DNA of 64,000 nt from NCBI GenBank assembly GCA_028823175.1, contig JAPKBZ010000010.1:1-64000 (forward strand), given 5' to 3'. Below the pieces are notes generated by a model. That model saw only the letters and a program-made list of their open reading frames with translations, ran no database searches and was not told where the DNA came from. The position numbers were made by a program, and so were the translations under genes. Source of the stretch: Myxococcota bacterium (GTDB lineage: Bacteria; Myxococcota_A; UBA9160; UBA4427). Positions 1-64,000 of the stretch are shown piece after piece; the stretch's first letter is position 1, and each line of letters starts with the position of its first letter.

Positions 1-928
1 AGTCGTCGTTGACATCCCAGAGCAACTTGGCCCGCATGCCCCACTTGTCGACGTTATTGACGTCCTGTCCATTGACCCGGTTGATATCCCAGCCGTCGCG
101 CTTGCTGCTGTAGCCGGCCACGCGCAGGGCCAGTTGATCCTCGAGGAGCGGAAAATTGGCCGACCCCCGGAACTGGAGATCGTTGTATTTGCCCGCCACG
201 CCTTCCAGAAAAACACTCTGCTCCGAATCCGGATCGCGGGTGATAATATTGATCGCCCCCGCCGCCGTATTCTTGCCGTAGAGCGTGCCCTGAGGGCCGC
301 GGAGTACCTCGACGCGCTCGATGTCGAGCAGGTCGCCCACGCTCATGCCCGCCCGGCCCTGGTAGACCCCATCGATGAAGACCCCCACGCTGGGGTCGAT
401 GCCCGCATTGCTCCCCACCGAGCCGATGCCCCGGATGCGGATGCTCGTCGAGCGCGTATCCGTCACCGGGATAATCTCGAGGTTGGGCACGAAATTCTGC
501 AAGTCGCTGAAGGTCGTGATGCCCGCATCGCGCAAGGTCTCTCCACCGAGGGCCGTCATGGAGATGGGCACGCTCTGCAGGGTCTCTGCCCGCTTGCTGG
601 CCGTCACCAGCATCTCCTCGATCCCTCCATGCTCGCGCGACTCCGCGAAGGGGGACTCGGGCAGGAGCTCGTTGCCCTCGGAATCGAGCCCGGTCAACTC
701 GGGTTCGGGCAGGGGATCGGGGTTGTCCATCGTGATCTTCCCCGCGCTGTCCTCGGCCGGGGCCGGCTCGGCGGCAGACTCGGCCGCGGGCTCCTCGGCT
801 TTCGGCGCCTCCTCGGCCAGGGCCGAGGGGGCGGGGGCGATGAGGAAGGCCGCCAAGACCATCCGGGCGGAAAATAAGCTCCAAAAAGAGGCCCCGACTC
901 GAGCCGTTGTGCGGTTATCGCGTGCCAT
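1..928 (-). CDS. TonB-dependent receptor, N-terminal part (C-terminus runs off window start)
   Basis: Manual minus-strand translation from ATG at 928: MARDNRTTARVGASFWSLFSARMVLAAFLIAPAPSALAEE..., then IEEMLVTASKRAETLQSVPISMTALGGETLRDAGITTFSDLQNFVPN...IRIRGIGS...VLRGPQGTLYGKNTAAGAINIITRDP (plug-domain motifs). Absent from the ORF track because it has no stop inside the window. Confidence 0.93.
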   Translation of the reverse strand, partial: MARDNRTTARVGASFWSLFSARMVLAAFLIAPAPSALAEEAPKAEEPAAESAAEPAPAEDSAGKITMDNPDPLPEPELTGLDSEGNELLPESPFAESREHGGIEEMLVTASKRAETLQSVPISMTALGGETLRDAGITTFSDLQNFVPNLEIIPVTDTRSTSIRIRGIGSVGSNAGIDPSVGVFIDGVYQGRAGMSVGDLLDIERVEVLRGPQGTLYGKNTAAGAINIITRDPDSEQSVFLEGVAGKYNDLQFRGSANFPLLEDQLALRVAGYSSKRDGWDINRVNGQDVNNVDKWGMRAKLLWDVNDD

Positions 929-1139
929 GGCGCCAGCCCCCACTGATTTGGTTTGGCCCGAGCATAGACAGGGATTGGGGCCCATCGCCACGTCAATCTG
1001 CCCCACGCCAAGAAGCTCGCGCTTTCCCAGGCGGCCGGGCGCGCGATCTTTCTCTCCCGGCCCGTATTGCGTGCCTCGGCCCGAGTGGGGCAGGATGAGA
1101 CAGTGCCCCGGTGCCCACGAGCCCGGGAGAGGAGACCGA

Positions 1140-2132
1140 TTGGCGATCCAAGCCACCCTGCGACTGAATATGACCGGCCTCGCCCAGGATCCCGCCGAGG
1201 AGGCCAAGCGTTATAAAGCCGCCATCGACATGGCGGTCTACGCCGAGGAGCGCGGCTTCCAGACCGTCAACCTCGAGGAACATCACTGTGCCGAGAATGG
1301 CTGGCTCCCCGCACCGCTCACCCTCGCCGCCATGATCATCGCCCGAACGAAACGAGTGCGCGTGAACGTCGGCGCGCTTCTAGTCACGCTTTACGATCCC
1401 ATCCGACTCGCCGAGGACATCGCGATTCTCGATCTCGTCAGCGGCGGCCGCTTCAGTTTCGTAGCCGGCCTCGGCTACCGCCCCATCGAGTATCACGCCA
1501 CGGGCAAGCCCTGGGAAGAGCGCGGACGTCTGATGGACGAGTGCCTCGAAACCCTGCTCAAAGCCTGGACCGGCGAGCCCTTCGACTATCGAGGCCAGCG
1601 CATTCGCGTCACGCCCTCCCCGCTTACCCGTCCCCACCCCTTCTTTCTCGTCGGCGGGATGAGCCCCGTCGCCGCCCGCCGGGCCGCACGCTTCGGACTC
1701 CCTTTCCACCCGCCCATGGAGAGGCCCGACCTTGAGATTGTCTACACCGAGGAACTCGCTCGCCAGGGCAAGCGCGGGCTCTTCATCACCCCTGGCGCGG
1801 GCAATACCATGCTCGTGGTCGATGAATCCCCGGAAGAAGCTTGGCGTGAGCTCAGCCCCTACTTCCTACGCGAACTCCAGGAGTACAGCGATTGGAAGCA
1901 CGAGGGCGTCGTGCGACCCGGCGAGGAAGCCGTTCGCAACGTCGCCGATCTCCGGCAGCAGGAACGCTTTACGATCCTCGATATTGCGGGGGCCCGGCAG
2001 CGCTTCGGCCCCGAGGGCTCGGGGAGCGCGGTGGTGCATCCCCTGGCCGGGGGCATCCCCCTCGCGCGCGCTTGGGAAATTCTGGAACGCTTCAGCGACG
2101 CCCTGCTCGGCCCTTCTCCGCCTACCCCTTGA
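1140..2132 (+). CDS. Luciferase-like monooxygenase (LLM class flavin-dependent oxidoreductase)
   Basis: AEERGFQTVNLEEHHCAENGWLPAPLTLAAMIIARTKRVRVNVGALLVTLYDPIRLAEDIAILDLVSGGRFSFVAGLGYRP. TTG start at 1140 preceded by GGGAGAGGAG; alternative ATG at 1095. Confidence 0.88.
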   Translation: MAIQATLRLNMTGLAQDPAEEAKRYKAAIDMAVYAEERGFQTVNLEEHHCAENGWLPAPLTLAAMIIARTKRVRVNVGALLVTLYDPIRLAEDIAILDLVSGGRFSFVAGLGYRPIEYHATGKPWEERGRLMDECLETLLKAWTGEPFDYRGQRIRVTPSPLTRPHPFFLVGGMSPVAARRAARFGLPFHPPMERPDLEIVYTEELARQGKRGLFITPGAGNTMLVVDESPEEAWRELSPYFLRELQEYSDWKHEGVVRPGEEAVRNVADLRQQERFTILDIAGARQRFGPEGSGSAVVHPLAGGIPLARAWEILERFSDALLGPSPPTP

Positions 2133-3312
2133 AGCGCCTTCGCACGCCGGCTCGGCGCGCCGCGATCTCGCGAACCCGGGCCTCGGGGTCGACCCGCGGA
2201 AGCTCGGCGGGCAAGTGGTCGGAGAGCTCTGCCCGGGGCACCTGCAGGCAAACCGGGCGCGGGTTTTCCTCGGCACCCATCCAACGAAAGGTCACATAAC
2301 CCTCCTCGTGCCCGCTCGGGTCGAGCCAATTCGCTACCCCGGGATCGTCATGGGCGATCACCACGGTGAGCATGCCGTCGGGTTCGAGTTGGGCCTGGTG
2401 GCAATTCGTGCTCGAAAGCCGCCAGCGATAGTCCATCGTCTCCCACCAGTAATTTCCGAACTCGCAATTCCAGTAGTTGCAGTCCGGCGGCCGCACCCGG
2501 ATCAGCAGAGCCTCGTCGGCGGGCACCCGCCAATAGCTGATGAGCGGCGTGCCCCCGGGCGTCGCGTCGATCTGGGCCGACTCCATCTCGGCAAAGGCGA
2601 TGAACTCGTTGGGCCGGGCCTGCCAGGCATCGAGCTTATCCGCCCAGTACCGCGTCGAGACCCCGACCCAGCGGGCGGCGCCGGCCAGGCCCTCGGAGAG
2701 CGCTTGGCGGGTAAACACCGGCGGTGGTTCGCCCTGGGTCGAGAGGTTTTCGATGCTCGCCTCCATGGGCCTTTCGTTCTCCCAGTCCGCGAAAAATTGG
2801 CGAAAGGTGACCCGGTAGGCATCGGGGCTCGTGCGAATCCAATTGCCGGGATGCTCATCCGGCGAGAGCAGCAACTCGAAATTGCCCGCGTCATCGGTCT
2901 CCAACTCGGGCCCGAAGAGCGTTCCCACCACCCCGCCGCCCCAGGGCGTCTCGCCGTCCTCGAGCACGGTCACCGCGAAATACGTCGCGCTCCCCCTGTG
3001 GCCCGTGATGCGAAAGGTGTCGCTTCCGTTCACCGGCGCGCCCACGTAAAGGGCATCGGTGTTGTCGCCCCCCTGCTTTCGGAGCGGATCGAAGTAGTGG
3101 AGGAGTTCCGGGTACCTGGGGTCCTTGTTCTCAAGCTCGAACTGAAGCCCCAGGGCGATATTCCGGGCGAGCAAGCGTAGGCCGGTGGCCCGGGTGACCT
3201 CGCTCTCGGGCGTGGTCTCGCGCAGGATCAAGTCGCCCGCCGATTTGAGTTCGTCGCAAAAGTTGGCCCAAATGCTCTCCAGGCGTCGATCGTTTTCCGA
3301 ATCCGTCCCCAT
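2122..3312 (-). CDS. DUF1214-like hypothetical protein
   Basis: 396-aa ORF; GSATYFAVTV...FGNYWWETMDYRW resembles DUF1214/DUF1254-type proteins; convergent with the LLM gene. Confidence 0.7.
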   Translation of the reverse strand: MGTDSENDRRLESIWANFCDELKSAGDLILRETTPESEVTRATGLRLLARNIALGLQFELENKDPRYPELLHYFDPLRKQGGDNTDALYVGAPVNGSDTFRITGHRGSATYFAVTVLEDGETPWGGGVVGTLFGPELETDDAGNFELLLSPDEHPGNWIRTSPDAYRVTFRQFFADWENERPMEASIENLSTQGEPPPVFTRQALSEGLAGAARWVGVSTRYWADKLDAWQARPNEFIAFAEMESAQIDATPGGTPLISYWRVPADEALLIRVRPPDCNYWNCEFGNYWWETMDYRWRLSSTNCHQAQLEPDGMLTVVIAHDDPGVANWLDPSGHEEGYVTFRWMGAEENPRPVCLQVPRAELSDHLPAELPRVDPEARVREIAARRAGVRRRFKG

Positions 3313-3463
3313 CCAAGCGCCCCTCTTCTCTCGGGTTCCCTTCGAGGATCGCGAATACCGCCGGACGAGGCTACCCGGGCCGGCATTCTCAGGCGGCCCT
3401 CGGCGGCGTATACTCCACGGCGCGCCCGCCCCTCATTCGTTCCCACCCGGAGACTCGATCCCC

Positions 3464-4291
3464 ATGGACCTCTCACTCGCAGGAAAAACCGCCGTCGTAA
3501 CCGGAGGCAGCGGCGGCATCGGACGCGGCCTAGTGGGTTGCCTGGCCCGGGAGGGCTGCCGCGTGGTCGTGGCCACCCGGGATGAGGTCAAGGGCAGCGA
3601 AGTCGCCGAGGAGGCGAGTGGTGGCGCCGGCGAAGCGATTCTGGTCCCCACCGATGTGACCGATCGCGAAGCCGTGGCCAACATGCTCGCGGAAGCCGAG
3701 GCGCGCCTTGGCCCCGTGGATATTCTCGTGAACAACGCGGGGGGCACGCCGGGGCCGGCGGGCTTCACCGAAGCCAGCCTCGAGAACATTCAGGCCGAGA
3801 TCGACCTCAACGTCTGGGGCGTGATTCATTGCACCCGCGCCGTCCTGCCGGGCATGGTCGAGCGGGCCTCGGGCTCCATCATCCAGATCACCTCGAACTC
3901 GGGCCTCCAGGGCGAAGCCGCCAACCAGGTCGCCACCTATGGGGGCACCAAGGGCTACGTGACCGCTTTCTCCCGAGCCCTGGCCTACGAGTACGGGCCC
4001 TCGGGAGTTCGCATCAACTGCATCGCCCCGGGCTGGATCGTCCCCTGGGACCCCGCCCATACCGGCGAAGGCAGCTTCTGGAACCGCTACGGCTACGAAT
4101 TCTTCGGCGAGCCCGACGCCATGGAAGCCGCGGCGCAGACCGGCAAGCTCTTCAACATCGACAGCCAGCGGATCCGGCGCATCGGTCGCCCCGAAGATAT
4201 CGGGAACCTCGCGTGCTACCTGGCCTCGGACCTCGCCGGCTATGTCACGGGCCAGACCATTAGCGTCGGCGGCGGGGCCTATATGCCGTGA
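3464..4291 (+). CDS. SDR family NAD(P)-dependent oxidoreductase
   Basis: MDLSLAGKTAVVTGGSGGIGRGL; NNAGG; YGGTKGYVTAFSRALAYEYGPSGVRINCIAPGW. Confidence 0.93.
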   Translation: MDLSLAGKTAVVTGGSGGIGRGLVGCLAREGCRVVVATRDEVKGSEVAEEASGGAGEAILVPTDVTDREAVANMLAEAEARLGPVDILVNNAGGTPGPAGFTEASLENIQAEIDLNVWGVIHCTRAVLPGMVERASGSIIQITSNSGLQGEAANQVATYGGTKGYVTAFSRALAYEYGPSGVRINCIAPGWIVPWDPAHTGEGSFWNRYGYEFFGEPDAMEAAAQTGKLFNIDSQRIRRIGRPEDIGNLACYLASDLAGYVTGQTISVGGGAYMP

Positions 4292-5565
4292 CGGGGCCCA
4301 ACGACCCGGATCTCGCCGCCGCCTTCGCGCGGCCGGATTGGCTGCTCCGGCTCAATTCAGTGGCCCGGGATCTGGCTCCTTCTCTCAATCGCCTGATTCC
4401 CCTCGACGCCGACTCGCTCCTCGAGGCCGCAGCGGCCAACACGGGGCTCGACGATTTTGGTGCCGACGATTTTCACGAACCCCTGGGTGTCTTATGCCGG
4501 TCCCTCGTCGAGGAGGCAGACGCCAGCCTGATGGGCCAATTGCTCGCCCGGGGCGACCTGCTCAATCTTCTCGAGAACCGCGCTCGACTCGCCGCGGCCC
4601 GGGCCCAGGAGCCCGCCATCGGCCAGGAGTCCGTACGCCAGCCGATCTTCATCGTGGGCCTGCCGCGCTCGGGCACCTCGATCCTCCACGAACTCCTCGC
4701 CCAGGATCCTCGCCTGCGCGCGCCCCTGAGTTGGGAGGCCCACTCACCCTGCCCGCCCGGCGGCCACCGGGACCCGGACTGGGAGCGCGCCTGCATCGAG
4801 CGCGCCGAGAACGTCTTCACCTTCTGGAATCAGCTGGTCCCCGCGTACGCGACCATGCACGAGATGGGCGCGCGCATCCCCTGCGAGTGTATCTGGCTCA
4901 CCGCCCACTCCCTGCGCAGCGAGGAATTCCTGGGCCGCAACCGCGTGCCGAGCTACGGCGCCTGGCTCGCGAGCGCCGACCTGACCCCGGCCTACGCGAT
5001 CCACCGGGAGTTGCTCGAGCTCCTGCAATGGCAGCGCCCCACCGAGCGCTGGCTCCTCAAGGCGCCTTCGCATATGGTGGCCCTGCCCGCGCTCTTCGCC
5101 CAATACCCCGATGCCCGCATCATCCAGACCCACCGCGATCCCCTGCCAATCATGGGCTCCAGCGTGAACCTCCTGCGGGCCCTGTGCTGGATGCGATCGG
5201 AGAGCGTCGACCCCGAACTCATCAAGGCGAGCTTCGCCGGCGAGGGCCTAGCGGCCCGGCTCTTTGCCTCGCTGGATTTTCGCGATGCGCCGGGGGCGCC
5301 CGCCGACGCCTTTCAGGACGTGCGCTTTGCGGACCTGATGGCCGATCCCCTGGCCACGGTGGCCGGCATCTACCAGGGCCTCGACCTCGACTTTAGCCAG
5401 GCGGTCGAGGCCGCCATGGGCGATTACCTGGCCCATAAACCGCGCAATAAATTTGGCAAACACGACTACGCCTTCGCCGACCTCGGGCTGGACTTGGCCG
5501 AAGAGCGCGAGCGTTTTGCCGGCTATCAGGCGCGCTTTGCGGTGGCCTCGGAGGGCATGGCATGA
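4288..5565 (+). CDS. Sulfotransferase family protein
   Basis: PAPS-loop-like QPIFIVGLPRSGTSILHELLAQDP and LKAPSHMVALPALFAQYPDARIIQTHRDP; GTG start overlaps upstream stop by 4 bp. Confidence 0.87.
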   Translation: MTGPNDPDLAAAFARPDWLLRLNSVARDLAPSLNRLIPLDADSLLEAAAANTGLDDFGADDFHEPLGVLCRSLVEEADASLMGQLLARGDLLNLLENRARLAAARAQEPAIGQESVRQPIFIVGLPRSGTSILHELLAQDPRLRAPLSWEAHSPCPPGGHRDPDWERACIERAENVFTFWNQLVPAYATMHEMGARIPCECIWLTAHSLRSEEFLGRNRVPSYGAWLASADLTPAYAIHRELLELLQWQRPTERWLLKAPSHMVALPALFAQYPDARIIQTHRDPLPIMGSSVNLLRALCWMRSESVDPELIKASFAGEGLAARLFASLDFRDAPGAPADAFQDVRFADLMADPLATVAGIYQGLDLDFSQAVEAAMGDYLAHKPRNKFGKHDYAFADLGLDLAEERERFAGYQARFAVASEGMA

Positions 5566-6362
5566 GCGACGCAGCGGGTTTTCTGGCCGGAGGCGCGGTG
5601 GTGATCACCGGAGCGGGGTCGGGCATCGGCCGGGCTACGGCGCGGGTCTGCGCCCGGGAGGGGGCCGCCCTGGTGCTGGGGGATATCGACCCGGCTCTAG
5701 CCCGGGAAAGCGCCGACGCAATTCTCGAGGGCGGCGGCCGCGCCGTCCCCATCGCAGGCGACGTCGCCGAGGCCGAGACCCACGCGGCCCTGGCCGATGC
5801 CTGCCTTGCCGAGTTCGGAAAGTTGTCGGGCTGGGTCAACAACGCGGCCTTCGCCGGGGGCAGCGCCCTGACGGACACCGACGATGAGGCCTGGCAGCGG
5901 GTCCAGGCCGTCACCCTGGGCGGCACTTTCCGGGGCTGCCGCAGCGCCCTCGCCCACATGCGCACCCAGGGCGGCGGGGCCATCGTGAACATCGCCTCGG
6001 GTGCGGGCCTTGGGGCCGAACCCGGCCTCTCCGCTTACGGGGCCGCCAAGGCCGGGGTGATCGCCCTGACCCGCAGCGCCGCTGTGGAATACGCCGCCGA
6101 GGGCATCCGAGTCAACTGCCTCGCCCCCGGCCCCATCGACACCCCCGGCCTGGCGGGCTGGGTCGAAGCCTTCCCGGGCGGTCGGCCGGCCTTCGAGGCC
6201 CAGATTCCCCAACGCCGACTCGGTCGGCCCGAGGAGATGGCCGAAACCATCGCCTTCCTGCTCTCCGGCCGCGCGAGCTATATCAACGGCGCCGTGCTCG
6301 TCGCCGACGGCGGCATCCATGCCCGCCTCGCCTCCCCCCGGCCCCCGGAAACCAGCGACTAA
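5562..6362 (+). CDS. SDR family oxidoreductase
   Basis: GGAVVITGAGSGIGRATARVCAREGAALVLGD; YGAAKAGVIALTRSAAVEYAAEGIRVNCLAPGPIDTP; 4-bp ATGA overlap with the sulfotransferase. Confidence 0.93.
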   Translation: MSDAAGFLAGGAVVITGAGSGIGRATARVCAREGAALVLGDIDPALARESADAILEGGGRAVPIAGDVAEAETHAALADACLAEFGKLSGWVNNAAFAGGSALTDTDDEAWQRVQAVTLGGTFRGCRSALAHMRTQGGGAIVNIASGAGLGAEPGLSAYGAAKAGVIALTRSAAVEYAAEGIRVNCLAPGPIDTPGLAGWVEAFPGGRPAFEAQIPQRRLGRPEEMAETIAFLLSGRASYINGAVLVADGGIHARLASPRPPETSD

Positions 6363-6384
6363 AAGCCGCCGACGGCGCATGGAA

Positions 6385-7365
6385 TCAGGACGGCATGGCC
6401 GACTCGGTCACCGGATCCCCAGCGATCCGGCTGTGGTACATCACCCGGGGCTCGGCCATATCCCAAGGGCGTCCGCGGTGGAGCAGGCAGCGGTTATCCC
6501 AGACCACGGTATCCCCCGCCGCCCAGTCGTGTTCGTAGATCCGAGGCGGCTGACAGGCGAAATCGATCAACTCGTCGAGCAGCGCCTCGGATTCGGCGGG
6601 CGCGAGCCCGGGGATTCCAAAGGCATGCCGGCCGATGAGCAACCCGGGTTGCCCGGTCTCGGGATGCACCTTGATCAGGGCGCGAAGGGGCGGCGGATCG
6701 TCGTGGAAGCCGTAGCCGTTGTAGTCGTCCGCGTTCCTGGTGCCCTCGCTTTCGCCCGCAGGCCGGGCCGCGTGCCCGATTTTCGTTTGGCTATGGATTA
6801 GCGAGTGGTGCGCGGCCAGGCCCTCGATGCGCGCCCGCATCCCAGGGGCCAGCGCCGCGTACGCCGCCCCCATATCCGCCCAGGCGGTGGCTCCCCCGGT
6901 GCGGGGAGTGCGGTGAGCGCTGAAGACCGCGCCCTTGGCCTGAACGGGCATATAAGTGCTATCGGCGTGCCAGCCCATATTGCCTTTGAGGATCTGCATC
7001 ATTTCGTCTTCCGGCACATCGTCGCGCACCGAACCGTCGCCGCGTAGGTTACTCAGAGCCGCCAGCTCTATCTCGAGCCCCCCGAAACGCCGGGCGAAAA
7101 TGACCTGATCTTCCGGGGCCATGTGCTGGGCGGGGAAAATCAACAACGCGTATTCAAGCCAGAGCCGATAGAGCTCCTTGAACGCCGCGTCGCTGGCGTC
7201 CGTAAGGGAGAGCCCCGTAACTCGCGCTCCGAAACTTGCCTCGAGCGGCTCCACGCACAGGTTCGACCCCACGATTTGGCCTCCTTTGGGCAAGCGGCCC
7301 GCGCCTCTTCGGCCCCTGATCCAGAAAACTAGCGCGCTCACAGCGATCGCGAATCGCTTGGGCAT
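6385..7365 (-). CDS. TauD/TfdA family dioxygenase
   Basis: WHADSTYMPVQAKGAVFSAHRTPRTGGATAWADMGAAYAAL...HDWAAGDTVVWDNRCLLHRGRPWDMAEPRVMYHSRIAGD. Start uncertain; GTG at 7272 likely. Confidence 0.9.
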   Translation of the reverse strand: MPKRFAIAVSALVFWIRGRRGAGRLPKGGQIVGSNLCVEPLEASFGARVTGLSLTDASDAAFKELYRLWLEYALLIFPAQHMAPEDQVIFARRFGGLEIELAALSNLRGDGSVRDDVPEDEMMQILKGNMGWHADSTYMPVQAKGAVFSAHRTPRTGGATAWADMGAAYAALAPGMRARIEGLAAHHSLIHSQTKIGHAARPAGESEGTRNADDYNGYGFHDDPPPLRALIKVHPETGQPGLLIGRHAFGIPGLAPAESEALLDELIDFACQPPRIYEHDWAAGDTVVWDNRCLLHRGRPWDMAEPRVMYHSRIAGDPVTESAMPS

Positions 7366-7458
7366 TGGGCGTGGAGGCTGGAGGCTGATGACCGGGGACT
7401 GGCGTCATCCGCTGCCGTCCCGGAGAATCTCCACTCCCTATTCCCGGAAGGCCCAGGC

Positions 7459-8502
7459 ATGACAGCGCACCTCGACATCGCCCCCATGATTGCCCCCATG
7501 ATCGCCCCCTTGAAGGCCGCCGCCGAGGCCGCCATCGACGACGGCCTGGCTGCCTGTCAGGTCGCCGTGGCCCAGAACGGACGGGTCGCCTGGACCCAAT
7601 CCTTCGGCGCCGCCGAGCCCGCAACGCGCTTCTGGATCGCCTCGGCGACCAAGCCCATCGTCGCCTCGGCCCTCTGGCTGCTGATCGACGAGGGCAAGCT
7701 CGATATCACCCGCCCCGTCGCGCATTACGTGCCCGAATTCGGCCGCTCGGGAAAGGAGCACGTCAGCGTCGAGCAGGTCCTGCTCATGACCGGCGGCTTT
7801 CCCGACGCGCCCATGAGTCCGGCGGACGGAGCCGACCCCGCCCTGCGGCGACGGCAGATGGCGGACTGGACCCTCGATCATGCCCCCGGAACCCAGTACG
7901 TCTACCACGGCATGTCGGCGCATTGGGTGTTGGCCGAGCTCATTGAAACCCTTTCGGGCATGCCCTTCGGCGATTTCGTCGAGGCGCGGATCACCCGCCC
8001 CCTGGGCCTGCCCCGGGTGCTCGGCATTCCCCGGAGCGAGCAAACCGGGATCGCCCAGCTCTCGGCGGCGGCGAGCCCCGAAGTCCGCGATCAATACGAT
8101 TACGCCGCCAAGATCGAGATCGGCGAACCCGGGGGCGGCGCCGTGATGACCGCCGCCGAGCTCGCGCTCTTCTACCAAGCCCTTCTGCATAATCCCGGGG
8201 AAATCTGGCGCCCGGAGACCCTGGCCGATGGCGTGGGCAACGTGCGCTGCACGCTCCCCGACCCCCTGATGAACCTGCCCGCCAATCGCACCCTGGGCGT
8301 CGTCGTAGGCCCGGGCTTCGGGGCGACCTGGATGCAATCCGCGACCGCCTTTGGCTGGCCCGGAGTGGGCGGTCAGGTCGGGTTTGCGGAGCCCGCCACC
8401 GGGGTCTCCTTCGCGTTCCTACAAATGGGCGAAGTCGATCTCACGGCCCCTTTTATCCGGGCCGTTCAGATGACCAATCTCGCCCTGGGGCTGGGGCGCT
8501 GA
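7459..8502 (+). CDS. Serine hydrolase / beta-lactamase family (class C-like) protein
   Basis: FWIASATKPIVASALWLLIDEGKLDITRPVAHYVPEF (SxxK), YHGMSAHWVLAELIETLSG. Confidence 0.88.
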   Translation: MTAHLDIAPMIAPMIAPLKAAAEAAIDDGLAACQVAVAQNGRVAWTQSFGAAEPATRFWIASATKPIVASALWLLIDEGKLDITRPVAHYVPEFGRSGKEHVSVEQVLLMTGGFPDAPMSPADGADPALRRRQMADWTLDHAPGTQYVYHGMSAHWVLAELIETLSGMPFGDFVEARITRPLGLPRVLGIPRSEQTGIAQLSAAASPEVRDQYDYAAKIEIGEPGGGAVMTAAELALFYQALLHNPGEIWRPETLADGVGNVRCTLPDPLMNLPANRTLGVVVGPGFGATWMQSATAFGWPGVGGQVGFAEPATGVSFAFLQMGEVDLTAPFIRAVQMTNLALGLGR

Positions 8503-8515
8503 ACCCGTCCGTCGA

Positions 8516-8971
8516 TCAGCGGGGAACGAGTCGGTAGACCCAGGCCTGATCGAGCCCGGCGGGGTCGCGATGAAAGCTGTTCTGGCTCGCCCAAACCGCC
8601 CCGAAGCGCGCGATTTCGGCGGCGCTGGTGACCCGCTCGGCGCGCAGGGGGTAGATGACCCCGTCGAGACGAATCACGATCTGGGGGTCGGCTTCCATGT
8701 TCTGAACCCACTGGGTTTCGGTATCCCCGGCGTTGGCGTAGAGGATCCCATCGACCACGGTGTACGCAATATTGACCGAGTACGGGTCTGCGGGCAGGGT
8801 CTCGATCTGCATGAAGCCGTACTCCCCGGCCGCATCCCAATTCGCCGGTACCGGCGCCGCCTTGCCGCTGAGCTTACCGCCGGGCATCACCCCCAGCGGG
8901 CCGCCTCCGCAGCCTCCCACGAATGCCAGACTCAATATCAAAACCAACCCGAAGCTCAGCTTGGAACCCAT
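8516..8971 (-). CDS. Putative lipoprotein with split-barrel nitroreductase (DDN)/PPOX-like domain
   Basis: Signal and lipobox LSLAFVGGCGG; NIAYTVVDGILYANAGDTETQWVQNMEADPQIVIRLDGVIYPLRAERV. Confidence 0.6.
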   Translation of the reverse strand: MGSKLSFGLVLILSLAFVGGCGGGPLGVMPGGKLSGKAAPVPANWDAAGEYGFMQIETLPADPYSVNIAYTVVDGILYANAGDTETQWVQNMEADPQIVIRLDGVIYPLRAERVTSAAEIARFGAVWASQNSFHRDPAGLDQAWVYRLVPR

Positions 8972-9046
8972 CTTCTCTCCTCCGCTCGGCTTTCACCGCC
9001 GCTCATGCTCCGGGGGCCGACCGCTCGGGCTGCTTACGCGGGCGCC

Positions 9047-9568
9047 CTACTGGACCGAATAATTGCGCGCGTCCATGCAGGCCCCAAAGGCCCGTTTAAA
9101 CGTTTCCTGGATCTCTGTGTTCTCCGTCGCCGCGGCCTGCTCGGCCGCCTGGTTGGCCTGAGACGCCTCCTTCTTTTGCGCCCGCCGTCCGCGCATGGCC
9201 CCCGCAGCAGCGCCCACCGCCGCGCCGTCCCCGGCATCACCCACGATGGCTCCGATCGCCGCTCCCCCGGCCGCACCACGCGCTGCGCCGCGCAACCCCC
9301 CGCCCCTGGGTTTCTTCGCTGCCTGGGCCTCGACCGGGGGCGCTTCGGGATCGATGTCTGTCCGCGTCTTGGCCGAGTCGTAACAGGCCAGGGTATCGTT
9401 CGCCTGCTTGGCCGAGTCCTGATCGCCCTTGGGATACACGAAGACCCCGAGTTCCTTCTGGATTCGATCGTTGACGCTGTCCGAAGCGGCGTCGGCCCAC
9501 GCCGGCCCCGCCAAAATGAGGGCCACCAGTGCGCAAGCCCCAACCCAAAAAACCGAGCGATTCTTCAT
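9047..9568 (-). CDS. Glycine-zipper domain exported protein
   Basis: MKNRSVFWVGACALVALILAGPAWA signal peptide; GGLRGAARGAAGGAAIGAIVGDAGDGAAVGAAAGAMRGRRA glycine zipper. ORF extends to 9640, but ATG at 9568 fits the signal peptide. Confidence 0.75.
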   Translation of the reverse strand: MKNRSVFWVGACALVALILAGPAWADAASDSVNDRIQKELGVFVYPKGDQDSAKQANDTLACYDSAKTRTDIDPEAPPVEAQAAKKPRGGGLRGAARGAAGGAAIGAIVGDAGDGAAVGAAAGAMRGRRAQKKEASQANQAAEQAAATENTEIQETFKRAFGACMDARNYSVQ

Positions 9569-9644
9569 GCTGTCTCTCCCTTGGTAGCCGGGGGTGGGAA
9601 GATGCCTGCCGGAGTCCCCGGCAAAGCTCCCACCCCGCACGTTT

Positions 9645-11117
9645 TCAGTCCTGGGACGGATTACTGAAGGTCAGCACGCCGTCCTCGAGGGGCGCGTGCC
9701 GCACCATTTTCTTGTCCGCCGCAAAGTCTTGAGTATTCAGCCACGGTGCCCGGTCTCCCTGCTTGGGCATGAGATGCATCCGGCGCTGCATATAACCCGC
9801 GTCGAAGTCGACGATCCACGGCCGCCGATCCATCGCCTGATCTTCTTCTCGGAGCCGTGGCGTGCACTGACGCTGCCCCAATTCATCCATACGATTGATC
9901 AGCCGGCAGGCGTATTCGGCGGTCAAATCGGCGCGAAGGGTCCAGGACGCGTTGATGTAGCCGAAGGTCTGGACCAGGTTGGGAAGATCGGAGTAGAGCA
10001 TCCCCTTATAGCTGAGGTGATCGGCAAAGCTGACGGCTTCACCGTCTGCCGTGAACTCCACGCCCCCCATGACTTTCAACTCGAGTCCCGTGGCCACCAC
10101 GATCATATCGGCATCGAGTTCCTCGCCCGAACTCACGCGGATACCCTTCTTGGTGATGCACTCAATCTGATCCGTGACGACCGAAGCGTTGCCCGAGTTG
10201 ATTGCCTCGAACAGATCGCCATCGGGAACCAGACAGAGGCGCTGATCCCAGGGGTTATAACTCGGCGTAAAGTGTCGATCGACGTCGTAATCCGGCCCAA
10301 GATGCTTGCGCACCTCTCGCAGCAGGATCTCCTTGATCCGCTCGGGGCGAGTTCGCGTTCGCTGATACATGAACCTCTGAAGCTGCACGTTCTTGAAGCG
10401 AGTGATCGCGTACGCCCACTTTTCAGGAAGAATCCGGCGCAGAAAATTGGCCACCGCATCTTTCGCCGGCCGGGAGACCACGTAGGTCGGGGAGCGCTGG
10501 AGCATCGTGACGTGGGCGACATCCGAGGCGATGGCGGGCACCACGGTCATGGCTGTCGCTCCGCTGCCGATCACCACCACGCGCTTGCCCGCATAGTCGA
10601 GGTCTTCGGGCCAGAACTGCGGGTGGAATATTTCACCCTCGAAACTCTCCTGGCCCTCAAATTCCGGCCAATAGCCCTCGTCGTAACTGTAATAGCCACT
10701 GCACATGAGCAGCATGTTGCAGGTGATCGGCTCTCGGGAGGCCTCGCCCTCGGCCACTCGGATCTTCAATGTCCAGCGGGCCTCAGCGCTCGACCACGAG
10801 GCTTTCTGAAGCGGGGAGTTGAAGTGGATATTCTTACGGATCGCGTTCTCGTCGGCGGTCTCGTTGATGTAGTCGAGGATCGAGGGGCCATCCGCGATGG
10901 CCTTCTCGGCGCGCCAGGGCTTGAAGCTATACCCCAGGGTATGCATATCGCTGTCCGAGCGAACTCCGGGGTAGCGGTAGAGGTCCCAGGTGCCGCCAAC
11001 GGCATCCCGACCCTCGAGGATCGCGTAGGTCTTGCCCGGGCAATTCGCCTGAAGGTGGTAGGCGGTGCCGATGCCCGACAAACCCGCACCCACGATGACC
11101 ACATCGAAATGACTCAT
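9645..11117 (-). CDS. Flavin-containing monooxygenase / Baeyer-Villiger-type NAD(P)/FAD oxidoreductase
   Basis: MSHFDVVIVGAGLSGIGTAYHLQ (FAD GxGxxG), GKRVVVIGSGATAMT (NADP fold), FHPQFWPEDLDYAGK (FMO-like region). Confidence 0.92.
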   Translation of the reverse strand: MSHFDVVIVGAGLSGIGTAYHLQANCPGKTYAILEGRDAVGGTWDLYRYPGVRSDSDMHTLGYSFKPWRAEKAIADGPSILDYINETADENAIRKNIHFNSPLQKASWSSAEARWTLKIRVAEGEASREPITCNMLLMCSGYYSYDEGYWPEFEGQESFEGEIFHPQFWPEDLDYAGKRVVVIGSGATAMTVVPAIASDVAHVTMLQRSPTYVVSRPAKDAVANFLRRILPEKWAYAITRFKNVQLQRFMYQRTRTRPERIKEILLREVRKHLGPDYDVDRHFTPSYNPWDQRLCLVPDGDLFEAINSGNASVVTDQIECITKKGIRVSSGEELDADMIVVATGLELKVMGGVEFTADGEAVSFADHLSYKGMLYSDLPNLVQTFGYINASWTLRADLTAEYACRLINRMDELGQRQCTPRLREEDQAMDRRPWIVDFDAGYMQRRMHLMPKQGDRAPWLNTQDFAADKKMVRHAPLEDGVLTFSNPSQD

Positions 11118-12025
11118 TTTTCCCCTCCGTCGCGCCGGAAATTAGCACGCTCGAGCGGGCTTTGATCCGAGGCCGAATCGGCCCCATGAACGCCCTCCCC
11201 CGGCTCCAGGGGCAGCCCCCGGGCCATGCGCGCCAGCCGCCGGAAGGGATAAAGCAGGGCCGAGGGGTAAGCCGAGGGCACCGGATCGGGAATTCCGTAG
11301 GTCTGTGAAAACTCCTTCTCGGGGAAATGCGCCGTCCCCAGGAGACGATCGAGAAAGGGCAGTTGGCCGGCGAAATTCTTGTCCCGAGCCTCGGGCCGGT
11401 CGCTGTGATGCCAATGATGGAAGGCGGGGCCGGCGATGAGCCAACGTAGGGGGCCCAGACTCACGCGCAGGTTCGAGTGGACAAAATGGGATTGCCACAG
11501 GTAGACCGTGCCGGTGATCGCCAGAGTCTCGACGGAAAACCCGAGCGCCAGTTGTAGGGCGACCCCACTGATCGTCGTAAAGAGCTGATCGAGGGGATGC
11601 ACCCGGACCGACGCCAACCAATCGAGCTTCTCGATGCTGTGGTGGACGGCGTGAAATTGCCAGAGCACCGGGATCGCATGGGCGGCCCGGTGAAAGCAAT
11701 AGAAAGTCAGATCCGCCACGAGTAGCGCCAGGGGCACTGAGGCCCAGAGCGGAAGCGCCCCAACCCAGGTCGTCGCGCCCACGGGCACCGCAAAGCCGAG
11801 GCCACCACCGATCGCCCCGACATAGAGGAACGCCAGCACGAGTAGCAGGGGCCGATTGAAGACCCAGAAGCCGAGGTCCGAGAGCCACTGGCGGCGGAGC
11901 ACCGGCTGGGCGTGGAACGGAATCAGACGCTCGAGGGGCACGAAGACGAGCCCGAGGCCCAGGAAGAGCGCCACTCCAAAAATCTCGATCAGCCGATCCA
12001 TCGCCGCCCAATATCGCACACCCAA
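11114..12025 (-). CDS. Sterol desaturase / fatty acid hydroxylase family protein
   Basis: His clusters FYCFHRAAH, WQFHAVHHSIEKLDW, FHHWHHSDRPEARDKNFAGQLPFLDRLLGT; 4-bp overlap with the FMO gene. Confidence 0.92.
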   Translation of the reverse strand: MGVRYWAAMDRLIEIFGVALFLGLGLVFVPLERLIPFHAQPVLRRQWLSDLGFWVFNRPLLLVLAFLYVGAIGGGLGFAVPVGATTWVGALPLWASVPLALLVADLTFYCFHRAAHAIPVLWQFHAVHHSIEKLDWLASVRVHPLDQLFTTISGVALQLALGFSVETLAITGTVYLWQSHFVHSNLRVSLGPLRWLIAGPAFHHWHHSDRPEARDKNFAGQLPFLDRLLGTAHFPEKEFSQTYGIPDPVPSAYPSALLYPFRRLARMARGLPLEPGEGVHGADSASDQSPLERANFRRDGGEK

Positions 12026-12055
12026 TGGGCTTCCGGCGGCGCGCCCACTCGGGGC

Positions 12056-12496
12056 TCACACCTCGCGGTATTTGCCCCGGGTGCCCACCGCGTCGAGCAG
12101 GCCAAGGTCGCCCATGGCGAGAGGGTAGCCGCCGGGAAAGGGCGGACGCGCCTCGAGCCCCAGGGCTTCCATCACCTGGGGATGCTGGTAGTAGCCCGCA
12201 TAGAGATGGAAGAGCAGCCCGTCGAGAAAACCCGGGAACGCCCCCGCGATCTCGGTCAGGAGCGTGCCGCGCTGGCCCGAGGGCGCCTGGGCAAAGGCTT
12301 CCCCGGTACGCTCCCGGGAGAGGTCATCCAGGCCCGCCAGGGCCGGGAGCAACGCCCCTGCCCCCTCGCCGAATTGCGCCTCAACATATTCCCCCAAGCC
12401 CAATGCACCGGCGCCGGCCAGAGCATCGCCCCGTGCGGGGATCAATTCATCGAGCACCGCGCTGAAGAGAGGCTGGGGCAATTTATCCTGGCTCAT
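12056..12496 (-). CDS. Gluconate 2-dehydrogenase subunit 3-like protein
   Basis: ELIPARGDALAGAGALGLGEYVEAQ...LFHLYAGYYQHPQVMEALGL; directly downstream of a GMC oxidoreductase on the same strand. Confidence 0.65.
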   Translation of the reverse strand: MSQDKLPQPLFSAVLDELIPARGDALAGAGALGLGEYVEAQFGEGAGALLPALAGLDDLSRERTGEAFAQAPSGQRGTLLTEIAGAFPGFLDGLLFHLYAGYYQHPQVMEALGLEARPPFPGGYPLAMGDLGLLDAVGTRGKYREV

Positions 12497-12535
12497 GGAA
12501 TCCCTCCCGGGCCCGTGTTCCGGGCCGCCGGATTT

Positions 12536-14143
12536 TCAATCGAAGAGCGTGGCGAGATTCTTCTTGATGTGATCGGCCACGTAGAGCGAAATCGCCTGGA
12601 GGGTGCACGTCGGGTTCACGCCCCCGGACGTCACGAACACGCTGCCGTCGACCACGAAAAGGTTTTTGACGTCGTGGGCCCGGCCGACGGGGTCGACCAC
12701 CGAGGTCTCGGGATCGGTCCCCATGCGCGCCGTCCCCATGAGATGCCAACCCGCCGGGGGCAGCGGGGCTTCGGACCAAGTGTCGATGGCCCCCGCCGCG
12801 CGCAGGACCTCGCTGCCCCGGGCCACGGCGTGGTCGAGCATCTTAAGGCTGTTTTCGCTGAGGGCGTACTCGATGCGGGGGGCGGGAATGCCGTCGGCGT
12901 CGACGAGGTCGGGATCGAGGGTCACCCGGTTTTCTGGCTCGGGGAGGTCTTCGCAGATCAGCACCATGCCCGCCGTGCGATCCCAGAGCCCGTCGTAGGC
13001 CGAGTGATGCTCGGCGCCCCAGGGCAGCCGCCCCGAGGACATCCCCCAAAGCGCGGTGGAAGCCGGCCCGATGCCCCGCAGCATTTCGGCGGAATAGCCG
13101 CGCACAAAGCCCCGGGCGAGATCGGTTTCGTAGAATTCCTGGCTGATGATCAAGCAGCCCGCCGGGCCCTTGTAGCCCTCAAGGGGCTCTTCGAAGAGCC
13201 CGTTGACCATGGCGTAGGGGTGAAACATGAGGTTCCGGCCGACCAGGCCGCTCGAGTTGGCGAGCCCATCGGGAAAGCGGTCCGAGCGCGAATTCAGCAG
13301 CAGGCGCGGGGTGCCGACGCCGTTGCACGCCATGATGACGATCTCCGCGGGTTGGAATTGCTCCTCGCCGTTCTCGTCGATATAGATCGCTCCACTCGCC
13401 ATGCCCTGATCGTCCACGGTGATCTCGCGCACCCGGCAATGGGTTCGCAGCTCGACCCCTTCGCGCACGGCGACCGGCCAATAGGTCACATCGGTGCTGC
13501 CCTTGGCGCCCTGGGCGCAGCCCGTGATGCAGGGCCCGAGGTTGATGCAGGGCGCGCGCCCGCCGTGCTCCTGGGTGGCGATGGCGCTGTCCGAGGGCCA
13601 CCAATGCCAGCCCAGCTTGTTGAAGCCGCGCCCGAGGGTCTCGCCGATTTTGCCCAGGGGTACCGGCGGCAGGGGCGGCTGCTTGGGTGGGTACGCGGGG
13701 TCGCCGGGCAACCCGGCCACGCCCATCATCTGCGCGTTCAAGTCGTAGAAGGGCTCGAGGGTCGCGTAATCGATGGGCCAGTCGTCGGCGACGCCATCGA
13801 GGCTCTTGACCCGGAAATCCGAGGGGTGAAAGCGCGGAAAGTGCGCGGCGTAGAGGATCGTGCTGCCGCCCACGGCGTTGTAGTTGGAGATCTTGATGGG
13901 CGAGGCGTCGTCGTTGACGGGATAATCCTCGCGTCGCCCGCGCCCGTTAGGACTCAGGCTAAAGGGCCCAGTGAAGCGCTCGCTCTCCCAACTCGTCCGG
14001 TTCGTCGGATAGTCGGCCGGGTTCATCCAGCCGCCCTGCTCGAGGCAGACGATGCGCATGCGAGTTTCCGCCAGGCTCCAGGCCATCGCCGCCCCCGAGG
14101 CCCCGGCGCCGATGATCAGCACATCCACTGGCTCCTGCGACAT
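12536..14143 (-). CDS. GMC family oxidoreductase
   Basis: VDVLIIGAGASGAAMAWSLAE; NAVGGSTILYAAHFPRF; ACNGVGTPRLLLNS; WHLMGTARMGTDPETSVVDPVGRAHDVKNLFVVDGSVF. Confidence 0.94.
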   Translation of the reverse strand: MSQEPVDVLIIGAGASGAAMAWSLAETRMRIVCLEQGGWMNPADYPTNRTSWESERFTGPFSLSPNGRGRREDYPVNDDASPIKISNYNAVGGSTILYAAHFPRFHPSDFRVKSLDGVADDWPIDYATLEPFYDLNAQMMGVAGLPGDPAYPPKQPPLPPVPLGKIGETLGRGFNKLGWHWWPSDSAIATQEHGGRAPCINLGPCITGCAQGAKGSTDVTYWPVAVREGVELRTHCRVREITVDDQGMASGAIYIDENGEEQFQPAEIVIMACNGVGTPRLLLNSRSDRFPDGLANSSGLVGRNLMFHPYAMVNGLFEEPLEGYKGPAGCLIISQEFYETDLARGFVRGYSAEMLRGIGPASTALWGMSSGRLPWGAEHHSAYDGLWDRTAGMVLICEDLPEPENRVTLDPDLVDADGIPAPRIEYALSENSLKMLDHAVARGSEVLRAAGAIDTWSEAPLPPAGWHLMGTARMGTDPETSVVDPVGRAHDVKNLFVVDGSVFVTSGGVNPTCTLQAISLYVADHIKKNLATLFD

Positions 14144-14372
14144 CCCCCTGGCCCCTCCTCAAGCTCCCGTACGACTCGGCTCGGCCACCGATCCCGGGGA
14201 TACCCCAGCATACTCTCGTCGCGACGAACGCACGAAAAAATACTTCGGGCAGGGGACATCCCCAGGGTGGATCGCCGTCGACCGCTCGAATGATCCCACC
14301 AGAGCATGCGAATAGCCTCGGGGACGTCTTACCCGCTAGGATAGAAACCCGACTCAACCGAGGAGTTTGTTC

Positions 14373-15278
14373 ATGCCCAAGTTGGCTCACTACGCCAAGG
14401 ACGCTCCCACCGACGAGATATTGGCGACGGTGCGCAGCGATGGCGCCTGCATTCTCGACGACGTGCTTGAGCCCGGCTTTGTCGCCGAATTGCGCGGCGA
14501 GACCGATATCCACATGGAGGCCACCGAGAACGGGCGCGACACGTTCACGGGCAAGCTCACCACCCGCACGGGCGGCCTAGTCGTCCGCTCCGAGAAATGC
14601 CGGGAGCTCATCCAGCACCCCCGGATCCTCGAATGCTGCGACGGCTTCCTGCTCGAGTTCTGCGAGCGCTACCAGCTTCATCTCGGCCAGATCATCCGCA
14701 TCCGACCCGGCGAGACTGAGCAGATGATCCACCGGGATCGCTGGGCCTGGGGCACCCACCTCGCCCACGTCGAACCCCAACTCAACACGATCTGGGCGCT
14801 CACCGATTTCACCGCCGAGAACGGCGCCACCCGGGTCGCCCCGGGCAGCCCGCCCTGGGACGATTCCCGCAAGCCCGAACCCGGCGAAATCACCCAGGCC
14901 GAAATGAAGGCGGGCTCGGTGCTGCTCTATACGGGCTCGGTCTTCCACGGCGGCGGAGCCAACGCCTCGGAGGCCGACCGCATCGGGCTCAACATCACGT
15001 ACACCCTGGGCTGGCTCCGCCAGGAGGAGAACCAATACCTCTCGGCGCCGCCGGAACTCGCCAAGGAATTCGACTCCGAACTCCAGCGCCTGATCGGCTA
15101 CTCCATGGGGCAATACGCCCTGGGCTACTACACCCCGCCCGGCGCCCCGGGCCAAACCGCGGGCATCACCGACCCGCAATTTGCAGTGAACCCCGAAATG
15201 ACCCAGGCGGGCGACCCCGGCGAGATCGAACTGCTCGCGAACCTCAGCCAGGACGTCGGCGCCAAGTTCGACGGCTGA
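14373..15278 (+). CDS. Phytanoyl-CoA dioxygenase family protein
   Basis: IHRDRWAWGTHLAHVEPQLNTIWALTDFTAENGATRVAPGSPPWDD; ATG at 14373 preceded by AGGAG. Confidence 0.88.
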   Translation: MPKLAHYAKDAPTDEILATVRSDGACILDDVLEPGFVAELRGETDIHMEATENGRDTFTGKLTTRTGGLVVRSEKCRELIQHPRILECCDGFLLEFCERYQLHLGQIIRIRPGETEQMIHRDRWAWGTHLAHVEPQLNTIWALTDFTAENGATRVAPGSPPWDDSRKPEPGEITQAEMKAGSVLLYTGSVFHGGGANASEADRIGLNITYTLGWLRQEENQYLSAPPELAKEFDSELQRLIGYSMGQYALGYYTPPGAPGQTAGITDPQFAVNPEMTQAGDPGEIELLANLSQDVGAKFDG

Positions 15279-15361
15279 GGCCTGGGCGCGGCAGGCCCCG
15301 CAGATCAGAATGCGCCTACCCCGCGGCTGCACAGCAACCATCTCGGGGGCTGGGGATCTTT

Positions 15362-15438
15362 TGGTCGGGCCGGCGGGATTCGAACCCGCGACCTCTTGAC
15401 CCCCAGTCAAGCGCGCTACCAAGCTGCGCCACGGCCCG
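15362..15438 (-). tRNA. tRNA-Pro (anticodon GGG), CCA encoded
   Basis: Reverse complement CGGGCCGTGGCGCAGCTTGGTAGCGCGCTTGACTGGGGGTCAAGAGGTCGCGGGTTCGAATCCCGCCGGCCCGACCA folds as a cloverleaf; anticodon loop CTGGGGG. Confidence 0.97.
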
Positions 15439-15550
15439 ACCGAACGCTGGTTTTTAGCGGGATTGGCCGCCGTTGTCGATGGCCAGACCGCCTTGGGACC
15501 CGATTCTTCGGCCGCCGGGGCCAGAGTAAGCCGGATCAGAGCCGAACGGC

Positions 15551-16192
15551 TCAGAGTAAATCGCGAATCTCCTGGAGTTCGCCGCGCAGGCGCCGGTAGG
15601 TGGCCCGCAGCTTCTCGGCGAGCAGGCCCGCCTTGATCTCTTCCTGGCTGGGCGTCCGGTCGTTGGCCTTCTGGGCGCCGTTCTCGCCGGCCCGGCCCAG
15701 GCCCAGCTCGCGCAGTTGCTGGCGCGCTCCGGCGATGGTGTAGCGCTCTTCGTAGAGCAGGCGCTTGATGGCCAGGATCATCTCGATGTCCTTGCGCCGG
15801 TAGAGGCGCTGCTTGGAGCGCGATTTCGGGGGCGCCATCCAGCGGAACTCGGTCTCCCAGTAGCGCAGCACATGGGCCTTGACCTGGGTGAGCTCGGACA
15901 CCTCGCCGATGCGGTAATAGAGCTTGCCCTGGGGCAGGGCCGCGAGCACGGGGTGCTCAGCGGGGGGCTCGGGGCTCGGGGCGGGCTCGCCGTTGCTGGC
16001 CCGGCTCGGCGTCTTGGAAGAAGCCGCCTGGGCGGATTTGGCAGCTTTCGCGCGCTTCGCGGATTTTGCCGGCTTTGCGGCCGACTTCGCTCCGGACTTC
16101 GCTCCGGATTTAGCTCCTGATTTCGCGGTGGGCTTGGCCTGCGCCGAGGCCTTGCGCTTGGAGGCGCTGGACTTCTTGGCGCGCGCTGCCAT
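15551..16192 (-). CDS. MerR family regulator with Lys/Ala-rich N-terminal tail
   Basis: YYRIGEVSELTQVKAHVLRYWETEFRWMAPPKSRSKQRLYRRKDIEMILAIKRLLYEERYTIAGARQQL; N-terminal AKSGAKSGAKSGAKSAAK repeats. Confidence 0.88.
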   Translation of the reverse strand: MAARAKKSSASKRKASAQAKPTAKSGAKSGAKSGAKSAAKPAKSAKRAKAAKSAQAASSKTPSRASNGEPAPSPEPPAEHPVLAALPQGKLYYRIGEVSELTQVKAHVLRYWETEFRWMAPPKSRSKQRLYRRKDIEMILAIKRLLYEERYTIAGARQQLRELGLGRAGENGAQKANDRTPSQEEIKAGLLAEKLRATYRRLRGELQEIRDLL

Positions 16193-16262
16193 CCGCTTTT
16201 CTCCCCATCAGACTCGGGTACCCGGTTTTCGAAGCCCAGATGCGACGTGTTCGCGCTCTTGG

Positions 16263-16589
16263 CTAGAGCGTGCCATCCGGTTGGTCGGGGGACTCGTCGT
16301 CCCCTTCGTTCAGGATATTCTTGAGCACGAGGCTCGGCTTGAAGGTCAGGACCTTGCGAGCCTCGAGGAGAATCTCTTGCCCTGTCTGGGGATTGCGCCC
16401 CTTTCGAGCGTTTTTGTGGCGCACCACAAAATTCCCGAAACCCGAGATCTTGACCTTTTCGCCCTCGGAGAGAGTGTCCTTGATGATGTCGAAGACCTTC
16501 TCAACCAACTCGGCGGCTTCCTTCTTCGAAAACCCGACGCGCTCGTAGATCTGTTCGACGATCTCTGCCTTAGTCATGCGATCTCCCAC
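16263..16589 (-). CDS. ihfA: Integration host factor subunit alpha
   Basis: MTKAEIVEQIYERVGFSKKEAAELVEKVFDIIKDTLSEGEKVKISGFGNFVVRHKNARKGRNPQTGQEILLEARKVLTFKPS; position next to rplT/MerR. Confidence 0.93.
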   Translation of the reverse strand: MGDRMTKAEIVEQIYERVGFSKKEAAELVEKVFDIIKDTLSEGEKVKISGFGNFVVRHKNARKGRNPQTGQEILLEARKVLTFKPSLVLKNILNEGDDESPDQPDGTL

Positions 16590-16777
16590 CGTCCCACGGG
16601 TCCAGGAATGCAGTCCTTAGGGGCATTCTAACCCGACCGCCCCGGTATTATCTATCCAACTACCCGAAAAAACGAGGGTTTTTTTGGGTCCAGCGCGGTT
16701 GATATTACATCCGAGCAAGCCCGAGGTCAAAGGGCAAGTTCGACTCTAGGGCCCCGAGGGCCCCGAGAGGCTCAAAC

Positions 16778-17134
16778 TCACGCGGCCGCTTGCTTGGCCA
16801 GGACCGCGAGTTCTCCGAAAGCGTCCGGATTGGTCAGGGCCAATTGGGCGAGCACCTTGCGGTCGATCTCGACGCCGGCCTTCTTGAGACCATCCATGAA
16901 GCGGCTGTAGGAGAGGCTGTGCTCTCGGGCCGCTGCATTGATCCGCGCGATCCAAAGGCCACGAAACTGCCGTTTGCGCTGTTTACGGCCCTTATACGCG
17001 TAGAGATCGGCCTTTTCCACGGCTTCTCGGGCCACGCTGTTGAGCTTGCTACGGCCGCCCGAATAGCCCTTGGCCCGCTTCAGTACTCGATTCCTGCGCT
17101 TTTGGGCGGGAACGCCCCGCTTCACTCGTGACAT
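16778..17134 (-). CDS. rplT: 50S ribosomal protein L20
   Basis: [77 protein letters not shown]. Confidence 0.98.
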
Positions 17135-17258
17135 GATCTTCCTTCCTCACCGGCCCCCTCGCGGGCAGATCCGGGTTCGCGCCTCTTGAGGGCGCATTAA
17201 AATACCGACCGCTCGACACCCCCCAGGGCCTAGAGCGGCCCAGAACAGGCGACTCGAG

Positions 17259-17456
17259 CTAGAGATAGGGGAGCAGACGCTCGATTCGCGGCTGATCTGC
17301 CTTGGAGACCACATCGGCCTCCCGCAGGTGTCGCTTTCGCTTCGTCGTCTTGCAACTCAACATATGGCTCTTCATGGCCTTGTGGCGCTTGATCTTGCCA
17401 GAGGCCGTCCGGCTGAAACGCTTGGCGGAGCCTCGGTGTGATTTCATCTTGGGCAT
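17259..17456 (-). CDS. rpmI: 50S ribosomal protein L35
   Basis: [50 protein letters not shown]. Confidence 0.97.
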
Positions 17457-17489
17457 GTTCTCGCCTTCCTCTTTTGGCTTCCACGCGTT

Positions 17490-18251
17490 CTACGGCGCGG
17501 TGTTTTCCTCGACCGCAGGAGAATCCTCGGTGGCGACCTGCGCCTCCGTCCCCTGCTCTGCATTTTCTTCGCTGTTCTCCGGGCCGCTCGCGGCTTCGAC
17601 CGCAATCTCGTCGCTCGCCGGGCTGCTCGCGGCTTCGACCGGACTCTCGTCGCTCGCCGGGGCCGCCGCCCTTTCGGCCTCTTCCTTCCGCTTCAGATCT
17701 GCGATCACTTCGCGGTCACCCACCAGGATCATCGACATGAAGCGCCCCTCCATTCGGGGGGAGTTCTCCATCTTGGCGATGGCTCCGAGCTGTTTGGTCA
17801 CCTCAGTCAGTTGGGTCCTGCCGCGCGCGGTGTGGACCATTTCCCGGCCACGGAACATCACGGTCACCTTGACCTTGTCGCCCTCCATCAGGAACTTACG
17901 CACGTTATTGAGCTTAAAATTCAGGTCGTGCTGATCCGTCCCGGGACGAAGCTTGATCTCTTTCAGCGTGGCCGAATGCGCCGGCTTTCCCGCCTTCTTC
18001 TTTTGCTCGTATTTGTATTTCCCGTAATCCATGATCCGGCATACCGGGGGGCGCGAGTTGGCGGCGACCTCGACAAGGTCCAAGCCCTCTGCCTCGGCCA
18101 GCACAATGGCCGCCGGCGGCGTCATCACGCCGAGCTGCTCACCATCGGCCCCAATCACCATGATCTCGGGCACCCGGATCCGCTCGTTTACACGAGTGGA
18201 ATCACGCTCGGGTGCGACGATCCTGAATTTCGATCTCGATCTGCCAGGAAT
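17490..18251 (-). CDS. infC: Translation initiation factor IF-3, probable AUU start, acidic C-terminal extension
   Basis: TRVNERIRVPEIMVIGADGEQLGVM...PPVCRIMDYGKYKYEQ...EIKLRPGTDQHDLNFKLNNVRKFLMEGDKVKVTVMFRGRE. In-frame ATT at 18251-18249 with GGAGG at 18264-18260 (8-nt spacing). The 18314 ORF start is a TTG inside thrS. Confidence 0.93.
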   Translation of the reverse strand: MPGRSRSKFRIVAPERDSTRVNERIRVPEIMVIGADGEQLGVMTPPAAIVLAEAEGLDLVEVAANSRPPVCRIMDYGKYKYEQKKKAGKPAHSATLKEIKLRPGTDQHDLNFKLNNVRKFLMEGDKVKVTVMFRGREMVHTARGRTQLTEVTKQLGAIAKMENSPRMEGRFMSMILVGDREVIADLKRKEEAERAAAPASDESPVEAASSPASDEIAVEAASGPENSEENAEQGTEAQVATEDSPAVEENTAP

Positions 18252-18270
18252 ACGGTTTTCCTCCAGGGAC

Positions 18271-20217
18271 CTATGAGAGCGGTCCCATGCTCCGCTCGGC
18301 CGTGGCGGCCGCAAGCTGCTCCGCGATTGCGTCCATCGTCATCGCGTCGATCTTTTCCTTTGATTTTCGCAGGCGGGGCGAAACCGTACCGGAATCGGCC
18401 TCCTGCTCGCCCACCACTAGGGAGAGCGGAATTTTCTGCTTTTCGGCTTCCCGAATCTTAAACCCAAGCGTTTCGCTCCGGGAATCCACCTGGACCCGAA
18501 TCTTCGCCGCCTGCAAGCGGGTCCTCACGACCTCGGCGTACTCGGCCTGCTTCTCGGAAATCGGCAAAACCATCACCTGAACGGGCGAAAGCCAAAAAGG
18601 GAAATCGCCGCCCGTGTGCTCGATGTAGATTCCGATAAAGCGCTCCAAGGAGCCCAAGATCGCTCGGTGGAGCATAGCGGGTTGGTGGAGTTCGCCATCC
18701 GGGCCTACGTAACCGAGCCCAAAACGCCCAGGCATGGCCATATCGACCTGGATCGTCCCCAGGGTCCATGCCCGGCCCAGGACATCCCTGAAATCCGCCT
18801 CCACCTTGGGGGCATAGAAGGCGGCCTCGCCCGGCTTGATCTTGCAGTCAAAACCCGCCCGCTCGACGGCCTTGATCAGGGCCTTTTCGGCCACATCCCA
18901 ATCCTCGGCCTCGCCCAGATACTCGTCGGGCCGGGTCGAGACCGCCATTTCGACGCCCTCGAGCCCCAGCTTGCCGTAGACCTCGGCCACCATGGCGAAG
19001 AAGGCGTCCAGCTCTCCGGGCACCTGCTCGGGGGTGCAATAGATATGGGCATCGTCCTGGGCGAAGCTCCGCACCCGGGTCAGCCCCGCGAGGGTGCCGC
19101 TACGCTCGTTCCGGTGGAGCCGGCTGAATTCGGCCCAGCGCGTCGGAAGATCCCGGTAGGAGCGCTTGCCCGCGGCGAAGAGGTGGCAGTGGCCCGGGCA
19201 ATTCATCGCCTTGACCCCGAGTTCTTCCTCGTCGTCCGACCCGGCGAACCAGTACATGTCGCCGTAAAACTTGTCGTAATGGCCCGAGCGTTTAAAGAGC
19301 TCTGAGCGGAAGAGCTGGGGCGTAATCACTTCTTCATAGCCGTAGCGCGGATAGAGATCCCGAATAAAATCGCAGAGGCCGTTATAGAGCGCGACGCCCT
19401 TGGGCAGGTAGAACGGGGCGCCCGGCGAGAGTGCGGGGTCGAGGAAGAAGAGCCCGAGTTCGACACCCACCCGGCGATGATCGCGCTTGCGCGCTTCCTC
19501 GATCCGCCTGAGATAAGCCCCCAGCTCCTTCTTGTGGGCGAAGCCTGTGCCATAGATCCGCTGAAGCTTCGGCCCATTCTCGTCGCCCCGCCAATACGTC
19601 CCCGAGACCTCGAGCAGCTTCGCAGCGCCGATCTGTCCCGCGTGCTGAACATGGGGCCCCCGGCACAGGTCGATGAACTCGCCGTGCTGAAAGAGGCTGA
19701 TGTCTTCGCCCTTAGGAATATCGTCGAGGCGCGAGAGTTTGAGTTCCTCACCGAGACCCGCGAAGAGCGTTCGCGCCTCCTCCCGATCAACGACCCGGCG
19801 CTCAAAGGTCGCGCCCTCGCCGATGATCTTCTGCATCTCGGCGTCGATGCGCTCGATATCTTCCGGGGAGAATGGGGTCTCCACGAGAAAATCGTATTGG
19901 AATTTTTCCGAATGATCGGCGCGTCCGGCGTCGACCTGGGCCTCGGGAAAGAGTCGCTTGACCGCGGACGCCATCACGTGCTCGGCGGAATGACGAATCA
20001 CCTCGCCGCCATCGGCATCCCGGGCCGTGACAATCTCCACTGCGGCGTCCTCGCGCAGGGGAGTCCGCAGGTCGACCAACTGGCCTCCGATACGCCCGGC
20101 GAGTGCGGCCTTGGCGAGACCCGGCCCGATCCGCTCCGCCACCGCGAGCACCGTCGAACCGTTCTCCAACTCCAGGCATTGGCCATCGGGGAGAGTGATG
20201 CTGACGAGGTTACTCAT
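18271..20217 (-). CDS. thrS: Threonine--tRNA ligase
   Basis: TGS domain SITLPDGQCLEL; HSAEHVMASAVKRLFP; RIYGTGFAHKKEL; MNCPGHCHLFA; RNERSGTLAGLTRVRSFAQDDAHIYC; FPFWLSPVQVMVLPIS. Confidence 0.98.
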   Translation of the reverse strand: MSNLVSITLPDGQCLELENGSTVLAVAERIGPGLAKAALAGRIGGQLVDLRTPLREDAAVEIVTARDADGGEVIRHSAEHVMASAVKRLFPEAQVDAGRADHSEKFQYDFLVETPFSPEDIERIDAEMQKIIGEGATFERRVVDREEARTLFAGLGEELKLSRLDDIPKGEDISLFQHGEFIDLCRGPHVQHAGQIGAAKLLEVSGTYWRGDENGPKLQRIYGTGFAHKKELGAYLRRIEEARKRDHRRVGVELGLFFLDPALSPGAPFYLPKGVALYNGLCDFIRDLYPRYGYEEVITPQLFRSELFKRSGHYDKFYGDMYWFAGSDDEEELGVKAMNCPGHCHLFAAGKRSYRDLPTRWAEFSRLHRNERSGTLAGLTRVRSFAQDDAHIYCTPEQVPGELDAFFAMVAEVYGKLGLEGVEMAVSTRPDEYLGEAEDWDVAEKALIKAVERAGFDCKIKPGEAAFYAPKVEADFRDVLGRAWTLGTIQVDMAMPGRFGLGYVGPDGELHQPAMLHRAILGSLERFIGIYIEHTGGDFPFWLSPVQVMVLPISEKQAEYAEVVRTRLQAAKIRVQVDSRSETLGFKIREAEKQKIPLSLVVGEQEADSGTVSPRLRKSKEKIDAMTMDAIAEQLAAATAERSMGPLS

Positions 20218-20248
20218 GGTGTGCGTGGGTCATTGGGTGCTTCGTTAC

Positions 20249-20342
20249 TGTCCGTAGTGGTTGTCCGTAGTGGTTGTGCAGAGGTTGTGCAGTGGTTGTG
20301 CAGTGGTTGTGTAGTGGTTGTGTAGAGGTTGTCCGCAGTGGT
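20249..20342. repeat. Tandem repeat of 11/13-bp units in the thrS leader
   Basis: Plus-strand units TGTCCGTAGTGGT x2, TGTGCAGAGGT, TGTGCAGTGGT x2, TGTGTAGTGGT, TGTGTAGAGGT, TGTCCGCAGTGGT. Confidence 0.95.
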
Positions 20343-20444
20343 TGCCGGGCTTTGTTTCGATCGCCGTCCAGGGGCCGACGCCGAGCTGCCCCTCGAGCGG
20401 ACCCCAGTGGCCCCTCGTGGTGCTGACGTTTCGTACGCTGCAAA

Positions 20445-20520
20445 TGGTAGGCACGGGCGGATTTGAACCGCCGACCCCCACCGTGTCAAGGTGGTGCTCT
20501 AGCCCCTGAGCTACGTGCCT
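20445..20520 (-). tRNA. tRNA-Val (anticodon GAC), CCA encoded
   Basis: Reverse complement AGGCACGTAGCTCAGGGGCTAGAGCACCACCTTGACACGGTGGGGGTCGGCGGTTCAAATCCGCCCGTGCCTACCA; stem CCACC/GGTGG, loop TTGACAC. Confidence 0.97.
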
Positions 20521-20702
20521 GAATCCATCTCCCCGGGCCCCCGGTTCGCCGTGGCGGGCCGGGCATTGCCTAAGGAGGCGGAATAGTTACCGATTTCGCT
20601 CTCCCGTGTCAATCGCAGAGCGTCCGGGAAGCGAGAATCGTAGGCCGGCCCAATTCGGGCCTCTTTTCGAGCCTCCCCCTGCCCTGCGGCCTCCACCCTC
20701 GC

Positions 20703-21878
20703 CTAAGGAGCGGGGTCGCTCCCGGGCTCGGCGGGCGGGGGCAGCGGAGCCCAAGCGGCCCGCAGGACGAGCCGGCTCGGACCTCGGGGCCCGGGGGAAT
20801 CGGGGGCCCAGCCGAGGGGGGCCAAGACGGCACCGGGCCCGGCAACCTCGATGCTCAGGTTCGGGGGCGCCTCGGTCGTGAGCCGCTCCATCAGCTCCTC
20901 CGGGCTCCATTCGCCCTCCACCCGCAGCACCACCCTGCCCCGGGCGAAGTCCAGAGGCGAAACGCCGACCGCCCCCACCGCCTCGCTCTGCAAGAGCGCG
21001 AGCAGGGCGGCGTAGCCCGCATAATGCGTCAACCCATAGACCTCCAGGCGAATCCCCGTGAGGGGGGAAGCTTCTCGGGGACGAAGCGCCCCTGCCTCCT
21101 CGAGGCGAGCCCGCACACGCTCGACCTCCACCTGAACCTCGAGCAGGACCACGTATTCGGTGAGGACATCGGGGTCATCGCTAAAGAGCGCCTGCCGCTC
21201 CCCCTGGTCCTCCACGATCCTAAAGCTCTTGGTGTAGGGCACCATTTCACGGCCGAGGGCCTTACGGATCTGCTGGGTCTGCGACCGCAACGCCCGACGC
21301 TCGGCGGCCAGGGTCTCCTCGGCCAGCCGGGCCCGGGCGTCGGCCTCGGGGTCCGATTCCCTCGAGACCGGGAGCCGGCCATAGCCCGCGGAGAAGGGAT
21401 CGGCGAAGCCCTGGGGCTCGCCGCCCGCATTCCCAGCGCCGGCCTCGGGCTCGCCCACGGCCGGTGGATCGAGAGCTTGTGGACCTCGGGCTTGTGGACC
21501 TCGGGCTTGTGGATCAAGGGCTTGTGAATCGAGGGCTTGTGAATCGAAGGCCCCAGAGAGGGCCGAGCCCGGCTCAGCGCGCGAGTCCTCCGTCAGGGCG
21601 GCGATCAGCGCCGCGATCGCCTCGGCTTCGGCCCGAGCGGCCGCGTCGGCGGCGATTTGGGCGTCGAGCAGTTCTCGGGCCACGCGAACCACCCCCGCGC
21701 GCAGGCCCTGGTCGATGGCTTCTTCCTTTGATCGTGGCCCCACCCGGGTGCCCGTGTGGATCGGCGTCGCCCCCACCACTACCAGCGGTCGGACCTCGGC
21801 GGAGGCGACCTCCACCCCGACCCCAGTCAACAGGGCGAGGAGAGGCCCAAGCCAGCCCGCGGCCAGCCTGCCCCTCAT
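20703..21878 (-). CDS. Hypothetical exported protein with pentapeptide-like tandem repeat
   Basis: N-terminal signal-like segment; 391 aa; ATGA overlap with dnaE stop; internal SQALDSQALDPQARGPQARGPQALDP. Confidence 0.7.
   Translation of the reverse strand: MRGRLAAGWLGPLLALLTGVGVEVASAEVRPLVVVGATPIHTGTRVGPRSKEEAIDQGLRAGVVRVARELLDAQIAADAAARAEAEAIAALIAALTEDSRAEPGSALSGAFDSQALDSQALDPQARGPQARGPQALDPPAVGEPEAGAGNAGGEPQGFADPFSAGYGRLPVSRESDPEADARARLAEETLAAERRALRSQTQQIRKALGREMVPYTKSFRIVEDQGERQALFSDDPDVLTEYVVLLEVQVEVERVRARLEEAGALRPREASPLTGIRLEVYGLTHYAGYAALLALLQSEAVGAVGVSPLDFARGRVVLRVEGEWSPEELMERLTTEAPPNLSIEVAGPGAVLAPLGWAPDSPGPRGPSRLVLRAAWAPLPPPAEPGSDPAP
21475..21549. repeat. Five 15-bp tandem units inside the hypothetical protein gene
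   Basis: GCTTGTGGACCTCGG x2, GCTTGTGGATCAAGG, GCTTGTGAATCGAGG, GCTTGTGAATCGAAG. Confidence 0.92.
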
Positions 21879-24800
21879 AACTCTCGCTCCGCTACGTGGC
21901 GCCCGAAGAGGGCGTCGATGTCCTCTTGTAGGGCGTCGCTCGCGTCGGCCCCGCGCAAACCACCCACAGAAACGATGGTCTCACTCTCGCCGGGGATCGT
22001 CAGGTGCACGAAGATCTCGCAGTCTCCGGGATATGCGCCCAAGACGTTGCGCAGGGCCTCCATGCTATCGGCGGTAGCCTCTCGTGCGTAGAGCCGGATT
22101 CGCAGATAGGTCGTCAGGCGCTGGCTGCCCTCGTCCAGGCGCATGATCTCCCGCACCAGAATTTTGGGCGGCTCGCCCGCCTCCAGATTGCCGGCGACTA
22201 GCAGCGGGATCGGCCCGTCCCCGGGTTCGGCGCCCGCCTCTGCGGTCCGCAGGAGATCGAGGTAAAGGTTGTAGGGGTCGGAGAAGATCACCAGATCAAA
22301 AGTCCCCTCCAGATCCTCCAGGGTTCCAAAGCCCATCCGTTTTCCGCGCTTTGTCCGGGTTTCTCGCAGCCCGGTCAACAGCCCTCCCGCTCGAACCTCA
22401 CGCCCGTCTCGGCCCTCGGTGGCGGTGGCCGTGCAGTCCGTGTACCGCGCGAGTTCTCCCGCGACCTCGCCCAGGGGGTGGCCGCTGACGTAGAAACCGA
22501 GCAGCTCCTTCTCGCTCGCCAGCCGCTCGCGATCGGCCCAGGGCTGCACATCCACCAGGGTAGGCTCGTCATTCCACTCGGTCTCGGGAAGGGCACCGAA
22601 GAGGCTCTCCTGCCCCACCGCCCGGTCGCGCTGCTCGGCAGCGGCGCGCTCCACCGCCATTTCGATACTCGCCCAAGCCGAGGCTCGGTTATCGTGCACC
22701 GCGTCGAAGGCGCCGCATTTGACCAAGGCCTCCAGGACCCGGCGGTTCACCTTTCGGGCATCGACCCGGCGTGTAAAATCGAAGAGCGAGGTATAGCGGC
22801 CCTCTTCCTCTCGGGAATGCAGAATCGAGAGCACAGCGCCTTCCCCGACGTTCTTGATACCCGCAAGGCCGAAGCGGATGGCGCCCTCGACCACGCCGAA
22901 ATTCTGCCCCGAATCGTTGACGTCGGGCGGCAGCACTTCGAGGCCCGATTCGCGCACGTGGGCGATATAGCGCGAGAGCTTGTCGTGGTTTCCGGCTTCG
23001 ATGGTCAGCAACGCCGCCAGGTATTCCGGGCGATGGTTGGCCTTCAAGTAGGCCGTCTGGTAGGTGATGAAGGCATAGGCAGCCGAGTGGGCCTTGGGAA
23101 AACCGTAGCCGGCAAATTCCACGATCAGGTCGAAGACTTCGGCGGCTTCCTTCTTGTCGATATCGTTCGCCGCGCACCCGTCGATAAAACGGGCCCGCTG
23201 GAGCTGCATCTCATCGTGCTTTTTCTTACCCATGGCCCGGCGCAGAAGATCGGCCTCACCCAGGCTATACGAGGCCATCCGCTGGGCGATCTGAAGGACC
23301 TGGTCCTGATAAATGATGACACCCAGGGTCTCTCGGGTCAGGTCCTCGATGCTCGGATGGAGCGCCTTGACCTCCACCGCTCCATTTTTGCGGGCGATGA
23401 AGTCGTCCACCATCCCCGACTGCAGGGGGCCCGGCCTGTAGAGCGCAACGAGCTGAATGATCTCGCGAAATTCACGGGGCCGGGTCTTGATCACGAGGTC
23501 CGTCATGCCCGAGGATTCCACCTGGAAGACGCCCTCGGTGTCGCCCCGGCAGAGCAGATCATAAGTCGCGGCATCGTCAACGGGAATGGAATTGACTTCA
23601 AATTTCTCGCACCCCGGCTTACGCTGAATCAGCCCCTCGGCGTCGGACATCAGGGTCAGGGTCTTGAGGCCGAGAAAATCGAACTTGATCAGCCCGATCT
23701 TCTCAACGCAGACCATGTTGTACTGCGACATAATGTCGCCGGATTTCGAGTCCCGGTAGAGCGGCACCATCTCGATCAGGGGCTTGGTCCCAATCACGAC
23801 CCCGGCCGCGTGCTTCGAGGCGTGCCGCGTCAGGCCTTCGAGCTTGCGCGCAGTCCCGATGAGTTGGTCGACCTGAGAGTCGGAATCCATCCGGGCTCTG
23901 AGCTCGGGCGACTGATCGATCGCCTCTTCAAGGGAGATCCCGAGTTGCTCGGGAATGAGCTTGGCAATTCGATCGACGTCGCCGTAGGCCATCCCGAGCA
24001 CCCGCCCGACGTCCCGAATCGCGGCCTTGGCCTGGAGGGTTCCGAAGGTCACGATCTGAGCGACCTTCATGCCGTCATAGGCGCCCTCGCCGCGCTCTCC
24101 GGGCTCCGAAACCTCGTCGTAGCGATCCGCGACGTAACGGATGACCTGCTCCCGTCCGCGCATGCAGAAATCGACATCGATATCCGGCATGGAGAGCCGC
24201 TCGGGGTTGAGGAAGCGCTCGAAGATGATGTCGAATTCGATGGGGTCGATATTCGTGATGTTCATTCCGTAGGCCACGAGACTGCCGGCCGAACTGCCGC
24301 GCCCCGGGCCCACCGGGATTTTGTTTTGCTTGGCGTAGTTGATGAAATCCGCGACGATCAGGAAATAGCCCGGAAAGCCCATCTGGTTGATCACGTTGAG
24401 TTCGTGATTCATGCGCTCGGCGTAGAGCTTGCCGTCCGGGCTGTCGAAGGGCTCATCGACGCCCATCCCCAATTTGTCCCGTAGGCCCGCCCAGGCCTGG
24501 TCCGCCATCACATCCTCGAGGTTCTCGCCCGCCGGCACCTGATACTCGGGCATGTGGTAGGTGCCCATGGGGATCTCGAGATTGCAGCGCTCGGCGATCA
24601 CCAGGGTATTCTCCACGGCCTCGGGGAAATCGTGGAAGACCTCGCGCATCTCGTCCCCGTCCTTGACGTAGAACCCGTGGCCATCGAAACGAAACCGCTT
24701 CTCGTCGCTCAGGTTCGCCGCGGTGCCAATGCAGAGGAGCGCGTCGTGGTGGGAGTGATCGTCTTCTTCGAGATAATGCGCGTCATTGGTGGCCACCAGG

Positions 24801-25414
24801 GGGATGCCCATATCGCTCCCCATCTTGACGATTTCCTGGTTGACCACCTCCTGGGCCGGGATCCCGTGCCGCTGCATTTCGAGGTAGTAGCGATCGCCAA
24901 AAAGTGTCTTGAACCGTTCGGCCACCGACCACGCACGATCCACCTCTCCATGCATGATCGCCCGGGGAACAGGAGCCGATAAGCAGCCCGAAGTGCAGAT
25001 CAAGCCCTCGTGGCGTTGTTCGAGGAGTTCCCAGTCCACCCGGGGCTTGTAGTAGAAGCCCTCGATATAGGCCTTCGAGACGAGGTACATCAGGTTCTGA
25101 TACCCGACCTCATCCATGGCCAGCAGCAGCAGGTGGTTGATGGCGTCGAAGCCGCCCTCTTCCCGCTCGCGCTTCTCTCGGTCGAAGCGGGAGCCGCCGG
25201 CGAAATAGATTTCGCAGCCCACAATGGGCTTGACGCCATTCGCCCGAGCCTTCTCGTAAAACTCCACCGAGCCAAAGAGATTGCCGTGGTCGGTTTGGGC
25301 CACCGCGGGCATATTGAGCGCCCGGGCCCGTTCAAAAAGAGGGGTGTGCTTGATCGCACCGTCGAGCAACGAGTACTGGGTATGGAGATGAAGATGAACG
25401 AAGGGCTTGGGCAC
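21875..25414 (-). CDS. dnaE: DNA polymerase III subunit alpha
   Basis: 1179 aa; FVHLHLHTQYSLLDGAIK PHP start; GPGRGSSAGSLVAYGMNITNIDP; PDIDVDFCMRGR; GYGFPKAHSAAYAFITYQTAYLKANHRPEYLAALL. Confidence 0.98.
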   Translation of the reverse strand: MPKPFVHLHLHTQYSLLDGAIKHTPLFERARALNMPAVAQTDHGNLFGSVEFYEKARANGVKPIVGCEIYFAGGSRFDREKREREEGGFDAINHLLLLAMDEVGYQNLMYLVSKAYIEGFYYKPRVDWELLEQRHEGLICTSGCLSAPVPRAIMHGEVDRAWSVAERFKTLFGDRYYLEMQRHGIPAQEVVNQEIVKMGSDMGIPLVATNDAHYLEEDDHSHHDALLCIGTAANLSDEKRFRFDGHGFYVKDGDEMREVFHDFPEAVENTLVIAERCNLEIPMGTYHMPEYQVPAGENLEDVMADQAWAGLRDKLGMGVDEPFDSPDGKLYAERMNHELNVINQMGFPGYFLIVADFINYAKQNKIPVGPGRGSSAGSLVAYGMNITNIDPIEFDIIFERFLNPERLSMPDIDVDFCMRGREQVIRYVADRYDEVSEPGERGEGAYDGMKVAQIVTFGTLQAKAAIRDVGRVLGMAYGDVDRIAKLIPEQLGISLEEAIDQSPELRARMDSDSQVDQLIGTARKLEGLTRHASKHAAGVVIGTKPLIEMVPLYRDSKSGDIMSQYNMVCVEKIGLIKFDFLGLKTLTLMSDAEGLIQRKPGCEKFEVNSIPVDDAATYDLLCRGDTEGVFQVESSGMTDLVIKTRPREFREIIQLVALYRPGPLQSGMVDDFIARKNGAVEVKALHPSIEDLTRETLGVIIYQDQVLQIAQRMASYSLGEADLLRRAMGKKKHDEMQLQRARFIDGCAANDIDKKEAAEVFDLIVEFAGYGFPKAHSAAYAFITYQTAYLKANHRPEYLAALLTIEAGNHDKLSRYIAHVRESGLEVLPPDVNDSGQNFGVVEGAIRFGLAGIKNVGEGAVLSILHSREEEGRYTSLFDFTRRVDARKVNRRVLEALVKCGAFDAVHDNRASAWASIEMAVERAAAEQRDRAVGQESLFGALPETEWNDEPTLVDVQPWADRERLASEKELLGFYVSGHPLGEVAGELARYTDCTATATEGRDGREVRAGGLLTGLRETRTKRGKRMGFGTLEDLEGTFDLVIFSDPYNLYLDLLRTAEAGAEPGDGPIPLLVAGNLEAGEPPKILVREIMRLDEGSQRLTTYLRIRLYAREATADSMEALRNVLGAYPGDCEIFVHLTIPGESETIVSVGGLRGADASDALQEDIDALFGRHVAEREL

Positions 25415-25417
25415 GCC

Positions 25418-26977
25418 CTACTCCCACTCGATGGTGGCCGGGGGTTTGCTCGAGATGTCGTAGACCACGCGATTGATTCCCTTGACCTCGTTGATGATCC
25501 GGTTTGAGATGCGGCCGAGCACCTCCCAGGGCACGTGGGCGAAATCCGCCGTCATAGCGTCCGCCGAAGTCACGCAGCGCACGGCCACCGCGTTCTCGTA
25601 GGTTCGCGCGTCGCCCATCACGCCCACGCTGTTCACGGGCAGGAAGACCACCAGAGCTTGCCAGATCGAATCGTAGAGTCCCGCCCGCCGAATCTCCTCG
25701 GTCATGATCGCATCGGCCCGGCGCAGGGGATCGAGACGCTCTGGACTCACCTCTCCCATGATCCGGATAGCCAGCCCCGGGCCCGGAAAGGGGTGCCTCC
25801 CGACGGCGCGCTCGGGCAACCCAAGCGCCCGCCCGACCTCTCGGACCTCGTCCTTGAAGAGCTCGCGCAGGGGCTCGACCAACTCGAGCTGCATGTTCTC
25901 GGGGAGCCCCCCCACGTTGTGATGGGTCTTGATCGTCACCGAGGCCCCCTTGACCGACACGCTCTCGATCACGTCGGGGTAAAGCGTCCCCTGGACGAGA
26001 TACCCGGCGCCGCCCAGGCGAGCCGCCTCCTCCTCGAAAACCTCGATAAAAAGGCCGCCGATGATGCGTCGTTTCTTCTCGGGATCCGAAACCCCGGCCA
26101 GGGCGCCCAAGAAGCGTTCGCTGGCATCCACCGTGATCAACTGGACGCCCAGGGCCTCTCGAAAAAGATCCTCGACCTCGGCTCGCTCGTTCTCGCGCAT
26201 CAGGCCGTGGTCGACGAAGATACAGGTCAACTGCTCTCCGACTGCCCGGTGCACCAGCGCCGCTGCCACCGACGAGTCCACGCCCCCGGAGAGGCCGCAG
26301 ATCACGGAGCCGTCCCCCACCTGGGCCTCGATGGCCGCCACCGACTCGTCGATGAAAGCATCCATCGTCCAGCTCGCCTCGCAGCCACAGATTCCCATCA
26401 CGAAATTCTCGAGTATCCGCTGGCCGCCATCGGTGTGGGCCACCTCGGGATGGAATTGAAGCCCCCAGATCGGCGCCTCGCACGAGCGCACGGCCGCGAA
26501 AGGCGAGTGGCCGCTGCTCGCGATCACCTCGAAGCCCTCGGGCAATTCGAGCACCCGGTCGCCATGGCTCATCCAGACCACGTGTTCGTGATCGCCCACC
26601 ACGCCGTCGAAGAGCCGATCTTCGCGCTCCAGCTTGAGGTGAGCGCGGCCGTACTCGCGATCGTCCGCCGCTTCGACCCGGCCCCCGAGCCGCTTGACGA
26701 GCAACTGGAGCCCGTAACAGATGCCCAATACGGGTCGGCCGAGAGCAAGGATCGCGGGGTCGAGATCGGGCGAGTCGGCGTCCAGAACACTCGAAGGCCC
26801 ACCCGAGAGGATGATTCCGGTGGGCGCGAATTCCTTCACCGCCTCCAGGGCGAGATCGCTCGGGTGGATCTCGCAATAGACGTGGAGTTCGCGCACCCTT
26901 CGGGCGATCAACTGGGTGTACTGGGAGCCGAAATCCAAGATCAGGATCCGGCTGGGATTCGGTTGGGCGGACGACAT
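25418..26977 (-). CDS. guaA: GMP synthase (glutamine-hydrolysing)
   Basis: [50 protein letters not shown]-terminal [17 protein letters not shown]. Confidence 0.98.
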
Positions 26978-27275
26978 GGGGGGCGGGCTTTCCTCCGATT
27001 GGGAGCCTTCGCCCGCTTGCCCCGCCTCGTCTGCCAGCTCGCGGCCCGGAGTTCCGAATCTCTTCGGCCCTCGGACCCTGTCGGAGAAGAACTCCGACGA
27101 ACTCGCAGCGACGAGAGCGAGGAGACGCGCCTCGACACCCGACTATCGCCCCGTGTCCCACTCCACGCCCAGAGGGCGCCCGGGCATCGGGGCAAAGCAA
27201 TAATAGACTTTTCAGGGATGGGGGGAGTCGCGACGAGTGTAGTCGATTCGAAGCCCGGGCGGGAGCGCAGGCCCC

Positions 27276-28805
<1,530 letters not shown>

Positions 28806-28912
28806 TCACCGAATCGACCGACCATGCCCGCCCTTCTTGGGCCTTGCCATCAGCCTCGGCCCGGGGGCCGCCAGCTCTTGGGCGCCGAGCATAATCGCAG
28901 CGGGAGGACGGG

Positions 28913-30310
28913 TCAAGCAATCCCGGCGGAAGCCTCCCCAGGGACCAGACTGCCGATCAGAGAGTGCGGCGTAGCCTCGACGATCTCGACCTCGTGGATT
29001 TCCCCGGGCCGGGCCCGGGGCGCTGCGCCAGCCGCGTCGGGGGCCAGATTGACGAGGCGATGATGCGCGTCCCGGCCGCACAACTGCCCTCGCCCCCGCC
29101 GGCTCTCGCCGTGCACGAGAATCTGCACCCGGCGGCCAATGCACGCCCGGTGATGGGCCAGGGTCAGGCTGCGCTGGACCTCCTGCAGGGCTTCCAACCT
29201 TCGCTGGGCCTCGGGGCCCTCGACCGCTTCAGCGAACTCTGCGGCTGTGGTTCCCGGCCGAGACGAGTACTTGAAGCTGTAGCTATCGACGAAGCCCACC
29301 GCCTGAACGAGATCCAGGGTCTCCAGGAAATCCTTCTCCTTCTCCCCGGGGAAGCCCACGATCACGTCGGTGGTCAGCGCGATGTCCGGGACCGCCGCCT
29401 TGAGACCCTCTGTGATGCCGAGGAACTCGTCCCGGGTATAGCGCCGGCGCATCTTCTCGAGAACCGCGTCAGAGCCGCTCTGAAGAGGAATGTGCACATG
29501 GGGACAGAGGTGCTCGAGGGACGCGTGGGCCTGGATCAGCGCCTGGTCGAAAAAGAGCGGGTGCGGGCTCGTGTAGCGAATGCGCTCGAGCCCGGGCACG
29601 GCGTTCAGTTCGCTCAGCAATTCGGCGAAGGGCAGCGTCCCGGCCTGCTCGCTATGCCCGCGTCGCTCGGCGTGCCGGCCGTAGGCATTCACCGTCTGGC
29701 CCAAGAGGGTGACCTCACGCACGCCATGCTCGGCCAGGCGACGCGCTTCCTCGATGATTCCCTTCGCCGGGCGGCTGATCTCCCGCCCCCGGGTCTGGGG
29801 CACGATGCAGAAGGCGCAGAACATGTCGCACCCCTCCATCACGGTGAGGAAGGCGCGCCCCTGCTCCTCCCCCCGAATGCCCGGGTGGGGAAGGGGGAGA
29901 TCGAAGCGCTCGAGGGAGCGCGTCTCGCCCGTCTCCGAGCGCCGCTCTCCGCGCTGGGCCGCCTCGAGCATGGAGGGCACCAGCCGCAAATTATGGGTTC
30001 CGAAAACAAAATCGAGGTGCGGAAAGCGTTTCAACAGTGAGTCGCCGACCTGCTGCGCCACGCAGCCGCCCACCCCGATCACTCGACCCGGCAGGCCGCT
30101 CTTCCACTCGCGCAGGGCGCCTAGGTCGCTGTAAAGCTGGTTCTCCGCCTTATCCCGGATCGAGCACGTGTTGATCATCAGGACGTCGGCGCCATCGGCT
30201 TCGGATGCCGACTCGAAGCCGCCGTGGTAGAGCAGATTCGCGAGCTTGTCCGAGTCGTGCACGTTCATCTGACAGCCGTAGGTCCTAATATGAAAGCGCC
30301 GCCCGCTCAC
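28913..30310 (-). CDS. miaB: tRNA-2-methylthio-N6-dimethylallyladenosine synthase
   Basis: RRFHIRTYGCQMNVHDSDKL; MEGCDMFCAFCIVPQTRGREISRP radical-SAM CxxxCxxC; C-terminal TRAM region. GTG start at 30310 with upstream GGAGGAG; longer ORF to 30457 looks spurious. Confidence 0.96.
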   Translation of the reverse strand: MSGRRFHIRTYGCQMNVHDSDKLANLLYHGGFESASEADGADVLMINTCSIRDKAENQLYSDLGALREWKSGLPGRVIGVGGCVAQQVGDSLLKRFPHLDFVFGTHNLRLVPSMLEAAQRGERRSETGETRSLERFDLPLPHPGIRGEEQGRAFLTVMEGCDMFCAFCIVPQTRGREISRPAKGIIEEARRLAEHGVREVTLLGQTVNAYGRHAERRGHSEQAGTLPFAELLSELNAVPGLERIRYTSPHPLFFDQALIQAHASLEHLCPHVHIPLQSGSDAVLEKMRRRYTRDEFLGITEGLKAAVPDIALTTDVIVGFPGEKEKDFLETLDLVQAVGFVDSYSFKYSSRPGTTAAEFAEAVEGPEAQRRLEALQEVQRSLTLAHHRACIGRRVQILVHGESRRGRGQLCGRDAHHRLVNLAPDAAGAAPRARPGEIHEVEIVEATPHSLIGSLVPGEASAGIA

Positions 30311-30512
30311 CCTTCTCCTCCCCCGCCCATCGACCGAGTCCGCTCCGACTGCGGCAGGCCGAGAGCATGCCGCGTCTGGCTCCGGATCGCCCTTCCCCGG
30401 GAGGGGCCCCAGAATCCCTAGAAACCCCTCAAATATGACAGGAAGAAGTCTCTTCAAGTCTCTGTTTTTAAGCCACTTTTAAATATTGATCGAATGCTGT
30501 TCTAAAATGAGA

Positions 30513-30540
30513 TTGACAATGCCCGAGGCCCCGGCATAAT
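30513..30540 (+). promoter_or_regulatory. Sigma70-type promoter for the putative sRNA
   Basis: TTGACA (30513-30518), 16-nt spacer, CATAAT (30535-30540); AT-rich UP-like tract at about 30465-30510. Confidence 0.7.
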
Positions 30541-30546
30541 GCGGGG

Positions 30547-30698
30547 AGCGGCACAAAACCAGCAAAGGAATTGACAGTTTCGGAGCGGCGGTGGATTGGA
30601 TGTTTCTACTCGAAATGTCCAACCTCTCACCCCCCAAATTGAGTCCACCGCCCCTCCCCTGTGATACCCCGTCGGCCCTCAAGCCGGCGGGGTTTTTT
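30547..30698 (+). ncRNA. Putative structured small RNA (no family recognised)
   Basis: Promoter upstream; stem 30582-30595/30644-30657 (GGAGCGGCGGTGGA/TCCACCGCCCCTCC, 13 of 14 paired) with nested hairpin 30596-30606/30612-30622 (TTGGATGTTTC/GAAATGTCCAA); intrinsic terminator at the end. Confidence 0.65.
30667..30698 (+). terminator. Rho-independent terminator
   Basis: CCCCGTCGGC-CCTCAA-GCCGGCGGGG followed by TTTTTT; 10-bp stem with one G-U. Confidence 0.9.
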
Positions 30699-30814
30699 CT
30701 TTCCAGGGGTCTTCCCAGGCGTATGGCGTTTGTGGAAGGAAGGGCCGAAATCAGAGCGGGTCGAAGGCGCGCGAGGCCCCCTCGACCCGTCCGGCTCAGA
30801 CTCGCCGTGTGCCC

Positions 30815-32050
30815 TCAGTCGACTCCTACGATGAAGCTCACGCTGGTCGTGCCGCTTCCGCCGATATTGAGGGTCTGAAAATTCTTGGCGCCTTCGACCT
30901 GATAGGCCCCGGCTTCTCCAGTGACCTGCAGGCAGCCGTCGAGGAGTTGCCGCACGCCCGTAGCGCCCACGGGATGTCCCGCGCCGATCAGTCCGCCACT
31001 CGGGTTCATGGGGTGCCGGCCGTCGATCTCGAGCCAGCCCTCTTCGATGGCTTTCCAACTCTCACCCGGAGCTGTCAGTCCAAAATGGTCGATGGCCATG
31101 TACTCGGACGTCGTGAAGCAGTCGTGGGTTTCGATCCCGTCCACGCCGTTCGCATCGGCGATCCCGGCCCGCTCCCAGGCGCTCGTAATCGTGCTTCGCA
31201 CGTGGGGCAAGACATATTCGTTGCCCTGACTCTCGGCGACCTTGTCGTCGAATCGCAGCCGGGCCGTATTGTGCCCCCAGCCCTTCAGACGAGGGATCGA
31301 GGAGAGACTCTTGCCCATCCCCTTCGCGTACCGCTCGGCGTATTCCCGAGAGGCCAGGAACACACAAACCGCTCCGTCCGTGACTTGGGAGGCATCGGCA
31401 ATCCGGATTCGGCCGCCGATCGCCGGGTTGTCGTCGGTCCGGCAGAGGGCCTGCTCCTTATTCATGTACCAAGTGCGCGTCTGAGCGTTGGGGTTCAGCT
31501 TTGCGTTGGCATAATTGAGCCGGCTGATCTCGGCCAGATGCTCGTCCTTCAGCCCGTAACGCGCATCGTACTCATCCCCCAGACGACCAAAGAGCTTGGG
31601 AAACGGGAACTCGATGCCCTCGGCCTCTTGGTCGTACCAGGCGGCCGTCCCTAGATAGTCACCGCCCACATCCGCCGCCACCGTTTTCATCTGCTCGATC
31701 CCGACCACGGCCTGGAGGCCGTAGCGCCCCGCCTCGATCTCGGCCGAAGCCGCCAGCAGCGCGATGCTCCCCGAGGCGCAGGCCGCCTCGTGGCGACCGG
31801 TGGGCAGCCCGCTGAAAGCCGGGTGAACTTCGGTGAAAAAGGCCCCCAGATGCCCCTGCATGCAATAGAGCTCGGCAGCGAAATTGCCCACGTGGGCGCT
31901 CTCGATCTCCTCGGGCGCAATCTCACACTGCTCTAGCGCGCCGAGAACCCCTTCCCGCATGAGCGCGGAGAAGTGTTTGTTCTCCTTTGTCCAGTTCCGA
32001 GCGAAATCCGTCTGATAACCGCCCAGCACATATACTTCAGAGTTGGCCAT
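30815..32050 (-). CDS. Thiolase family protein / acetyl-CoA acetyltransferase (SCP2-thiolase-like)
   Basis: [62 protein letters not shown]. Confidence 0.9.
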
Positions 32051-32155
32051 TTCAGTTCCCCTACTCGATTCGTTGTCGGTGGAGTCGTTCCCTGGAGACT
32101 GGCGGCTCGAGAGCTCTTCGCAGACGCGATGAGCGGTCCCGGCCTCGCCTTTCGC

Positions 32156-33505
32156 CTAGGAAGCGACGAAATACTTGCCAATATTGACCTGCGGATGATT
32201 GAAAAATTTCTCGACGCGCCCGGCTGCGGCCGCTTCGGCCAGGTTCGAAGGCACCGGCAACCCGGCTCCCTCGATCATGGCTACCGCAGGTCCGACACCC
32301 ATGGTGTCGACCAGAACGCTCGGCGGCGCCCAGTTGAAGCCGGCCCCCATGATCATATCGATTCCCGTGATGCTCTCGGTCACCTCGCCTGCGCGATGAA
32401 ACGCGTAGCTGATATATCCGGCAATCATCTTGCGCGCGATGGCCGCCTCATCGCCCTCCGCAGCGAGGAAGAGAGCCATCCCCTCGGCGTAGCGCCCGAC
32501 GGTGTGCAAACGCGCGACCTCATCGATATAAGCGAGATCGGGGAGGGAAATTTCGGACTCGGGGGTGTAATCCCCGCTACTTGGGTTCAAGGCCAACCGA
32601 GTCTTCCCATCCTTCTTGAAGAAGCCGCCACCGGTCTTGTTTCCCAGCACGCCCGCTTCCATCATATTCGCCATGTAATCGGGCAGCCGCAGGCTCGCGT
32701 GGGCCTCGTCCTCCGTATTCTGATGAATATTATCGACAATGGCGCGATGAATATCCCAGCCCACGAGGTCGATGGTGGCCAGGGGCGTCATGGCACGGCC
32801 CGTGTAGGGGCCGACCAGGCGATCCACAAGGACGGGGCCGAGCTGTTCGGCCAACTGGGCGGCCTCGTTGAGCACCTTGAAGCCGACCCGATTGCCTGCG
32901 AAGGCGGGAGTATCCGACGTGCGAACCATTTCCCGGCCCAGGCGGACCTGAGAGAAGGCTTCGACAAAAGCCACGAGTTCGGGGTCTGTATCCCGGCCCG
33001 CGATCAACTCGGTGCCCACAATCACGTTCGGCGGGTTGAAGAAATGAAGCCCCATGAAGTGCTTTCGGAAGGACTCGCTTCGGCCCTCGCAGAGCTGGTT
33101 AATCGACAGCCCCGAGGTCACGGTGGCGACGATGGAATCATCCCTGCGCGCCTTCTCAACCTTGTCGAAGATGGTCCGCTTGATCTCGAGATCCTCGGTC
33201 AGCGCCTCGAAAACGATATCGGCGGTTGCCAGGGCCTTCTCGAGGTCCTCGCCGTAATCGCCTACATCAGCACGGGAAGCCACGGTGGGCGAGCGCACCT
33301 GCTTGATCGCCGCCGCCAGGCCCTCTTCCGCCTTGTCCCGGGTCCGCGCGAGAAATGTGACCCGGGGAACGGCTTGGGTAAAGAGCGCGGCGCTGCCATA
33401 ACCCATCGTGCCATTCGCTCCCAGAACGACTACGTGATTGATCTCACGACTCGCCAGGGCCTTTCGGAGTTCGGACCCACTCAAGGATCCCGTGTTCTCA
33501 GACAT
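32156..33505 (-). CDS. 3-hydroxyacyl-CoA dehydrogenase family protein
   Basis: VVVLGANGTMGYGSAALFTQA; ATVTSGLSINQL; GLHFFNPPNVIVGTELIAG; FAGNRVGFKVLNEA; ATIDLVGWDI. Confidence 0.92.
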   Translation of the reverse strand: MSENTGSLSGSELRKALASREINHVVVLGANGTMGYGSAALFTQAVPRVTFLARTRDKAEEGLAAAIKQVRSPTVASRADVGDYGEDLEKALATADIVFEALTEDLEIKRTIFDKVEKARRDDSIVATVTSGLSINQLCEGRSESFRKHFMGLHFFNPPNVIVGTELIAGRDTDPELVAFVEAFSQVRLGREMVRTSDTPAFAGNRVGFKVLNEAAQLAEQLGPVLVDRLVGPYTGRAMTPLATIDLVGWDIHRAIVDNIHQNTEDEAHASLRLPDYMANMMEAGVLGNKTGGGFFKKDGKTRLALNPSSGDYTPESEISLPDLAYIDEVARLHTVGRYAEGMALFLAAEGDEAAIARKMIAGYISYAFHRAGEVTESITGIDMIMGAGFNWAPPSVLVDTMGVGPAVAMIEGAGLPVPSNLAEAAAAGRVEKFFNHPQVNIGKYFVAS

Positions 33506-33658
33506 TACTCTTTTGCTCCTACGCAAACCGCAGCTTTTAACCTCGGAGGACTTTCCCCGAGCCGGACTCGGCATTCTACGCCAAGCCATCTACGACTGTC
33601 TACGCTCTCTCAATCAGCTCCGCGGTGGCCGGGCACTCGCCCAACTCCCCCGGAAGCC

Positions 33659-35077
33659 CTACAGCAATAAATCATCTACGACCTTCGAGAGTTGACGGAG
33701 GTTGCGGCACTCCTCGACCCGATCACAGTAGGGGGCATAGCGATCCATCACGCTATCGCCGAAGCCCCAGGCGCTCGGACTCTCAGGGTTCAACCAGACC
33801 ACGTTCTTGGCCTTGTTGTGTATGTCTCGCAGGCACCATGCGCGAGGGTCATTATAGTTATTTCGCGCATCCCCCAGCACGATCACAGTGGTCTTATTGT
33901 CGATGCTCGCGAGGTGGCTCTTCCAGAAATCGTGAAATGCCTGGCCGAAATTCGACCGCGTGTACACGTTGATTACGTCGCCGCCATCCAGAGCTTTTTC
34001 GATCGCGCTGTTCACGTCTCCATCCTTGAATGTATCCGTAACCTCGCCAAGGTCCGAGACAAAGACATAAGAACGAATTTTAGTGAAGGCCTCTTGGAGC
34101 CCGTACATAAACTGAAGCATGAAGCGCGAAACATTCGCCACCGAAGAGGAGACATCGCAGAGAATCACCAGCTTTGGGCGATCCTTTCGGCGATGTTTGT
34201 AGATCACCTCGAAGGGAATCCCTCCCCGAGCCATATTCCGGCGGAGAGTCTGGTGCAGATCGAGTTTGCCCCGCTTGATTCGCTTCTTGCGGACCGAAAG
34301 GACATTCTTGATCCGCTGGGCGAGGCGGTTCACCACCTCGCGCATACGCGAGATCTCATCTTCGGTGAGGTGGTAGAAGCTCTTCTCTTGGAGCATCTCC
34401 TTCCGGAATTTCTCCATATAATCATGGTTCCGGGTCTGGAGTTCGCGCTCAACGAAGTTCTTGACCGAGCGCCGCATGTTTTCCAAAAGCTTCTGGATCA
34501 TCTGCCGTACGGCTTCGACCTCATCGCTTCCCATGCCCATCTCGGCGAGCCGTTCGGCCAACCCCTCGAGCTGCCCCGCCGCCCCTTCGAGATCAAGCTG
34601 CTCGTTCGTACGACGGCTAAAGAAGCCCACCTGCAACATGTTTTCGATGCGGTCGGTCCCGGCCTGCTCCGCAGCCTCGCGAATCATGTTCTCGAGCGCT
34701 GCGAGATCCTGGGTAAGCATCGCCTTCGCGAGTTCGCCAAGGTCGAGATCCCCGCCCATGCCCTCCATCATCTCGGCCATCTGAGCGAGGAGCGCATCGA
34801 GGTCAACCCCCATCTCACCCATCTGCTCGTCGAGATTGCCAAAGGAGTCGCGCAGGTTGTCGTAGAAGCCGGACCAGTAGAGGTCGAAGAGCTCGTTAAA
34901 AGTGCTGATCTCATCGCCGCGCTTCACCATCGAAGCGCGCAATGCGTCCCTGAAGATCTCGCGGTCGTCGATAGAGAGCTCCTCGAGCGCGTTAAAGGCG
35001 TCGATTCCCTCTGCCACTGAGACACGGATCCCGCTCTTACGGAGCAGATTGGTAAATTCGATGATTCGCTGCTGCAT
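33659..35077 (-). CDS. VWA domain-containing CoxE-like protein
   Basis: RPKLVILCDVSSSVANVSRFMLQFMYGLQEAFTKIRSYVFVSDL (MIDAS-like DVSSS); follows MoxR ATPase. Confidence 0.88.
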   Translation of the reverse strand: MQQRIIEFTNLLRKSGIRVSVAEGIDAFNALEELSIDDREIFRDALRASMVKRGDEISTFNELFDLYWSGFYDNLRDSFGNLDEQMGEMGVDLDALLAQMAEMMEGMGGDLDLGELAKAMLTQDLAALENMIREAAEQAGTDRIENMLQVGFFSRRTNEQLDLEGAAGQLEGLAERLAEMGMGSDEVEAVRQMIQKLLENMRRSVKNFVERELQTRNHDYMEKFRKEMLQEKSFYHLTEDEISRMREVVNRLAQRIKNVLSVRKKRIKRGKLDLHQTLRRNMARGGIPFEVIYKHRRKDRPKLVILCDVSSSVANVSRFMLQFMYGLQEAFTKIRSYVFVSDLGEVTDTFKDGDVNSAIEKALDGGDVINVYTRSNFGQAFHDFWKSHLASIDNKTTVIVLGDARNNYNDPRAWCLRDIHNKAKNVVWLNPESPSAWGFGDSVMDRYAPYCDRVEECRNLRQLSKVVDDLLL

Positions 35078-35079
35078 TC

Positions 35080-36066
35080 CTAGTGGAGGATGCCCTTCTT
35101 ATCGGCCCCGGAATCGGATTTGGATTCCTTCGTTGGAGCCGCTGCTGGGGCGGCTGTCTTTTTCTCGATCAGCTTCGAGAGCTCGCTCTGGGCCTTGGCC
35201 ACATCGCCTTCGTATTTCAGGATGACATTCAACGTGTCGTTCACGATGTCTTCATCGATGCTATCGGCATTCAATGCCATCAGTGCCCGAGCCCAGTCGA
35301 GAGTCTCGCTGATCGAAGGAATCTTCTTGAGGTCGAGGTTGCGAATTTTATGCATCAGGCTCACCACCTCCTCCGCCAAGTGCTGAGCGATATCGGGGAC
35401 CCTCGAGTCGAGGATCTTGAGCTCAAGCTCCGGGCTCGGGTAGTCGATCCAGAGATGCAGACAACGGCGCTTGAGAGCGTCGCTCATCTCGCGCGCATCA
35501 TTCGAGGTCAAGAAGACCAGAGGCTGGCTCGTAGCCTTCACCGTTCCGATTTCGGGAATGGTGACCTGAAAATCCGAGAGGATCTCGAGCAGGAAGGCCT
35601 CGAACTCGGGATCCGACTTGTCGACCTCGTCAATCAGGAGCATTGCGGGCTTCTCGGAAGTAATCGCCTGCATGAGCGGCCGGGGAACGATGAACCGATT
35701 CGAGAAGAACACCGAGTCCTCGGCTCCAACTCGCTCGGCTGCCTCTTCGAGGGTCTCGGCACCCGCGATCGTCTCAGAAACCTTGTCCTTCAGAATCTGG
35801 GTGTAGAGCAACTGCTTGCTGTACTCCCACTCGTAGAGTGCCTTGGCTTCGTCCAGGCCCTCGTAGCATTGGAGGCGGATTAGCTCCCGCCCCAGGCTCG
35901 TGGCCACGACTTTCGCCAACTCGGTCTTGCCCACGCCCGCAGGCCCCTCGATCAAGACGGGCTTGTCGAGTTGCTGGGCGAGGTAGACCACGGTGGCTAT
36001 CCGCTTATCGCAGATATAGCCAAGTTCACCGAGGTCCTTGATGACCCCGTTCACCGAATCGAACAT
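35080..36066 (-). CDS. MoxR family AAA+ ATPase
   Basis: PVLIEGPAGVGKTELAKVVATSL Walker A; AMLLIDEVDKSDPEFEAFLLEILSDFQVTIPE Walker B. Confidence 0.93.
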   Translation of the reverse strand: MFDSVNGVIKDLGELGYICDKRIATVVYLAQQLDKPVLIEGPAGVGKTELAKVVATSLGRELIRLQCYEGLDEAKALYEWEYSKQLLYTQILKDKVSETIAGAETLEEAAERVGAEDSVFFSNRFIVPRPLMQAITSEKPAMLLIDEVDKSDPEFEAFLLEILSDFQVTIPEIGTVKATSQPLVFLTSNDAREMSDALKRRCLHLWIDYPSPELELKILDSRVPDIAQHLAEEVVSLMHKIRNLDLKKIPSISETLDWARALMALNADSIDEDIVNDTLNVILKYEGDVAKAQSELSKLIEKKTAAPAAAPTKESKSDSGADKKGILH

Positions 36067-36180
36067 GATCGAATCCCTTCAAACGGCCAAGAGCCGTCTT
36101 GGCTCGGCCAACCAGATCCTCTGACCTGGGCCATCCCGACAAGCCGCGCGCAATGCGCGGGCGGGCGGGCTCATCGGGCA

Positions 36181-37458
36181 TCAGCCCATCAAATTGAGAA
36201 CGTGTCCGAGCTTTTCTTTCTTGGTCCGCAGGTAGCGAAGATTATTCGAGTTCGGTTCGATCTCGAGCGGGACACGCTCCACGATACTGATCCCGTAACC
36301 CTCGATGCCGGCCCGCTTGCCGGGGTTATTGGTAATGAGCCTGATCCTCTTGGCTCCCAGATCCGAGAGAATCTGACTCCCGACGCCGTAGTCGCGAAGA
36401 TCGGCCTTGAACCCCAACCTGTGGTTCGCCTCGACGGTATCCAGCCCCTCTTCATCCTGGAGGGAATAGGCCTTCATCTTGTTCTTAAGACCAATCCCTC
36501 GCCCCTCCTGCCGCATATAGAGGACGATACCCGCCCCGGCTTCCTCGATCATCCGCATGGATGCCTCGAGTTGCTCGCCGCAATCGCAACGCATCGATCC
36601 GAAGGCATCGCCGGTCAGGCACTCGCTGTGGACACGCACCAGCACCGGCTGCGAGTCGCTCACCTCACCCTTGACCAGGGCCATATGATCGATGTGGTCG
36701 ATATCGTTCTCGTAGACAATGCAGCTAAAGTCGCCGCCCGCACGAGTAGGCATGGACGCCGTGGCCGCGCGTCGAACCAAGCTCTCGTTCCGGAGCCGAT
36801 ACCGAATCAGGTCCTTGATCGTGACGATCTTAAGATCGTGCTCCTTCGCGTAGGTCCTGAGGTCGGCGAGGCGAGCCATGCTCCCGTCCTCATTCATAAT
36901 CTCGCAGATCACGCCCGCGGGCTTCATGCCGGCGAGGCGGGCGAGATCGACCGCCCCCTCGGTCTGACCCACCCGACGGAGCACGCCTCCCGCGCGTGAG
37001 CGAAGCGGAAAGACATGGCCCGGTCGAACGATCTCGGCCGGCTTGACATCTTCACGGATGGCCACCTGAATCGTGTGGGCGCGGTCATGGGCCGAGATCC
37101 CGGTGGTCACGCCCTCTCGGGCCTCGATCGAAACCGTGAACGCTGTGCCAAAGGCCGCGGTGTTCTCGTAGTCGGGAACCATCATGCCCAAGTGCAACTT
37201 CTTGAGCTGCGCCTCGGTCATGGCGAGGCAGATCAGCCCGCGACCGTGAGTGGCCATGAAGTTGATCGCTTCGGGGGTGACGGCCTCTGCAGCCATGCAG
37301 AGATCGCCCTCGTTCTCGCGGTCCTCGTCATCGACGAGGATCACCATCTTGCCGTCCCGTATATCTTGAACGGCCTCCTCGATGCTCGAGAGAACCGAAC
37401 CGGGCTCTCCCGGCGCGGATCGGAGAGCGGGCTCTAAGTCGTGATTATCTGTAGACAT
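36181..37458 (-). CDS. ribBA: Bifunctional 3,4-dihydroxy-2-butanone-4-phosphate synthase / GTP cyclohydrolase II
   Basis: [100 protein letters not shown]. Confidence 0.97.
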
Positions 37459-37532
37459 TTCGGGATCACCTTCCGTCCGGACCCTTTGGGTTCCGGCGGC
37501 CCTGCGCAGGCTGGGGGGCCGAGTAAGAGTGA

Positions 37533-37561
37533 AGAATATTCAACGCTGACACCTGTGTCAA
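37533..37561 (-). promoter_or_regulatory. Predicted ribBA promoter with overlapping palindrome
   Basis: Minus strand TTGACA (37561-37556), 17-nt spacer, TATTCT (37538-37533); TGACAC-CT-GTGTCA palindrome at 37547-37560 overlaps the -35. Confidence 0.6.
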
Positions 37562-37591
37562 TTCTGGCCAAACGACCCCCAAGAGGGGAAA

Positions 37592-38653
37592 TTAAGAGCT
37601 TTTTCCGCCCTGGAACGCGGCCAGGAGCTCCCGAGCGGCGGCGGCCGGACTGCGCCGCTGGGCTTGGACATCTTCCTCGCAGGCCGCCACTCGGCCCGCG
37701 ACCGTCGGATCCTCGGCCATCGCCCCCCGCAGCCCCTGCTCGACCAGGTTCCACATCCAGTCCCGGTTCTGCTCGCGTCGGCGGGCCTCGAACTGACCGG
37801 CTTCCATCAGGGCATCCCGGTGCTCGCCAATTGCCGCCCAAATTTCAGCGACGCCAACCTCCTCGAGGGCGCTCACCAGCAGCGCTCGAGGACGCCACGC
37901 CGTCGTCGTCGGCCGAATCAGTTGTAGGGCGCCCTCGTAATCAGCCCGGGTTCGCTCGGCCACCGCGCGCAGCTCGCCGTCCGCTTTGTTGATCGCCAGG
38001 CAATCCGCCAACTCCATCACCCCGCGCTTGATTCCCTGGAGTTGGTCGCCGCCTGCGGGCAGGAGCAGAACGAGGAAAAAATCGACCATCGAAGCCACGG
38101 TGACCTCGGACTGTCCGATCCCCACGGTCTCGACCAACACCACGTCGTAGCCTGCGGCTTCGCAAAGCAGCATGACCTCCCGGCTCCGGTGGGCCACCCC
38201 GCCGAGGGACCCCCCCGAGGGCGAAGGCCGAATGAAGGCCTCGCTTGAGGTCGCCAGCCGCTCCATCCGGGTTTTATCGCCGAGGATGCTTCCCCCCGTG
38301 ACCGGGCTGCTCGGATCTACGGCGAGGACAGCCACGCTCAAGCCCTCGCTCACAAGATAAAGCCCGAGCGCTTCGATCAGGGTGCTCTTGCCCACCCCGG
38401 GCGGGCCGGTAATTCCCACTCGTATGGCCTTGCCTGTCTCGGGGACGAGCGCCTCGAGGATGGCCTGGCCCAACTCGGCCTGATCGGGCCGACTGCTTTC
38501 AATCAGCGTAATCGCTCGGGCCATCGCCCTTCGATCACCCGCTCGAATCGCTTTGCAGTACTCCCCGAGCGAGGGGGTTCCCCGGGTGCCCTCCCCCGGT
38601 TCGGGAGCACACACACGGCCCCTTCGCCCAAAGAGGGAAAGGTCCCTGCTCAT
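37592..38653 (-). CDS. meaB: Methylmalonyl-CoA mutase-associated GTPase MeaB
   Basis: [91 protein letters not shown]. Confidence 0.96.
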
Positions 38654-40839
38654 GCCGGGCGCTCGCGCAAAACTTTCAGCACCTCATTCGCCGCCTGGGG
38701 GATCGGAGTCCCGGGGCCAAAGATCGCACTCACGCCCTTGCCGCGGAGGAAATCATAATCCCGAGGAGGAATGACCCCGCCCACGACCACGGCAATATTC
38801 TCTGCGCCTGCAGCCGCGAGCGCAGCGATCAACTCGGGGACCAAAGTTTTGTGTCCGGCCGCTTGGCTGGACACACCGACGACGTGCACGTCGTTGTCGA
38901 TGGCCTGGCGAGCCGCTTCCTCGGCGGTCTGGAAGAGCGGCCCAATATCCACATCGAAACCGATATCGGCGAAGGCCGTGGCTATTACCTTCATGCCCCG
39001 GTCATGCCCATCCTGCCCCAATTTCACAACGAGCATGCGCGGTCGGCGACCTTCCGCCTCGGCAAAGTCGCGGACGGCCTCGCAGGCCTGGTCGTACTCG
39101 GGATCGTTGGTTTCCACAGCGCTATAGACTCCAGATACGGATTGAACGGTGGCTCGATAGCGGGTGTAGACGCTCTCGAGGGCGTCGGAAATCTCGCCGA
39201 CACTCGCCCTGGCTCGAGCCGCCTCCACAGCCGAGGCCAGTAGGTTGCCCTCCCCGCTCTTCGCGAGTCGGGTCAGCTCCTCGAGGGATCTCTTCACCGC
39301 CTCGGAATCCCGAGTTCGTCGAATCTCGTCAAGACGGCGGGTCTGGGCCTCACGAACCGCGGTGTTGTCGATATCACGAACGTCGATCTCGGGCTCTTCA
39401 TCGAGCCTGTACTTATTCACTCCAACAATCGTATCCAGCCCGCTATCGACCCTGGCTTGGCGACGGGTCGCCGCCTCCTCGATACGCAGCTTCGGCATGC
39501 CATGAACAATGGCCTTGGTCATACCGCCGAGTTCCTCAACCTCGGCGATCAACTCCCTCGCCGCATCCGCCACCTGCTGGGTAAGGGACTCCATGAAATA
39601 GGATCCACCCCAGGGGTCGATCACGGCGGGAATGCCCGTCTCTTCCTGGAGGATCAACTGGGTATTCCTGGCCGTGCGAGCAGCCTCGTCAGTGGGCAGG
39701 CTGACGGCTTCATCGTAGCTGTTCGTATGCAGGGATTGAGTTCCACCGAAAACCGCGGCCATCGCCTCGATGGTGGTGCGAACCACGTTATTGAAGGGGT
39801 CCTGCTCGGTCAGGCTCGCCCCAGATGTTTGGCAATGGGTGCGCAGCATCAGGGAGCGCGGGTTCTTCGGCTCGAATTGGCTCATCAACTCGGCCCAGAG
39901 CAAGCGCGCTGCCCGCATCTTGGCCACTTCCATGTAGAAGTTCATCCCAATGGCCCAGAAGAATGAGAGCCGCCCGGCGAACTGATCGACATCGAGGCCC
40001 TTGGAGAGGGCCGCCCGCACATATTCAACACCGTCCGCCAGGGTGAAGGCAAGTTCCAGAACCGTATTCGCTCCGGCTTCCTGCATGTGGTAGCCGCTGA
40101 TCGAAATAGAGTTGAATTTCGGCATCTCGTTCGCGGTGTGCTCGATAATATCCGCCACGATTCGCATACTCGGTTCGGGAGGATAGATATAGGTATTGCG
40201 GACCATGAACTCCTTGAGGATGTCGTTCTGGATCGTTCCCGCGAGCTGCGATTGGGAAACCCCCTGTTCCTCGGCGGCCACGATGAAGCAGGCAAGCACC
40301 GGAAGGACGGCGCCATTCATGGTCATCGAGACCGTCACCTCATCCAGAGGGATCTGGTCGAAGAGAACCTTCATATCCTCGACGCTGTCGATGGCCACGC
40401 CCGCCTTACCCACGTCGCCCGTGACCCTGGGATGGTCCGAGTCGTAGCCCCGATGCGTCGCGAGATCGAAGGCGACCGAGAGCCCCTGCTGCCCCGCCGC
40501 AAGGTTGGCGCGGTAGAAGGCGTTTGACTCCTCAGCCGTTGAAAAACCGGCATATTGCCGGATTGTCCAAGGGCGGTTGGCGTACATCGTGGCCCGGGGC
40601 CCGCGCAAGAAGGGGAATATCCCGGGCAGGGTATCTGTCGCTTCAAGCTTCTCGATATCGACCGCGGTATAGAGCGGCTTAACCTTGATGCCATCGGGGC
40701 TGGTCCAGAAAAGACCGTCGAGATCCTTTCCTCGCAGCTCTTTGGAAGCGAGCTTGCGCCACTCTTCAAGGTCCGGACTATCCCCGGATCGGCCTGCCAT
40801 TAGGTTCTCCTGCCTATTTCGGTCCAATTTCCTCGACAA
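38650..40839 (-). CDS. B12-dependent acyl-CoA mutase (methylmalonyl-CoA mutase family, single chain)
   Basis: [114 protein letters not shown]12 motif. Confidence 0.95.
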
Positions 40840-40883
40840 CGGGCGGCGAAGCCTAGCCCGTCTCGAGTGGCCTTGGGGAAACG

Positions 40884-43800
40884 CTACATCGAGCGGCGGT
40901 AGCGCCCACCCACGGCAAAAAGAGCTTGGGTAATCTGACCCAGACTGGCCACCTTCACCGTCTCCATCAACTCCTCAAACACGTTCCCCTCAGCCAGCGC
41001 CACGCCCTGCAGGCGTTCGAGGGCTTGACTCGCCGAGGGCGACCAACGCGTCTGGAAACCTGCCAGGGATTCAAGCCGCGCGGCTTTTTCCGAGTCGCTC
41101 GAACGCATCAACTCTGGGGCTGAAGTGCCGCCCCCGCTTTGGCCGTCGCCTTCGAAAGTGTTCACCCCGATGATGGGCAGTTCACCCGAATGCTTGAGCG
41201 ATTCGTAGTGAAGGCTCTCCTCCTGGATCTTTCCGCGCTGATAGAGCGTCTCCATCGCGCCCAAAACCCCACCTCTGTCCGAGAGCCTCTCAAACTCCTG
41301 GAGCACCGCCTCTTCGACCAGATCCGTCAGCGCCTCGGCGTAATGAGAGCCTTGAAGCGCATTCTCAGATTTTGCGGTGCCCAGTTCACGGTTGATGATC
41401 AACTGGATCGCCAGTGCTCGGCGCACGGACTCCTCGGAAGGCGTTGTGACCGCCTCGTCGTAGGCATTGGTATGAAGGCTATTGCAGTTGTCGCGAATCG
41501 CGGTGAGGGCTTGGAGGGTGGTTCGAATATCGTTGAAGGCCATCTCCTGGGCATGCAGAGAGCGCCCCGAGGTCTGGATATGGTATTTGAGCTTCTGGCT
41601 TCGCTCGGAAGCTCCGTAGCGTTCCCGCATGGCAATCGCCCAGATCCGGCGAGCCACCCGCCCCACCACATCGTATTCGGCCTCGAGCCCGTTACTGAAG
41701 AAGAACGAGAAGTTCGCGGCGAAATCATCGATATCCATGCCTCGAGCGAGGTAGTACTCACAGAAGGTCAGCCCATTGGCCAAAGTGAAAGCCAACTGGG
41801 TAATGGGGTTCGCTCCGGCCTCGGCCATGTGATAACCCGAGATGGACACCGAGTAGAAATTCTTCACGGAGTGCGCGCTGAAATAGGACTGGATATCACC
41901 CTGCAGGCCCAGGGCGAAATCCGTTGAGAAGATGCAGGTATTCTGGGCCTGATCCTCCTTCAGAATATCCGCCTGAACCGTTCCCCTGACCCGGACGAGC
42001 ACGTCGGCCTTGATGCGAGTGTAGGTCTCGGCATCCACCACCTGGTCGCCAGGAATGCCGAGCAGCCCCAAGCCCAAGCCGTCGTGGCTGGCCGGCAACT
42101 CCGCCGGGCCTTCGGGCAGACGAGCGCCCTGGTCGGCGAATTTTCTCGCCCAGGTCTCCCGGACCTCTTCGAGCCGGCCCTCGTCACGCAGGTGTTTTTC
42201 GACCTGTTGATCGATGGCCGCGTTCAGGAAGAACGCCAAGACCATGGGTGCTGGCCCATTGATAGTCAGAGAGACCGATGTCGAGGCAAGGCAGAGATCG
42301 AAACCCGAATACAGGATCTTCGCATCGTCCAGGGTACAGACCGAGACCCCCGAGTTGCCCACCTTCCCGTAGATATCCGGCCTGGATTCAGGGTCGCGGC
42401 CATAGAGCGTGACGCTATCGAAGGCCGTGGACAGACGAACCGCCGGTTGACCAGAAGCCAGTAGATGGAAGCGCCGATTCGTCCGCTCTGGCCCGCCCTC
42501 CCCGGCGAACATTCGAGTAGGGTCCTCGCTCTCCCGCTTGAAGGGGAACACGCCCGCCGTGAAGGGGAAATAGCCCGGCAGGTTTTCGAGGCGCAGGAAG
42601 CGAACCAATTCCCCCCAATCCTGGGTACGGGGCGGAGAGACCTTGGGGATGGGGGTGCCCGAAAGGCTCGGCACCCTATTTTCGACGGAGAGAGTCCGGC
42701 CGCGGACTTCGTAGCTCTGAGATTCCGCCGTATAGCGCTCCCGTGTATCGGGCCAGGCCCCAAGCGCCCTTCGCAGCTCGAGGGGGATCTCTTCCAGGCG
42801 GTCTCGGTAGAGCTCGCGCAGCTCCCCTAGCGCCCCTCCCCCCTCTTCTGCCTCCGGCAGGGCCAGGGCCATTCCCGGCACCGAGCCCCCCAGCGCCCCG
42901 ATGCTGCGCGCCAGGCCGTCGACCTCAGCGGCACGCCGAGCGATTTCGTCGGTCTCGACCCGATAGCTCCGAACGGTTTCCGCGATCTCGGCCAGGTAGC
43001 GATTGCGGGCGGGCGGGATCGAACTGACCCGGTCGAAGGGATCCGCTCCAGCCGAATCCAGGCTCGCTTTTTCGCTCTCAAAGCGACCGCCGGTCAGAGC
43101 CGAGAGCTCTTTGCAAAGCCGCCCAAAGACCCGATCTGTCCCGGGATCACTCCATTGCCGAGCAAGGGTGGGGAAGACCGGGATGGCCTGCTCCTCCAGA
43201 GTGAACTCTTCATGATTCCGTCGCCATTGTTTGCGGACATCGCGGAGCGCGTCTCGAGCGCCCTGCTTGTCGCATTTATTCAGCACCACCAGGTCGGCCA
43301 GATCGAGCATGTCGATTTTTTCGAGTTGGGAGGGTGCCCCGAATTCGGGGGTCATGACATAGACCGAGAGATCCACAAGGTCGATGATCTCGGAATCACT
43401 CTGACCGATCCCCGCGGTTTCCACGAGAACGAGATCAAAACCCGCCGCCTGGAGAACCCTGATGCCATCCCGAACCGACGAAGAAAGCGCGAGGTTCGCT
43501 CGACGGGTCGCCATGGAGCGAACGAACATGCCCTTGCCATGAATCGCATTCATCCGAATCCGATCGCCGAGCAGGGCTCCTCCCGATCGCCGGCGCGAGG
43601 GGTCGATCAAGAGCATCCCCACCGAGCACTCCGGGAAGTGCAGGCGGAAGCGGCCGATCAACTCGTCCACCACGCTTGATTTTCCCGCGCCTCCGGTGCC
43701 CGTGAAACCCAGGACGGGGGGCGCTTTCCCAGCCAGGATGCGTTCGTCCAAGCGCGCCCGTAGCGCGATCCCCGGCGCGGAGGGTTCGCTTCCATCCTCC

Positions 43801-44360
43801 TCAAGCCAGGTGATCAGACGCGAGACCTCGGCATGACGATCCGGGGCGAGTTCGCTGACCATCGCCTCGAGTCCAGCCGAATCACTCACTCCGGGGGCAC
43901 TCGCCAAATCGGCCGTACAGCCGTCGATGATCATCCGAATCATCCCCTGGAGACCGAGATCTCGGCCGTCGTCGGGGCTGAAAATCCGGGAAACGCCGTA
44001 GGCGTGGAGCTCCTCGATTTCGGCTGGGGTAATCGTCCCGCCGCCCCCGCCGTAGACCCGGACCCAACCCGCACCCCGCGCCTCTAATTCATCCACCAGG
44101 TAACGAAAGAACTCCATGTGACCGCCCTGGTAGGAGGAGATCGCCACGGCGTGGGCGCCCTCGCAGATCGCGGCCTCGACGATCTCGTCCACCGAGCGAT
44201 CGTGCCCCAGGTGAATCACCTCGGCGCCTTCGGACTGGAGAATCCGGCGCATGATGTTGATCGCCACGTCGTGGCCATCGAAGAGCGAGGCCGCGGTCAC
44301 GACGCGAACCCGGGTGCCCGGGGTAATCTCTGGGTCGAAGGCTTTCGGAGCTGTGGTCAC
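40884..44360 (-). CDS. icmF: Fused isobutyryl-CoA mutase (B12 domain + G-protein chaperone + mutase)
   Basis: 1158 aa; [89 protein letters not shown]. Confidence 0.93.
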
Positions 44361-44809
44361 GAATCTTTCTCCTTGGTCGCGCTCGATTGCTCACCGCCAC
44401 TCTCGCCTTCGACCAGCCGGATCCTCCCGGCCACGTGGTCGCGATAGCGATCCATTTCCTGGCGCAGATCGGCCAACTCCAAAATTCGGCTATCGAGTTT
44501 TTCGAGATGGCTGTCCAGCAACCCCCCGAGATGGCCGAGCATCAGCGCGGTGGAGCCCTTGATGGCGTAGACCGCGTTGAGATCCTTGATTTCGCCCAGT
44601 GAGAGCCCGAGCTTCTTCAGACGCTCGATGAAGCGGAGACGCTCGAGTTGATCGCCGCCATAAACACGGCGCCCCGCCACGCGTCGCCGAACGCCGGGCA
44701 ACAGCCCAAGCTCCTCGTAGTAGCGAATGGTGCGGGCCGAGAGGCCGCTCCTCTCCCCCACCTCGCCAATACTCATCTCCCCGAGGGGCTCTTCTGTTTG
44801 CCAGTTCAC
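44357..44809 (-). CDS. MerR family transcriptional regulator
   Basis: MSIGEVGERSGLSARTIRYYEELGLLPGVRRRVAGRRVYGGDQLERLRFIERLKKLGLSLGEI; 4-bp overlap with icmF; ATG at 44776 is the more likely start. Confidence 0.92.
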   Translation of the reverse strand: MNWQTEEPLGEMSIGEVGERSGLSARTIRYYEELGLLPGVRRRVAGRRVYGGDQLERLRFIERLKKLGLSLGEIKDLNAVYAIKGSTALMLGHLGGLLDSHLEKLDSRILELADLRQEMDRYRDHVAGRIRLVEGESGGEQSSATKEKDS

Positions 44810-44861
44810 GTTAACTGTGTATCACGGGCCGCCCGCAATGTCCAGTCAACTCCCGCCCGGG

Positions 44862-45770
44862 CTAGCGGTACCCCAACTCCTCGATCCGCCGAGCGCTTTT
44901 GAGCCAGCGAGGGTCCACTTTCACGAAGAGCTGCAGGTGGACCCGAGTGCCGAGCCAGGTCTCGATCGCCTTGCGCGCGCGCATCCCGATGCCCTTGACC
45001 ATCCGCCCCCCGGACCCGACCACGATCCGTTTCTGGCTGTCCCGCTCGACGAGCAGATTGGCGTGGATCACGATCCGATCCGCCCTCGCCTCGTCGAAGT
45101 CGATCACTTCCACGGCCATGGCGTAGGGCAATTCCTTATCCAAGCAGTGGAACACTGCCTCTCGGATCATTTCACCGCAGAGCCAGCGGAGCGGACGATC
45201 CGTGAGTTCCTCCTCCGGGTAAAGGCGCGGCGACTCGGGGAGGTGACCGATGACGGATTCGAGGAGCCCGGCGACCCCTTCACCCGTCAGGCCCGAGATC
45301 GAAATCGCTTCTTCTCCCTGGGCAAGGGGCTCCGGGGGCCACGTAAGCTCCGGGTGATCTCGCAGATCCCCCTTGGTCCCCACCACCACAAAGCGTTTGC
45401 CACTCGCGCGCAAGTCCCTGAGGAGTCGGTCGTGAATCGCAGTCCAACCGCCAGCACGATCGACCATCAGCAGGCCTACATCACAGTCCCGGATCGCATC
45501 GCCCACGCTTTCGTTCATGATCGTATTGAGGCGAGAACCGCTCTCGTGCAGGCCAGGCGTGTCCTGGAGCAGCAATTGCGCACTGGGAAGGGTCAGGATT
45601 CCGAGAATCCGGCTTCGAGTGGTCTGGGGCTTGGCGGTCACGATGGCGAGCTTTTCACCCAACAAGCGGTTGAGGAGGGTCGACTTGCCCGCGTTCGGCG
45701 GGCCGAGCAGCGCCACGAATCCCGCCCGGTGATCCGGAGGAAAGGCCTCGCCGGAACGACGGTCAGTCAT
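44862..45770 (-). CDS. era: GTPase Era
   Basis: AGFVALLGPPNAGKSTLLNRLLGEKLAIVTAKPQTTRSRILGI; LLLQDTPGLHE; KH-domain VGSGGRMVKGIGMRARKAIETWLGTRVHLQLFVKVDP. Confidence 0.97.
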   Translation of the reverse strand: MTDRRSGEAFPPDHRAGFVALLGPPNAGKSTLLNRLLGEKLAIVTAKPQTTRSRILGILTLPSAQLLLQDTPGLHESGSRLNTIMNESVGDAIRDCDVGLLMVDRAGGWTAIHDRLLRDLRASGKRFVVVGTKGDLRDHPELTWPPEPLAQGEEAISISGLTGEGVAGLLESVIGHLPESPRLYPEEELTDRPLRWLCGEMIREAVFHCLDKELPYAMAVEVIDFDEARADRIVIHANLLVERDSQKRIVVGSGGRMVKGIGMRARKAIETWLGTRVHLQLFVKVDPRWLKSARRIEELGYR

Positions 45771-46491
45771 CGCCGGCCCCCTGTCCCTCGAGCCGTGCGA
45801 GTCCCTCCTGGGCCGCCGCGAATTCCGCGGCCCGCTTGGTGCGGCCGCTACCGCTTCCCCAATACTCATCTCTCACCACGGCCCGGGTGGTAAAGCGCGA
45901 GTGATCCCCCTCCACGCCGCTATCCGCCAGGAGTTCGTAGCGCGGGAACTCGCCGTGGCGCGCCATCACCTCCTCTTGAAACCGCGTCTTGACATCGACC
46001 GGGGGCCGGGGGGCGCCCTCACCCAGGGCTTCGCCATAGACCCGCTGCACTAACTCTCGGACGGCCTCGAGCCCGCCGTCGAGATGGAGGGCTCCGACCA
46101 CCGCCTCCATGGCATTGGCCAGGATCGACTCCTTGGCGTCGCCCCCGGATTGCAGTTCGGTTCGCCCGAGTTGGAGATGCGGAGCGAGTTCGAGGCGCAG
46201 GGCGAGCGCCGCGAAGGCCGGGCGGTCGACCAATTGTTGGAGCGCACGTGACAAGTCGCCCTCCTCCCAGGCCGGGTGGGCCTCGTAGAGGGAATGCGCC
46301 ACGACCAGCCCGATCACAGCGTCTCCCAGAAACTCCATTCGTTCGTTGCTCTCGGTGCCGGGCTCCTCGTACGCCCGGGAAGCGTGGCGAAGCGCGGTTT
46401 CCAGGAGCGAACGATCGTGAAAACTGTAGCCGAGGCGAGCCTCTAACTCGGCCAGGTTGGGTCGCGAACGGGGTTCCGGCTCCACGCTCAC
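45763..46491 (-). CDS. rnc: Ribonuclease III
   Basis: ALRHASRAYEEPGTESNERMEFLGDAVIGLVVAHSLYE; dsRBD region at C-terminus; overlaps era by 8 bp. Confidence 0.96.
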   Translation of the reverse strand: MSVEPEPRSRPNLAELEARLGYSFHDRSLLETALRHASRAYEEPGTESNERMEFLGDAVIGLVVAHSLYEAHPAWEEGDLSRALQQLVDRPAFAALALRLELAPHLQLGRTELQSGGDAKESILANAMEAVVGALHLDGGLEAVRELVQRVYGEALGEGAPRPPVDVKTRFQEEVMARHGEFPRYELLADSGVEGDHSRFTTRAVVRDEYWGSGSGRTKRAAEFAAAQEGLARLEGQGAGDD

Positions 46492-47624
46492 CCCTGAATC
46501 CAGCCGCCGCCGAGAACGAGTTCTCCGCGCTCATCCGCGCTGCTCGACAGCTCGTAGAAGACGGCGGCCTGACCCGGCGAAACCGCGTCGACGGGCTCAT
46601 CGAACTCCACGCGCACAGTTTGCCCGGGGAGCGGGAAAAGCGTGGCTTCGGCGCCGGGATGACGGTGTCTGATCTGCACTCGGGCGCGGACCGGCCGCGG
46701 CGGCGGAGCACCGGCGATCCAGTTCACCTGGGTAATTTCGGCGCCATCACTCGCGAGCTCGGATGCCGGCCCCACCACTACTTGCCGAGCCTCGGCGTCG
46801 ATGCGCGTCACATAGAGCCGGCGATCCGAACTGATCCCAAGGCCGTGCCGCTGGCCCACCGTAAAGCGGTGGACGCCGCCGTGCTGGCCCAATACCGCGC
46901 CGGAAGCGTCGACAATCGCGCCGCCCCGCTCTCTGGCCTCGGGGCGAATCGATTCCACGACCTCGGCATAATCGCCCCCGGGCACGAAGCAAATCTCCTG
47001 GCTCTCGGGCTTGTCCGCCGTCTTCAGCCCCAAGGCTCGCGCTCGCCCTCTCACCTGCTCCTTGGTCAACTCGCCGAGGGGAAAGAAGGTCGTCGATAGC
47101 TGCGCCTGGTCGAGCTGAAAAAGGAAATAGGTCTGATCCTTCTGAAGATCCCGAGGACGGCGCAATTCGAAGAGCCCGCTCTGAGAGTTCTGCGCGACCC
47201 GCGCATAGTGACCCGTCGCGACCCCCGCAGCTCCAAAGATCGTGGCGCGCTCCATCAGATAGTCGAATTTGAAGCGCTTGTTGCAGGCCACGCAGGGAAT
47301 CGGCGTCCGCCCGGCCAAATATTCATCCGCGAAGACATCGATGACCTCGCGTTTGAAAGTCTCCGTGTAGTTCGCCACGTAGAAACGAATTCCGAGGCCC
47401 TCGGCGACTCGACGCGCATCATCGGCATCCTCGAGCGAGCAGCAGCGCGAGGAATCGCCGGCCAGGTGCATCGTCACACCCACCACCTCGAAATCCTGCT
47501 CCACCAAAAGTGCCGCGACAAGCGAGGAATCAACGCCCCCCGACATCGCCACGATGACGCGCTCGCGCTCTTCGCCCAGAACCTCATCGAGCCCGACCGC
47601 TTGTCCTTCCTCGAGCCCGCTCAC
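46488..47624 (-). CDS. mnmA: tRNA-specific 2-thiouridylase MnmA
   Basis: VIVAMSGGVDSSLVAALLVEQDFEVVGVTMHL; PCVACNKRFKFDYL; ATGHYARV; KPESQEICFVPGGDY; GTG start at 47624 overlapping upstream stop; ORF to 48029 is an out-of-gene extension. Confidence 0.95.
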   Translation of the reverse strand: MSGLEEGQAVGLDEVLGEERERVIVAMSGGVDSSLVAALLVEQDFEVVGVTMHLAGDSSRCCSLEDADDARRVAEGLGIRFYVANYTETFKREVIDVFADEYLAGRTPIPCVACNKRFKFDYLMERATIFGAAGVATGHYARVAQNSQSGLFELRRPRDLQKDQTYFLFQLDQAQLSTTFFPLGELTKEQVRGRARALGLKTADKPESQEICFVPGGDYAEVVESIRPEARERGGAIVDASGAVLGQHGGVHRFTVGQRHGLGISSDRRLYVTRIDAEARQVVVGPASELASDGAEITQVNWIAGAPPPRPVRARVQIRHRHPGAEATLFPLPGQTVRVEFDEPVDAVSPGQAAVFYELSSSADERGELVLGGGWIQG

Positions 47625-48769
47625 TGCTCGACTCCTGCCCGCCGAACGCGATTGACCAGACGGGCGAAAATTTCGATCGCGTCGTCGATCTGGGCTTCCT
47701 GAACACCGTGCCCCACTGAAATTCGCAAACTGCTCCGGGCCTCTTCGGGGCTGAGCCCCATGGCGGTCAGAACGTGGGAGGGCGAAATAGAGCCTGAGTG
47801 ACAGGCCGCGCCGGCAGAAACTGCCACCCCCTCGATATCCAGGGCCTGGAGCAGAACCTCCCCGGGCACGCCCACGAACTCGACGTTCAGGGTATTCACC
47901 AACACACGACTCGAGCTGCCGTTGCGCCGAATACGCCCCACCCGCTCCTGCAATCCCAGCCAGAGTCGGTCGCGAAGCGCCGCATACGAAGCCATCCGCT
48001 CGGTGAGCTCCTTGGCCGCCAGGGAACACGCGCGACCGAAGCCGACAATGCCCGCGACGTTCTCGGTTCCGCCGCGCATCCGCCGCTCCTGGGGACCTCC
48101 GGCGATCAGCGGGGAAAGCGGTGCACCCTCGCGCGCTACCAGGCAGCCCGTACCCTTGGGGCCATTCAGTTTATGGGCCGAACACGAAAGGTAATCGACG
48201 GCGAGCGTGCCCATATCCACCGGATATTTACCGATGGCCTGGGTGGCGTCCACATGCACGCGCTTTCCGCGAGCTTTGAGACCCTCGACAATCTCTTCCA
48301 TAGGCTGGACGACCCCGGTTTCGTTGTTCGCCCAGATCAGCGAGACCAACGACGTATTTCCATCCGCGGCCGCGAACACGGCCTCGGGATCGAGCAGGCC
48401 ATCGCGGTCGACAGGCAACCGGACCACCTCCATCCCCGCTTTCTCGAGCCGAGCCGCGGGTTCGGTCACCGACGGGTGCTCAACACAGCTGGTCACGAGC
48501 CTTCCGCGGCCATCCGACTTCGCGAGCAGCCCCATCAACACCGCGTTATTCGCCTCGCTGGCGCCCCCGGTAAAGTAGACCCAACCCGGAGGCACACCGA
48601 TACAGTCGGCCACCTCCTGCCGAGCAGCCTCTACCCGGGAGAGGGCCAGGGCGCCCTCGGCGTGCCCACTCGAGGGATTCCCATAATGCTCCGCCAAGCT
48701 CTCGGTCATGGCTCCGAGCACCTCGGCGCGCAGGGGCGTCGTCGCATTATGGTCCAGGTAGATGCGCAT
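47621..48769 (-). CDS. Cysteine desulfurase (NifS/IscS family)
   Basis: MRIYLDHNATTPLRAEVLGAMTESLAEHYGNPSSGHAEG; VDYLSCSAHKLNGPKGTGCLV; VSAGAACHSGSISPSHVLTAMG. Confidence 0.95.
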   Translation of the reverse strand: MRIYLDHNATTPLRAEVLGAMTESLAEHYGNPSSGHAEGALALSRVEAARQEVADCIGVPPGWVYFTGGASEANNAVLMGLLAKSDGRGRLVTSCVEHPSVTEPAARLEKAGMEVVRLPVDRDGLLDPEAVFAAADGNTSLVSLIWANNETGVVQPMEEIVEGLKARGKRVHVDATQAIGKYPVDMGTLAVDYLSCSAHKLNGPKGTGCLVAREGAPLSPLIAGGPQERRMRGGTENVAGIVGFGRACSLAAKELTERMASYAALRDRLWLGLQERVGRIRRNGSSSRVLVNTLNVEFVGVPGEVLLQALDIEGVAVSAGAACHSGSISPSHVLTAMGLSPEEARSSLRISVGHGVQEAQIDDAIEIFARLVNRVRRAGVEQ

Positions 48770-48908
48770 TTCGGAAGAGGCGCTCCTCGGTGAGATTCCG
48801 AACCCAAGGGTTCGCGGAGAGCCGACCACTGCAGGGAGCCAGCCGGGACCGACGACGACCCTACCCCCAGCCCCGGCAAGGGTCAAGCCGGTGCCCGCTT
48901 CCGGCTCC

Positions 48909-49358
48909 TCAGCCAAGTGGACATTTTGGAGAGGCACGGGCCACAGCCCAGCCCTGCAGGCCCGCCACGGTCCGTGGACCGATCCCGGAAACCCGCGCCA
49001 GGGAGTCAAGGCCGCGGAACGAGCGCACGCAGCGGGCCTCGACGATCCTCCGGGCCCTGACAGGCCCGATCCCGGGCAGGCTCTCGAGGGCAAGTGCGCC
49101 GACGGCGTTTATCTCCAGGGGAAGGCCAAAGAGCAGCACCCGAGAGCCCAGGGCGGGGGCATCCTCCGGCGGAATTCGGCCGCACCCGACCTCGAGCGAC
49201 GGAATCTCGGAAGCCCCCAGCGCCACGGGAAACTCGCATGCTCCAGGGCCGGGCGAACCCGTTCTGGGCGCGTCTCCCAAGATCACGGCCAGACCCCACA
49301 CTACGAGGCCCACAGCCAGGGCGGCATCCGCTTGGGCGAGCTCCCTGCCCCCGGTCAA
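48909..49358 (-). CDS. Helix-hairpin-helix (ComEA-like) domain protein with N-terminal membrane segment
   Basis: EINAVGALALESLPGIGPVRARRIVEARCVRSFRGLDSLARVSGIGPRTVAGL (two HhH motifs); ATGA overlap with lysC. Confidence 0.82.
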   Translation of the reverse strand: MTGGRELAQADAALAVGLVVWGLAVILGDAPRTGSPGPGACEFPVALGASEIPSLEVGCGRIPPEDAPALGSRVLLFGLPLEINAVGALALESLPGIGPVRARRIVEARCVRSFRGLDSLARVSGIGPRTVAGLQGWAVARASPKCPLG

Positions 49359-50593
49359 GCGCCGGGGCTTGCCGGGGCCTCGTCTACCAGGGCGGCGTGC
49401 AGGGCGCGCACCGCGACTTCTGCGCGCTCTTCTTCAATCACCACCGAAATTTTGATCTCACTGGTGCTGATCATCTGGATATTGATGTTTTCAGTCGCCA
49501 GCACATCGAACATCCGGGTGGCTACCCCGGCGTGGTCCTTCATCCCCAAGCCCACGATCGACACCTTGGCGATTTGGTCGTCACCCTCGACAGCAGCGCA
49601 GTTCAGCGCCTCGCCGACCTGCTGAGCGATCGCGAGTGCCCGGGCATAATCGGCACGGGGCACCGTGAACGTCATATCCGTGGTGCCATCGTTGGCGAAG
49701 TTCTGGACGATCATATCCACGACGATCCCGGCCTCCCCCAGCGGCGTAAAGACCCGGACCGCGATGCCCGGCTGATCGGGCACATTCCGGAGCCTGATTT
49801 TCGCCTCGTTCACATTGCTCGTGACACCGGAGACCACCAGGCGCTCCATGACATCCTCCTCGGGAACAATCCACGTCCCATCGTCCGATTTAAAGCTCGA
49901 GCGCACGTGGAGGGGCACCGCGTAGCGCATGGCAAATTTGACCGACCGCGTCTGTAACACCTTGGCGCCCAGGCTCGCGAGTTCGAGCATCTCCTCGAAG
50001 GAGATCTTTGAAAGCTTCCGTGCGTTCTCAGCCACCCGGGGGTCGGCGGTGTAGACCCCGTCGACATCCGTGTAAATTTCGCAGACATCTGCCCCGAGCG
50101 CCGCGGCCACCGCCACCGCCGAAGTATCCGAGCCACCCCGCCCCAGGGTGGTGATATTGCCGCCCGAGTCCACGCCCTGGAAACCCGCGATCACGCAGAC
50201 TGCTCCCTCATCGAGGTGGGCCCTGAGTCGGTCGGTTTGGATTCGCTGGATCCGAGCCCGGGTATGCGACGAGTCGGTCTCCATGCCCATCTGCCCGCCG
50301 GTAAAGGAGCGCGCCGGCACACCCAGCGCCTGAATAGCCATGGCGAGCAGGGCGATCGTCTTCTGCTCCCCGGTGGAGAGGAGCGCGTCAAACTCCCTCG
50401 GGTTCGGCTCGGCATTGCCCGAAATCTCTCGCGCCAGAGCATCGAGCTTATTCGTTTCTCCAGACATGGCCGAAACGCAAACCACCACCTGGTGGCCCTG
50501 CTTCTGAATCTCGGCAACGCGCGCGGCGACGTTACGAATCCGGTCCACGTCGGCCACGCTGGTCCCACCGTATTTCTGGACAATCAGCGACAT
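49355..50593 (-). CDS. lysC: Aspartate kinase
   Basis: MSLIVQKYGGTSVADVDRIRNVA; GRGGSDTSAVAVAAALGADVCEIYTDVDGVYTADPRV; C-terminal ACT domains. Confidence 0.96.
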   Translation of the reverse strand: MSLIVQKYGGTSVADVDRIRNVAARVAEIQKQGHQVVVCVSAMSGETNKLDALAREISGNAEPNPREFDALLSTGEQKTIALLAMAIQALGVPARSFTGGQMGMETDSSHTRARIQRIQTDRLRAHLDEGAVCVIAGFQGVDSGGNITTLGRGGSDTSAVAVAAALGADVCEIYTDVDGVYTADPRVAENARKLSKISFEEMLELASLGAKVLQTRSVKFAMRYAVPLHVRSSFKSDDGTWIVPEEDVMERLVVSGVTSNVNEAKIRLRNVPDQPGIAVRVFTPLGEAGIVVDMIVQNFANDGTTDMTFTVPRADYARALAIAQQVGEALNCAAVEGDDQIAKVSIVGLGMKDHAGVATRMFDVLATENINIQMISTSEIKISVVIEEERAEVAVRALHAALVDEAPASPGA

Positions 50594-50729
50594 ATTTATT
50601 CCGTCTTCAGTGCGCTCGCCGGGGGAATGCAGCCCGTCAGAGCGGAGCGACTTTAGCCTGTCCCACCGAGCCGGGTAAGGGTGTCCAAGCGGGCACGCGG
50701 TCCCGAGCAGGGCCGCCGCTTCCCGGCCC

Positions 50730-51254
50730 CTACTCCGCCAGACTCGCCGACCACGCGGCGAGAACGCGTGCCGCCTCGGGACCTCCCGCGCGTGCCTGGA
50801 GCACCCGGCCCTCGCGGTCGGGCTGCAATTCGAGTTCGAGCCGATCCGAGGGCAATTCCCCTGCGAATTTTGGCCCCCACTCCACTGCCAGAAGCACCCG
50901 CGGCCCGATCAAGTCGAAGAAGCCCATGGACTCGAGCTCGTCGGGGCTCTCCAGCCGGTAGAAGTCCACGTGGTGGAGCGAGAGACCCTCCTCTCGACCC
51001 ACGTATTGATTGGCGAGAACGAAGGTGGGGCTCGACACCCGGGACTCGTCGATTCCCAGACCTCGGGCCAACCCCTTCACAAAAACCGTTTTTCCCGCGC
51101 CGAGGTCGCCACGGAGCGAGACCACCAGCCCGCCTGGGCCCGGCGCATCCATCCCCCGCCACGCCCGGGCCAGACACTCCCCATAACGCCGAGTGGCCTC
51201 AGGATCCGGGGAATGGAAGCAGGGTCGCAGCTCCGAAATCTCGCTGTCGTCCAC
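50730..51254 (-). CDS. tsaE: tRNA threonylcarbamoyladenosine biosynthesis ATPase TsaE
   Basis: [41 protein letters not shown]...[19 protein letters not shown]; start uncertain (ORF to 51314; GTG at 51254). Confidence 0.93.
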
Positions 51255-52848
51255 CCTCTCGTCCCTCCTCACGCAATTGCTGCATGGCTCCCGGAATCTC
51301 GTCCGCGAGTTCACCGGCCAGCAGGCCCGCCTCCCCCCGTCGCCGGGCGATCCGGTCGCCTGCCTTTCCGTGGAGATAGGCCCCGAGCCCAGCGGCCTCC
51401 ATCGCCGGCAACCCCTGGGCGAGAAGCGCGGCCACCAAGCCGGTCAACACGTCGCCACTGCCCCCTGTCGCCAGGTTGGGACCCCCGGTGGGATTGATCA
51501 TCGCTCTGCCGCTGGGGCAAGCAATCACCGTCCCCGGGCCCTTCAAGAGCACCACCGCTCCTGTCATCGTCGCCAGTTCCTGCGCGGCTCCCACGCGATC
51601 GGAATTGATCGCCCCAGCCTCGCTCGCCAGCAGCCGAGCCGCCTCCCCCGGATGCGGCGTCAAGATCGTCGCGGCCCGGCGCGCGCGAAGCATCCCGGGC
51701 GCCGGAAGCGCATTCAGGCCGTCGGCATCGATCACGAGCGGAACCCGGATCCGCTCGGCCAAGGCGCGAACAAGCGCCTGGGTCTCGGGCACCCGGCCGA
51801 GTCCCGGGCCCAGGGCGACCACGTCCCGGCTCTCGGCCAGGGACAAGATCGGGTCGAGCGCAGCCTCGGCGAGCGCGCCTTCGGATGTTTCAGGCAGGGG
51901 CGCGGTCATCACCTCGATACACTGGGCTTCGAGAACATCGTTGAGACTCGCCGGGCACGCGACACTGACCAGGCCCGCCCCAGAGCGCGCGGCCGTGATC
52001 GCGCTGAGGGCGGCCGCCCCGGAAAGCCCCCGAGACCCCCCAACCACGAGAACATGGCCGAAGCTCCCCTTATGTCCCTCGGGCTTTCGCTCGGGCAGCG
52101 CCTTGGCGGCCGCCTGCGGCGTCCAGAGCAACGCGGCGCCCTTCCCAGGATCGGCCTCCTCGCCTGGCCGAATGTCGGCGATCCCGATCCGCGCGACCCA
52201 CACCTCCCCGGCCAGCCCCCGGCCCGGCTCGAGCGCGAGACCGATCTTCGGGGCATTCACGGTAACCGTCGCATCCACGTCGAGCGCCCCGCCCAGAATC
52301 TGTCCCGTGTCCGCATCCAACCCAGAGGGCAGATCCACGGCCACGAGCCACCAACCACACACGGGCCGCTGAGCGTTGAGATGGGCCACCAGTTCCGAGG
52401 CCGCCCCCGACAGCCCCCGGCCAAGGCCAGTGCCAAAGAGCGCATCGACGACCACACCTCGGGGCGGGAGAGGTCGCGAGAGAGGCCAGGCCGGCTCCAC
52501 TGCGCACCCCACATTTTCAGCACGGCGACAATTCAGCGCAGCCTCTCCGCGCAGTTCCGAGATCTCGCCCAAGAGCAGCGTGCGCACGGGCACCCCGAGC
52601 AAGGCCAGGTGCCGGGCGATCACGAAACCATCCCCGCCGTTATTCCCGGGACCGCAGAAGACCATCGCCTCCGCATCAGGCGTCGCCAGGGCATCCGCTC
52701 CCTTGGCCAGGATGAGATCAACCACGGATCGGCCGGCGCTCTCCATCAGGACATCGCCCGGGACACCCAGGGAGTCGATGGTGTAGCGGTCCAACTCGCG
52801 CATGCGGGCGGCGGAGACCAACGTCCAGGCGGCGGAGCCCGGCATCAC
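51199..52848 (-). CDS. nnr: Bifunctional ADP-dependent NAD(P)H-hydrate dehydratase / epimerase
   Basis: FCGPGNNGGDGFVIARHLALLG (epimerase); GHVLVVGGSRGLSGAAALSAITAARSGAGLVSVACP; TPHPGEAARLL; NPTGGPNLATGGSGDVLTGLVAALLAQG. Confidence 0.95.
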   Translation of the reverse strand: MMPGSAAWTLVSAARMRELDRYTIDSLGVPGDVLMESAGRSVVDLILAKGADALATPDAEAMVFCGPGNNGGDGFVIARHLALLGVPVRTLLLGEISELRGEAALNCRRAENVGCAVEPAWPLSRPLPPRGVVVDALFGTGLGRGLSGAASELVAHLNAQRPVCGWWLVAVDLPSGLDADTGQILGGALDVDATVTVNAPKIGLALEPGRGLAGEVWVARIGIADIRPGEEADPGKGAALLWTPQAAAKALPERKPEGHKGSFGHVLVVGGSRGLSGAAALSAITAARSGAGLVSVACPASLNDVLEAQCIEVMTAPLPETSEGALAEAALDPILSLAESRDVVALGPGLGRVPETQALVRALAERIRVPLVIDADGLNALPAPGMLRARRAATILTPHPGEAARLLASEAGAINSDRVGAAQELATMTGAVVLLKGPGTVIACPSGRAMINPTGGPNLATGGSGDVLTGLVAALLAQGLPAMEAAGLGAYLHGKAGDRIARRRGEAGLLAGELADEIPGAMQQLREEGREGGRQRDFGAATLLPFPGS

Positions 52849-52960
52849 GCGCTCTCGGAGCGAGAGGATGACTCCCCAGCCCAGCGTGGCGGCAGGCCTC
52901 TCTTCGCGCCGGCGAGGCCCACGCGGAGCCGCTGCCCCGCTCGGAGCTTAGAGCGTGTCA

Positions 52961-54328
52961 TCAGTCATCGAGGTCCGCCTTGAGAACCCCGGCCAACCGG
53001 CTCGCGTACCCCGCGACGTCGAAGTTTTCTGCGCCTTCGACCATGACCCGCGCCTTGAGTTCGGTTCCGCTATAGCGGATCAGGATCCGCCCCTTTCCGG
53101 CCATTTCCGCCTCGACCTCGGCGACGGCCGCCTGCAGCCGGGGCAGGCCCTCCAACGGCTTCTTCCGGGCGACCTCTACGTTGACCATCACCTGGGGATA
53201 CTGTTTGAAGCCCGAAACGAGTTTCGAGAGCGGGACGCCCTCTCTCGCCATGATGGCGAGGACCTGGACCGCGGTGAGCAGGCCATCTCCAGTCGTTCCG
53301 TGATCGAGGAAGATCACGTGCCCGGACTGCTCGCCCCCCAGGTTGTACCCCCCCTTGCGCATGGCTTCGACCACGTACCGGTCGCCCACCTGGGCACGGA
53401 CCAGATCCAGTCCTTGCTCGGCAAGCGACTCCTCCAGCCCAAGGTTGCTCATCACTGTCGTGACGACTCCGCCGCCCGTCAGGCGCCCGCTTGCCGCCAG
53501 GTAGCGGGCACACAAGCCAATCACGATGTCGCCGTCGAGAACCTTACCCTCCTCGTCGACGATCATGACACGATCGCTGTCGCCGTCGACTGCGATCCCG
53601 ATATCGGCACCCACCTCGCGCACCAACGCGGAAACCCCCTCCGGGTAGAGCGAGCCGCAATTCTTGTTGATGTTGCGACCGTCGGGTTCGACGCCCAGCG
53701 TGGAGAGTTCGGCCCCCAACTCGTCCAAGACGATGGGTCCGACCTTGTAAGCCGCCCCATTCGCACAATCCAGAACGATCCGCATCCCTTCCAGGGTCAG
53801 ATCACGGGGAAAGGTATTCTTCAGAAAGACAACGTAGCGCCCCTCGGCATCGTCGATTCGAGTCGCCTGACCAACCTCCTCAGCCGTAGCCCGCAGTTCG
53901 GGCAGACGACCGGATTCGATCAGCTCTTCGATTTCCAGTTCGAGCTCGTCGGCCAGCTTGAAGCCGTCACGGCCAAAGAACTTGATGCCGTTGTCCTGAT
54001 AGGGATTATGACTCGCCGTAATCATGACCCCGGCATCGCACCGCATATCCGCGGTCAGAAACGCCATCGCGGGCGTGGGCATCGGACCCACGTGAATGAC
54101 ATCGACCCCCATTGAGCAGATCCCCGCGGCCAGGGCATCCTCGAACATATAGCCCGAGAGCCGGGTATCCTTGCCGATCAGAATCTTGTGCCGGCGATCG
54201 CTGGCCCGTCGGAAGACGTGCGCCGCGGCTTGGCCGAGAGCGAGGGCCACCTCGGCCGTCATCGGGTGGATATTCGCGGTCCCCCGGACACCATCCGTCC
54301 CGAAGAGTTTTCGACTCTCATCTGCCAT
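52961..54328 (-). CDS. glmM: Phosphoglucosamine mutase
   Basis: KLFGTDGVRGTAN; AGVMITASHNPYQDNGIKFFGRDGFKL; AVDGDSDRVMIVDEEG; GKGRILIRYSGTELKARVMVEG. Confidence 0.97.
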   Translation of the reverse strand: MADESRKLFGTDGVRGTANIHPMTAEVALALGQAAAHVFRRASDRRHKILIGKDTRLSGYMFEDALAAGICSMGVDVIHVGPMPTPAMAFLTADMRCDAGVMITASHNPYQDNGIKFFGRDGFKLADELELEIEELIESGRLPELRATAEEVGQATRIDDAEGRYVVFLKNTFPRDLTLEGMRIVLDCANGAAYKVGPIVLDELGAELSTLGVEPDGRNINKNCGSLYPEGVSALVREVGADIGIAVDGDSDRVMIVDEEGKVLDGDIVIGLCARYLAASGRLTGGGVVTTVMSNLGLEESLAEQGLDLVRAQVGDRYVVEAMRKGGYNLGGEQSGHVIFLDHGTTGDGLLTAVQVLAIMAREGVPLSKLVSGFKQYPQVMVNVEVARKKPLEGLPRLQAAVAEVEAEMAGKGRILIRYSGTELKARVMVEGAENFDVAGYASRLAGVLKADLDD

Positions 54329-54375
54329 CGTTTATTCCCCGCTGTCCGCAGCCCCGATCAAGAGCGCCTTTGAGT

Positions 54376-55080
54376 TCAGGGCCCACCCGGGCTCCCTGGG
54401 TCTGCCCCTTCTGGGACCTGAGTGGCCTCGAGGGCAGCGTCCGGTTCGATCCGAATCTTGACCTCCACGGGTCGGTCATCCTCCATCCAGACAGTGCCCA
54501 GCCCGGGGTTGACTCGCGCCTCCGCAATATAATCGGCATTGAGGCCGCTCAAATTGATATTTTCCGTGATCACGACATCGAGCCGCATGACCTGGCTACG
54601 GGCGCCCACTAGCCAAACCTTGGGCGGCTCGATGGCGGCCGAGACGAAGTGAAAGCCAGCTGCCGGCTCGCCCTGGAGGTCCGCGCGAACCCGCACAGCC
54701 TTGCGCCCCCTCTTCTCGAAGCGGACCTGAACTCGGGAAGGGGCGTGACTGACGAAGCGGGCAGCCCGGGGCAGGTCGATCTTGGAGAGATCGACGTCGT
54801 AGACCGCTACCCCAGGCTTGGCGCCTGAGACATCGATTTCCAGCTTATAATTGTCGGGGTTCACATTGCGCAGGACGGCTCGGCTCCCCATCACACGGAC
54901 ATTGATATCGTCGATGCTCTGCTCCGTGACCACCAAATTCTCGGGCAAACGATCCAGCACCACAGGAATGTCGAAACCGCGCTCGGCATTGCTCGTCCCC
55001 GATGCGATCCCCCAAAGGAACACGGCGATGGCCAGGGCCAGCAAAAAGAGCCCAGGGCGAACTGACGGATATCGACGCAT
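54376..55080 (-). CDS. cdaR: YbbR-domain protein (CdaR-like)
   Basis: Signal/TM LFLLALAIAVFLWGIASG then YbbR-like repeats; sits between glmM and cdaA. Confidence 0.88.
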   Translation of the reverse strand: MRRYPSVRPGLFLLALAIAVFLWGIASGTSNAERGFDIPVVLDRLPENLVVTEQSIDDINVRVMGSRAVLRNVNPDNYKLEIDVSGAKPGVAVYDVDLSKIDLPRAARFVSHAPSRVQVRFEKRGRKAVRVRADLQGEPAAGFHFVSAAIEPPKVWLVGARSQVMRLDVVITENINLSGLNADYIAEARVNPGLGTVWMEDDRPVEVKIRIEPDAALEATQVPEGADPGSPGGP

Positions 55081-55121
55081 CTGGCTGCTTTGTCCCTTCC
55101 CTGCCTCGTTACTCCCGAGTT

Positions 55122-56009
55122 TTAGCCTCGGGAGATCGCCTTATCACCCACAGTCGCCGGGTTCGCGGGAGACTGCGCCGTGGATCGCTCACCCTCGCCT
55201 TCCCCACTCAGTTTTTGGGTCTCACCCGTCAGAATCTCATGCAGCATCACCCTGAGCCGAGAAGCGTCAAGCCCCCGAACCATTTCCCCCGCCATCACCA
55301 CCGAGATGGTCGCGGTCTCCTCGGAGACCACCACCACCACCGCGTCGGTCTCTTCGCTGATCCCAACAGCGGCCCGGTGCCGAGTCCCGATCCCCTCGGG
55401 CAGATTATCACGCTGGGCAAGCGGAAGAATGCAGCCCGCTGAGGCGACCCGGCCATCGCGCACGACGACCGCACCGTCGTGCAGGGGCGAGACCGGCTGA
55501 AAGAGGGCCACCAGGAGGTCGGCACTGACCCACGAATCAATCACCCGACCCGCCTCGATCTGATCTGTCAGGGCGCTCTCCCGCTCGAGCACGATCAGGG
55601 CCCCAACCCTTTTTTGCACGAGGCTCTGAGCCGCCCGAGCGATTTCCTCCAGCATCTTGGATTCCTGCTGGGCGGAAACGGTGGGAAAGAACCCCCTCCC
55701 CACCCGGGCCAGGGCGCGCCGGATGTCGTTCTGAAAGAGCACGATGATGATCAGCACCGCCGACCCGAGAAAGTTCTGGAGAATCAATCGCACGGTGGAC
55801 AACTGAAACACTTCGGAGGCAAGGCTCAGTCCGATCAGAACGATCAATCCGACCAGAATCTGGATCGCTCGAGTTCCACGAATCAAGAGAAGCAGCCAGT
55901 AGATCCCGATTGTCACCAAAAAGATATCGACGCTGTCGCGCCAGGGATCGAAATTGGCGGCGAAGAAATCACCGACCTCGCGGAGAAATGTCCAGATCAC
56001 CTGAATCAC
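55122..56009 (-). CDS. cdaA: Diadenylate cyclase CdaA
   Basis: N-terminal TMs; SPLHDGAVVVRDGRVASAGCILPLAQRDNLPEGIGTRHRAAVGISEETDAVVVVVSEETATISV (DGA and RHR motifs of DAC domain). Confidence 0.95.
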   Translation of the reverse strand: MIQVIWTFLREVGDFFAANFDPWRDSVDIFLVTIGIYWLLLLIRGTRAIQILVGLIVLIGLSLASEVFQLSTVRLILQNFLGSAVLIIIVLFQNDIRRALARVGRGFFPTVSAQQESKMLEEIARAAQSLVQKRVGALIVLERESALTDQIEAGRVIDSWVSADLLVALFQPVSPLHDGAVVVRDGRVASAGCILPLAQRDNLPEGIGTRHRAAVGISEETDAVVVVVSEETATISVVMAGEMVRGLDASRLRVMLHEILTGETQKLSGEGEGERSTAQSPANPATVGDKAISRG

Positions 56010-56866
56010 GACAACTCTTTCCGGCGTGCCGAGCCGAGTGCGCGCCCGACCTCGACCGCCCGCAGCGCCCCGGCCGGGTCGTGAACGCGAACTGCATCAG
56101 CGCCCCCGAAGGCCGCCACCGCGCAGGCCGCGTGGCTGGCGAACTCGCGGTCCGCCACCGGCTCCCCGGTAATGGTGCCGAGAAAAGCCTTGCGCGAAGC
56201 GCCCACCATGATGGGCAAGCCGAGTCTCCCTTTCAGCCAACCAATATGAGCGATCAGTTCCAGATTATCCTCGAAGCGCTTGCCGAAGCCGATCCCGGGA
56301 TCGACGACCAGGTTAGTGCTCGCCACACCCGCCGCGCGTGCCTTCTCGACGGATTGTGCCAAGTCGACGGCCACCTCCTCGAGCACATCTTTGTAGCGGG
56401 GGGAATCCTGCATGGTGGCCGGAGTCCCGCGGAGGTGTCCAAGAATTAGAACACTGCCGGCCTTGGCCACCTCCCCCGCCAGGGTCGGATCGCTCGTCAG
56501 CCCGGATATATCGTTGACAACACGAGCCCCGGCGCGCAGTGCACAGCGAACCACCGGCGCCCGACGAGAGTCGATGGAGACCGGAACTTCGAGATCCTCA
56601 ACCAGCTTCTCGATGACACCCACCGTACGATCAATTTCTTCCTGGACCGCGACTTCGTCAGCACCGGGCCGCGTCGACTCGCCACCGACATCGATCATAT
56701 GGGCCCCGGCCTTCACCAAAGCGCGGGCGGCCGCGAGTGAGCGGTCGAGACAAATCCCCCCCCCGGAGTCCAGTAGCCGCCCCCCGTCCGAGAAGGAATC
56801 GGGCGTGACATTCAAAATTCCCATCACGGTCACTCGATCGGCTGGAAAGAGTTGGTCGTCGCCCAC
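56006..56866 (-). CDS. folP: Dihydropteroate synthase
   Basis: VMGILNVTPDSFSDGGRLLD; HMIDVGGESTRPGADEV; VVNDISGL; DPGIGFGKRFEDNLELI. Confidence 0.97.
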   Translation of the reverse strand: MGDDQLFPADRVTVMGILNVTPDSFSDGGRLLDSGGGICLDRSLAAARALVKAGAHMIDVGGESTRPGADEVAVQEEIDRTVGVIEKLVEDLEVPVSIDSRRAPVVRCALRAGARVVNDISGLTSDPTLAGEVAKAGSVLILGHLRGTPATMQDSPRYKDVLEEVAVDLAQSVEKARAAGVASTNLVVDPGIGFGKRFEDNLELIAHIGWLKGRLGLPIMVGASRKAFLGTITGEPVADREFASHAACAVAAFGGADAVRVHDPAGALRAVEVGRALGSARRKELS

Positions 56867-56887
56867 GCCGCTTCTCCTTGGCGTAGC

Positions 56888-58795
56888 CTAGCTCGGAAGG
56901 GGCTCAGGATCCGGGAGGTCCTCGTCTTCGACATCCGAGGCGGGCGCCGAAGGCGGTTCGTCTTGGGACTCAGCAGTCGGGGTCGGCATCGGGGGCAGCT
57001 CGTGGCCATTAATCAGCTGGGTCAGGTCGCTGGTTTCCAGGGTTTCCCGTTCGAGCAGCGCCTCCGCAATCGCCTCCAACTTGTCGCGGTGACTCGTCAG
57101 GATCTCACGGGCTTCAGCATACATTTGGCCGAGGGTAGAACCCACTTCCTGGTCGATCTGCTTCGCCATCTCCTCGCTGTAATCCTTCCGGGTCATCATG
57201 TCACGCCCTAGAAAAACATCACCCGAAGTATCGGCGTAGCTGACCGGCCCAAGCTTCGAATTCATTCCGAACTCGGTCACCATTCGCCGAGCCCAGTTCG
57301 TAGCCTGCTGGAGGTCATTCGATGCGCCGGTAGAAAGGTGACCAAAAATCAGCTCTTCAGCCGCCCTTCCCCCCATCGCATACCGAATGATCGCGAAGAT
57401 GTCCTTCTCGGTGTAATTGAGTCGATCTTCGACCGGCAGGGTCTGAGTCAGCCCCAGCGCGAGACCGCGCGGAATGATCGTCACCTTGTGGACTGGATCC
57501 GAGTGTTCGGGCGTCATCAACGCCACGAGGGCGTGGCCTGCCTCGTGAAACGCTGTGATCCGTCGGTCTGCGTCAGACATGACCATGCTTCGGCGCTCGG
57601 CCCCCATAATGACCTTGTCCTTGGCATTCTCGAAATCAAGCCGGGCCACCCGCTGGCCATCGCGTCGCGCCGCCAGGAGAGCCGCCTCGTTTACCAGGTT
57701 CTGAAGGTCCGCACCGACGAAGCCGGGGGTCCCTCGAGCCTGGACCTCGAGATCCACGTCGTCCGCGAGCGGAACCCGCCGGGTATGAATCTTAAGGATC
57801 TGGAATCGCCCTCTCAGGTCCGGGCGCGGCACCACAACTCTGCGATCGAAACGCCCCGGGCGAAGGAGCGCCGGATCCAGTACATCCGGACGATTCGTCG
57901 CGGCGATTAGAATTACGCCCTCGTTCCCCTCGAAGCCGTCCATCTCCACGAGCAACTGGTTCAGCGTCTGCTCACGTTCGTCGTGGCCTCCGCCCATGCC
58001 TGCACCGCGATGCCGGCCCACGGCATCGATTTCGTCGATAAAGATAATGCACGGCGCCTGTTTCTTGCCCTGCTGGAAGAGGTCCCTCACCCTAGAGGCC
58101 CCAACGCCCACGAACATCTCGACAAAATCTGAGCCCGAGATTGAGAAGAAGGGGACGGAGGCCTCGCCGGCGACAGCCCTGGCGAGGAGAGTCTTCCCCG
58201 TGCCCGGGGGGCCGACGAGGAGAACGCCCTTGGGAATCCGGCCACCGAGCCGGGTGAATTTCTTCGGCTCCCTGAGAAACTCGATGATCTCCTCGAGCTC
58301 AGTTTTCGACTCCTCGATGCCGGCCACGTCCTTGAAGGTCACGACCTTCTGGGTTTCCGTCTGCAGCCGGGCCTTGGACTTACCGAAATTCATGGCCTTG
58401 CCACCGCCGGACTGCATCTGCCGGATGAAGAAAATCCAGATTCCCACGAAAAGCAGCAGCGGGAACCACATAATGAGGATCTGACGCCAGAACCCGCCCT
58501 CGTCCTTTGGCTGAGCTTTGACATTGACCTGCTTCTCTTTCAGCAGGGTCAGAAGATCCTGAGAGATCGTCGGCGCATAGGTGGTGAACTCCCTGCCGTC
58601 GACCTGGGTGCCGTCGATGCTGCCTTCCTCGATGGTGATTTTCTCGATTTGACCGTCCTCGACGGCAATCACGAAATCGCTGTAGGCGAGATCCGGCGGC
58701 GTTTCTTGATCCTGCCGCAGCATCGTAAAGAGCATCAACATGCCCACCAGGATCACGACCCAGAGCGCCATATTCTTGTAGAACTGCTGATTCAC
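56888..58795 (-). CDS. ftsH: ATP-dependent zinc metalloprotease FtsH
   Basis: [67 protein letters not shown] (HEAGH). Confidence 0.98.
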
Positions 58796-59000
58796 TGCTT
58801 ATCCTCTACGTGCTCTACGCTCTATTCGAAAATGGTGGCTGGCGCTGTACTTCGCCGAACCAAAGTCCGGTTTCAGCTCCTAGAGCTGTTTCCAAGACGC
58901 CGCCTCGGGCCCCTTAGTTCACCGGAGCCGCAAACTGCCCATCCGCCGCACACTTCCAGCTTCCTGCAACCTATGCGTTCGCTGCAGAAGCGGCTTGAGC

Positions 59001-60077
59001 CTAGCATGAACCCTTGTCATCGACCGCAATCCGCCCCATTCGAAAGCCCCTCCGCGCCTTGATCAGCCTGAGCCCTGCTGGCAGTTCAAGTTCCGCGCCG
59101 GTGTCCAGATTCTGTGCTGCCAGGAAGCGCCAGAGGCGCACGAGGTGCACCCGGCTGATGTCCCGACCCGCTCCCAGCTCCCTCATGGCACGGGCCACCA
59201 GACGCAGAGCCAGCGCCTCGGGAAGCTCAGCCCATCCCTGGTCCACCAGTTCCAGGCCCCGCCCTGACAGCCGTCCCTCGGCGCCCTCGTGCTCCATAAT
59301 TCCCCAGAGCTCCCGGGCTTTCGATTCCACCAACTCGTCGATCCACTCAGAGTCCCTCCTCTGACTTTCGGCCAGACGAGCAACCGATCTGAGGAGTTGA
59401 GGGTTGAAGTCCGCTGCCAGACCGGGAATCCAGTGACGACGCAAACGGTTCCTCGTATAGGCGTCGCTGGCATTCGAGGTGTCCTCTCTCCAATCAAGGC
59501 CTTCGGCTCGGGCGAAGGCTTCGATCTCGGTCCGGCTGACCCTGAGCAACGGCCGCACAACAGCGCCATCGCGAGACCTCTCGGGGATCCCCCCAAGTGC
59601 CGAGGGGCTCGCGCCCCGCAGCAGCCGCATTAGAACCGTCTCCGCCTGGTCATCGAGAGTATGGGCCGTCGCAATGCAGTCCGCGCCATGATCCTCCGCG
59701 ATCGACTCGAGGGCCTGGTACCGACACGTGCGCGCGGCCTCTTGCAGCGTGGGCCGGGCTTGCTTCGTGCCCCCCTCGCGAAGGCTTCGCGGATCGACCC
59801 GAGCGCTCGAAAACCGCAATCCCAGTCCCGCTGCTCGCAGCGAGACGGCTCGTTCGTCTCCGTCCGACTCCTCGCCGCGTAGGCCGTGGTTGATGTGGGC
59901 CACCGAAAGTTTCAGGCCTTCAGCAGAAGCCACCTGATTCATGCCCTCGAGCAATACCGTGGAATCCACGCCACCGGATGCAGCGATCAGCACGTGCCGC
60001 CCCTCGAGTCGAAGGTCGAGAACAGCGCGACTGATGGCATCCAGGATCATGGCAAGAGAGTACCTCGCGTGCACCAT
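59001..60077 (-). CDS. tilS: tRNA(Ile)-lysidine synthetase
   Basis: VLIAASGGVDSTVLLEGM; VAHINHGLRGEESDGDE; TAHTLDDQAETVLMRLLRGASPSALGGIPE. Confidence 0.94.
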   Translation of the reverse strand: MVHARYSLAMILDAISRAVLDLRLEGRHVLIAASGGVDSTVLLEGMNQVASAEGLKLSVAHINHGLRGEESDGDERAVSLRAAGLGLRFSSARVDPRSLREGGTKQARPTLQEAARTCRYQALESIAEDHGADCIATAHTLDDQAETVLMRLLRGASPSALGGIPERSRDGAVVRPLLRVSRTEIEAFARAEGLDWREDTSNASDAYTRNRLRRHWIPGLAADFNPQLLRSVARLAESQRRDSEWIDELVESKARELWGIMEHEGAEGRLSGRGLELVDQGWAELPEALALRLVARAMRELGAGRDISRVHLVRLWRFLAAQNLDTGAELELPAGLRLIKARRGFRMGRIAVDDKGSC

Positions 60078-60143
60078 CCCGCAGCCTCAGCCTCCCCTTG
60101 GATCCCTGGCGCGCCTTCGGTATCTGAAGTATCCCCAAGCCAT

Positions 60144-61718
60144 ATGATCCCGAAGGCGCCGACCCGCCCCCCCGCTCGACAACGCTCCCCCCTTCACAAC
60201 CTGGGCGAGTGGCCTTCGTACTGGGCACGAATCACTCCCGACGCACCCGCCCTGGCCGACGAGACCAGAAGTGTGACGTGGCTTGAATTCGCCCACCGGG
60301 TCTCCCACTTGGCGGGCTGGCTCAGGGATGGGCACCTCGTCCCGGGCGACCGAGTCGCCCTCTTTCTCGAGAACCGCACCGAGTTCCTCGAACTCTTCTT
60401 CGCCACGGCCCGAGCCGGCGGCATCACGTTTCCCATCAACTTGCGCCTCACCCCAAGAGAGATCGCATTCCAGATCGACGACTGCCGTCCAGCCGCTATT
60501 TTTTTCGAGGCCGAGCTCCGCTCTACCCTCGAGGATGCCCTGGCCTTGGCCAGGCACCGGCCCGCTCTCATATTCGCCATCGATCAAACGGAAGATCCAT
60601 TGGAAGGCGCTTTCTCAGAGGCGTCACCCCTCAAGGAAGCTGTCGCTGTCCGAGCCGATACTCCCGCCATCCTGATGTACACATCCGGAACCACCGGTCA
60701 TCCCAAGGGAGCCCTGCTCCCCCACCGCAAAGCGCTCTACAACGCGCTCAACGCGGTCGAAGCCTTCGGCATTAGCCCCGGCGACCGGGTCCTCGTCGTC
60801 GCTCCCCTCTTCCACTCCCTAGGGCTCCAGATCCTCGCGATTCCCCTACTCTACTCGGGAGGCAGCCTCGTCCTCCAGCGACGCTTCGATCCGGAAGCTG
60901 TCTGGAAGACAATCGCGAGCGAGCGAATCAGCTATTTCGGAGGCGTGCCCGCCATGCACCAGCGGCTCTACCAAAGCTTGGTGACGACTCCCCCGCCCAG
61001 CTTTCCCAATCTGCGTTTCGTCTTTAGCGCCGGTTCGGCGATCTCCACCGAACTCATTCGAAATTTCGCCTCGGCGAAAATTCTGGTCCTTCAGGGCTAT
61101 GGCCAGACGGAAACCTCGACGCTCAGCTCCCTCACCGCCGAGGACGCACCAAACCGAGTGGGAAGTGTTGGTCGACCCGTTCTGCACGCAGAGCTCCGAG
61201 TCATCCGGCCCGAGACCGTCGCCCGTCCGCCAGCCGAGTGGGAAGACGCCGAGGAACAGGAGACCGGGGAAATCGTCGTGCGCGGCCCCATCACCATGGT
61301 GGGTTATTGGGAGCGGCCCGAGGCCACGGCGGAGACTCTGACCGAGGGTTGGCTGAAAACCGGGGACCTGGCCCAACAGGATGCCGACGGCTTCCTCACC
61401 CTGGTCGGGCGCGCCCGGGAGATGCTGATCTCGGGCGGCGAAAATGTGTATCCCGCCGAAATCGAGGCCGTGTATCGGGAGCACACCGCCATCCGGGAAA
61501 TCGCTGTGGTCGGCACCCCGGATCCTCAATGGGGCGAGGTGCCCCGGGCCCACGTTCTCCTCGAACCCAACCACGAACTGGACACCCGAGAACTGGAGAA
61601 CTGGGGCCGAGAAAGGCTCGCGGCTTTCAAGGTCCCGCGCGAGATCATCATCGAGGACGACCTGCCGCGGACCGCCAGCGGAAAAGTTCGCAAACACAAA
61701 CTCCGCAGACCTGCCTAG
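60144..61718 (+). CDS. Acyl-CoA synthetase / AMP-dependent ligase
   Basis: PAILMYTSGTTGHPKGALLPHRKALYN; VLQGYGQTETSTLSSLT; GWLKTGDLAQQDADGFLTLVGRAREMLISGGENVYPAEIE; PRTASGKVRKHKLR. Confidence 0.95.
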   Translation: MIPKAPTRPPARQRSPLHNLGEWPSYWARITPDAPALADETRSVTWLEFAHRVSHLAGWLRDGHLVPGDRVALFLENRTEFLELFFATARAGGITFPINLRLTPREIAFQIDDCRPAAIFFEAELRSTLEDALALARHRPALIFAIDQTEDPLEGAFSEASPLKEAVAVRADTPAILMYTSGTTGHPKGALLPHRKALYNALNAVEAFGISPGDRVLVVAPLFHSLGLQILAIPLLYSGGSLVLQRRFDPEAVWKTIASERISYFGGVPAMHQRLYQSLVTTPPPSFPNLRFVFSAGSAISTELIRNFASAKILVLQGYGQTETSTLSSLTAEDAPNRVGSVGRPVLHAELRVIRPETVARPPAEWEDAEEQETGEIVVRGPITMVGYWERPEATAETLTEGWLKTGDLAQQDADGFLTLVGRAREMLISGGENVYPAEIEAVYREHTAIREIAVVGTPDPQWGEVPRAHVLLEPNHELDTRELENWGRERLAAFKVPREIIIEDDLPRTASGKVRKHKLRRPA

Positions 61719-61726
61719 AGCGCTTT

Positions 61727-63598
61727 CTACCCCCCTGGAGTTCGCATCGACGGCTCCGAAGACCGCAGAACCTCCTGCACTTTCGCGAGAAGCGAAGCCC
61801 GCTCGAAGGGCTTCTGCAGGAAGGGGATGTCCCTATCCTCTGGCCCGAGCATGCCGTTGTCGTAGCCAGACACCAGCAATACCTTCATCTCTGGCATTCG
61901 CTTTCGGAGGACGCGACTTAGGTCTACTCCCGATGCCCCAGGCAAAACCAGATCCGTCAGAAGAAGGTCGACATCCGCGCCCACATCTTCGAATATTTGC
62001 ATGGCGTCTTCGGCCCCTGCAGCCACCAGCACGCGATACCCCTCGCTCTCCAAAACCTCCCGAGTCAAAACTCGAACAAGACCCTCGTCCTCCACGACGA
62101 GAATCGTGCTTCCGACCACGGGCAGCCCGGTGTTGACTGTCTCGACCACCTGCTCGGCTTCGCCCTCTACCGAAGGCAGATAGACCCGGAAATTCGTCCC
62201 CTCGCCGAGGAGGCTGTCCACCTTCATATAACCGCCACTCTGGGACACGATTCCGTAGACCATGGACAGTCCGAGTCCGGTTCCTTCTCCTGCCCCCTTC
62301 GTCGTAAAGAAGGGTTCGAAGACCCGGGTCAAGGTTGCCTCGTCCATCCCAGCTCCGTTATCCGTGACGCTGAGCACCACGTACTCTCCTGCTGGGATCG
62401 AAGTTGAACTACCCGCTGGAATCACTGCATTCGGCTCGACGTACTCGGAGAAAAGGGCCAACTCGAGGCGTCCTGCCCCGACCATGGCGTCTCTCGAGTT
62501 GATGGAAAGATTGAGGATTACCTGCTCGAATTGGTTCTCGTCGACGTCAACCCAACCCAAACCTTCTTCCGCCGCCACGCTGATTTCAATGCGCTCGCCG
62601 ATCAATCTCCGGACCATTTCTTCCATACCCCGGAGAACTTCCTCGGGCTTGACCACGCTCGACCTCAAGACCTGTTTACGACTGAAGGCTAGGAGTTGCC
62701 GTGTCAGCGCCGCGGCCCGCTCCCCGGCCGAAACGATCTGACGGGCGCTCGCTCGAGAACCCTGATCGAGAGCCAAGTCGTCGACCATAGTTTCGGCATA
62801 CCCCAGGATCACCGTCAGAAGATTATTGAAATCGTGGGCCACGCCTCCGGCTAGTCGTCCGACCGCTTCCAACTTCTGGGACTGTTGCAACTGCAACTCT
62901 AGCTCCTGTTGCCGCTCCTCCAGCTGCACCGCTGACGCCAGGGCATCGATCGAGTCATTGAGCCGCAGGAACTCTTCGGCCCCTTTGAACGGCTCGTCCT
63001 CTACCGATTCACCCGCCACGAGTTTTTCTAGCTTTTCATCGATCTTCCGCAGGGGGTAAACCGTCAAGCGATAGAACCCAATCACCAGCACAGCGGCAGT
63101 CAAGAAGAGCAGGCCGGCGAAAAAGATCTGAAGTTCCAGCACGTGTTGGGCCACCTGGGCCTCTACGTCGCGCAGATCGATCACGATTTCGACCTCGCCG
63201 ACCTCGTGCTCCCCGGCCATCAGCGTACGGCTCACTTCAAAGGTGTGAGCCCCACCGAAGTCCGAAATCCCACCGGTCTCAACGAGTACACTGCCGTCCC
63301 CTCCTCGGATTCGCATGGCACGAACAGCGGGATAGGTTTGTTTAAAATCGTCGGCGACCCTGCGGAGAACGGGCAGATCGATATCAGCGTCCGCGGTGAT
63401 CACCCGGTCCTGCAGGGCCGGAACCAGGGCGCCTAGAGCACTCCAGTACTGATCTCGCATCAATCCGACCATGGCATCGGTTTCCATGCGTCGAACGGGC
63501 TCGCTGGTCAGCAGAAACAGCCCAAACGAAACCACAACCAGACTTAAAAAAAGCCTCCTTCTAATCGACCACGCTGCCCGCCTGGGTGCATCCGTCAT
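61727..63598 (-). CDS. Hybrid sensor histidine kinase / response regulator
   Basis: Two N-terminal TMs with periplasmic domain; [24 protein letters not shown]-box; [24 protein letters not shown] HATPase; C-terminal REC with [17 protein letters not shown]. Confidence 0.95.
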
Positions 63599-63633
63599 CT
63601 GACTAGCCCTTGCCGCAGTCCACGCACATCGAA

Positions 63634-64000
63634 TCAGGAACCAGCGCCAAACTCCCTGCTTGCCCCAATGGCCGAACGAATCGGATCATAGTCACTGTCA
63701 GTGCCGACCAAGAACCCATCCTTCTTCAGCGCCTTGAGGGCCTTCTTGTCGGTCATCTCGAGTAACGCCTTCTGGATCGCCACGAAGAGTATCGGGTCCA
63801 AATCAGCAGGCGCGATCCACGGCTTGGTCACGTTGGGAAATCGAGCGAGCACCCGGATAGGCTCCCCCTTGGCCACCAACTTCTTGAAAGTTCCCTCTTT
63901 CAGGGCCCCCGCCGCATACATCTCGCTCCCGACCGCCATACCCACCTTGTCGTGTCGCCCAAGGTAATCAAAGCCACCCAGATCCTCTGCCTCTATACCA
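63634..64000 (-). CDS. Phosphate/phosphite/phosphonate ABC transporter substrate-binding protein (PhnD-like), C-terminal fragment
   Basis: Open frame to window end: GIEAEDLGGFDYLGRHDKVGMAVGSEMYAAGALKEGTFKKLV...PWIAPADLDPILFVAIQKALLEMTDKKALKALKKDGFLVGTDSDYDPIRSAI. Confidence 0.8.
   Translation of the reverse strand, partial: GIEAEDLGGFDYLGRHDKVGMAVGSEMYAAGALKEGTFKKLVAKGEPIRVLARFPNVTKPWIAPADLDPILFVAIQKALLEMTDKKALKALKKDGFLVGTDSDYDPIRSAIGASREFGAGS

Follow-up and report, generated by a model that had tools for sequence, protein, structure and literature searches.

A single-copy small RNA gene family beside miaB in one class of Myxococcota, with a C-rich loop complementary to ftsZ and ftsA start sites

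To our knowledge, the small RNAs described as targeting ftsZ (DicF, DinR and StfZ) have a narrow range and belong to enterobacteria. DicF is a 53-nt RNA processed out of an operon of the Qin prophage of E. coli that binds Hfq and has further targets (PMC5069750). DicF and DinR both pair at the ftsZ ribosome-binding site (RBS) and compete with the ribosome there, an established mode of action (PMC5069750, PMC10907235). In the case of DicF the pairing stops FtsZ synthesis, while DinR of Klebsiella, which is released by cleavage from the dinI mRNA 3' end, is SOS-controlled, Hfq-dependent and of narrow range, inhibits division (PMC10907235). IhtA of Chlamydia uses base pairing to repress translation of a small, basic protein resembling histones, and ftsZ does not figure as its target in the portions of the reports considered here (PMC3469542, PMC4355289). 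PmaR of Agrobacterium has a long stem and a C-rich single-stranded loop for target pairing and mostly activates its targets, away from the RBS (PMC6234868). Pxr of Myxococcus xanthus, with three predicted stem-loops, is a conserved myxobacterial sRNA that controls a growth/development switch (PMC5684412).

The RNA studied here is encoded between miaB and a thiolase gene in a window of 64,000 nt, which is the whole stretch of DNA that was analysed (Table 1). It resembles DicF and DinR in its predicted occupation of the ftsZ RBS, for which the evidence here is computed complementarity. Unlike DicF, it belongs to the core genome of a whole class and has a promoter of its own, a stem that covaries and a C6 loop that is invariant; it is also predicted to aim at ftsA and a histone-H1-like gene, and it has no Rfam match. 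DinR is set apart by its origin, control and range. Homology with DicF or DinR, or an origin from the prophage dicBF operon or the dinI 3' end, was rejected because the RNA has its own promoter beside miaB and no Rfam match, and a phage origin likewise found no match. The predicted pairing with the H1-like gene recalls IhtA, which acts in another phylum on another target set, and the architecture recalls PmaR, which comes from an unrelated lineage. Pxr differs in its three predicted stem-loops, and a primer-derived Pxr pattern had no match in the sampled genomes. The literature collection searched held no publication linking Myxococcota, small RNA and ftsZ. The RNA is best read as a new sRNA family, with a matched set of predicted division-gene targets that is unusually deep, which would work like DicF and DinR and, at the H1-like gene, like IhtA, while being a member of none of these.

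Table 1. Features of the small RNA locus and its neighbours (positions in the window)
Feature	Position	Strand	Remarks
miaB, divergent neighbour	28913-30310	-	Pfam UPF0004, Radical_SAM; GTG start near 30310 inferred
Sigma-70-type promoter, TTGACA-16-CATAAT	30513-30540	+	Sole promoter-like site in 29000-32000
sRNA gene	30547-30699	+	Predicted transcript of ~150 nt from a predicted start; class homologues
Conserved core (covariance model R1)	30575-30659	+	Single match genome-wide (95.3 bits, E 1.5e-18)
Outer stem, 5' strand	30582-30595	+	13/14 pairs with 30644-30657; compensatory changes in homologues
Inner hairpin, 11 bp with pentaloop	30596-30622 (30596-30606/30612-30622)	+	Stacked on the outer stem
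C-rich single-stranded segment CCTCTCACCCCCCAAATTGAG	30623-30643	+	Internal loop, 21 nt, 3' side only
Predicted pairing seed UCACCCCCCAA	30627-30637	+	Perfect 11-nt complement of own ftsZ RBS UUGGGGGGUGA
Outer stem, 3' strand	30644-30657	+	Pairs with 30582-30595
Intrinsic terminator, 11-bp GC-rich stem + T6	30666-30698	+	Located at 30666-30693, T6 next
Thiolase, downstream neighbour	30815-32050	-	Pfam Thiolase

The first-pass annotation had described a promoter, stacked stems, a C-rich segment and a terminator at this locus, and all of these were found in place. The gene has its own promoter and a Rho-independent terminator by sequence, as in the general kind of trans-acting sRNAs with an anti-Shine-Dalgarno (anti-SD) C-rich loop. 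The promoter stands alone on both strands of the region searched, where 0.3 sites were expected from shuffled sequences. Of 72 distinct homologous loci, 61 had a sigma-70 promoter upstream of the RNA and in its orientation, none had one on the opposite strand, and a rough pattern search detected terminator-like sequence in 56. Promoter and core are anywhere between a few and about 200 bases apart; the 5' part of the RNA thus lacks the conservation seen in the core. The genes flanking the RNA from 25 to 36 kb, which is the part of the supposed 45-kb minus-strand block that was covered, lie on the minus strand. The miaB open frame runs to 30457, beyond the probable GTG start that follows GGAGGAGAAGG, and the true miaB-RNA intergenic region is therefore longer than the longest ORF suggests.

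The minimum free energy of the RNA was -64.1 kcal/mol versus -44.6 ± 4.3 kcal/mol in 200 shuffles (z -4.6), none of which was as low. Compensatory changes were seen among homologues in the outer stem (e.g. GGCGGCGGAU/AUCCGCCGCC) and in the inner hairpin (L003, L008 and others). In an alignment of 68 distinct sequences, which was fitted to the covariance model and hence leans towards the model structure, 96.7% of the cells pair, 8 of the 22 pairs are changed on both sides, and 26 cells are changed on both sides versus 4.1 expected by shuffling, a number reached in 0/500 shuffles. In a MAFFT alignment, double-sided changes affected 6 pairs and 10 cells, again with 0/500 shuffles as high. Covariation of the stems in homologues, which had been put forward earlier as a check on the fold, was thus found. 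The G-U pairs are compatible with the plus strand alone.

By blastn, 36 of 41 relatives keep the core of the region, whereas their flanks have diverged. The covariance model, built from 31 sequences, matched exactly once in each of 76 of the 91 genomes of the host class (Myxococcota, UBA9160 lineage) and in none of 288 other Myxococcota genomes, where stricter filters were applied. From record names we take the class of the RNA-bearing genomes to be GTDB class UBA9160; where records carrying the loop motif have names, these are of Deltaproteobacteria/Myxococcota MAGs, among them isolates UBA9160, UBA4427, SZUA-336 and TMED88. The window's own genome holds no paralogues with the loop motif, and at the miaB loci of 30 other-class genomes miaB was present and the RNA was not found. 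Among the class genomes with no model match, a contig break interrupts the RNA in G020, and in several others the miaB contig is broken or missing. A degenerate homologue (17 bits) lies at the miaB locus of G032 in family f9 (L157:3190-3272); its stem is partly retained via paired changes, its loop is a C9 run, and no terminator was detected. Pattern matches outside the family, in L118 (Acetobacteraceae) and L131 (a deltaproteobacterium, 30 bits), look like chance, and neither promoter nor synteny was seen for L131. At nearly all loci the RNA is flanked on one side by the divergent miaB 5' end and on the other by the 3' end of a thiolase gene (the window's genus and a few others) or a VWA_CoxE gene (most others). 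By these sequence comparisons, the RNA is a real, old, free-standing and vertically inherited single-copy gene family.

Searched against Rfam 15 at gathering thresholds, the window yielded two tRNAs only, with no family at the RNA locus; at lax thresholds the best sub-threshold match was anti-hemB, with 18.7 bits versus the 49.5 needed. The first-pass reading of the locus as a new structured sRNA is borne out by this absence from Rfam together with the conservation, the covariation, and the promoters and terminators of the homologues. In the order, 6S RNA was detected by Rfam in 2 of 41 genomes (L021 and L022), the others being without 6S or having a diverged one.

The loop core AACCTCTCACCCCCCA (30621-30636), a 16-mer, is invariant in the 31-sequence alignment, as is the unpaired core AACCUCUCACCCCCCA, which is also the same in a second order (L073-L080). 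The opening energy of the seed, 0.6 kcal/mol, is the lowest among the 11-nt windows sampled across the RNA (median 9.4), and its computed duplex energy with ftsZ is about -22 to -25 kcal/mol. For the window's family, the fold prediction adds a weak CUCA/UGAG pairing within the C-rich segment that leaves the C6 tract open and is absent from relatives such as L017. The RNA thus presents, by computation, an accessible and conserved C-rich loop complementary to start sites. The 3' end of 16S rRNA, UCACCUCC, is universal, and the loop UCACCCCCC resembles this anti-SD with C replacing U.

In the 91 class genomes, the 12-nt loop complement upstream of a start codon, GGGGGTGAGAGG-N0..14-ATG, gave 20 matches versus 2 for the reversed control. 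Five were the opposite strand of the RNA itself; the others included the ftsA start in 6 genomes of 3 families, the ftsZ start in one more, and one gene for a Pal-like lipoprotein, the FtsA and FtsZ identities being confirmed by Pfam. A second survey ignored the pattern and took all ftsA (85) and ftsZ (68) starts of the class, assigned by simple rules, with 191 starts of seven other class genes and 16 ftsZ starts of RNA-less Myxococcota as controls. The mean duplex energy with the loop was -21.2 kcal/mol for ftsZ and -20.1 kcal/mol for ftsA versus -10.8 and -10.6 kcal/mol, respectively, for the two controls. A contiguous complement of at least 8 nt was found at 65% of the ftsZ starts (up to 13 nt) and 44% of the ftsA starts, compared with 1% of the 191 control starts and 0/16 RNA-less ftsZ starts; 60 of 85 genomes have such a complement at ftsZ or ftsA. 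Five consecutive G residues (G5) occur at 79/85 ftsA (93%) and 59/68 ftsZ starts (87%), versus 7/191 control starts in one count and 5% of them in the other, and 0% of RNA-less Myxococcota ftsZ. Of the G tracts, 36/79 at ftsA (46%) and 39/59 at ftsZ (66%) are followed by UGA. A canonical SD is rare at ftsA (7/85) and ftsZ (3/68) and commoner at the control genes (45/191). The ftsZ leaders read, for example, TGGGGGGTGAGAG-ATG, and those of ftsA carry G5-G7 with TGAG present or absent.

At the level of single genomes, the window's own ftsZ site, CCTTGGGGGGTGAATACG-ATG, is an 11-nt perfect match to the loop, and its ftsA site has G5 only. Both the ftsA and the ftsZ site are lost in G039, in which the RNA was not found. 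Some RNA-bearing genomes lack good sites at both genes, or at the single one of the two that was seen in them (e.g. G044, G045 and G049). Several ftsA-like genes (two or three) or mixed bins were noted in some cases: L310/L383 (G060), L312/L334 (G058) and L338/L384 (G075). The earlier idea that the C-rich strand targets SD sequences is supported by this computed complementarity and can be confined to ftsZ and ftsA, with an H1-like protein as a probable third target.

The shorter pattern G6UGA-N4..12-ATG had 400 matches versus 83 for the reversed control, which amounts to a few extra sites in each genome. Among 70 G6UGA loci inspected, 18 were lysine/arginine-rich KKAT-repeat genes of histone-H1-like composition from many families, a fraction that is not unbiased because these genes were recovered through the pattern itself. 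These genes are on L405-L407, L410-L412, L414-L416, L452, L455, L456, L463, L471, L483-L485 and L397; Pfam gave no match for the two KKAT-repeat proteins tested. Many of the H1-like genes share the conserved leader ACAGGGGGGTGACCCAAG-ATG, and single G6UGA cases included a ParA-like and a MinD-like ATPase. The lysine-rich histone-H1-like gene is a recurrent candidate for a third target.

The poly-G sites of ftsZ and ftsA might simply be very strong SD sequences, with the sRNA acting on other targets and the match arising as a by-product of its likeness to the anti-SD. GGGGGGUGA does pair well with the 16S 3' end, which the loop itself resembles, and since G6UGA extends this pairing, strong translation could favour such sites without any sRNA. 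However, a strong SD would be GGAGGUGA, whereas the ftsZ and ftsA sites favour a G where the A would stand; the excess of G5 at ftsA and ftsZ over the control starts and the ftsZ sites without G5 in RNA-less Myxococcota also make this explanation unlikely. Quite improbable, in our judgment, is that the C-rich strand binds a protein (of the Rho, KH or cold-shock type) and that the RNA serves as a sponge or scaffold for proteins. Such a role would suit the strict invariance of the unpaired 16-mer and the strong conservation of the stem sequences, but it does not predict matched start sites at both ftsA and ftsZ.

The remaining explanations concern the identity of the RNA. The constant miaB neighbourhood would fit a cis element, antisense to miaB or part of its leader; we give this very little credence, as the RNA gene is divergent and carries a promoter and a terminator of its own, pairing at miaB start sites is not enriched, and the G-U pairs fit the plus strand only. 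A 6S RNA in diverged form, or some other housekeeping RNA already known, would share the single hairpin with one large internal loop and the near-universal single copy, and 6S mostly escapes Rfam in the order. Yet the locus has no Rfam match, the 6S covariance model (RF00013) included, and G036 has both the RNA and an above-cut-off 6S at separate loci, which leaves this identity with hardly any plausibility.

We therefore favour a trans-acting sRNA of the core genome that would pair with the start sites of ftsZ and ftsA, and also of the H1-like gene, and dampen their translation, a reading that we consider likely. The accessible C-rich strand, a one-sided internal loop, would base-pair with the poly-G RBS of ftsZ and ftsA and compete at these start sites with the anti-SD of 16S rRNA. 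Because the loop is like the anti-SD with C for U, it should prefer G6UGA over GGAGG sites, which would give specificity. Under some condition, pairing would keep the Z-ring proteins and the nucleoid protein from being translated, and division might in this way be coordinated with the chromosome state or growth. Transcription, pairing in the cell, repression and a signal are what we infer from the sequence.

Since its C-rich segment matches the RBS of both ftsZ and ftsA, the RNA probably controls when cells divide. It would be an ancient member of the core genome, an sRNA with an invariant loop that matches both Z-ring genes and with target sites that have persisted across two orders of uncultured Myxococcota. 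The proposal can be tested as a model of how RNA controls division, and Rfam would gain a new RNA family, complete with alignment and covariance model. More tentatively, and with somewhat less than even confidence, we suggest a class-wide regulon based on a modified anti-SD carried on a separate RNA, in which ftsA, ftsZ, the H1-like gene and perhaps ParA/MinD-type ATPases would have swapped GGAGG for G6UGA, so that one sRNA could turn down division and chromosome packaging together. If true, this class-wide G6UGA regulon would be a core-genome RNA cell-cycle switch.
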